Positions 1-35,118 of a DNA stretch of 35,118 bases are shown one piece after another. A program made the position numbers and the translations under genes. Origin of the DNA: Pseudomonadota bacterium (GTDB lineage Bacteria > Pseudomonadota > Gammaproteobacteria > Steroidobacterales > Steroidobacteraceae). The notes under the pieces are model-generated. The model ran no database searches. It was not told the origin of the DNA and saw only the letters and a program-made list of their open reading frames with translations. The stretch spans positions 1 through 35,118 of the forward strand of contig CANGFV010000009.1 of NCBI GenBank assembly GCA_947453225.1, in the 5' to 3' direction. The stretch's first letter is position 1. Each line of letters opens with the position of its first letter.

Positions 1-985
<985 letters not shown>

Positions 986-1100
986 AAAGCAAAAGCTTTT
1001 AGATCAGAAGCTTTCTCCAATAACTCTTCTGGCTATTGGTTACTCGCCATCAATTGTTGATACAAACGACGCGAGTCCCCACACAAATTACCTGTTACAT

Positions 1101-1112
1101 TCTTAAAGAGCA
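1101..1112 (-). promoter_or_regulatory. rRNA boxA antitermination signal in the 16S leader
   Basis: The minus strand reads TGCTCTTTAAGA, close to the rRNA boxA consensus TGCTCTTTAACA, which is bound by NusB/NusE to prevent premature termination. It lies about 115 bases upstream of the mature 16S 5' end and about 140 bases downstream of the P1 promoter. The whole stretch 986-1309 (324 bases) is rRNA leader and promoter; no protein gene is visible in it. Confidence 0.75.
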
Positions 1113-1250
1113 TCGCAACTTTCGCTGCGTCAAGAAGCGGAACTTTAACCTGTTTCTTGAAAACCTGTCAACACATTCGAAGAGAAAATATTGCGGTTTT
1201 TTTGCATCCTAAGCGACCTTAAGGGCCGCTCGGGCTGCGAGAGGGCGCGC

Positions 1251-1278
1251 AGTATACGCGTGGAAATCAGGGAGTCAA
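1251..1278 (-). promoter_or_regulatory. rRNA P1-type promoter with UP element
   Basis: On the minus strand there is a -35 TTGACT (1273-1278), a 16-base spacer and a -10 TATACT (1251-1256), followed directly by a GC-rich discriminator GCGCGCCC. That discriminator is typical of stringently controlled rRNA promoters. Upstream of the -35, positions 1283-1305 are an A/T-rich run resembling an UP element for the alpha subunit. The UP element reaches the tyrS stop codon at 1310, so the promoter is packed against the upstream gene, which reads in the same direction. Confidence 0.85.
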
Positions 1279-1309
1279 CGGAGTTACAAAAATAATTTTC
1301 GAATTGTTG

Positions 1310-2524
1310 CTAGACGTCAATTTCCACGGTTATTTCAGCGAATTCACGCTTACCCACTTGCATTAAAACGACTACCCCCGCAGCAATAGTGGCTTTGATA
1401 TCGGTTACGCGCTCACCATCTAACCGCACGGCGCCTTGCTCAATCAAGCGAATCGCCGCAGAAGTACTGGCCGCGAGCCCCGCTTGTTTCATCAGCGCAC
1501 TCAAGGGAATGGTCGGATTGGGGATTTTGAGGGTGAGTTTATTGATGTTTTCGGGCAGGGCGCCCTTCTGAAATCGAGCAATAAAGCCATCTCGAGCCGC
1601 TAGCGCAGCCGCCTGATCATGAAAACGCGCGACAATTTCCACGCCCAACTCGAATTTAACGTCACGCGGATTTCTGCCCTGCTGAACTTGCAGCTTTAAC
1701 TCTTCTAGCTCTGCATTCGATCGGAAGGACAGCAGATCAAAATAACGCCACATCAACTCATCAGAAATAGACATCAGCTTGCCGAACATCTCTTCGGGTG
1801 ATTCGGTAATTCCAATGTAATTCCCCATGGATTTTGACATTTTATTCACGCCGTCGAGCCCTTCTAACAAGGGCATCGTCAGTACCACCTGCGGCTCCTG
1901 TCCGTAAATTTCCTGCAGGTGACGCCCCATCAACAAATTGAATTTTTGATCCGTGCCACCCAACTCAACATCGGCCTTTAATGCCACAGAGTCATAGCCC
2001 TGCACCAATGGATACAAAAACTCATGGATCGCAATCGGTTGTCCGCCCTTGTAGCGTTTGCTGAAATCATCGCGCTCTAGCATGCGCGCCACAGTGTGCT
2101 TGCCCGCCAATTGAATAAGATCCGCAGCGGACATCCCCCCCATCCAGGTCGAGTTGAATTCCACCCGTGTTTTGGCGGGATCGAGAATTTTGAACACTTG
2201 CCGCTGATAGGTCTGCGCGTTGGCCTTCACTTCGTCTGGGGTCAGCGGTGGACGCGTGGCATTCCTACCCGTGGGGTCACCAATCAAGCCAGTGAAATCA
2301 CCAATCAAAAACACCACTTGATGACCCAAATCCTGAAATAGGCGCAATTTATTGATCAGCACCGTATGACCTAGATGCAAATCAGGCGCAGTGGGGTCAA
2401 ATCCTGCCTTAATAATCAGCGGCTTACCACGCCTGAGCTTTTTCAGTAATTCAGGCACCAAGAGCAGCTCGGAGACTCCTCTGCTCAATTCGGCAACCTG
2501 CGCCTCTGGCGACATCTGACTCAT
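1310..2524 (-). CDS. tyrS: Tyrosyl-tRNA synthetase
   Basis: Class I aminoacyl-tRNA synthetase charging tRNA-Tyr in the cytoplasm, 404 residues. The HIGH motif is HLGH at residues 50-53 and the KMSKS loop is intact at 228-232. The segment GGTDQKFN at 189-196 belongs to the tyrosine-binding pocket region. A C-terminal S4-type RNA-binding domain spans about 340-400. The length and the form of the motifs fit the longer TyrS type found in Pseudomonas and Haemophilus rather than the E. coli type. The ATG at 2524 is the only sensible start. The gene diverges from an M23 endopeptidase gene and leads straight into the rRNA operon, a neighbourhood also seen in Pseudomonas. Confidence 0.97.
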
Positions 2525-2693
2525 TCACTCGTCTCCGCACTATTTCGGTCAAAGCCGAGAACTTTAGGGGCTTCTGATCAAGCGCGCAAATGCCCAATAG
2601 TTAATTCTGAAGAAAATTTAAGTCGCGCGCGGTTGACGACTGGCGACCGAATATCTACCGTGCCGCCTCCAAGCACTTACCGCAGGCACCTAC

Positions 2694-4058
2694 GTGGCAA
2701 CACCAGGCCTCAACTCCGCAAAGCCAAAAAAACAGCGCAGCCTGACCAGCCACGTCAGCTGGATGACGCTGTGGCTGTTATTGCCTGCGCTGTGCGGTGT
2801 TGGGATGTACAAACTGGCTACAGACAATCAACTTGCTAGTAGTGTTTCTGCTCAATTGATCTCTCTGACCAACTTATTCAAACCGGAATTACCCATTCCG
2901 ACCTTACAAACGCCCAAACCAGAAACCACGCTCATCAGTACAGTTGAGTTTGTGGTGCGCAGAAATGACACGCTGGAACGCATCTTTCGGCAACTGAAAT
3001 TAGACGTACAAGATCTCGCCATCATTCGCGCGCTGCCCAACGTTAAACACGCACTGGACAAATTAAAACCCGGCGAACCCATCACCTTCACTCGCGATAA
3101 AGATGGCGAACTGCAAACCTTGCTGCGCCAAGTCGATGACACCACCAAGCTATCCGTGGTTCGCAATGGCGATGACTTCACCGCTGAATTAATTACTACG
3201 CCGCTGACCATACAGACCGCAAATGTAAATGGTGCGGTAACTGACTCATTGTTTGCCTCCGCGAGAAAAGCCGGACTCAGCGCCGATTTAATTATGCGCA
3301 TGGCCAACGATATTTTCGGCTGGGATATCGACTTTGCTTTAGATATTCGTCGCGGCGATCGCTTCAATGTGATCTATGAAAAGCAATTTCGTGACACCAC
3401 TTATGTGGGCGATGGTCGCATACTGGCTGCGGAATTTATTAATGACGGCCATGTGTATCGCGCGATCCGCTATGAATCTACGGATGGGAAGATAAGCAAT
3501 TACTTCACGCCACAAGGACGCAGCATGCACAAACAATTTCTCCGCGCACCGGTTGATTTCACGCGCATTAGCTCAGGCTTTAGCCTCGCCCGCTTTCACC
3601 CCATCCTAAACCGATTCCGCGCGCACAAAGGCGTGGACTATGCAGCCTCTACTGGCACGCCAGTTAAAGCCGCGGGTGATGGTCGCATTAGTTTTCGCGG
3701 CGTACAAAATGGCTATGGCAATGTGATCATCTTGGATCACGGCTCAAAGATCACCACGCTGTATGGTCACCTGTCACGATTTGCATCTAATCTAGGTAAC
3801 GGCAGTGCAGTAAAACAAGGCCAAGTGATTGGTTATGTTGGCATGACCGGCGCCGCTACTGGCCCTCACCTACATTACGAATATCGCGTCAACAATGTGC
3901 ATAAAAATCCAAGCACTGTCGTCTTGCCAAATGCCGGACCGATTCCACAAATTTATTTAGCTGACTTTAATCAACAAGCCGGCGTGTTACTGGGTCAACT
4001 AGATCAAGCGCAACAGCGCGCTGTTGCGGCGACACCCGTGCGCCGCACAACAAAATAA
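2694..4058 (+). CDS. M23 family murein endopeptidase (MepM/OapA-like)
   Basis: Membrane-anchored peptidoglycan endopeptidase, 454 residues, expected to cut peptide cross-links in the periplasm. A short basic cytoplasmic N-terminus precedes one membrane segment at about 23-40. A LysM-like/OapA region lies at about 84-135, followed by a second N-terminal beta domain (about 155-285) and the lysostaphin-like M23 domain (about 305-410). The zinc ligands and catalytic residues of the family are present: H311 and D315 in HKGVD, H359 in YGHLS, and H392-L-H394 in PHLHYE. All LytM catalytic positions look intact, so this is probably an active enzyme rather than an EnvC-like activator. The start is a GTG with AGG seven bases upstream. 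The gene is divergent from tyrS. Confidence 0.92.
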   Translation: MATPGLNSAKPKKQRSLTSHVSWMTLWLLLPALCGVGMYKLATDNQLASSVSAQLISLTNLFKPELPIPTLQTPKPETTLISTVEFVVRRNDTLERIFRQLKLDVQDLAIIRALPNVKHALDKLKPGEPITFTRDKDGELQTLLRQVDDTTKLSVVRNGDDFTAELITTPLTIQTANVNGAVTDSLFASARKAGLSADLIMRMANDIFGWDIDFALDIRRGDRFNVIYEKQFRDTTYVGDGRILAAEFINDGHVYRAIRYESTDGKISNYFTPQGRSMHKQFLRAPVDFTRISSGFSLARFHPILNRFRAHKGVDYAASTGTPVKAAGDGRISFRGVQNGYGNVIILDHGSKITTLYGHLSRFASNLGNGSAVKQGQVIGYVGMTGAATGPHLHYEYRVNNVHKNPSTVVLPNAGPIPQIYLADFNQQAGVLLGQLDQAQQRAVAATPVRRTTK

Positions 4059-4112
4059 ACACTATAGAATTATCGAGGCGCTATTGCACAGCAGCGCAAC
4101 TGAATAGACGCA

Positions 4113-5288
4113 TTAAGTTTCGGGAAGCGCCAGCGTCAACACCAAATCATCACGGTGAATCATTTCGTCACGCCCACGAAAGCCAAGCAATGCTTCTATA
4201 TCGCTAGACTGTCGCCCGCAAATGCGCTCAGCATCGCCACTAGAATAAGCAGACAATCCACGCGCTACTTCTACGCCCGCAACAGAACAGACACGCACTG
4301 CATCTCCACGCTCAAAGCGCCCCGTCACTCGAGTCACGCCCGCAGGCAATAAACTCTTACCACGTTGCAACGCTGCTAACGCGCCTTCATCAATAATCAA
4401 TTCACCTGCAGGCTTCAACGCACCTGCAATCCACTGCTTACGTACCGTAATTGGATTGGCCTCTGGATAAAACCACGAACAGCGCGCGCCATCCATAATG
4501 CGCTGCAATGGATGCAGCTCTTTACCCAGCGCAACACACATATGACAGCCTGCGGTCACGGCAATTTTGGCCGCGGCAATTTTGGTTGCCATGCCACCTG
4601 AGCCCACATCGGATGAAACACCCCCAGCCATGGCTTCAATCTCCGCAGTAATGCCGCGCACCTCAGGAATAAACTGCGCCGCGGGGTCGCGCGTGGGATC
4701 AGCGGTATAAAGCCCATCCACATCTGACAACAAAATCAGGCAATCGGCGCTAATCATCTGCGCTACACGCGCCGCTAAGCGATCGTTATCGCCATAACGA
4801 ATTTCAGCTGTAGCGACCGTATCGTTTTCATTGATGACAGGAATAGAGCCGAGCTTGAGCAGAGTTCCTAACGTACTGCGCGCATTCAAATAACGCCGCC
4901 GTTCCTCGGTATCGGTGAAGGTCAGCAGAATTTGCGCGACCGTTAACCCGTGCTGCTCCAGCGCCTCAGTCCATGCATGCGCCAAACGAATTTGACCAAC
5001 CGCCGCAGCCGCCTGACTTTCCTCAAGCTTTAACTTTCCTGGCGCGAGTCCTAATTGCCGGCGTCCAAGAGCTATGGCACCCGACGAGACTAATAGCACC
5101 TCTTGACCGGCATCACGTAGCCGCTTGATGTCCTGAGCTAGAGTCGCCAACCAGGCGCGATTAACCTGGCCGGTACTGCGCTCGACCAGTAAGGAAGAAC
5201 CCACTTTAACCACAACACGCTTGGCATGTAGCAGAGGAATCTGCCGCGCCTGAAGCGTTTGTAGTGACTGCGAACGATCAGTAGACAT
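4113..5288 (-). CDS. proB: Glutamate 5-kinase
   Basis: First enzyme of proline biosynthesis: ATP phosphorylation of glutamate to gamma-glutamyl phosphate. The protein has 391 residues, close to the usual 367-372 plus a short N-terminal extension. The amino-acid kinase domain shows VVKVGSS (26-32), VSSGAIALG (67-75), the substrate loop VINENDTV (151-158) and GGMATK (231-236). A C-terminal PUA domain spans about 288-365. The frame stays open to 5594, but that extension is hydrophobic and unlike the family and would run through the divergent gene's start, so the ATG at 5288 is chosen. No strong ribosome-binding site is visible. It stands alone here; in many relatives it follows obgE. Confidence 0.95.
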
Positions 5289-5438
5289 AAGGACAGCGTT
5301 ACTAAAATTGAGCTGCGCACAGTTTAACAGCAACTGACAAAAGAAAATTTCCAAGCTATCGCTCAATCCATATTGAATGCGCACAGGCAACTGCCTAATA
5401 TCCGTCACCAATGAATTGTTGTTTGTTTGAGGTGGCAC

Positions 5439-5756
5439 GTGGGTAGAGATTTTGATCCGATACCAGGAAAATGGTACGAAGACCTTGAAGAGGAATCCCT
5501 GTTCAAAGTATTGACGGTAGATCCGGATGAAGAACTGGTACAGATTCAACATGAAGATGGCGAAATCGAAGAATTCGACCTCGATATCTGGCACGAACTT
5601 GATTTAGATGAGGCCGATGAGCCAGAAGGCTGGTCAGCGTCCGAGCCTTACGATGATGACGAAGAAGACGAATGGGAAGATGACGAGGAAGAAGAAGAGG
5701 ACGACTGGGATGACGAAGACGAAGATGACTGGGATGACGAGGATGAGGACGAATAA
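5439..5756 (+). CDS. DUF6763-like protein with very acidic C-terminal tail
   Basis: Small cytoplasmic protein of unknown function, 105 residues. The first half resembles the gammaproteobacterial DUF6763 family: [17 protein letters not shown], then a short beta-rich segment ending in [11 protein letters not shown], then EGWSAS. The last 35 residues are almost entirely Asp and Glu, punctuated by evenly spaced Trp. I choose the GTG at 5439, with GAGG six bases upstream and a beginning close to the family N-terminus, over a TTG at 5427. The gene is divergent from proB, with about 150 bases between them. The tail is partly encoded by an imperfect repeat (GACTGGGATGACGA seen twice). Family name recalled from sequence pattern, not searched. 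Confidence 0.75.
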
Positions 5757-5795
5757 CCTCGCCTAACCGTCAATTATCAAATTGATCAATCAGTA

Positions 5796-5828
5796 AACGC
5801 CGGACAGCACGCTGCTCCGGCGTTTTTA
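5796..5828 (+). terminator. Intrinsic terminator shared by two convergent genes
   Basis: AACGCCGGA pairs with TCCGGCGTT. The inner arm CAGC/GCTG extends the stem with a single unpaired C, and TTTTT follows on the plus strand. It ends the DUF6763-like gene. The last bases overlap the stop codon of the convergent transglycosylase gene, so on the minus strand the same hairpin, followed by a weaker T run, may end that transcript too. Confidence 0.85.
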
Positions 5829-7775
5829 TTGCGCCAGTGGGCTGATTGGTGCCAACCAAGCCTTGGTATCGAGCGGTTCTGGTGTGCGCAGCCAGTGAAA
5901 CACCAAGCTATGCCACAGAATGCGCTGCACGTAATTACGAGTTTCGTTATAAGGAATATTTTCCATCCAAATATCCGAATCCATAGACTTAACAGGCAGC
6001 CAACGGCGGACCGCCGTTGAGCCCGCGTTATAAGCGGCCAGCGCCACTAAAATTTGACCATCAAACTGATCCACCAAGGATTTCAAATGCACCGCCGCCA
6101 ACGGCACATTGATCGCAGGATTAAATAATTCTTCGTCAGTAGGCATAGGCCTATTGAACTGCTTAGCCGTAGCCCGCGCTGTGACAGGCAACATCTGCAA
6201 GAGGCCTCGCGCATTGGCCACAGACACGGCATCCGCTCGAAACAAACTTTCTTGGCGCATTTGCCCATAAATTAAATCAGCGGTCAGTCCAGTAAGCGTT
6301 ACGGCTTCATTCACCTCATCATCGTAGGGCTTGGGATACAACAGTTGATAATCGCTGTACCGCCCTAGACGATCCGCCACCAGAATAGCTTGATCATACC
6401 AACCCCACTCATGGATAAGACGTACCGCAGCCTCTTGCTGACCGACAGACCATGCCCCCACCTGTGCATTCCATTCGCTAGCCGCATAATTGCGCAGATC
6501 AACGCTTAACAACTCTCTAATACGCTGCATTACTGGCTGTGCACCCAACTGCTGCACTAACCCTTCGTTCACTTTGATCGACTCAGCATGCGGCACATAA
6601 CGAGTCCCTAGTCGCGCCGCCGCCATAGCAGCAAAGTAATTATCCTCATCATCAATTAATTTTTGATACGTAGCACGGGCCGATTCAATTCCAGCCACTT
6701 GTTGCTGGCCACGCGCCCACCAGTAACGCCATCGTGCCTGTGATTTTAGTGACTGCGGCATCGCATCAATCACCTCAACGACTAACGGCCAATCTCCTGC
6801 CCATAATGCCGCCCGCGCATACCACTCGTAGCATTGATCCGTTCGATCCGCCGGCAGCACCTGCGCGAAATATTGCAGCGCCTCATGATGCCGACTCCAT
6901 GACAACCCCAATGCCAGACTGCGCGCATAGAGACTGATCGTCGCGTCATTCCAACCACGCGCCTTAACTAAGCGAGAAAAGCGAACAAGCGCTGCCTGTG
7001 GATCTTTACGGGCAAAACGTAGCCAAGTATCTTGCAGCACGGACTCTTCAACAGCGATTTCTGGATGCTCTATCAACGCATCAAACCCTTGTTCAGGTTT
7101 CTCAATCAGCAATACCCATTGACGAAGTGAAGCAGATTGCTCGTGCGTTAAGAACGCTATCAGCTCTTTGGCAAACTCAGTGCTCCCTGCCTGTAGAATC
7201 AAACGAGCTCGTTGCTCGATCAATTCAGCAGTGATGATGTTTTCCTTGCGCGCCCACTCAAATACACCGCCACATGCAGTAGGAAGACGTGAGCTACTCA
7301 ACCAAAGTTTAGGTAACAGTTGTTCTAGGACGGAACTTCGTTGCTGCTCACTTTGCTGAACCATCAATGCCGTCGCCTGCCAGCACTTGAGCTCAATATC
7401 ACTGTTATCCGCAGGTAGATAAGCTAAAAAGTCAGTCCATTGCTGACGAGACGCCAAATCAAGCAACCAATTACGCCTGACTTCTCGTGCCATTGGTAGA
7501 TTCTGCGCCGCTAGAAGAAATGCTTTGATTTGCGCATCTAGTGTCACAGCATCATGCGGTTGCTTCAGTGCAAACTGTAAACGTGCCGCTTGCAAATACG
7601 GATACAGAATATAGTCGCGCAATGCGGCGCTGTCGTTGTCTGGCGTACTCGACAATGAGTTCATCGCTTGACGAAATTCTTGACGAACTGTCGTGCTTGA
7701 ATCGCTAGCTGCCAATAGGGAACCGGCCATCAGCATCACTGATAGTGTTATGCCTTTAACACACTGCCACGGCAT
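5826..7775 (-). CDS. slt: Soluble lytic murein transglycosylase (Slt70-like)
   Basis: Periplasmic enzyme that cuts the MurNAc-GlcNAc bond of peptidoglycan, forming 1,6-anhydro-MurNAc. At 649 residues it matches E. coli Slt70 closely. The first 22 residues form a signal peptide ending in LLAAS. A long alpha-helical superhelical region fills most of the protein, and the C-terminal goose-lysozyme-like SLT domain contains the catalytic Glu near residue 509 in QMRQESLF. It is followed by ARGLLQMLP and LAAYNAG, all expected family motifs. The ATG lies two bases after the TGA of the upstream regulator gene, so translation of the two is probably coupled. Confidence 0.95.
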   Translation of the reverse strand: MPWQCVKGITLSVMLMAGSLLAASDSSTTVRQEFRQAMNSLSSTPDNDSAALRDYILYPYLQAARLQFALKQPHDAVTLDAQIKAFLLAAQNLPMAREVRRNWLLDLASRQQWTDFLAYLPADNSDIELKCWQATALMVQQSEQQRSSVLEQLLPKLWLSSSRLPTACGGVFEWARKENIITAELIEQRARLILQAGSTEFAKELIAFLTHEQSASLRQWVLLIEKPEQGFDALIEHPEIAVEESVLQDTWLRFARKDPQAALVRFSRLVKARGWNDATISLYARSLALGLSWSRHHEALQYFAQVLPADRTDQCYEWYARAALWAGDWPLVVEVIDAMPQSLKSQARWRYWWARGQQQVAGIESARATYQKLIDDEDNYFAAMAAARLGTRYVPHAESIKVNEGLVQQLGAQPVMQRIRELLSVDLRNYAASEWNAQVGAWSVGQQEAAVRLIHEWGWYDQAILVADRLGRYSDYQLLYPKPYDDEVNEAVTLTGLTADLIYGQMRQESLFRADAVSVANARGLLQMLPVTARATAKQFNRPMPTDEELFNPAINVPLAAVHLKSLVDQFDGQILVALAAYNAGSTAVRRWLPVKSMDSDIWMENIPYNETRNYVQRILWHSLVFHWLRTPEPLDTKAWLAPISPLAQ

Positions 7776-7777
7776 AC

Positions 7778-9130
7778 TCAGTGGGTGATCGCACTAGCCG
7801 AGCTGACCGCAACACCTTGCGGTTGATTACTATTCACCTGGTCAAATGAATGCGTCAACAACAATTCTCCGCCTAAATTAGCGCGCTCTAAAGCCGTAAC
7901 TGAATACAAAGCCTCAAATGCTTGCGAGTTTACAACCTGTTTTTTAAGCACGTCTAAAGATGCGGGTTGAGTGAGCGCCTCTGTAATGTGTAGCAATGCC
8001 ACATCTCGCGTTCCAGCTAAGATCACAATCTCATTACCATCCTGACCAGTACGCGCAGACATATAACCGTAATCTAAATAAGTGGCCTTGGTTTCTGACA
8101 TAGAACCGGCCTGACTCACATAATGTTTGCCGGTCTGCTGATCGACCAATTCATCAAATGAATCACCGATTGCAAAACGAGAACCGTCAAACACTATAGG
8201 CGCTAGCACCTTCATGCCACTGAGCAGACCGACATAGACGATGTGCGCTGAACGTAGCATGGCCGGCGTAAGATCAGACGCTAAAATCACCTGCACACGA
8301 CGCTCGCCTTTTTTACTTGGCTCCAACACCGGCATGACATTACGCAAAGCAAAGGCGATAGAGGTGGGTAGATATTGCAGCGACATATCCATATAGCGCG
8401 CCACTTGCTCAGGATTGTTCTTAAGGAATTGCTCAAGATCGGTAGGCGAATTAATGTCGAAATCACGCACCAGTCGATGCACTCGAATACCGTCATCATC
8501 TAATTCACCGAAAATGTAGTAATCACCCACGACAATATAAATTGGCAAGTCATCATCTAGCATCTTTGACCAAATAGGATGATTGCGCACAGTTTGAATT
8601 TTATCGCTAGCAAACTGTAACGATGGTCGTAACCACATAAATAACAAATTAAGAATCAACAGCACCGCGACCGCGCCGACTAACCACGACAACCAGGATC
8701 GCGCACCTTGCTGAGCGGCCGCATTGGCTACCAGCGACTCCAATTCGACTTCTGCTTCACTGGCTAACTCCGGATCTTCAGGTTCTGCTAGCGGTGCTAC
8801 AGGTTCAGCATGATCCTGAAACACAAAGCGATATTCGCCCTTAGGAATGGTCAATCTGAGCGCATCAGCGCGTCCAGTGCCGGCATAATATTCATCCATC
8901 TTGCGACGCAGCTTATGGATATACACTCGCACAACAGCATCTTGAGCTACATCGAAGTCGGCTTTCTTTCCAAACACATCGTGTGCGACTTCAACTTCCT
9001 TGGGGATACGCTGTGCGCGCGCGCAATCGACAAAGAAATTAAATAGCCGCAACATGAGTTCCGAGCGACCCAATACACCACTGGCGCGTATGCGCTCTGC
9101 GTGCAGCTCTAATTGCTCAAGGGAAATCAT
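7778..9130 (-). CDS. Membrane-anchored winged-helix regulator with periplasmic domain
   Basis: Likely one-component regulator of the ToxR/CadC layout, 450 residues. Residues 8-104 resemble an OmpR/PhoB-type winged helix: FGKKADFD, then AVVRVYIHKLRRKMDEYY, then LTIPKGEYRFVF. This form is common in Acidobacteria and some Proteobacteria. An acidic Ala/Glu/Pro linker follows, then a membrane helix at about 148-167 and about 280 residues outside. I do not recognise the outer domain; segments such as IYIVVGDYYIFG and AHIVYVGLLSGM suggest an alpha/beta fold like a binding protein. I start at ATG 9130; an upstream TTG adds 21 unlikely residues and overlaps a promoter-like TTGACT. It is translationally coupled to slt, so cell-wall control is a possible but unproven role. 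Confidence 0.8.
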   Translation of the reverse strand: MISLEQLELHAERIRASGVLGRSELMLRLFNFFVDCARAQRIPKEVEVAHDVFGKKADFDVAQDAVVRVYIHKLRRKMDEYYAGTGRADALRLTIPKGEYRFVFQDHAEPVAPLAEPEDPELASEAEVELESLVANAAAQQGARSWLSWLVGAVAVLLILNLLFMWLRPSLQFASDKIQTVRNHPIWSKMLDDDLPIYIVVGDYYIFGELDDDGIRVHRLVRDFDINSPTDLEQFLKNNPEQVARYMDMSLQYLPTSIAFALRNVMPVLEPSKKGERRVQVILASDLTPAMLRSAHIVYVGLLSGMKVLAPIVFDGSRFAIGDSFDELVDQQTGKHYVSQAGSMSETKATYLDYGYMSARTGQDGNEIVILAGTRDVALLHITEALTQPASLDVLKKQVVNSQAFEALYSVTALERANLGGELLLTHSFDQVNSNQPQGVAVSSASAITH

Positions 9131-9268
9131 GAATGGCGGGCAACAGTAACGACCAGCGAAGGATACAATTATGATAAATTGTAGCCGAGTCAATCACCAC
9201 TTGCCCGGCAAAACTACAGCCGCCATCACTCACGTGGATCTGCTTGTAGGACACGACAAGACTGGTTT

Positions 9269-10240
9269 TTATTGGGCAGCAGATGAGCCGAATGCACTCA
9301 GCAAGGCTTCCATATTCTCACGCATCAATACTTCGTAACCGGCAGGATCTATGGCGCCATTAATAACGCGCCCAGGATCGCCGGCATCAAGCACAACGAG
9401 CGTTGCGCCCGCCAGAGTAATTGCAGCCTTAATTTTTTCATCAGGCATCCATTTATGCACCACCACCCGTATGTCGTGGCTTCTAAGGTAATGGGTCAAA
9501 GCCACCAGATCGGCCTCGCTCCAATTCACATCCTGCTTGATAAACCAACCTTCTACATAAATACCTAAATCTGAGAGTAGATATACAAATTCATCTGCCA
9601 ATGAAAATACGCGCGGATCAGGTAATAGTGCAAAGCGCGCACCATACGCTGCACTGAATTGACGTATCGATACCGTGAGAGCGGCCAAATTAGTCTGAAT
9701 CTGTTGTGCATCTTTCGGAGATAACCGAGCCAAGTCTGCCGCCACCAACTCCGCCATGAGAATAGCGTTGGCAGAACTCAGCCACATATAACGCGACAAG
9801 CCCACAGCATCATTCTCTTGCTGTAAGTCCCATGGCACATTATTGATCGGCTTACGCATGACGCCCACACCCGACTCGCTAGCGCTCCACGGAAACGAAG
9901 CATCTATATTGATGACATGAATGTTGCGCAAACGAGCAGCTGAATAAAGTGGGTCTTCACGCCAGAGCTTATTGATCGTCACCACCGCTTCCGCCTGCTT
10001 GAAAAGCGTGTCATCTACACGCGTTAGCGCAAATGTTTGACTATCCATCACCGCGCCCTGTGAGGGTACATTGACCACGCGAATTTGCGTGCTCTTCGAC
10101 AGGGCACCAGTAATCGAATAAGTCGCTTGTAGTGAAGTCAGTACCAGATGTTCATTTGGTGTTGGCGTTTGTGCATTTACGGTACTGACTAGCGCCATTA
10201 AAAACAGCGGAAAACAGGCACGAAATAAACCGCGCGCCAT
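9269..10240 (-). CDS. ZnuA-like binding protein lacking metal ligands (FpvF-like position)
   Basis: Exported solute-binding protein of the cluster A-I (ZnuA/TroA) fold, 323 residues, with a signal peptide of about 23 residues ending VNA-Q. The fold is recognisable from segments such as YMWLSSANAILMAELVAADLARL, which align with the DPHxWLSPxNA region of ZnuA. The metal-binding histidines are gone: the first-ligand site reads NVPSQGAV, and the DPH site reads LSRYMW (about 148-153). It is the last gene of the transporter operon, two bases after the permease stop. P. aeruginosa FpvCDEF also has a second binding protein in this position (FpvF), implicated in recognising a siderophore rather than free metal. 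A ligand other than a bare metal ion is inferred. The frame continues to 10387 but overlaps the permease, so ATG 10240 is used. Confidence 0.75.
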   Translation of the reverse strand: MARGLFRACFPLFLMALVSTVNAQTPTPNEHLVLTSLQATYSITGALSKSTQIRVVNVPSQGAVMDSQTFALTRVDDTLFKQAEAVVTINKLWREDPLYSAARLRNIHVINIDASFPWSASESGVGVMRKPINNVPWDLQQENDAVGLSRYMWLSSANAILMAELVAADLARLSPKDAQQIQTNLAALTVSIRQFSAAYGARFALLPDPRVFSLADEFVYLLSDLGIYVEGWFIKQDVNWSEADLVALTHYLRSHDIRVVVHKWMPDEKIKAAITLAGATLVVLDAGDPGRVINGAIDPAGYEVLMRENMEALLSAFGSSAAQ

Positions 10241-10242
10241 AA

Positions 10243-11148
10243 TTAAACTCCCGTGGCGCGAAAGCGCGACAGTGTGGCACGCATGATTGTGGTGCCCACA
10301 AAGACCAATGCCGAAACCAATACGATGGCACCGCCGGTAGGTACAGGCAGCCCGAGTTGCATCGGCATCAATACGCCCAGAATGCAAGACAGCGTAGCAA
10401 TGATCACACTACCCGCAACAAAGCCACTTAAAGTACGACTGACATTACGCGCTGCGGCCGCAGGTATGAGCAACAGCGCCTCAACTAATACAGCACCGAT
10501 AATTTTCAGACAGGCCACTGTCACAATGGTCACTAATACGACAAAAACATATTCCAACAAGCGAACACGCACACCACGCGCATGCGCCAAACTTGGGTTT
10601 AGACTGGCAAGTAGCATCTGGTTATACAACGGCACGACCACCAACGCCGCGATCAATGTAACCACCAGCAAGATATTCATGTCGGTGTAATCCACCGCCA
10701 GAATTGAACCGAACAACACACTTTCCATCACATGCGTGTTGATCTTGGCAGAGACGTACAGCAATAGTGACGCACCAAAAGCCAACGAAATAGAGAGAAA
10801 AACACCAATCAAAGAATCATTCGATAAATTAGTCCGATATTGAGTGTATTTGAGCGCGATGCCAAAAAGGATGCAGAAACTAAACATCGAAATATACGGT
10901 GAAGTGTATGACTCACCCAACAAGATACCGATCGCCACACCTGTTAAGGCGGCATTACCTACCGCTTGACTGAAAAATGCCATGCGCTTAACTACAATCA
11001 TGGTGCCCAATGCACCTAGCAGCGGCCCGATCAGCAAAGTACACAGCAAGGCATTAATAACAAACTGATAAGTAAAGGCCTGCGGCAAGCTACCATTCGC
11101 CGCCAGCCCCTGCACTGTCACTCGAATTGACTCGTAAATTGCGTTCAT
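10243..11148 (-). CDS. Metal ABC transporter permease, ABC-3 family (ZnuB/FpvE-like)
   Basis: Integral inner-membrane permease of the zinc/manganese/iron ABC-3 family, 301 residues with about eight or nine hydrophobic helices. Family hallmarks include GPLLGALGTMIVVKRMAFFSQAVGNAALTGVAIGILLG near the N-terminus and the conserved cytoplasmic loop with ALLLIPAAAARN near residue 228, the usual coupling helix to the ATPase. Its ATG overlaps the ATPase stop by four bases (ATGA), so the two are translationally coupled. The binding-protein gene downstream starts two bases after its stop. The substrate cannot be told from the sequence; iron, zinc, manganese or nickel are all possible. Confidence 0.92.
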   Translation of the reverse strand: MNAIYESIRVTVQGLAANGSLPQAFTYQFVINALLCTLLIGPLLGALGTMIVVKRMAFFSQAVGNAALTGVAIGILLGESYTSPYISMFSFCILFGIALKYTQYRTNLSNDSLIGVFLSISLAFGASLLLYVSAKINTHVMESVLFGSILAVDYTDMNILLVVTLIAALVVVPLYNQMLLASLNPSLAHARGVRVRLLEYVFVVLVTIVTVACLKIIGAVLVEALLLIPAAAARNVSRTLSGFVAGSVIIATLSCILGVLMPMQLGLPVPTGGAIVLVSALVFVGTTIMRATLSRFRATGV

Positions 11149-11834
11149 GATGCCATCGCTTTGGGTTCAGCCCAGGTCAATACTTCAGAAGGCACACCAT
11201 GGAATAGCACCTTGCGGTTAATACCCGTCACCGAATGTGCCAACTTACGCACTTGATCCCAATCGTGATTAATCCACACCACGGTCACGCCCTTAGCATT
11301 TAATTCGAGCACCACTTCTTCGACTATGCGCGCGCCAGGTTCATCAATGTTGGCACAAGGCTCGTCAAGAATGAGTAACGTAGGTGCTGGCTCTAAGGCT
11401 TGGGCAAACAACACACGTTGGCGCTCGCCGCCAGACAATCCACCAAACGGTCGGTGTTCTTTTTCTAAGACACCCATACGTCGCAATGCAGCCTCAACAT
11501 CGGCGTGATGAATCTTTGAAACACCTAAAAATGCGGGTTTTCGCTGCGTCAGTAGCGCCATGACATCGCGTACCGTCATCGGTACATTGCGGTCAAAATC
11601 GAGCACCTGAGGGACATAACCCACCGGCCCGAGGTGCTCGCCTTCCAGACGAATTTGTCCGGTATGTGGCATTTGCCCTAAGAGCGCGCGTATTAATGAA
11701 GTTTTACCTCCTCCATTCGCACCAACAATGCAATGCAGCGAACCTGGCTCAATGCGAAAACTCACATGATCAAGAATGCGCGTCCCACCCAACTCAAGCG
11801 TTACATTATCAAAGATAACAGCCGGTCCAATCAT
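11145..11834 (-). CDS. Metal ABC transporter ATP-binding protein (ZnuC/FpvD-like)
   Basis: Cytoplasmic ATPase driving the adjacent permease, 229 residues. Walker A is GANGGGKTS (about 38-46), the Q-loop lies in GYVPQ, and the ABC signature is LSGGERQRV. Walker B reads LLILDEP and the switch histidine is in WINHDW, so all catalytic elements are intact. It starts two bases after the stop of the upstream binding-protein gene and ends in a four-base overlap with the permease, which fits a stoichiometric complex. A short C-terminus without an extra regulatory domain is normal for the metal branch of ABC ATPases. Confidence 0.94.
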   Translation of the reverse strand: MIGPAVIFDNVTLELGGTRILDHVSFRIEPGSLHCIVGANGGGKTSLIRALLGQMPHTGQIRLEGEHLGPVGYVPQVLDFDRNVPMTVRDVMALLTQRKPAFLGVSKIHHADVEAALRRMGVLEKEHRPFGGLSGGERQRVLFAQALEPAPTLLILDEPCANIDEPGARIVEEVVLELNAKGVTVVWINHDWDQVRKLAHSVTGINRKVLFHGVPSEVLTWAEPKAMAS

Positions 11835-11836
11835 GC

Positions 11837-12790
11837 TCAGTTCCCCTTCGGGTGATGTGCGGTGTAATCAATAGCTTCGGCGAGAGTATCGAGATTTTCT
11901 TTCATCTCGACCTCAAACTTATCTGCCGTGTAGGCGCCGCCGGAGATATGCGACAAGGAATACATTTTCACGCCCGTTGCCGCTTCGATAGGCTTGGACA
12001 AGCCATTAGCGAAATATTTCTCAGCAAACAGTACGCGCACATCCGCTTTTTTGATTGCATCAATCGTATTAGCCAACTGACGTGCAGTAGGCGTAACACC
12101 ATGACGCGGCTCGATCACCGCAGAAATTTTTAAGCCGAACTCCTGCATTAAATAATCATAGCCCGCATGCATGGTGGCAGAGCGAAATGCTGATAAATCC
12201 AACTTAGCAAAACGCGTCATGAAATCCGCACGCAAGCGACGAATACGAGCCGCATAAGCCGACGCATTACTGCGGTAATATCCCGCGTTGACTGGATCTA
12301 ATTCACCCAAACGTCTAGCAATTTCAAAAATCTGCTGAATTGCGGCGGTGGTAGACACAAAGGTATGTGGATTAACTATTTTTGCATTGCCTTGATCACC
12401 ACTAATCGGAATCAATGCCACCGAGGCATTGGCATAAATCAAAGGTAAATTGTCTTTACGCCCTGCGGCTTTGATAATTTCAAACGCCCATTCATCGTGG
12501 CCAATACCATTAACCACCAAAGTGTCCATGGTCATCGCGCGCTTCATATCGTTCGGCTGAGGCTGATAATTATGTGGATTCGATTCAGCATCAATAAGCG
12601 CAATCACTTCAGCTCTATCACCGACAATATTTGAGACAAAGCTGTAATAAGGATGCAGGGTTACCCCAACCTTCATCTTGCCTTTCAGGGTCAATGCGCC
12701 TGTGGAATTACTTGCCGCCCATGTGGAACTTAGTCCCATCAAAGCCAGTAACAAGACAACACAAAACTGTTTGATCATTTGCTTAACCAT
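11837..12790 (-). CDS. Metal ABC transporter substrate-binding protein (ZnuA/FpvC-like)
   Basis: Periplasmic binding protein of the ZnuA/TroA cluster, 317 residues with a signal peptide of about 26. Candidate metal ligands are present: H73 in SNPHNYQP, H98 in GIGHDEW, H142 in NPHTFVS, H208 in MHAGYDY, and the acidic residue E257 in LFAEKYF. No long His-rich loop typical of high-affinity zinc ZnuA is present. The ATG at 12790 overlaps the end of the upstream gene by eight bases; a second in-frame ATG lies at 12778. It is the first of two binding proteins flanking the ATPase and permease genes, and unlike the other it keeps the metal site. Confidence 0.9.
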   Translation of the reverse strand: MVKQMIKQFCVVLLLALMGLSSTWAASNSTGALTLKGKMKVGVTLHPYYSFVSNIVGDRAEVIALIDAESNPHNYQPQPNDMKRAMTMDTLVVNGIGHDEWAFEIIKAAGRKDNLPLIYANASVALIPISGDQGNAKIVNPHTFVSTTAAIQQIFEIARRLGELDPVNAGYYRSNASAYAARIRRLRADFMTRFAKLDLSAFRSATMHAGYDYLMQEFGLKISAVIEPRHGVTPTARQLANTIDAIKKADVRVLFAEKYFANGLSKPIEAATGVKMYSLSHISGGAYTADKFEVEMKENLDTLAEAIDYTAHHPKGN

Positions 12791-13514
12791 TACCTTTGAC
12801 CCGCTCAACTTCACTAGCGCCGTTATAGGGAATGATTTGACGCCAGCCACGCGCTACCAACCCTTCAGGTTTCAAAATATCTGGGAACGGCGCATTAGGA
12901 TTTTTATGAATCCATAAGGTAGCCTGATTAATCCAATACACACCACTATGTGCATGACCAATCACAATTAAATAAGCGCTCTGTCCGGGCGCCGTGCCGC
13001 CTGAACCATAGTAGCTCGCCGTACCCTGCCCTAAAGTGCCTTGATACACGGCATTGGGCGCAACAAATGAAGCCAACCCATTATTGGTTTTTGGCGGTGG
13101 CGGCGGTGCGGCTTCACCGGTTTTATTTGCGCCCGGCATAATGACCTGCCACTTCACTTCACCATTCACCTGCCAAAAGTTATCTTCGTAAAACGGTGGC
13201 AGTAAGGTGTCCTGCAACTCAGCAATGCTAGGCCATCTACCCGTATCGTTATTCGCCCAAATGATTTCATCTGCTGCAGACAACAATGCACTGTGGATCG
13301 CCTGATCTACAGAACTTAAGCCATCAAATGAACTGACTTGCCAATCTAGTAACGGCGGTGGGCCTTCTTGCTTTGGCTTGAGTAATACATACGCTGCCGT
13401 GGTAGCCACCAACAAGAAAGTAGCAAGAAAAAAAACGATACTCTCGAGTCTCCCCGAGCTCGGCAGAATAATTTGAGTTCTGGGTGAGGTCCCAATATCG
13501 ACATTGACGCTCAT
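12783..13514 (-). CDS. Single-TM protein of the transporter operon (DUF6162-like?)
   Basis: Protein of unknown function, 243 residues. It has a short cytoplasmic N-terminus, one membrane helix at about 26-44 (SIVFFLATFLLVATTAAYVLL), and a periplasmic domain interrupted by a Pro-rich stretch (EAAPPPPPKTNNG). The outer domain contains VIGHAHSGVYWINQATLWIHKNP, with three His. I tentatively place it in DUF6162, which I recall next to metal ABC transporter genes. In position and topology it matches FpvK, the inner-membrane protein encoded just before fpvC in P. aeruginosa. Its ATG overlaps the TGA of the DUF4198 gene (ATGA) and it overlaps the next gene by eight bases, so it is embedded in the operon. 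The frame is open to 13616, but ATG 13514 fits the coupling. Confidence 0.65.
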   Translation of the reverse strand: MSVNVDIGTSPRTQIILPSSGRLESIVFFLATFLLVATTAAYVLLKPKQEGPPPLLDWQVSSFDGLSSVDQAIHSALLSAADEIIWANNDTGRWPSIAELQDTLLPPFYEDNFWQVNGEVKWQVIMPGANKTGEAAPPPPPKTNNGLASFVAPNAVYQGTLGQGTASYYGSGGTAPGQSAYLIVIGHAHSGVYWINQATLWIHKNPNAPFPDILKPEGLVARGWRQIIPYNGASEVERVKGNG

Positions 13515-14359
13515 CGCATGTCCTTGGCCTGAACCCATAACACCGCATCCTGAGATAAGGGCTTGCCTTGATATTCTGTCTTCGGCCCTACATGCAAGGC
13601 GCACACACCCCACCACCCTGCACGCGGTAAGCCGATTTCAAACACGCCATTGCCATCAGCACGCATACTCATATTGCCGTAAGCCGGATGTGGAGCAACG
13701 ACACTGGATTGCACCGCGAAGGCCTTAGCCTTCAAATCGGGGGCATGATTAACGTACTCAATTTCAATTTCGGCAAACGGAACGGGCTTACCTTGCGATA
13801 AGACCACACCACGGAACACGCCACCCACCCAATTGGCATACGGTTTGTTGAGCGGTTGAATTTCAGCCGGTAGACCTTGAGGTTCATGCCAATTGCCCGG
13901 CACCCCGCCGACATTCATCACCAACTTGGTGAATTGCTGAATATATTTATCCTCTTCTTTCTCAAGATAGGGCTCAGGTTCTAACATGAACACATAATCG
14001 CCCAAGGATCGCATCACCTCACGCGGAATGACGGCTTGATACGCGGCCGCTTGATTACCCACGCCCTGCCACTGGATAGGCTGCAAATATTGTTTCAAAT
14101 CGGTCTTTACGGGCTTGGCAGCATCACCGCGCTGGCTCACCACATGAAATGCCTGCGGCTGCCCCATGGCCATCGTCGGCCCACCGGCGAATGGATGAGT
14201 GAACACCAATCCCATCGACACCATCGCGCCACGTTCCAGTGCCGACTCCTCGACATAGAGCATTTGGAAATGCGCCATAGCTGGCGAAGCACATGTTATT
14301 AGCACCGCAAGAACCACACTGGATGCAGCCCATCTCTTTAATGCATTTATACACATCAT
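13511..14359 (-). CDS. DUF4198 / NikK-like periplasmic protein
   Basis: Exported protein of the DUF4198 family, 282 residues, related to NikK/CbtJ-type accessory proteins of cobalt and nickel uptake. The signal peptide ends SPAMA, so the mature protein would start His30-Phe-Gln-Met-Leu, an N-terminal histidine well placed for metal coordination. An N-terminal beta domain contains VFTHPFAGGP and GDYVFMLEPEPYLEKEEDKYIQQFTK. A C-terminal carboxypeptidase-regulatory-like domain holds VVLSQGKPVPFAEIEIEYV and RADGNGVFEIGLPRAGWW. The start has AAGG seven bases upstream. It lies nine bases after the NikL-like gene. In FpvGHJK-CDEF terms it occupies the FpvJ position, but that equivalence is inference. 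Confidence 0.82.
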   Translation of the reverse strand: MMCINALKRWAASSVVLAVLITCASPAMAHFQMLYVEESALERGAMVSMGLVFTHPFAGGPTMAMGQPQAFHVVSQRGDAAKPVKTDLKQYLQPIQWQGVGNQAAAYQAVIPREVMRSLGDYVFMLEPEPYLEKEEDKYIQQFTKLVMNVGGVPGNWHEPQGLPAEIQPLNKPYANWVGGVFRGVVLSQGKPVPFAEIEIEYVNHAPDLKAKAFAVQSSVVAPHPAYGNMSMRADGNGVFEIGLPRAGWWGVCALHVGPKTEYQGKPLSQDAVLWVQAKDMR

Positions 14360-14368
14360 TAAGCAGCC

Positions 14369-14683
14369 TTACGAAATCTGGGCGCTATACATCGTCACCG
14401 AATGCCCTTCGCCACCCTCAAATATCACGTGATAGTCACCCGTCGGCGGCTTGAATAGAAAAGCCCCTGAATTATCCAGCACACCCTGCAATAACAACTT
14501 ATTCGCAGCATCTAACACCATGATTTTTCTACCTTCAGCGCTGGTGCCATCAGAAAACCCTGCCTCACACCTGATTTGCTCTGCTTCCACATAACAGTCA
14601 AGCAAGGGAGCATGCGCCCACGCATTCACGGCCAACGAACACAATGTGCCTGACAACCAAAACCGACCCTTAAAGCTCCGCAT
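14369..14683 (-). CDS. NikL-like small periplasmic protein
   Basis: Small exported protein of 104 residues and first gene of the seven-gene transporter operon. The signal peptide ends NAWA, which would leave His24-Ala-Pro-Leu as the mature N-terminus. The rest looks like one carboxypeptidase-regulatory-like beta sandwich: GFSDGTSAEGRKIMVLD, then LLQGVLDNSGAFLFKPP, then GGEGHSVTM. This pattern resembles NikL of NikMNQO-KL nickel systems as I recall it. It also has two cysteines (C30, C39) that could form a disulfide. ATG 14683 has AGAGG about nine bases upstream. Its pairing with a NikK-like gene supports a metal role, but here the transporter is an ABC-3 type rather than an ECF type. Confidence 0.7.
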   Translation of the reverse strand: MRSFKGRFWLSGTLCSLAVNAWAHAPLLDCYVEAEQIRCEAGFSDGTSAEGRKIMVLDAANKLLLQGVLDNSGAFLFKPPTGDYHVIFEGGEGHSVTMYSAQIS

Positions 14684-14735
14684 AGACTGAGACCTCTGAT
14701 CTTTAACTGATCACACCAGATTTCGCTTTATGCGC

Positions 14736-14763
14736 ATAATGGAGCCAGATTCTGAAGCGTCAA
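14736..14763 (-). promoter_or_regulatory. Candidate sigma-70 promoter of the seven-gene metal operon
   Basis: On the minus strand, -35 TTGACG (14758-14763) and -10 CATTAT (14736-14741) are separated by 16 bases. They would start a transcript about 45 bases before the ATG of the NikL-like gene at 14683. Together with the dyads just upstream, this makes 14684-14987 a regulatory stretch of 304 bases. I see no protein gene in it. Confidence 0.5.
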
Positions 14764-14779
14764 GTAAATAACTGTTGTC

Positions 14780-14806
14780 ATTACGGTTTATTAACGTAAT
14801 CGTTAA
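14780..14806. promoter_or_regulatory. Two overlapping inverted repeats (candidate operator)
   Basis: TTAACG-TAAT-CGTTAA at 14791-14806 is a perfect dyad. It overlaps a second dyad, ATTACG (14780-14785) and CGTAAT (14795-14800). The pair lies about 17-45 bases upstream of the -35 of the proposed operon promoter, which suits an activator or cooperative repressor. The sequence does not look like a textbook Fur, Zur or NikR box. Confidence 0.4.
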
Positions 14807-14987
14807 CAGACTGTAACGCCTTGAATAGCAATGACTTAGCCAAGACCACCGGCGCCTCATCAGCTTTATCCCGAACAGCATGACAACTTAGGTAAAAGTA
14901 CTTAACTGAGTCAGAACCTATTGAATCAGCTCAACAGGGTAAATTAATGACCAATCAAGCTAAGATGAGCTTTAGTCCCAGCATCAC

Positions 14988-15722
14988 TCACTTGATCGCA
15001 TCATTCGATAGCATTCTCTGCTGTCCCTTTTCGTCGACAAAATATCTATTGCCTTCGCAGATATATTCGAGCATTTGGTAATCCGGCATGCGCTTATAGC
15101 TCATCGTAAATGTCCAAGGCTTCTCAAGCACAACAGGGTCTTCTATCGTGATCTCATCACGCAGAATTTCGTGAGTTGCGAAGTAAATCCTCTCTTTAAT
15201 ACGCATCTGCTCACTATGCGGCATATTCTGATACATCACTTCAGGCTTAATACCTATGGTTTCAACGAGCAGAACACCCTTATCCCAGCGACCTACGGCA
15301 TGACCGAAAAAACTAGGTTCAATATCATCAAGAGCTTTTTGCGCTTTATCTAAATAAATACGACGCACTTGAGTGTAGGCCTCCTGAATAATAGTGATCT
15401 GCCCTTTGCTTTGAATAATTTCCATCGGGAAAGGTCCGCCCATCATGCCAGGCATGCCATCGCCCTGACATTGCATAAGTCTGGTAGCCAGTGGCATGCC
15501 GTTAGCATTCGCCTCACTCTGCGCCTGAACTAAGCGCTGCTTTTCTTTAAAATACTCAGCTTTAAGCTGTGCCTGTTGGGATGCAGGTGCAGTTGGATCT
15601 TTCGCTCGCTCCCATACGCCAGTGATATCTGGAATAGCTAAACCTGCGTGCTGAGCCACAGCAAAAAATGGCATGAAAAGCAGCAGACACAATATACAAG
15701 TTATTATTTTTAAGGGATTCAT
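14988..15722 (-). CDS. Exported protein of unknown function, DUF6152 partner
   Basis: Exported protein of 244 residues with a clear signal peptide (about 1-23, ending FAVA). Mature residues start QHAGLAIPDITGVWE; the D-x-S/T-G-x-W opening is common in exported beta-rich proteins of Steroidobacter and sphingomonads. Further recognisable pieces are QGQ-type beta strands, YTQVRRIYLD, FFGHAVGRWDKGVLLVETIGI, PHSEQMRIKERI and EITIEDPVVLEKPWTFTMSYKRMP. They form a family I have seen beside DUF6152 genes but cannot name or assign a function. The start ATG 15722 has AGGG eight bases upstream. The gene lies 22 bases after the DUF6152 gene, so the two form one unit. Confidence 0.7.
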   Translation of the reverse strand: MNPLKIITCILCLLLFMPFFAVAQHAGLAIPDITGVWERAKDPTAPASQQAQLKAEYFKEKQRLVQAQSEANANGMPLATRLMQCQGDGMPGMMGGPFPMEIIQSKGQITIIQEAYTQVRRIYLDKAQKALDDIEPSFFGHAVGRWDKGVLLVETIGIKPEVMYQNMPHSEQMRIKERIYFATHEILRDEITIEDPVVLEKPWTFTMSYKRMPDYQMLEYICEGNRYFVDEKGQQRMLSNDAIK

Positions 15723-15744
15723 GAGCACATACCCTGATACGTAA

Positions 15745-16152
15745 TTATGGCGTTCTCTTAAAGATATAACCCGCTGGAATAGGCATCTCAACTTTTTGAC
15801 CATTGGCTAGCGTCGCTTCAAGTAACAACCCTGTCTGATCACCGCTTAATGTTGGGGCGGCCACTGCCGTTACTTGATCGCCAACCTTAATCATATTTGA
15901 CCGCCAACCACCTCGGATCATGATGTTAATGCTCGTTCCTTCTAAGACATAGTGATGTGCAGCACCTGTCGCATCCTGCACATCCAACTCTAAATACGCA
16001 TGGGGATTGGTCCACTGCCATTTCGTCACTACGCCCTTTAATGTGACCGATCGGGAACTATCGTAAACAGCGAAGGAATGATGAGCCAATGTAGCATTGG
16101 CAATGCATAAGCTAAGAAGCACCCAAATAATTTTATCTTTTAATACATTCAT
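15745..16152 (-). CDS. DUF6152 family exported protein
   Basis: Small periplasmic protein of 135 residues. The signal peptide ends NATLA, and the mature chain starts His24-His25-Ser-Phe-Ala, the hallmark of DUF6152. Family signatures follow: TLKGVVTKWQWTNPHAYLELDV and GLLLEATLANGQKVEM. The fold is predicted to be a small OB-like beta barrel with no known activity. ATG 16152 is chosen over an upstream in-frame start at 16200 because it begins right at the signal peptide. It has its own promoter region (16153-16307) with an inverted repeat, and is followed by the exported partner gene. Confidence 0.82.
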   Translation of the reverse strand: MNVLKDKIIWVLLSLCIANATLAHHSFAVYDSSRSVTLKGVVTKWQWTNPHAYLELDVQDATGAAHHYVLEGTSINIMIRGGWRSNMIKVGDQVTAVAAPTLSGDQTGLLLEATLANGQKVEMPIPAGYIFKRTP

Positions 16153-16183
16153 AAGCGCAGAAACCCAGCAGGACGGACTGAAA

Positions 16184-16221
16184 TTTATAGCAGAAGGCAA
16201 GTCTGATTCAGCAATGAATCA
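16184..16221 (-). promoter_or_regulatory. Candidate promoter/operator of the DUF6152 unit
   Basis: On the minus strand a TATAAA (16184-16189) lies 32 bases before the DUF6152 start. A perfect dyad TGATTCA-GCAA-TGAATCA (16204-16221) sits 15 to 32 bases upstream of it, where the -35 should be. No good -35 hexamer is seen at the standard distance, so an activator-dependent or repressed promoter is possible. Confidence 0.35.
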
Positions 16222-16307
16222 ACTCATCGCAGAAGCATAATGAGCGATATTTAATGACTTAGTTCAGAAGACTTGCAAAGATGCGTTAAGCCATCACTTG
16301 CAACAGA

Positions 16308-16967
16308 TTACTGCTGCCTCACACCATAATTCACCAGCTTGTCGTAGTAGCCTTGGATGCTGAGTGTGAGCAGCACCGGAAAACCATTGGTGTTCAAAAA
16401 ATACCAGCCATGCTCACCAGTAAAGGGCGCCACTAAAGAGCCATTTGCACCAGCACTGCCATCTTGTTCTTCATATCTAACAAAGGCGGATTTATCTTCC
16501 CAAGCAGGATCATGCCCATGAAAGTCGACATAAATACTGTCGTGATCCACCTTCCATGAGTACAAAATCATCTTTCCCTTCGGCAGCATGGCCTTAATTT
16601 CAGTTTCAGCGTCTGCAGGTAGCTCGATCGTTAACACTTCTGACTTAGCGGGCTCAGGCTGCGCTTGATGTACTGCAGGATTGGGTAGTGGCAACGGCTC
16701 GCCAGTTGCCGGCGGTGTTGCCGTTACCACAGGTTCAGCACCTGCCAACACATCATCTATGGCCACCCGACTTTTAGATGCCTTGCCACTCATCTGCGTC
16801 AACCCCAAGGCACGACCCACGCCAGTTGGATCAATGCCATATTCAGCGGGCAACACCGCAATGACCAGCACAAGTACAGCCAGCAGCACAGCAAGACCTA
16901 CACTCAACAGTAACCGCCTGCCCGTAGGTGGATTAGCTTGAAAAGGCGACAGAGGTGCTTGTGACAT
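16308..16967 (-). CDS. Transmembrane-anchored periplasmic protein linked to HupE
   Basis: Protein of 219 residues of a type usually annotated only as transmembrane anchor protein. A short cytoplasmic N-terminus is followed by one strong membrane helix (about 18-40), a Pro/Ala-rich linker (75-108), and a beta-rich outer domain (109-215). That domain has histidines clustered in VDHDSIYVDFHGHDP (H142, H150, H152) plus H186. The C-terminal GEHGWYFLNTNGFPVLLTLSIQGYY is reminiscent of GOLD-like beta-sandwich ends. It starts 26 bases after the HupE-type gene and is the third gene of the dioxygenase unit. A metal-handling role is inferred from context and histidines only. Confidence 0.7.
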   Translation of the reverse strand: MSQAPLSPFQANPPTGRRLLLSVGLAVLLAVLVLVIAVLPAEYGIDPTGVGRALGLTQMSGKASKSRVAIDDVLAGAEPVVTATPPATGEPLPLPNPAVHQAQPEPAKSEVLTIELPADAETEIKAMLPKGKMILYSWKVDHDSIYVDFHGHDPAWEDKSAFVRYEEQDGSAGANGSLVAPFTGEHGWYFLNTNGFPVLLTLSIQGYYDKLVNYGVRQQ

Positions 16968-16993
16968 ATTTTATTTTAGCCTTATAAATCGGT

Positions 16994-17677
16994 TTAAACC
17001 GTGAAAAAACCAGTGAGTTGATAGCCAAACAAAACAAAGCCTGCCGTCATAATTAACACATTAGCCTGATAAGCACGCTGCATGAAAGACCGACTATGTC
17101 GCCATGCATTAAATAGCAGCAATAGCACTGTCAGCGCCATGAGTTGTCCTAGCTCTACACCCAAGTTAAATCCGATCATATTCGAGATCAGACCTTGCCT
17201 TGATAACGCCAAATCTTGAAGCTTAGTAGACAACCCAAAACCATGCGCCAAACCAAAACCCCATACCATTAGACGCGTATCCAATTGCCAGTTTAGACGC
17301 TTAAAACCGCCCATATTCTCAAAGGCTTTGTACACCACTGATAGCCCAATGACAGCATCGACAAGATAGGCATTCACATGAAGGCCTACGAGCACACCAA
17401 GCATTAAGGTCAGGCTATGACCGATCGCAAACAAAGTGACATACAGCGCCACATCTTTCATGCGATACAAAAAGAAAATCACCCCAGCTAAAAACAATAT
17501 ATGGTCATACCCTGTAACCATGTGCTTAGCACCTAGATACAAATAAGGCATGAACGCTACGCCTTGAATAGTTTGAATGTAGCTGGCATCGGTAACGGCC
17601 ACACCATGCGCTGCGCCACTGGCCATACACATGAGATAGAGCAAACAAGCGGGTAATAAAAGCCTGTAGTAGCGCAT
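16994..17677 (-). CDS. HupE/UreJ-type membrane protein
   Basis: Polytopic membrane protein of 227 residues, related to the HupE/UreJ family of putative nickel/cobalt permeases. A cleavable signal ends SGAA, giving His24-Gly-Val as mature N-terminus. Motifs are GAKHMVTGYDHILFL (49-63), FAIGHSLTL (83-91), FGLAHGFGL (141-149) and FNLGVELGQ (170-178). The His and Asp residues lie in or near membrane helices, as in metal permeases. ATG 17677 with GGA seven bases upstream is preferred; a GTG at 17689 would overlap the dioxygenase gene by eight bases. It lies between a 2OG-Fe dioxygenase gene and the anchor gene. The transported metal is not evident from the sequence. Confidence 0.88.
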   Translation of the reverse strand: MRYYRLLLPACLLYLMCMASGAAHGVAVTDASYIQTIQGVAFMPYLYLGAKHMVTGYDHILFLAGVIFFLYRMKDVALYVTLFAIGHSLTLMLGVLVGLHVNAYLVDAVIGLSVVYKAFENMGGFKRLNWQLDTRLMVWGFGLAHGFGLSTKLQDLALSRQGLISNMIGFNLGVELGQLMALTVLLLLFNAWRHSRSFMQRAYQANVLIMTAGFVLFGYQLTGFFTV

Positions 17678-17681
17678 TAGT

Positions 17682-18407
17682 TCATCCACGTCTGTAAGTA
17701 ATCACCAGCACATCACGAAATGCTGGCAACTTCGGATCAATGACCGAAACCGGAGTTACGCCATGATAAACCCGAGCATCATCCACATAAGCAGCATCTA
17801 GTGGGTTCACTAAAGTAAAACTGCCAATAAGTTGGCGATGTGCGTCATGAACGGTGGTCACCCCCTCTGCAATGTTGACGCGATTAATCAGTACCACCAG
17901 CACCCAATCCACGCCATCACGATGTAAGCCTTCAGGCGTAGGCTTACCCATCTGCCCATCGCGCGCCTCAATACGAAACTGATGGCATTCCACATGCCAT
18001 GACGTTGGTCGCAATTGGATAGGAGTCAATTGATTAAAAATATGATGACTGTGCATCAACAACGCCATCAAGCAGGAATGCGTAGCAATCTCATCCGCAA
18101 ACGGCTGAAACCAACGTTCAATACCTCCATTCAAGGCATTGTAATCACGGCTTTGGTAATGCGGCTGTGGCGGCTTGCGTTGAACACCTTTGCCAGAAAC
18201 GGCATAGGAATTAAAGCGCCTGCGGCGATACCGCCCACCATCCGCCATGTACGTATCCAGCCCGAGTTGATCCCAACTGGCTGCAAAATCTGACCAATTC
18301 TCAAGCGACTTCTCAGGCAATACAGAGCGCAGTCCTTGCGCAGGCACAAAGGCAAAGCCCCGCCTTTTTAGGCGCTCAATAATTTCATTAGGTAGTAGCT
18401 CACTCAT
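17682..18407 (-). CDS. 2OG-Fe(II) dioxygenase family protein (PF10014-like)
   Basis: Predicted non-haem iron, 2-oxoglutarate-dependent oxygenase of 241 residues. The metal triad is visible: H162-x-D164 in LHRDGVDW and H215 in VYHGVTP. A C-terminal arginine in FRDVLVITYRR probably binds 2-oxoglutarate. An Arg-rich RYRRRRFNSY (59-68) and WHVECHQFRIEA also fit this family, whose studied members such as BsmA and isoleucine dioxygenase hydroxylate free amino acids. The substrate here is unknown. ATG 18407 is used; a TTG two codons earlier is possible. Its TGA lies four bases before the start of the HupE-type gene, so the two are likely co-expressed. Iron dependence gives a possible link to metal uptake, which is inference. 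Confidence 0.82.
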   Translation of the reverse strand: MSELLPNEIIERLKRRGFAFVPAQGLRSVLPEKSLENWSDFAASWDQLGLDTYMADGGRYRRRRFNSYAVSGKGVQRKPPQPHYQSRDYNALNGGIERWFQPFADEIATHSCLMALLMHSHHIFNQLTPIQLRPTSWHVECHQFRIEARDGQMGKPTPEGLHRDGVDWVLVVLINRVNIAEGVTTVHDAHRQLIGSFTLVNPLDAAYVDDARVYHGVTPVSVIDPKLPAFRDVLVITYRRG

Positions 18408-18601
18408 GAGCAAGTAAGTATGCCGTCAATCATCTGCAACTGGTGAACAGTTACGTCATAAACGCACAAGAAATGTGCGCAAACCACCCGTGATGCGCTA
18501 TTTAGCGCCACCATAAAAATGGTAAAACCATTCTAAACTGGCCAAAACCGCAGAAATAGCACGGTTTTTGATTACCGCTCTCGATGGCACAGGCATTGCA
18601 T
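18408..18601. other. Intergenic stretch with small hairpins, no gene seen
   Basis: Left part of a 414-base stretch without a protein gene between two divergent genes. It holds a perfect hairpin GCGCTA-TT-TAGCGC (18494-18507), and repeated ACCAT/ATGGT units at about 18509-18530. A third hairpin, AAAACCG (18544-18550) with CGGTTTT (18562-18568), is followed by one more T and could be a weak terminator. Promoters for the dioxygenase unit (leftward) should lie here, but no clear hexamers were found. Confidence 0.5.
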
Positions 18602-18607
18602 TCTAAT
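18602..18607 (+). promoter_or_regulatory. Candidate -10 box of the small RNA
   Basis: TCTAAT matches TATAAT at five of six positions and would place the transcript start near 18613-18615, just before the first hairpin of the proposed small RNA. No good -35 hexamer stands at 16-18 bases upstream, so an activator-dependent promoter is possible. Confidence 0.35.
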
Positions 18608-18612
18608 TTATT

Positions 18613-18729
18613 AACAGAGTGTGCTACTCCCCCCTGCAACTCTGGCGAGGTCTTAAGAAGACCTCCTTTTACACGCCGCAAGAGCCAGTTCAGTACTCCG
18701 GACTAAACTGCTTTTTGCGGCGTTTTTTT
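18613..18729 (+). ncRNA. Candidate small RNA with C-rich loop and anti-SD-like segment
   Basis: About 117 nt that fold into three successive hairpins. The first, 18615-18644, pairs CAGAGT with ACTCTG, and TGC with GCA inside a one-base bulge, and exposes the 11-nt loop TACTCCCCCCT. The second, 18647-18665, is GAGGTCTT-AAG-AAGACCTC. It runs into CCTTTT, so 18662-18670 reads CCTCCTTTT, resembling the anti-Shine-Dalgarno end of 16S rRNA. The third is a strong intrinsic terminator (18673-18729). C-rich loops of this kind pair with ribosome-binding sites in several known small RNAs. It could instead be a long attenuator leader of fbp, whose ATG is 92 bases beyond the terminator. A 68-codon GTG frame crosses the region but reads through the terminator and looks spurious. 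Confidence 0.6.
18673..18729 (+). terminator. Strong intrinsic terminator upstream of fbp
   Basis: ACGCCGCAA (18673-18681) pairs with TTGCGGCGT (18715-18723). The inner arms CAGTT/AACTG (18686-18690 and 18706-18710) and AGT/ACT continue the stem, and seven T residues end it. It stands between the minus-strand dioxygenase unit and fbp, so it must end a plus-strand transcript starting within the preceding gap. That is the main support for a small RNA here. Confidence 0.88.
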
Positions 18730-18821
18730 ATGGACCATAAGCCAGGCTCAAGCCACGTGACGATTACGCTGCGCGATGAGATAAACTTTCCTCTTTATTC
18801 AAATCATTCTATCGGACAGAC

Positions 18822-19817
18822 ATGAGCGCCTATTCATCAAACAACCAACCCACGCTGGTCACCCTACAAGCACATATTCTTGAACAACAGACGCGTTTTC
18901 CTGAAGCTACCGGAACATTAAGCTGGATACTTTCGGCGCTGTCTATTTCTACCAAGATCATTGCCAATCATGTGCGCCGCGCACGCCTCGACGATGTATT
19001 AGGCAACGTTGGCAATGAAAACGTTCAAGGTGAACAGCAACAAAAATTAGATGTAATCGCTAATGAAGTATTACTGCGCACACTCGGTAAGCGCGAAGGC
19101 GTTGCGGTAGTGGCTTCAGAAGAAAACGAAGAACCCGTGATGCTACGCCAAGTGGGCGAGGGCAAATACTGCGTACTGTTTGACCCGCTCGATGGTTCTT
19201 CAAATCTAGATGTGTGCGGCGGTGTCGGTACTATTTTTAGCATCTTACGCTATGACAATCCCGCCCACAGTGAAAACGGCTGGCTACAAGCCGGTGCCAA
19301 GCAAGTGGCCGCAGGCTATGTGCTGTATGGCTCTTCAACTATATTAATGATGTCGATCGGTCTAGGCGTGGATATGTTTGTGCTTGATCCAGCGATTGGC
19401 GCATTTGTACGCGTTGCCGAACAATTAAAAATTCCACATAGCAACAAGAGTTATTCATTGAATGAAGGCAATCGCCTGACCTTCCCTGCAGGCTATAACA
19501 AATATCTGGATTGGGCGCAGGCTCATGGTTATTCGAGCCGCTATGTCGGCGCCATGGTGGCCGATGTACATCGCATCTTGCTGAAAGGCGGCGTTTTCAT
19601 GTACCCGCCCACACAGAAGGCACCTAAAGGTAAATTACGCCTCATGTACGAAGCCAATCCAATGGCGATGCTCATTGAACAAGCGGGCGGCAAGGCAATG
19701 GCGACGCCACAACAACGCATTCTGGACATTGTACCCACAGCAATCCATCAGCGCGTGCCAGTGATTCTAGGTAGCCCGAACGAAGTGGATCATGTCCTGG
19801 CTCATCTATCCGAATAA
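18822..19817 (+). CDS. fbp: Fructose-1,6-bisphosphatase, class I
   Basis: Gluconeogenic and Calvin-cycle-type phosphatase releasing phosphate from fructose 1,6-bisphosphate, 331 residues, the usual class I length. The metal site is LFDPLDGSSNLD (119-130), and the substrate and signature region GKLRLMYEANPMA lies at 269-281. The class I acidic segment is ASEENEEP (98-105). ATG 18822 has a weak GGA upstream. The only gene convergent with it is glnS, 37 bases away, with no clear terminator between. The upstream leader carries a strong hairpin terminator, so attenuation or an independent small RNA are both possible for its control. Confidence 0.97.
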   Translation: MSAYSSNNQPTLVTLQAHILEQQTRFPEATGTLSWILSALSISTKIIANHVRRARLDDVLGNVGNENVQGEQQQKLDVIANEVLLRTLGKREGVAVVASEENEEPVMLRQVGEGKYCVLFDPLDGSSNLDVCGGVGTIFSILRYDNPAHSENGWLQAGAKQVAAGYVLYGSSTILMMSIGLGVDMFVLDPAIGAFVRVAEQLKIPHSNKSYSLNEGNRLTFPAGYNKYLDWAQAHGYSSRYVGAMVADVHRILLKGGVFMYPPTQKAPKGKLRLMYEANPMAMLIEQAGGKAMATPQQRILDIVPTAIHQRVPVILGSPNEVDHVLAHLSE

Positions 19818-19854
19818 CCTAGACAGACAACAGACCAGCGCGAACTAGCCGCTA

Positions 19855-21648
19855 TTATTTAGCGGCCTTCGCCCAAGAATCACGTAGCGTCACGGTGCGA
19901 TTAAATCGTGGCGCACCAACGGTTGAATCAACGCGGTCAGCAACAAAGTATCCGTGCCGCTCAAACTGAAAGCGTTCTTCTGGCTGCGCTGCTTTCAGTG
20001 CTGGCTCTAATTGAGCAGACATGACGCGCATCGACTCAGGATTAAGGTCTAATAAAAAATCACGATCGCCTGCTCCGGGGCTGGGTACATTAAACAGTCG
20101 ATCGTATAAACGCACTTCACAGGCATAGGCCTGCGATACCGCCACCCAATGCACATTGCCTTTCACCTTGTACTGATCTGCTCCTGCCGAACCCGATCGT
20201 GAATCAGGCAAGTACTCACAGTGCACAGCAATGACATTCCCGTCTGCATCTTTGTCACAGCCAGTGCACTGCACCACATAGGCATAGCGCAAACGCACAC
20301 GATTACCCGGATATAAACGAAAGTAACCTTTGGAAGGCACTTCCATAAAATCTTCGCGTTCAATCCATAATTCACGTGCCAAGGTCAACTCGCGCTTACT
20401 GAGTTCAGGTTTTAGCGGATGATTAGGCGCTTCACAGGTTTCGGTCTGATCGGCTGGATAATTATCAATAATCAATTTGATTGGATCGAGCACACCAATA
20501 CGGCGTTGCGCCGATTCATTGAGATGTTCACGCATGCAGTCTTCAAGCACGGTCATATCAATCCATGAATCTGACTTTGACACGCCGATCCGTTCGGCAA
20601 ATGCGCGAAAGCCTTCAGGCGTAAAACCACGGCGTCTGGCACCTGCCAGTGTAGGTAAACGCGGATCATCCCAACCCACCACATGCTTTTCTTCTACTAA
20701 CTGAATCAGCTTGCGCTTTGACAGCACGGCATAAGACAGATTCAAGCGTGAGAACTCGTACTGCTGCGGCAGAGGTCGCGCAAAATAGCCTGCATCGGCC
20801 AAGCGACTAAGCAACCAATCATAAAACGGCCGCTGCGCTTCAAATTCTAGTGTGCATATTGAGTGCGTAATCCCTTCCAGTGCATCTTCAATTGGATGAG
20901 CGAAGGTATACATCGGATAAATACACCACGCATCGCCAGTATTGTGATGCGTGGCGTGACGAATTCGGTAAATGGCCGGATCACGAAAATTGATATTAGG
21001 CGAAGCCATATCAATCTTGGCACGCAAGATATGTGTGCCATCAGGAAATTCACCGGCTTTCATGCGCTGAAATAAATCTAAATTTTCAGCGACCGTGCGG
21101 TCACGATAAGGGCTATTAGTGCCCGGCTCAGTTAGGGTGCCGCGCGTTAGACGCATATCTTCTGCACTTTGGCTATCCACATACGCATAGCCAGATTCAA
21201 TCAAACTCACGGCACACTGATACATCCACTCAAAGTAGCTGGAGGCGTAATACAAATTAACTTCGTTAGCACCGCCTTCATTAAATCGCCAATCAAACCC
21301 TAGCCAACGCACGGCATCGATAATGGCATCCACATATTCTTTTTCTTCTTTCTCTGGATTGGTGTCATCAAAACGCAAATGGCACGCGCCTTTAAAATCA
21401 CGCGCCAAGCCGAAATTCAAACAAATAGATTTGGCATGCCCGAAATGCAAATAGCCGTTAGGCTCTGGCGGAAAACGCGTGCGAATTTGTGCCGAATCAA
21501 CAGCTGCAGCGGCTTGTTGCGCTGCAAATCCGGGCCGCCCTGACCAATGACGATTGGCATATTTACCGGCGGCCAAATCATCCTCAATCAAATTGCGAAT
21601 GAAATTACCAACTGGAACAGCAGTAGCAGGAGCTTCTTTAGCGGACAT
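19855..21648 (-). CDS. glnS: Glutaminyl-tRNA synthetase
   Basis: Class I synthetase charging tRNA-Gln directly, 597 residues. FPPEPNGYLHFGHAKS (59-74) carries the HIGH motif as HFGH (68-71), and the KMSKS counterpart is VLSKR (308-312), the normal GlnRS form. Two C-terminal beta-barrel anticodon-binding domains follow. It is about 40 residues longer than the E. coli enzyme. Part of this is an insert of about 23 residues (WSGRPGFAAQQAAAAVDSAQ) just before the Rossmann fold. ATG 21648 is preferred to a TTG four codons upstream. Having GlnRS means the organism need not use the GatCAB route for Gln-tRNA. Confidence 0.96.
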   Translation of the reverse strand: MSAKEAPATAVPVGNFIRNLIEDDLAAGKYANRHWSGRPGFAAQQAAAAVDSAQIRTRFPPEPNGYLHFGHAKSICLNFGLARDFKGACHLRFDDTNPEKEEKEYVDAIIDAVRWLGFDWRFNEGGANEVNLYYASSYFEWMYQCAVSLIESGYAYVDSQSAEDMRLTRGTLTEPGTNSPYRDRTVAENLDLFQRMKAGEFPDGTHILRAKIDMASPNINFRDPAIYRIRHATHHNTGDAWCIYPMYTFAHPIEDALEGITHSICTLEFEAQRPFYDWLLSRLADAGYFARPLPQQYEFSRLNLSYAVLSKRKLIQLVEEKHVVGWDDPRLPTLAGARRRGFTPEGFRAFAERIGVSKSDSWIDMTVLEDCMREHLNESAQRRIGVLDPIKLIIDNYPADQTETCEAPNHPLKPELSKRELTLARELWIEREDFMEVPSKGYFRLYPGNRVRLRYAYVVQCTGCDKDADGNVIAVHCEYLPDSRSGSAGADQYKVKGNVHWVAVSQAYACEVRLYDRLFNVPSPGAGDRDFLLDLNPESMRVMSAQLEPALKAAQPEERFQFERHGYFVADRVDSTVGAPRFNRTVTLRDSWAKAAK

Positions 21649-21699
21649 GGTGCAGATCAACGACTCAGCCTGAAATTTAAGGCGATGATTCTACCGCCT

Positions 21700-22245
21700 T
21701 TACTGCATCACGCCATCATTCTGTGGCCAGCGCTGGGGCACCTTTTGCAACTTACTGACGTCGTACCCCTCCGTTGCGAGGAATGCCACCAAGCGCTGGT
21801 AATCCGCCTCGGGAATGACTGGGGCACGCGCCATGATCCAGACATAATCGCGCTTGGTTCGACCGATAATGGTTTGAGCGTAACTCTCATCCAAGTACAT
21901 GATCCGGTACTCAGACTTGAACGGCCAGACAAAGCGCATGCCCCAATGGGCATTGCCGCTGCTCGGCACCACAAAACCCCGCGGGGTGTAGCGCTTGAGG
22001 GGACCATCAAAACCATCGGCACGAAACGTAAATGTGGTTGCCACCGTGCCATCCGTATCTAATCGGTATGACTCGATGGCGTTGTGAGCGCCTTTCTCGA
22101 TAAACGTAGGAATGTTAGCAATGACATACCAATCGCCCATGAAACGCGGCAACTCAACGTGGCTCACCGTGGTCAGTGGCGGACGTGTCACCGACTGACA
22201 TCCCGCAATCATCAACATGGCTGCCAACACACTTAGCTTTTGCAT
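21700..22245 (-). CDS. blc: Blc-type bacterial lipocalin (lipoprotein)
   Basis: Outer-membrane lipocalin of 181 residues that probably binds hydrophobic molecules such as fatty acids or lysophospholipids. The signal peptide ends with the lipobox MIAGC (Cys16), so it is lipidated. The lipocalin signature is LPRFMGDWYVIANIPTF, and the second conserved region IMYLDESYAQTIIGRTKRDYVWIMAR matches Blc. GAGGA lies five bases before ATG 22245. It follows the DUF6134-like gene by 21 bases on the same strand, suggesting co-expression in envelope lipid maintenance. Confidence 0.92.
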   Translation of the reverse strand: MQKLSVLAAMLMIAGCQSVTRPPLTTVSHVELPRFMGDWYVIANIPTFIEKGAHNAIESYRLDTDGTVATTFTFRADGFDGPLKRYTPRGFVVPSSGNAHWGMRFVWPFKSEYRIMYLDESYAQTIIGRTKRDYVWIMARAPVIPEADYQRLVAFLATEGYDVSKLQKVPQRWPQNDGVMQ

Positions 22246-22266
22246 CAGATCCTCACTGAAGGCGAT

Positions 22267-22917
22267 TTATCCACTGAGCACATAACGTAAACGAGCGCCG
22301 CTTTCAGTCACCGACTCTAGGGCAAGCCAGGTGCCATCAGGGGCATACCATAAATCTATTTGTAGTTTTTTACCGATTAGTTTGTATTGCTGCGCCGCCA
22401 GCGCTTTACCAGAAATTTGCAATGTTGTTGTATTCAGCGACTTAATGGTGACTGGCTCGTATTCACCGGTCTGCGCATTCAGCAGCCGCGTTTGCTGCAA
22501 CATTGCAGGATTCCAGTAAGCAAAGCTCATTACGCATCCCGCAACATTGAATTGCTTCTTTTCAGTAACAACATGAATGCCTGTCGCACTCTGTGTCGCC
22601 TTCACACTGAGCTGCTTACTATTATCATCAGTCTGTGCAGACAGATCAGTCAGACATTTATCGCGCCACACTTCTTTCGCTTCATGTCTGTATTGGTAGG
22701 CGTTAATGAAAAGCACTTTGACATCAAAGCGAGCTGAACTGATCACCTGTACCTGATCGGAACTTTTTTGAACGGTAAATGTATGCGCTCCAATCTCTTT
22801 CTCATCGAGATACACCCGAAAGCGCCAATTCTTAGCTTCAACCTGATCAGCGTACGCCGCAACTGATGCAACGCATAAAATAATCATTCCAACCAAGCGA
22901 CATAGAATTGCCATCAT
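22267..22917 (-). CDS. DUF6134-like exported protein
   Basis: Exported protein of 216 residues with a signal peptide ending AAYA (about residue 23). The mature part opens with WRFRVYLDEKEIGAHTFTV, the motif by which I recognise DUF6134, and continues as an all-beta protein: repeated short strands, two cysteines in ETWRDKC-like and FNVAGC-like contexts, and WNPAMLQQTRLLNAQTG. The function is unknown; the pattern of a large single beta domain resembles proteins that bind lipids or glycans. It shares a unit with the lipocalin gene downstream. Two tandem ATG codons (22917 and 22914) make the start uncertain by one residue. Confidence 0.72.
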   Translation of the reverse strand: MMAILCRLVGMIILCVASVAAYADQVEAKNWRFRVYLDEKEIGAHTFTVQKSSDQVQVISSARFDVKVLFINAYQYRHEAKEVWRDKCLTDLSAQTDDNSKQLSVKATQSATGIHVVTEKKQFNVAGCVMSFAYWNPAMLQQTRLLNAQTGEYEPVTIKSLNTTTLQISGKALAAQQYKLIGKKLQIDLWYAPDGTWLALESVTESGARLRYVLSG

Positions 22918-22982
22918 CTACGCTTTGTTTAGATTAACCATCTCCAATGAAGTCATTCTTGCCAGCCATCAGCTCATACCCT

Positions 22983-23004
22983 GAGAGCGCAACTAAACGC
23001 TCTC
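22983..23004 (-). terminator. Hairpin after the fused DUF6152 gene
   Basis: GAGAGCG and CGCTCTC pair across an 8-base loop, 23 bases beyond the minus-strand stop at 23027. No T run follows on either strand, so it may protect or process the mRNA end rather than act as a strong intrinsic terminator. Confidence 0.4.
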
Positions 23005-23026
23005 ATAATTCATGCCAAGCACAACA

Positions 23027-24058
23027 CTACTTAGCGTTCGTACAGCCATACGGCATGACTGATGCACCCGGCTGATACTGCCAATATCTACCGCGCACCA
23101 ATGAACTGGTGTTCGTCTGCTGTGTATAGTTAAGACGATTACGATCTTCTGACAATTCGAAGGTTTCCGTATAGACGGTGTTCGGTGCACTGATCAGATT
23201 AGACGTAGTCACCGTCAGTTTCTTTTTATTAGCATCAATCACGCCCGTTGAATAACCGGCCAAACTTGGCGCACCCACCGCTTTGTGTGGTGCATTAGTC
23301 ACATGGATTTCACGCGTGGTGTCATCCTTTTCAACCTTCATGATAATTTTTTTATTTTTGGCAATCTGATCAATCAGTTGAATCGGATAAGGAGAACCCA
23401 TCTCCTGAATAGGCGGAATGGTTTCGCATACAATCACTGCACCAGTGGCGTCATAGCTAGGCGTCACCGCACCAGCAGCCATACCCGAAGAGGATGAGGA
23501 AGATGCCGAACCACTAATGATGTGCATGCCGTGACTATTGCTGTCGTTGTAAACGGTAGTCCAGACTGAGAAGATGGTTGACGGACGTTTATTGATATCA
23601 GTTTCTACGACCCTGCCGTGCAATCTATCATCGTTACCAATTCTTTCATCAGACCAACGTGGCACCGCGCCACGTAAGAACACCACTTCTTTACCACTGG
23701 GCAACAACATGTGATTCATGAACAGCCCGAAGTTTGCACCAGCCACAGGACCAAAGCCTGACACTTTGACCCTACTACCCACACTCATTACCGCCCTGTC
23801 GATCGACATGCGATTTAATGCACTGACCGAGTTACTTTCGATGGTCCAAAGCTTTTCGGTTGGCTTACCCGCATCTACAAGCAACTTAAAAGTGACGTGA
23901 GGATTGGTCCACTGTACGGACTTAATCACCCCACTCAGTTCAATTTCAGTGGAGGTATCGTACTGACCGCCCCAACCGTGATGCCCGAATACAATCGGCG
24001 CAAAAACTGCTGAGAGAATTCCAAGAATTGCAGAACAAGCAACTGTAGTGATTTTCAT
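23027..24058 (-). CDS. Two-domain exported protein with N-terminal DUF6152
   Basis: Exported protein of 343 residues. The signal peptide ends IVFG, leaving His26-His27-Gly-Trp as mature N-terminus. Residues about 26-130 are DUF6152-like: LSGVIKSVQWTNPHVTFKLLV and LFMNHMLLPSGKEVVFLRG. Residues 130-343 form a further beta-rich domain with a Ser-rich loop (SGSASSSSSSG, about 182-192). Segments IPPIQEMGSPYPIQLIDQ and NTVYTETFELSEDRNRLNYTQ look like a second, unnamed domain. In the other DUF6152 locus here (14988-16152) the DUF6152 and a second exported protein are separate genes. It has its own promoter region (24059-24253) shared divergently with a DUF2322-like gene. Confidence 0.72.
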   Translation of the reverse strand: MKITTVACSAILGILSAVFAPIVFGHHGWGGQYDTSTEIELSGVIKSVQWTNPHVTFKLLVDAGKPTEKLWTIESNSVSALNRMSIDRAVMSVGSRVKVSGFGPVAGANFGLFMNHMLLPSGKEVVFLRGAVPRWSDERIGNDDRLHGRVVETDINKRPSTIFSVWTTVYNDSNSHGMHIISGSASSSSSSGMAAGAVTPSYDATGAVIVCETIPPIQEMGSPYPIQLIDQIAKNKKIIMKVEKDDTTREIHVTNAPHKAVGAPSLAGYSTGVIDANKKKLTVTTSNLISAPNTVYTETFELSEDRNRLNYTQQTNTSSLVRGRYWQYQPGASVMPYGCTNAK

Positions 24059-24253
24059 TTCGACTTAACACTCTGTGGTGAATTCATAATCTGCTGTACG
24101 CACTCAGTGTACGGAACAGCACCCCCATCAATGGACCCAAGTATGTGACGATCTTGCGGGCAAGTAAATTGCCCAATCTTAAGAAATATTGGGATTGCCA
24201 CACCATGCCCTTGAGGCAGTACTATCTAAACTTTAAGTCACCTCAGGTCAACT

Positions 24254-24577
24254 ATGAACTTCTCTGATCAGCTTAAACAACTACCGACCATCAGCCACTT
24301 AGCCGAACTTCAACTGCTCGACGACAATGACGCGGTGATAGCTCGGATTGAGAACAAACCCGGAAAAACCGGCTCACTGACCGTTTACCATGCATTGGTA
24401 CTGAAGCATGGCGGTCGCATTACCCCAGCTGGCGCCCAAGAAGGCTTAGTGCTATTTGCAGAACATACCGACGATGCGCGTCAGCGCCCTGGTGCGCACC
24501 CGAACATCGACCGTTTATTTGAAATCATTGAGACAGGCCAAACCTACACCGTGAAGTTAGTCAGCTTGACGAAGTAA
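24254..24577 (+). CDS. DUF2322-like protein
   Basis: Small cytoplasmic protein of 107 residues with no signal peptide or membrane helix. The core reads PGKTGSLTVYHALVLKHGGRI, then EGLVLFAEHTDDARQRPGAHPNIDRLFEI. I recognise this as the DUF2322 family of beta- and gammaproteobacteria, function unknown. The many charged residues and the conserved AEHTDDAR-x-PGAHPNIDRL block suggest a binding or catalytic surface. CAGG lies seven bases before ATG 24254. It is monocistronic, converging on the groEL terminator. Confidence 0.68.
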   Translation: MNFSDQLKQLPTISHLAELQLLDDNDAVIARIENKPGKTGSLTVYHALVLKHGGRITPAGAQEGLVLFAEHTDDARQRPGAHPNIDRLFEIIETGQTYTVKLVSLTK

Positions 24578-24651
24578 AAACATCACATCCCATTTGGCCG
24601 AAATTATAAGCACGCTCAATCTGGACACGATCAAAGCGCAGAAAAGATAAA

Positions 24652-24679
24652 GCCCCACCCAAGTATTCTTGAGCGGGGC
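24652..24679 (-). terminator. groESL terminator
   Basis: The minus strand reads GCCCCGCTCAAG, loop AATA, CTTGGGTGGGGC: a 12-base-pair stem with two G-U pairs, then TTTATCTTTT. It lies 55 bases after the groEL stop. The opposite strand has a shorter T-rich run, so it may also stop the convergent DUF2322-like transcript. Confidence 0.85.
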
Positions 24680-24733
24680 CTTCTTAGACATCGCAACTGA
24701 TGAACAGTTACGGCTGTCATCGACGACAAAGCA

Positions 24734-26386
24734 TTACATGCCCATGCCGCCCATTCCACCCATACCGCCCATGTCACCACCGGCACCATGTGCATGCTCA
24801 GGCTCATCCTTTGGGGCTTCAGCAATCATGACTTCAGTGGTCAGCAATAGACCAGCGACAGAAGCGGCATTTTGCAGAGCCAAACGAGTCACCTTGGTTG
24901 GGTCCAAAATACCCATTTCCAACATGTCGCCGTAGTCACCGGTTGCAGCGTTGTAACCGAAAGTGCCCTTGCCTTCTTTGACCTTGGACATGATCACCGC
25001 AGCATCATCACCGGCATTGGTGACGATCTGACGCAATGGCTCTTCAATGGCACGAGACAGAATGCGAATACCAAAGGCTTGGTCTTCGTTCACTGCTTCC
25101 AGCTTATCAACAGCCTTTTGTGAACGCACCAGCGCTACGCCACCACCAGGAACTACGCCTTCTTCCACAGCGGCGCGGGTTGCGTGCAGTGCGTCTTCAA
25201 CGCGGGCCTTCTTTTCCTTCATTTCGATTTCGGTGGCTGCGCCAACCTTAATCACGGCTACGCCGCCAGACAATTTAGCCACGCGTTCTTGTAGCTTTTC
25301 TTTATCGTAATCAGAAGTGGTTTCTTCCACTTGCTTACGAATTTGCTCGACGCGAGCCTTGATGTCAGAAGCCTTGCCCTTGCCATCAATGATGGTGGTA
25401 TTTTCTTTTTCCACGATTACTTTCTTGGCTTCGCCCAGATCATTAAGCGTGGCTTTTTCCAGTGACAAGCCAACTTCTTCAGAAATCACCGTGCCGCCCG
25501 TGAGGATAGCGATATCCTGCAACATGGCCTTACGACGATCGCCAAAGCCTGGAGCCTTCACTGCAGCGACCTTGACGATGCCACGAATGGTGTTCACCAC
25601 CAATGTCGCCAGCGCCTCGCCTTCTACATCTTCAGCAACGATGATCAATGGACGACCAGCCTTTGCAATACCTTCCAGCAACGGCAACATTTCGCGCACG
25701 TTAGAGACTTTCTTTTCGTACAACAGGATGTATGGGTTGTCGAATTCAGCAGTCTGATTGTTTTGATTGTTGATGAAGTAAGGTGACAGATAGCCACGAT
25801 CAAACTGCATACCTTCTACAACATCCAGTTCGTTCTGCAAGCCAGAACCTTCTTCAACGGTGATCACGCCTTCTTTACCCACCTTCTCCATCGCATCAGC
25901 AATGGTCTTGCCGATAGATTGATCAGAGTTAGCAGAAATAGTGCCTACTTGGGCAATGGCCTTTTGATCTTTGCAAGGCTTAGATAGCTTCTTCAGCTCG
26001 TCCGTAGCTGCAGCCACAGCCTTGTCGATACCGCGCTTCAAATCCATTGGATTGGCGCCAGCGGCAACTGCCTTCAAACCTTCACGCACGATGGCTTGTG
26101 CCAACACAGTTGCAGTGGTGGTACCGTCACCGGCTTCATCGGAAGTCTTTGAAGCCACTTCCTTCACCATTTGTGCGCCCATGTTTTCGAACTTATCTTT
26201 CAGTTCGATTTCTTTAGCAACGGACACACCGTCCTTAGTGATGGTTGGAGCACCGAAGCTCTTTTCCAAAATTGCATTACGACCCTTTGGGCCCAAGGTT
26301 GCCTTAACGGCATTGGCCAAAACATTAACGCCGCGCACCATGCGGGTGCGGGCATCATCACTAAAACGTACTTCTTTAGCTGCCAT
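24734..26386 (-). CDS. groEL: Chaperonin GroEL (Hsp60)
   Basis: ATP-driven folding chaperone forming the double-ring cage with GroES, 550 residues. The N-terminus has [20 protein letters not shown], the ATP-binding segment [12 protein letters not shown] is intact, and the apical domain and the C-terminal nucleotide-binding region [12 protein letters not shown] are present. The end is the Gly-Met repeat tail [11 protein letters not shown] that lines the cavity. AGAGG lies about ten bases before ATG 26386. It lies 50 bases downstream of groES with no visible promoter of its own. Confidence 0.99.
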
Positions 26387-26436
26387 GAGAAATTAACCTC
26401 TTAAAATTTAAACTGGATTAGGAGTGAGAGAAGCGA

Positions 26437-26739
26437 TTACTTCTCAAGCACGGCCAGAATGTCTTCCTCTTTCATCACGAGGAGATCTTCGCCATCCACT
26501 TTCACTTCGGTGCCGCTGTACTTGCCGAACAGCACGCTGTCGCCAACTTTGACGTCCAATGCGCGCACGCCACCGTCTTCCAAAATCTTGCCCTTACCCA
26601 CAGCAAGCACTTTGCCGCGGATCGGCTTTTCGGTAGCACTGTCAGGGATCAAAATACCGCCGGCAGACTTACGCTCTTCTTCAAGACGCTTGATGATGAC
26701 GCGGTCGTGCAGGGGACGAATTTTCAGCTTGTCAGCCAT
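26437..26739 (-). CDS. groES: Co-chaperonin GroES (Hsp10)
   Basis: Lid of the GroEL cage, 100 residues. Family motifs: [13 protein letters not shown] near the N-terminus, the mobile-loop region [15 protein letters not shown], and [36 protein letters not shown] at the end. ATG 26739 is preceded by GGAG six bases upstream, so two extra upstream codons in the frame are not used. The upstream region (26740-26998) carries a sigma-32-like promoter and a CIRCE-like operator, implying heat-shock control. Confidence 0.99.
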
Positions 26740-26825
26740 AATCAACTCCGACTGATTGGGTTAATGGAAAGATACGAATTGGGTTGGATAGGTACGTTGT
26801 GACCGAACTTCTGCCCGGAAAATTA

Positions 26826-26852
26826 TTAGCACTCTACCCAAGAGGCTGCTAA
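26826..26852. promoter_or_regulatory. CIRCE operator (HrcA-binding) upstream of groES
   Basis: TTAGCACTC (26826-26834), nine bases, then GGCTGCTAA (26844-26852). The left arm is perfect against the CIRCE consensus TTAGCACTC-N9-GAGTGCTAA, and the right arm matches seven of nine. It overlaps the start-site region of the adjacent heat-shock promoter, where HrcA repressor would block transcription. Confidence 0.8.
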
Positions 26853-26853
26853 T

Positions 26854-26880
26854 AATAGGGGGGCAAGTCCGGAATTCAAG
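26854..26880 (-). promoter_or_regulatory. Sigma-32-type promoter of groESL
   Basis: The minus strand reads CTTGAA (26875-26880), 13 bases, then CCCCTATT (26854-26861). This matches the heat-shock sigma consensus CTTGAAA-N11-15-CCCCATNT well. The CIRCE element lies immediately downstream. The remaining bases to the dsbD start (26881-27010) show no clear elements. Confidence 0.75.
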
Positions 26881-27010
26881 GGGCGAGCCGAAAGAAAGCC
26901 ACCCCAAAGTTGGATGCCCGCCCCTGAGATCCACCAAAACCCCTGCGGCCAACCAAAATGGGAGGCGGCAACCTAGCCTTTGGCAGCCCGAACCCCTATT
27001 GTTGACACCG

Positions 27011-28873
27011 ATGACCTACCGCACGATCTCAACACGACTTTGCCTCAGCTTCATGACCCTGCTGATTTGGATCGCAGCCGCGTCACCGGCCTTGGCGCAA
27101 CAAACCAGCAATAGCCGACTGACAGCGCTTTTCACTCCTGCCAAACCAGAATTTCTGCCGCCAGATCAGGCCTTTATTGTCAGCGCTCAGGCAACCGATA
27201 CCGGCAGTATCGCCGTCACTTGGCACATTGCCGATGGCTACTATTTATATAAGAAGCGCATGGGCTTCAGCACCGACACGCCCAGCGTACAGCTAGGTAA
27301 CGTCGAGCTGCCGGCGGGCGAAATTAAACACGATGAGTATTTTGGCAACATGGAGGTGTATCACCGACAAGTCACCGCCCTCATTCCAGTGACAGCTGCC
27401 GCATCAATAGCGCAACTGAACCTGACAGTGAAATATCAGGGCTGTGCTGAAGGCGGCCTGTGCTACAACCCGTTAACCAAGGTGATTGAGATTCAACTGC
27501 CGCCCAATCAGCCAGTCACTACAACCCTAGACAACAGCAAGCAAAGTACACCCATCACAACCACCGCCCCTGCAGAACAGGATCGTCTGGCTGAACTGAT
27601 TCGAAGCGGCCACCTTGCAGCAGTACTCGGCAGTTTTTTTGGCATTGGTTTATTACTGGCATTTACGCCCTGCGTGTTGCCGATGATTCCAATTCTTTCC
27701 GGCATCATTATTGGCCAAGGCGAAAACATCACGCCCGCACGCGGCTTCTCTTTAGCGTTCACCTATGTGCAAGGCATGGCGATCACCTACGCCGGCGCAG
27801 CCGTTGCCTTCGTCCTAATTTTCAACCAAGCACCCCAAGCTTTTTTTCAACAGCCCTGGATGATTGGTGCATTCGCTGGACTTTTTTTAGTGCTAGCACT
27901 GGGCATGTTTGGCACGCTGACGGTACAACTGCCCACCACGCTACAGACTCGGATGGTTGCATGGAATCATCGCTTACAAAGCGGCACGTTTTTCGGCACA
28001 TTCGCCATGGGCGTCCTGTCAGCATTGATTGTGACTGCCTGCGTTGCGCCCGCACTAATTGCCGCACTGACTGTCATTAGCCAGACTCGATTAATCTTGC
28101 GCGGTGCTGCTGCACTGTATGCGATGGGACTAGGCATGGGCACGCCACTATTACTGATGGGCGCATCTGCTGGACATTTACTGCCTAAGACAGGCGTCTG
28201 GATGCAAACCGTCAAATCTGTTTTTGGTATTGTATTTTTAGGCGTTGCGATTTACCTAGCATCCAGTTTATTACCCGCCATTGTGGTCATGGGCTTGTGG
28301 ACCACATTATTGATTGCCAGTGGCTATTGGTTATTCAAACGACAATCACACACCGTATTCCGCAGCCTAGGCGCCATTGGCTTGATCTATGGAACACTGT
28401 TATTAATTAGCGTGGCCGCAGGTTATACCGACCCACTACAACCATTGCAGGGCGTGCAGCACTTCATTAATACAAATGACGTAACAGCAAATCACGCCGA
28501 AGGAACACTGAAGTTTCAACGTGTGCGCTCTGTGAACGAATTAGACGCCGCTCTAGCGCAAGCGCAACGCCAAGGTCAAAGCGTGATGCTGGATTTCTAT
28601 GCAGACTGGTGTGTGAGTTGTAAAGAAATGGAGAAATACACTTTCACGCATCTAGAAGTTCAAAGCGCACTGCACAACGTGGTGTTACTACAAGCTGATG
28701 TCACAGAAAATAATAATGACGATCAAGCATTACTGAAGCGCTTTGGTATCTTCGGACCACCCACCATTGCATTCTTTGTCAATGGCATAGAGCGCACAGA
28801 ATATCGCGTTGTCGGCTATATGTCGGCGGATAAATTTTCTATTCACATTAAGAACGCACTTAAGCAGCAATAA
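27011..28873 (+). CDS. dsbD: Thiol:disulfide interchange protein DsbD
   Basis: Inner-membrane protein passing electrons from cytoplasmic thioredoxin to the periplasm to keep DsbC and other proteins reduced; 620 residues. A signal peptide (about 1-29) is followed by the immunoglobulin-like alpha domain with C145 and C151. About eight membrane helices then carry the redox cysteines C221 (FTPCVLPM) and C344 (TACVAPAL). The C-terminal thioredoxin domain has W533-C534-V-S-C537. All three cysteine pairs are intact. ATG 27011 is preferred over a TTG four codons earlier. No ribosome-binding site stands out. Divergent from groES. Confidence 0.95.
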   Translation: MTYRTISTRLCLSFMTLLIWIAAASPALAQQTSNSRLTALFTPAKPEFLPPDQAFIVSAQATDTGSIAVTWHIADGYYLYKKRMGFSTDTPSVQLGNVELPAGEIKHDEYFGNMEVYHRQVTALIPVTAAASIAQLNLTVKYQGCAEGGLCYNPLTKVIEIQLPPNQPVTTTLDNSKQSTPITTTAPAEQDRLAELIRSGHLAAVLGSFFGIGLLLAFTPCVLPMIPILSGIIIGQGENITPARGFSLAFTYVQGMAITYAGAAVAFVLIFNQAPQAFFQQPWMIGAFAGLFLVLALGMFGTLTVQLPTTLQTRMVAWNHRLQSGTFFGTFAMGVLSALIVTACVAPALIAALTVISQTRLILRGAAALYAMGLGMGTPLLLMGASAGHLLPKTGVWMQTVKSVFGIVFLGVAIYLASSLLPAIVVMGLWTTLLIASGYWLFKRQSHTVFRSLGAIGLIYGTLLLISVAAGYTDPLQPLQGVQHFINTNDVTANHAEGTLKFQRVRSVNELDAALAQAQRQGQSVMLDFYADWCVSCKEMEKYTFTHLEVQSALHNVVLLQADVTENNNDDQALLKRFGIFGPPTIAFFVNGIERTEYRVVGYMSADKFSIHIKNALKQQ

Positions 28874-28961
28874 ACAACAAAACCCAAGCTAATTTTCTTC
28901 GTCATTTACGTAGCGATTAAGGGTGACTCCTAACTGACGCAGTCAGATGCCTGATTTATAA

Positions 28962-28997
28962 ATTTCACAGCGTTGATTTAATCAACCTCTGTGAAAT
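28962..28997 (+). promoter_or_regulatory. Long stem-loop in the 5' UTR of the barrel gene
   Basis: ATTTCACAG (28962-28970) pairs with CTGTGAAAT (28989-28997) and GTTGAT (28972-28977) with ATCAAC (28981-28986). This gives 15 pairs around a TTA loop with only a small internal bulge. It ends 20 bases before ATG 29018, just short of the ribosome-binding site. A shorter hairpin CTGAC-GCA-GTCAG lies upstream at 28934-28946. It could stabilise the mRNA, as the ompA leader does, or be a regulator site. Confidence 0.6.
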
Positions 28998-29017
28998 CAC
29001 TTTACTTGAGAGGCATC

Positions 29018-29620
29018 ATGAAACCGTTTTTAAAATCTATCTTGGTATTTGCTAGCGTATTGCTTATCAGTTCTGCAATGGCCGAAGGCACAGGCTGGAA
29101 TGTAGGCGCTTCGGTGGGCGCTTCAGAGTTACGCGATGAATCTGGCGACTGTGACGGCACGCTATCCTGCGACACATCAGATGTGGGCTACAAAGTATCC
29201 GCAGGCTATTCGTTCATGCCCAACTTTGCCATTGAAATGGCTTACGTGGATCTTGGTGAAGCCAATTTTGACTATGGTTTAGGTGATACCGCGTCCTTTT
29301 CTGATACTGGTTTTGCCGCTTATGGCATCGGCATTTATCCGGTTGATGACTTCTCCCTGTACGCTAAAGTTGGGTTTTCTAACTTGAAGACAAAGGTAAG
29401 TGTTGTTTCTGCAACATCCGTCCCCCCAGTAAGCGGCTCAATATCAAGCACCAATACAAATTTTGCATGGGGCATAGGCGCGGGATACAACTTCACCCGT
29501 AATATCAGTGCCGCTCTAGAGTGGGAACGCTTTCAAGCGGAGTTTTCTCCAATTGATACATTAGATCTGGGAACGCGTGATGTTGATTTATTCTCCGTCA
29601 GCGCCAAATACCATTTCTAA
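29018..29620 (+). CDS. OmpA-like eight-stranded outer membrane beta-barrel protein
   Basis: Outer-membrane protein of 200 residues. The signal peptide ends SSAMA, and the mature chain alternates short amphipathic strands with loops: WNVGASVGASEL, VGYKVSAGYSFMPNFAIEMAYVDLGE, FAAYGIGIYPVDDFSLYAKVGFSNL, AWGIGAGYNFTRNISAALEWERF and VDLFSVSAKYHF. It ends in Phe, the usual BAM recognition end, and fits the OmpA-like/OmpW-like eight-strand barrel class with no periplasmic peptidoglycan-binding domain. A loop with two cysteines (DCDGTLSCD) may be disulfide-bonded. ATG 29018 follows AGAGG by about four bases; a GTG nine codons earlier lies inside the leader hairpin and is rejected. Confidence 0.85.
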   Translation: MKPFLKSILVFASVLLISSAMAEGTGWNVGASVGASELRDESGDCDGTLSCDTSDVGYKVSAGYSFMPNFAIEMAYVDLGEANFDYGLGDTASFSDTGFAAYGIGIYPVDDFSLYAKVGFSNLKTKVSVVSATSVPPVSGSISSTNTNFAWGIGAGYNFTRNISAALEWERFQAEFSPIDTLDLGTRDVDLFSVSAKYHF

Positions 29621-29637
29621 AATCAACTCAGGTCACA

Positions 29638-29667
29638 ACAGCTCCAGCTATCGCTGGAGCTGTTTTC
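29638..29667 (+). terminator. Intrinsic terminator of the barrel gene
   Basis: ACAGCTCCAGC, loop TATC, GCTGGAGCTGT: an 11-base-pair perfect stem followed by TTTTC, 18 bases after the stop codon at 29620. Confidence 0.9.
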
Positions 29668-29762
29668 TATGCACAGCGTCTTATGCATAGATCTAATACA
29701 GACAGAGCAAGACAACTCTAAGTTTGATTGCCATAATGGTGAGCAACATCAGCAGGCTCACC

Positions 29763-30389
29763 ATGAATGCGAAATATTTTTATCCTCTAATTGTGACCGT
29801 GGCCGCAACGCTTGGATTCATTGGCGCCAAAAGATGGCACGAACACCAAACGGAAATCGCAATCAAGCAGGAAATTCAAAAAGCATCGGCTTCAAAACGT
29901 CCCGTATTAAAGCTACCCGAATTTAGCCTTAAAAATCGCGAGGGCATGCCGCAGTCAATTTACTCTTGGCCTAGTAAATCGCTAATCATTAATTTTTGGG
30001 CAACGTGGTGCACGCCGTGCCGCCGCGAAATTCCACTACTGATGTCACTTCAAGAACAGTATGCAGCCGATGGATTTCAGTTGGTCGGCATCGCCATCGA
30101 TTTTCGCGAAGATGTTTTGAAGTATGCCGAAGCCACGCATATCAACTATCCATTGTTGATTGGTGAACAAGATGGCCTGAATGCTGTGGATAGCTTTGGT
30201 ATTGAAGCTGTCGGCTTTCCTTACACCGTCTTTACAGACGCACAGAGTAATATTATTACAACCTATGTTGGCGAACTGCACCAACCACAGGCAGAACTGA
30301 TCTTAAACACCATCAAAAAAATAAATCGCGGAGAAATGGCTGCCAACGAAGCGCGCGCATATTTGACAGCCACTTTATCTAAGCTTTAG
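29763..30389 (+). CDS. TlpA-like membrane-anchored thioredoxin
   Basis: Periplasmic thiol-disulfide protein of the TlpA/ResA/AhpC-Redoxin family, 208 residues. An uncleaved membrane helix (about 5-21) anchors it. The thioredoxin fold follows with LIINFWATWCTPCRREIPLL, catalytic C83 and C86, then GFQLVGIAIDFREDV and the cis-Pro region VGFPYTVFTD. Such proteins reduce disulfides, for example in cytochrome c maturation, often fed by DsbD, which is encoded 0.9 kb upstream. ATG 29763, with AGG six bases upstream, is preferred to TTG 29724 and ATG 29736 because it starts right before the membrane helix. Confidence 0.9.
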   Translation: MNAKYFYPLIVTVAATLGFIGAKRWHEHQTEIAIKQEIQKASASKRPVLKLPEFSLKNREGMPQSIYSWPSKSLIINFWATWCTPCRREIPLLMSLQEQYAADGFQLVGIAIDFREDVLKYAEATHINYPLLIGEQDGLNAVDSFGIEAVGFPYTVFTDAQSNIITTYVGELHQPQAELILNTIKKINRGEMAANEARAYLTATLSKL

Positions 30390-30396
30390 GCAGCAT

Positions 30397-30420
30397 GCTG
30401 TTCATTCAACAATGAACAGC
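30397..30420. terminator. Hairpin between convergent genes
   Basis: GCTGTTCATT, loop CAAC, AATGAACAGC: a 10-base-pair perfect stem between the stop codons of the TlpA-like gene and the DUF1566 gene, which converge. There is no T run on either strand, so it may act as a bidirectional mRNA-end hairpin rather than a classical terminator. Confidence 0.55.
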
Positions 30421-30429
30421 ACCTCCAAA

Positions 30430-31452
30430 TCACTTGCTATTTCCAGCCCGCACGCACTTCACATCTAAAGGATCATCTAATTTTTCAGTATAGGCGGTCA
30501 GGCCGCTTTCAAAATTCAGATACCAACGGGGCTTTTCCTGCCGAGTTGCACTCGAAGACCAATGATAAGTGACCTTCAACCCAGGGAAGTAACCCATATC
30601 AATAGATGGACTATAAAGCGTGTAGTCACTGATCGACTTTAATTCCTTAATATCCGGCAAGCGCCAATCCTGCTTTGTAGCAAGCACTAAGTTTTCACAG
30701 TATTTGATTGCATCCTCCCAAGTCATTTCACCTGGTTCGAGCTGCATCCATACCAAACCATTACCGTTATCGGTGACAGTTCCGTCTTTATTATCAGTAA
30801 AATGTTCTTTAACGCGTTTTGATGGCGAAGGCTCGCGTACACAGCGACCATGGAAAGCACGATTACCACCGGCACTGATCGTTAAGTTTTTAAGATGTGC
30901 ACCGGTACCACCGCCTTGATTCACTTCCCAGCGCTTGTCATCGCCATCAGCTTGTCGATTCATGGTCCAAAAATATTTGGCATCACGATTTGCAGTAAAT
31001 ACCGAATTAAATGGTGACGCACTGATATCAATAATGGTGAATGCCTCTTCCGCATCCGGCAGATGCCAGTCGGTATACCCTGCCAATGACAACTGGTCGC
31101 AGTAAGTCACATAAGCTTCCCAAGTGTTTTCACCCCCATCCGCCTTGGTCCACATCAAGCCAGTCACATTATCGGTCACCGTACCGTCACCATTGTCTTT
31201 GTAGGATTGAGGTACTCGGACGTAATCGCTGTCTTCACCAAAAACGGGTGTGGTATCTAACTTGGACCCGGAATCCGCCAAAGGCCGGACCGGCCAAGTT
31301 CGCGTGGCATGCTCCGGTGCAATCACCTGTGGCATTCTGGCCCCCTTCAATTTTGGCGGCTCAACCGCGGGTTTAGCGAATGCAGTCATTACGCAAGCCC
31401 AAGCCGCTAGGCAGACTAGGAGTTTGCCGGGCTGAACGGATGCTTTTTTCAT
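30430..31452 (-). CDS. DUF1566 (Lcl-type) domain protein, two repeats
   Basis: Exported protein of 340 residues with a signal peptide ending TAFA. Two similar DUF1566/Lcl-C domains follow a linker. Repeat one (about 86-205) has DNGDGTVTDNVTGLMWTK, ends its core with DWHLPDAEEAF and closes at GRCVREP. Repeat two (about 215-338) has DNKDGTVTDNGNGLVWMQ, DWRLPDIKELKSI, then YHWSSS and VKCVRAG. These domains occur in adhesins and surface proteins (the Lcl collagen-like adhesin of Legionella) in bacteria and some phages. ATG 31452 has AGGTGG five bases upstream, better than a GTG three codons earlier. The T-rich run upstream may belong to a leader hairpin. A surface or periplasmic role is likely; the exact function is unknown. 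Confidence 0.85.
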   Translation of the reverse strand: MKKASVQPGKLLVCLAAWACVMTAFAKPAVEPPKLKGARMPQVIAPEHATRTWPVRPLADSGSKLDTTPVFGEDSDYVRVPQSYKDNGDGTVTDNVTGLMWTKADGGENTWEAYVTYCDQLSLAGYTDWHLPDAEEAFTIIDISASPFNSVFTANRDAKYFWTMNRQADGDDKRWEVNQGGGTGAHLKNLTISAGGNRAFHGRCVREPSPSKRVKEHFTDNKDGTVTDNGNGLVWMQLEPGEMTWEDAIKYCENLVLATKQDWRLPDIKELKSISDYTLYSPSIDMGYFPGLKVTYHWSSSATRQEKPRWYLNFESGLTAYTEKLDDPLDVKCVRAGNSK

Positions 31453-31739
31453 TAGAGCCACCTTTATTTAAGAATTAACCAAAAAAACGCCAAACTGGAC
31501 GCCTGAAACATCGCCCATCCAGGCACTTGCCCAGATCCGACAAGCATTGGCAAGGAAAACTACGCCAACCTCGGCCAATATCCAAAAAAATTTACAAAAT
31601 TTGATGGCTGTAGCGCCAATCCTGCATGGCGGCGTGCCTTAAAGCATCGATTTAACAAAATAATCGCCAATTGCATCCATCTAGCGCTAAACTTGCCGAC
31701 ATTTTCTAAAACTGACTTAGGTCAACCGCGCTACAACCC

Positions 31740-32186
31740 ATGGCAAATTTGCTGCTACTCAATGGCCCCAACCTAAACCTGCTCGGCAGTCGCGAGCCGG
31801 CGACCTATGGCGCCACCACGTTGCAGGAAATCACCACGCGACTGACCCAGTTAGCCAAAGATGCTGGTCATACCCTAGCGAGCCTGCAAAGCAACTCCGA
31901 GGCCGAACTGATCCAGCGCATTCATCAGGCAGGCCAGGACGGTACCCAGTTTATATTGTTCAATCCGGCTGCATTCACCCATACCAGTATTGCGCTGCGA
32001 GATTCGCTGTTGGCGGTCAAGGTCCCCTTTATTGAGATTCACCTGAGTAATGTGCACGCTCGGGAGACTTTCCGACATCATTCGTATTTTTCTGACATTG
32101 CCAAGGGCGTTATCGCCGGCTTCGGGCCGCTCGGTTACGAACTGGCACTTTACGCTGCGGCACAGCAGCTCAGCACATCAGCCTAA
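31740..32186 (+). CDS. aroQ: 3-dehydroquinate dehydratase, type II
   Basis: Third step of the shikimate pathway, 148 residues, the usual size. N-terminal [21 protein letters not shown] carries the catalytic Tyr23 and its Arg18. [10 protein letters not shown] and [25 protein letters not shown] (H101, R112) complete the active site. It is a dodecameric cytoplasmic enzyme. No Shine-Dalgarno sequence precedes ATG 31740. The 287 bases upstream to the divergent DUF1566 gene hold no gene. It is followed by accB and accC, the usual gammaproteobacterial order. Confidence 0.97.
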
Positions 32187-32232
32187 GGCTTGTAGTCCTT
32201 AGCTCCCATTAATTTCACTTAGAGGTTTGTCC

Positions 32233-32691
32233 ATGGACATTCGTAAAGTAAAAAAACTGATTGAACTGCTCGAAGAAACCGGCGTTGCCGAAATCGAAAT
32301 TAAGGAAGGCGAAGAATCGGTACGCATCAGCCGCCATGGCAGCGCTGGTTCAGTACCTGCGCCAGCAGTGCACTATGCAGTATCGCCAGCCGCATCCCCA
32401 GCAGCTACAGCGCCCGCTGCACCTGCGACGGCTCCAGCACCGGCTAGCAATAGCGCCGATCAAACTATCACTGCACCTATGGTAGGCACCTTCTATAGTG
32501 CAGCAACACCAGGCGCCAAACCATTCGCCGATATTGGCAGCACCGTCAATGTAGGCGATACGCTATGCATTATTGAAGCGATGAAGATGATGAACCAAAT
32601 CGAGTCCGACAAGGCGGGTCGCGTGGTTTCAGTGTTGGTTAAAAACGGCGAACCCGTTGAATTCGGTCAACCTCTCTTCATCATTGAATAA
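32233..32691 (+). CDS. accB: Biotin carboxyl carrier protein of acetyl-CoA carboxylase
   Basis: Carries the biotin that shuttles CO2 between AccC and the carboxyltransferase in fatty-acid synthesis; 152 residues. An N-terminal dimerising region (1-35) is followed by a flexible Ala/Pro-rich linker (about 40-76), then the biotinyl domain with the target EAMKMMN (Lys118). ATG 32233 has AGAGG eight bases upstream. It is in an operon with accC, 63 bases downstream. Confidence 0.98.
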
Positions 32692-32754
32692 GCAATCCGG
32701 TTCTGATTTTTATTTTCAACCGCATTTGCGCTTCATCGGATTACATATTCAACC

Positions 32755-34098
32755 ATGCTAGAAAAAGTCGTTATTGCCAACCGCGGTGAAATTGCGCTGC
32801 GCATCTTGCGCGCCTGCCGCGAACTCGGCATCAAAACCGTGGCCGTCCATTCCACTGCGGATGCCAACCTTAAACATGTGTTACTGGCGGATGAGTCAGT
32901 ATGCATTGGCCCGCCGTCATCAAAAGACAGCTATCTGAACATGCCGGCCATCATCAGTGCCGCAGAAGTCACCGACTCAATGGCCATTCATCCTGGTTAT
33001 GGCTTTCTTTCTGAAAATGCCGACTTTGCAGAACGCGTGGAAAAAAGCGGCTTTATTTTTGTAGGCCCTAAAGCTGAGACCATTCGCACGATGGGCGACA
33101 AAGTATCAGCCATCACCACCATGAAAAAAGCTGGTGTGCCCTGTGTACCTGGTTCGGATGGTCCACTCGGTAATGATCCGGCAGAAAACATTCGCATTGC
33201 GCGTCAAATTGGCTATCCAGTCATTATTAAAGCTTCGGGCGGTGGCGGCGGTCGCGGCATGCGCGTCGTGCACAGCGAAGCAACCTTGCTCAATTCAATC
33301 AACGTAACTCAAGTGGAAGCCATGGCTGCCTTTGGTAACGGCCAGGTGTACATGGAAAAGTTCCTAGAAAAGCCGCGTCACATTGAAATTCAGGTGATGG
33401 CTGACAATTACGGCAACGTAATTCATTTGGGCGAACGTGACTGCTCACTGCAACGTCGCCATCAGAAAGTCATTGAAGAAGCACCGGCCCCTGGCATCAC
33501 TCCAAAACAACGCAAACAAATTGGCGAACGTTGTATCGCCGCTTGTAGCGCGGTCGGTTATCGTGGCGCAGGCACGCTTGAGTTCCTCTATCAAGATAAC
33601 GAGTTCTACTTCATTGAAATGAATACTCGTGTACAGGTAGAACATCCTGTCACCGAACTCATCACTGGCATTGATATCGTCAAAACTCAGTTACGCGTTG
33701 CTGCGGGCGAACGACTGCCTTGGACTCAAAGTGATATTGCCATTCGTGGCCATGCTATTGAATGCCGCATCAATGCCGAAGACCCTAAGGGCTTTGTGCC
33801 CTCACCAGGCTTAGTGAAGCTCTATCATCCACCGGGCGGTCCAGGCATTCGTATCGACAGTCATTTGTATAGCGGCTATACCGTCCCGCCTTATTACGAT
33901 TCGCTAATTGGTAAATTGATTGCCTATGGTGAAGATCGTGATACTGCGATTGCACGCATGAAGACAGCACTGTCGGAAATGGTGGTTGAAGGCATCAAAA
34001 CCAATATTCCGCTGCATCAAGAAATCTTCAATCACACGGCATTCAAAGCCGGTGGCTTGGATATTCACTACTTAGAACGACGACTGGGCATCAAATAA
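32755..34098 (+). CDS. accC: Biotin carboxylase of acetyl-CoA carboxylase
   Basis: ATP-grasp enzyme carboxylating AccB-bound biotin, 447 residues, the normal length. [16 protein letters not shown] starts the preATP-grasp domain, and the glycine-rich loop SGGGGGRGM lies at 161-169. Further family motifs are [30 protein letters not shown] (metal and substrate site), and the C-terminal domain ending [10 protein letters not shown]. Part of the conserved accBC operon. Confidence 0.98.
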
Positions 34099-34125
34099 GT
34101 TCAGTCCTTATTTTTAAGGTCACTG

Positions 34126-34152
34126 TAGGGCGCGTTTATCGCGCCCTATTTG
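34126..34152 (+). terminator. Terminator of the aroQ-accBC unit
   Basis: TAGGGCGCG, loop TTTAT, CGCGCCCTA: nine pairs followed by TTTG, 27 bases after the accC stop. A smaller CCTTA/TAAGG hairpin lies just before it. The short T run suggests incomplete termination, so prmA may be read partly from upstream. Confidence 0.7.
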
Positions 34153-34185
34153 TCTGGCTAGTTTGTTTGGAATGATGAATAACTT

Positions 34186-35064
34186 ATGGCTTTTCTTCAG
34201 CTCATCATCGAACTTGGTCACACCGATCCACAGCCGATGGAAGATGCGTTATTTGCTATCGGTGCGCTCTCGGTCACGCTCGAAGATGCTGCCGATGATC
34301 CAATACTTGAACCAGCACCGGGCGCACTACCCCTGTGGCCAACAATCAACATCAAAGCTCTATTTAGCGACAGCACCCATCAACATGAAGTGATTGATGC
34401 GCTACAACTGCAATTAGCAACGCCACTGCCAGTGCATCATTTTGAATTACTGGCCGATCGACCTTGGGAACGCGAATGGCTGAAAGATTTTCATGCCATG
34501 CAATTTGGCAAACGGTTGTGGATTTGCCCGAACGGACAGCGCCCGCAAGATCCTCACGCCATTATTGTCGACTTAGATCCCGGCCTAGCCTTCGGCACGG
34601 GCACCCATCCCACCACAGCGATGTGCTTGGAATGGCTGGATGAACATTCCGTTAAAGGCAAAAGTATCATTGATTATGGCTGTGGCTCAGGAATTCTGGC
34701 TATCACGGCACTCAAATTAGGCGCGCAGCATGTTCATGGTGTTGATATTGATCCGCAAGCCTTGATCGCCAGTCGCGATAATGCGACGCGTAACCATGTT
34801 AGCGATATGCTGAGCTTGAGTTTAAGTGACGAATCCCTAGAGCCTGCCGATGTGGTCATGGCTAATATTTTGGCCGGTCCGCTAGAGACTCTGGCGCCAC
34901 GTCTTGCGCAACTGACCAAACCACAGGGACATATTGTGCTGTCAGGCATACTGACAGAACAGGCTGCCTTGGTACACAATCGATATGCTGCTTGGTTTGA
35001 TATGCAACCGATAACGACACAAGGTGATTGGGCACGACTCAGTGGCAAACGAATTGCGACCTAA
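34186..35064 (+). CDS. prmA: Ribosomal protein L11 methyltransferase
   Basis: S-adenosylmethionine-dependent enzyme trimethylating lysines and the N-terminus of L11, 292 residues. An N-terminal substrate-recognition domain (1-90) is followed by the methyltransferase domain with motif I DYGCGSGILAITALKLGA, preceded by PGLAFGTGTHPTTAMCL, a PrmA hallmark. The catalytic-loop motif is VVMANILAGPLETLAP. ATG 34186 is the natural start. It lies between accC and the zinc-ribbon gene, as in Pseudomonas. Confidence 0.97.
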   Translation: MAFLQLIIELGHTDPQPMEDALFAIGALSVTLEDAADDPILEPAPGALPLWPTINIKALFSDSTHQHEVIDALQLQLATPLPVHHFELLADRPWEREWLKDFHAMQFGKRLWICPNGQRPQDPHAIIVDLDPGLAFGTGTHPTTAMCLEWLDEHSVKGKSIIDYGCGSGILAITALKLGAQHVHGVDIDPQALIASRDNATRNHVSDMLSLSLSDESLEPADVVMANILAGPLETLAPRLAQLTKPQGHIVLSGILTEQAALVHNRYAAWFDMQPITTQGDWARLSGKRIAT

Positions 35065-35079
35065 GAAACGGGAATTCAT

Positions 35080-35118
35080 GTGCTAACGCAATGCCCAAAC
35101 TGCCAAACCGTTTTTCGC
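35080..35118 (+). CDS. Zinc-ribbon (DUF3426-type) protein, first 13 codons only
   Basis: A GTG at 35080 opens a frame reading M-L-T-Q-C-P-N-C-Q-T-V-F-R up to the window end. The CPxC knuckle in this exact setting is the start of the zinc-ribbon domain of DUF3426 proteins, which commonly follow prmA in gammaproteobacteria. Only the zinc-ribbon start is visible; the membrane helix and the rest lie beyond the window. The frame begins 15 bases after the prmA stop, with GGGAA in the gap as a weak ribosome-binding site. Confidence 0.75.
   Translation, partial: MLTQCPNCQTVFR

Follow-up and report, generated by a model that had tools for sequence, protein, structure and literature searches.

The window, which is the whole 35,118-nucleotide stretch of DNA analysed (contig CANGFV010000009.1 of the Steroidobacteraceae assembly GCA_947453225.1, our source genome G000), carries a candidate small RNA locus between a divergent 2OG-oxygenase-like gene (17682-18413, minus strand) and fbp (18822-19817, plus strand), a class I fructose-1,6-bisphosphatase gene; both genes were named by reading. 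At the start of the window lies a 16S rRNA gene (1-985, minus strand, RF00177) that is cut off by the contig end, and the ORFs called there are spurious. The homologues described below come from genus g1 (G000, G001, G002 and G003), genus g10 (G176) and genus g17 (G019 and G061). The following features were placed at the locus.

18464 to 18478, no strand assigned: candidate NtrC-type enhancer box GCAC-N7-GTGC, GCACAAGAAATGTGC, within the palindrome CGCACAAGAAATGTGCG at 18463-18479
18585 to 18599, plus strand: predicted sigma-54 promoter TGGCAC-N5-TTGC (-24/-12), TGGCACAGGCATTGC, called on conservation, placement and the presence of rpoN
18611 to 18729, plus strand: predicted small RNA, start at about 18611 (18609-18613) and end at T7, modelled as 18613-18729; called on a fold z of -6.45, a covariance model and covariation
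18615 to 18644, plus strand: hairpin 1 with the C6 loop (loop 18625-18635, C-run 18629-18634), the proposed pairing site
18647 to 18665, plus strand: hairpin 2, whose 3' arm contains most of CCTCCTTTT; two-sided changes in 6 of 8 pairs
18673 to 18729, plus strand: hairpin 3 (to 18723) and T7 (18723-18729), a predicted intrinsic terminator supported by covariation

The modelled RNA (18613-18729) had a folding energy of -48.3 kcal/mol compared to a shuffle mean of -27.07 (z -6.45) and none of 200 shuffles equalled it, while the longer segment 18602-18735 gave a z of -5.31 against its shuffles. The three consecutive hairpins and seven terminal T residues named in a preliminary description of this DNA were both found. 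The T7 terminator was absent from the output of a simple terminator scan that accepts loops of 3-8 bases only; hairpin 3 is longer and is interrupted. Hairpin 2 with TTTT was ruled out as an early terminator as the T-run is interrupted in G001 and G003, and a conserved small protein at the locus was ruled out because the gaps among homologues are not multiples of three. The ACUCCGG of hairpin 3 was rejected as an extra seed, as a C(UCCG)G tip is possible there both by reading and in the folds.

Conservation was assessed by DNA and covariance searches. When 59 related genomes were searched at the DNA level, strong matches (E <= 2.4e-15) were confined to G000 itself and two of its three congeners, G001 (82% identity to the G000 RNA) and G003 (78%), where the copies sit between the same two genes as in G000. 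The remaining matches were short, with E-values of 0.06 or worse. The third other g1 genome, G002, is 84% complete and gave no fbp match either. A covariance model, R1, was built from the G000, G001 and G003 sequences and contains no promoter sequence. When 200 family genomes were searched with R1 (E<=0.01), five were positive: G000, G001, G003, G176 (8.8e-6) and G002 (0.005). The same model matched only G000 and G003 among 196 order genomes, and homologues are scarce in both sets. The g17 homologues G019 and G061 were found initially by the promoter pattern and later by R1 in a smaller search (E-values of 4.2e-4 and 1.2e-5, respectively); G019 was not reported by the family-wide search although it was included there. 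This resulted in a total of seven genomes in three genera (g1, g10 and g17). A pattern scan of contigs with named records returned 10 loci. By reading, four of these are copies of this RNA (two in g1, two in g17), five resemble chance or coding matches, and L096 is a further candidate with a C-loop. The four copies stand in metagenome assemblies whose isolate names read as a lake origin.

The seven sequences were aligned (A8) by fitting them to the model. The alignment leans towards the model and its pair counts are flattered for that reason: 96.1% of cells pair and 17 of 36 pairs change on both sides, values that 0 of 500 shuffles reached, and the best slid version was 47.9% paired. All cells of the terminator outer helix were paired (100%), with two-sided changes in 4 of its 10 pairs. 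The stems and the C-rich loop were retained in relatives, and the conservation, covariation, terminator and precisely placed promoter together support the earlier proposal that the locus encodes a new small RNA whose loop is C-rich.

The preliminary description had also proposed two exposed motifs resembling the anti-Shine-Dalgarno (anti-SD) sequence, and the two differed in outcome. The first was confirmed. The loop of hairpin 1, TACTCCCCCCT at 18625-18635 (also given as UACUCCCCCCU), is exposed, with an unpaired probability of 0.98-1.0 for the bases CTCCCCCCT, and the C-rich first loop is single-stranded in 7/7 homologues. Six homologues carry 6-8 C in this loop, one of which may close the stem, and G002 carries CCUCUUCCUCCC; the C-run was constant and the loop flanks variable. 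The second motif, CCTCCTTTT at 18662-18670, was mostly buried. Its CCTC is taken up in hairpin 2 as the 3' arm, with an unpaired probability of 0.00-0.01, leaving just the last C and the T's free, and in the RNA form, CCUCCUUUU, it comes after the second loop with CCUC within the stem. A similar motif was found in the two closest relatives and in none of the four more remote homologues. In G000 loop 1 is the only C-rich loop; hairpin 3 of G002 carries a second CUCCCCC at its tip.

Promoter sequence and spacing were conserved upstream of the RNA. The 18 bases TGGCACAGGCATTGCATT (18585-18602) were 18/18 identical in the three closest species and the bases right after them differ. A -24/-12 sigma-54 promoter lies at the RNA start in all seven homologues, with the -12 C located 12-15 nt before the first base of the model (the modelled RNA start). 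RpoN sites of E. coli read TGGCACnnTTnTTGC (PMC8743547), and sigma-54 transcription usually starts 12 nt downstream of the site (PMC6606865), which places the predicted RNA start at about 18611 with hairpin 1 beginning at 18615. Because R1 contains no promoter sequence, the promoters of G176 and G002 are independent confirmation, and for G019 and G061, which were first chosen by the promoter-plus-C-run pattern, the model match is the independent part. TGGCAYN5TTGC occurred 17 times in G000 compared to 4 times for the reversed control, and rpoN gave one match per genome in 7/7 genomes. A simple sigma-70 scan of 18400-18900 found 0 sites against 0.6 expected by chance. The -10-like TCTAAT (18602-18607) noted in the preliminary description was not conserved and sits downstream of the conserved sigma-54 promoter, ahead of the predicted start, and a sigma-70 promoter was rejected. 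By these sequence criteria the region upstream of the RNA fits a sigma-54 promoter, and the sigma-70 -10 box is not supported. The exposed C6 loop would also suit a sigma-70-driven RNA that acts as a general SD blocker through two exposed anti-SD segments, but we consider that account highly improbable given the loss of TCTAAT, the sigma-54 element at fixed spacing in 7/7 and a second motif that is mostly paired and lost in four distant homologues.

The published NtrC box is TGCACCAnnnTGGTGCA (PMC8743547), and a perfect box core was found before the -24 element in all four g1 genomes (at -121 in G000, -122 in G001, -121 in G003 and -131 in G002), retained amid otherwise diverged sequence. G176 carries a perfect box 65 nt ahead of its -24 element. 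The two g17 homologues, G019 and G061, had no perfect NtrC box, their best matches being 7/8. Approximately 16 nt downstream of the box, TGCGC at 18494-18498 (TGCAC in G002) is kept in the four species and is possibly a second half-site. NtrC scored above the curated cut-off in 7/7 genomes. The matches listed for G000 (11 of 15) were full-length NtrC and 10 receiver domains, and among these NtrC was the sole AAA+-containing match, that is, the sole full-length sigma-54 activator. The 8-base box core was not enriched in G000 (22 compared to 26 for the reversed control), and none of the 21 other box sites, most of which are inside genes, had TGGCAYN5TTGC within 200 nt downstream. The nearest second case (L228, contig C79 of G000) combines the box GCACTGACCCGGTGC with the imperfect element TGGCATGAGATTAGC before a glgC-like gene. 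Elsewhere in G000 (L146, contig C38, position 1501) a sigma-54 element, TGGCACGGCTATTGC, lies outside long ORFs and ahead of a small secreted-protein-like gene, with no NtrC-type box. Control of the sRNA by NtrC is likely.

A same-strand gene follows the RNA in 5/7 homologues. It is fbp in three of them, at 92-227 nt (92 nt past the terminator in G000), a narK-like transporter gene at 30 nt in G002 and a LysR gene at 39 nt in G176. These distances, together with G316, where a LysR gene comes straight after an NtrC box and sigma-54 element, would fit a sigma-54-driven 5' leader with an attenuator, its terminator setting how much transcription runs on into the following gene (fbp here) and no trans-acting RNA being made. 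We find this reading unlikely as the downstream genes are unrelated between genera, the next recognisable gene is convergent on the other strand in both g17 loci, and the sequence separating the terminator from fbp includes a conserved GATGAGATAAACTTTC-like stretch that looks, by reading, like a separate promoter. The GATGAGATAAACTTTC of the window (18775-18790) is retained in G001 and almost intact in G003, and may serve as a promoter for fbp itself. At most loci of a second RNA set in genus g21, described below, the next gene is on the other strand by ORF reading, with competing frames present. A stand-alone gene was the best fit to this layout, and the RNA may act as a leader in some species.

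The window and the related loci were compared to Rfam 15 and to published RNAs. In the window nothing reached the gathering threshold except SSU rRNA, the best matches below it being Esr41 (19.5 of 102) and anti-hemB, and there were 0 matches among 16 homologue or C-loop loci. The weak match to anti-hemB (RF02837) over 18628-18731 scored 18.1 bits, below the gathering score of 49.5, so the RNA is not a member. Judged by comparison among genomes, this uncatalogued sRNA family, with its predicted sigma-54 promoter, looks real. Its size is similar to that of sX13 of Xanthomonas, which is in the ~115 nt class. sX13 has three stable stems and C-rich loops, a likeness to the RNA described here, does not depend on Hfq and represses mRNAs bearing G-rich motifs near the start (PMC3771888). 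However, sX13 has a C4/C5 motif in all three loops, is located at polA and is constitutively expressed, whereas the G000 RNA has one C-rich loop, lies between the 2OG-oxygenase-like gene and fbp and has a predicted sigma-54 promoter, a form of control that the available excerpts on sX13 do not mention (PMC3771888).

RNAs with nitrogen-dependent control offered a second set of comparisons. NrsZ of Pseudomonas aeruginosa is made under nitrogen limitation via NtrB/C and RpoN, as proposed here, but it is ~226 nt, is processed, activates rhlA and adjoins ntrC, and C-rich loops are not mentioned in the excerpts of that source (PMC8395346). NfeR1 (alpha-r14) of Sinorhizobium similarly has three hairpins, unpaired anti-SD motifs and an NtrBC link. 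It differs in carrying CCUCCUCCC in each hairpin and, according to the excerpted text, in being LsrB-activated and NtrC-repressed with no sigma-54 signature (PMC10746234). The motif CCUCCUCCC was absent from the RNA described here and the CCUCC of hairpin 2 was mostly paired. NfiR and NfiS of Pseudomonas stutzeri are nitrogen-responsive RNAs dependent on NtrC or sigma-54, as proposed here, but NfiR pairs with the nifD coding sequence through a G-containing stem-loop (PMC6606865). Burkholderia NcS25 was rejected as a counterpart, being described in the excerpts as constitutive and with no sigma-54 motif upstream (PMC10117139). A C-loop or anti-SD sRNA under NtrC/sigma-54 was not reported in the open-licence literature searched. 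The best reading is an sRNA that would work like sX13 but be nitrogen-controlled like NrsZ.

Candidate targets were sought among ribosome-binding sites. GGGGG-N3-12-ATG was counted 141 times in G000 (control 99), 293 times in G001 (control 187) and 258 times in G003 (control 157). Ordinary SD preference could explain this 1.4-1.6 fold excess of GGGGG before ATG. Seven of 30 GGGGG loci inspected were starts of open frames of at least 70 codons. Of 33 start regions in the window, with starts and names assigned by reading, one exceeded the 1% background (ORF 12783-13616, whose start is doubtful) and two the 5% background (also a znuC-like gene), about as expected by chance, and the start regions of ntrB and ntrC passed neither background. 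The target prediction suggested in the preliminary description, performed here as motif counts and pairing to the 33 window start regions, thus gave nothing beyond chance. A lexA-like gene (L202) with GGGGG ahead of its ATG is only a lead. That these checks found no targets, and that the loop flanks vary while the C-run stays, would agree with a decoy role, in which the C-loop captures a protein or the ribosome instead of specific mRNAs. We regard a decoy as quite unlikely, since sX13, a tested C-loop RNA, requires G-rich mRNA motifs (PMC3771888). By analogy to sX13, blocking of G-rich ribosome-binding sites by the C6 loop is plausible (PMC3771888).

The occurrence of C-loop loci was also assessed across the family and order. 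TGGCAYN5TTGC followed by C6 after 22-50 nt was found in 26/217 family genomes compared to 5 for the reversed control (counted by eye), and many of the single matches look like coding sequence or chance. A second RNA set was found in seven g21 genomes of the nine in the list (L084, L086-L090 and L094), with a sigma-54 promoter, a first hairpin, a second hairpin with a C7-C9 run and then a terminator. The g21 consensus fold recovered the first hairpin and the terminator and not the C-loop hairpin, which all single folds show. When applied to L080 and to four of the g21 loci (L086, L087, L088 and L090), R1 detected none of them. Weaker versions of the C-loop pattern were seen at three g11 loci and in G014. 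A perfect NtrC box was present at 6/7 g21 C-loop loci and at 11/19 C-loop loci overall, counts in which same-genus species are not independent, compared to 2.7% of random 260-nt stretches, a background slightly inflated because the sampled loci include C-loop loci themselves. Among unselected sigma-54 sites a perfect box was found in 2/30, both of which are copies of this RNA's promoter. The triple pattern of NtrC box, sigma-54 element and C5 matched 7/396 order genomes with a control of 0, and its spacing limits miss some known members. The match in G316, from another family of the order, was rejected as an sRNA as the C-run there belongs to the leader of a LysR gene (L168, 727 onward, where an NtrC-type box and sigma-54 element directly precede the gene). 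This LysR gene resembles the one 3' of the sRNA in G176 (L063). The locus L096, from a groundwater gammaproteobacterial assembly, has a sigma-54-like element, a C6-loop hairpin and a terminator from 1798 onward, with no perfect NtrC-type box.

On balance we favour an NtrC/sigma-54-driven trans-acting sRNA of ~117 nt that would pair through its C-loop with G-rich ribosome-binding sites. We infer that nitrogen limitation would lead to binding of phosphorylated NtrC at the box at 18464-18478 and to activation of sigma-54 RNA polymerase at 18585-18599, so that the RNA would be expressed from ~18611 to the T7 terminator at 18729. Hairpin 1, which is rigid, would then offer UACUCCCCCCU to ribosome-binding sites rich in G and block translation by pairing with them. 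More tentatively, NtrC and sigma-54 might repeatedly drive bare poly-C-loop sRNAs in the family (this RNA in g1, g10 and g17 and the second set in seven g21 genomes) as a nitrogen-starvation switch on mRNAs with G-rich start sites, and where no sigma-54 activator other than NtrC was seen, this RNA could be the principal strong target of NtrC. Both kinds of sRNA, the C-loop or anti-SD type and the NtrC/sigma-54-driven type, have been described separately. If the proposed reading is true, the covariance model and promoter signature could be used to find further such RNAs, and nitrogen status would be tied to the translation of messages with G-rich starts in bacteria known, as far as their records show, from metagenome assemblies.
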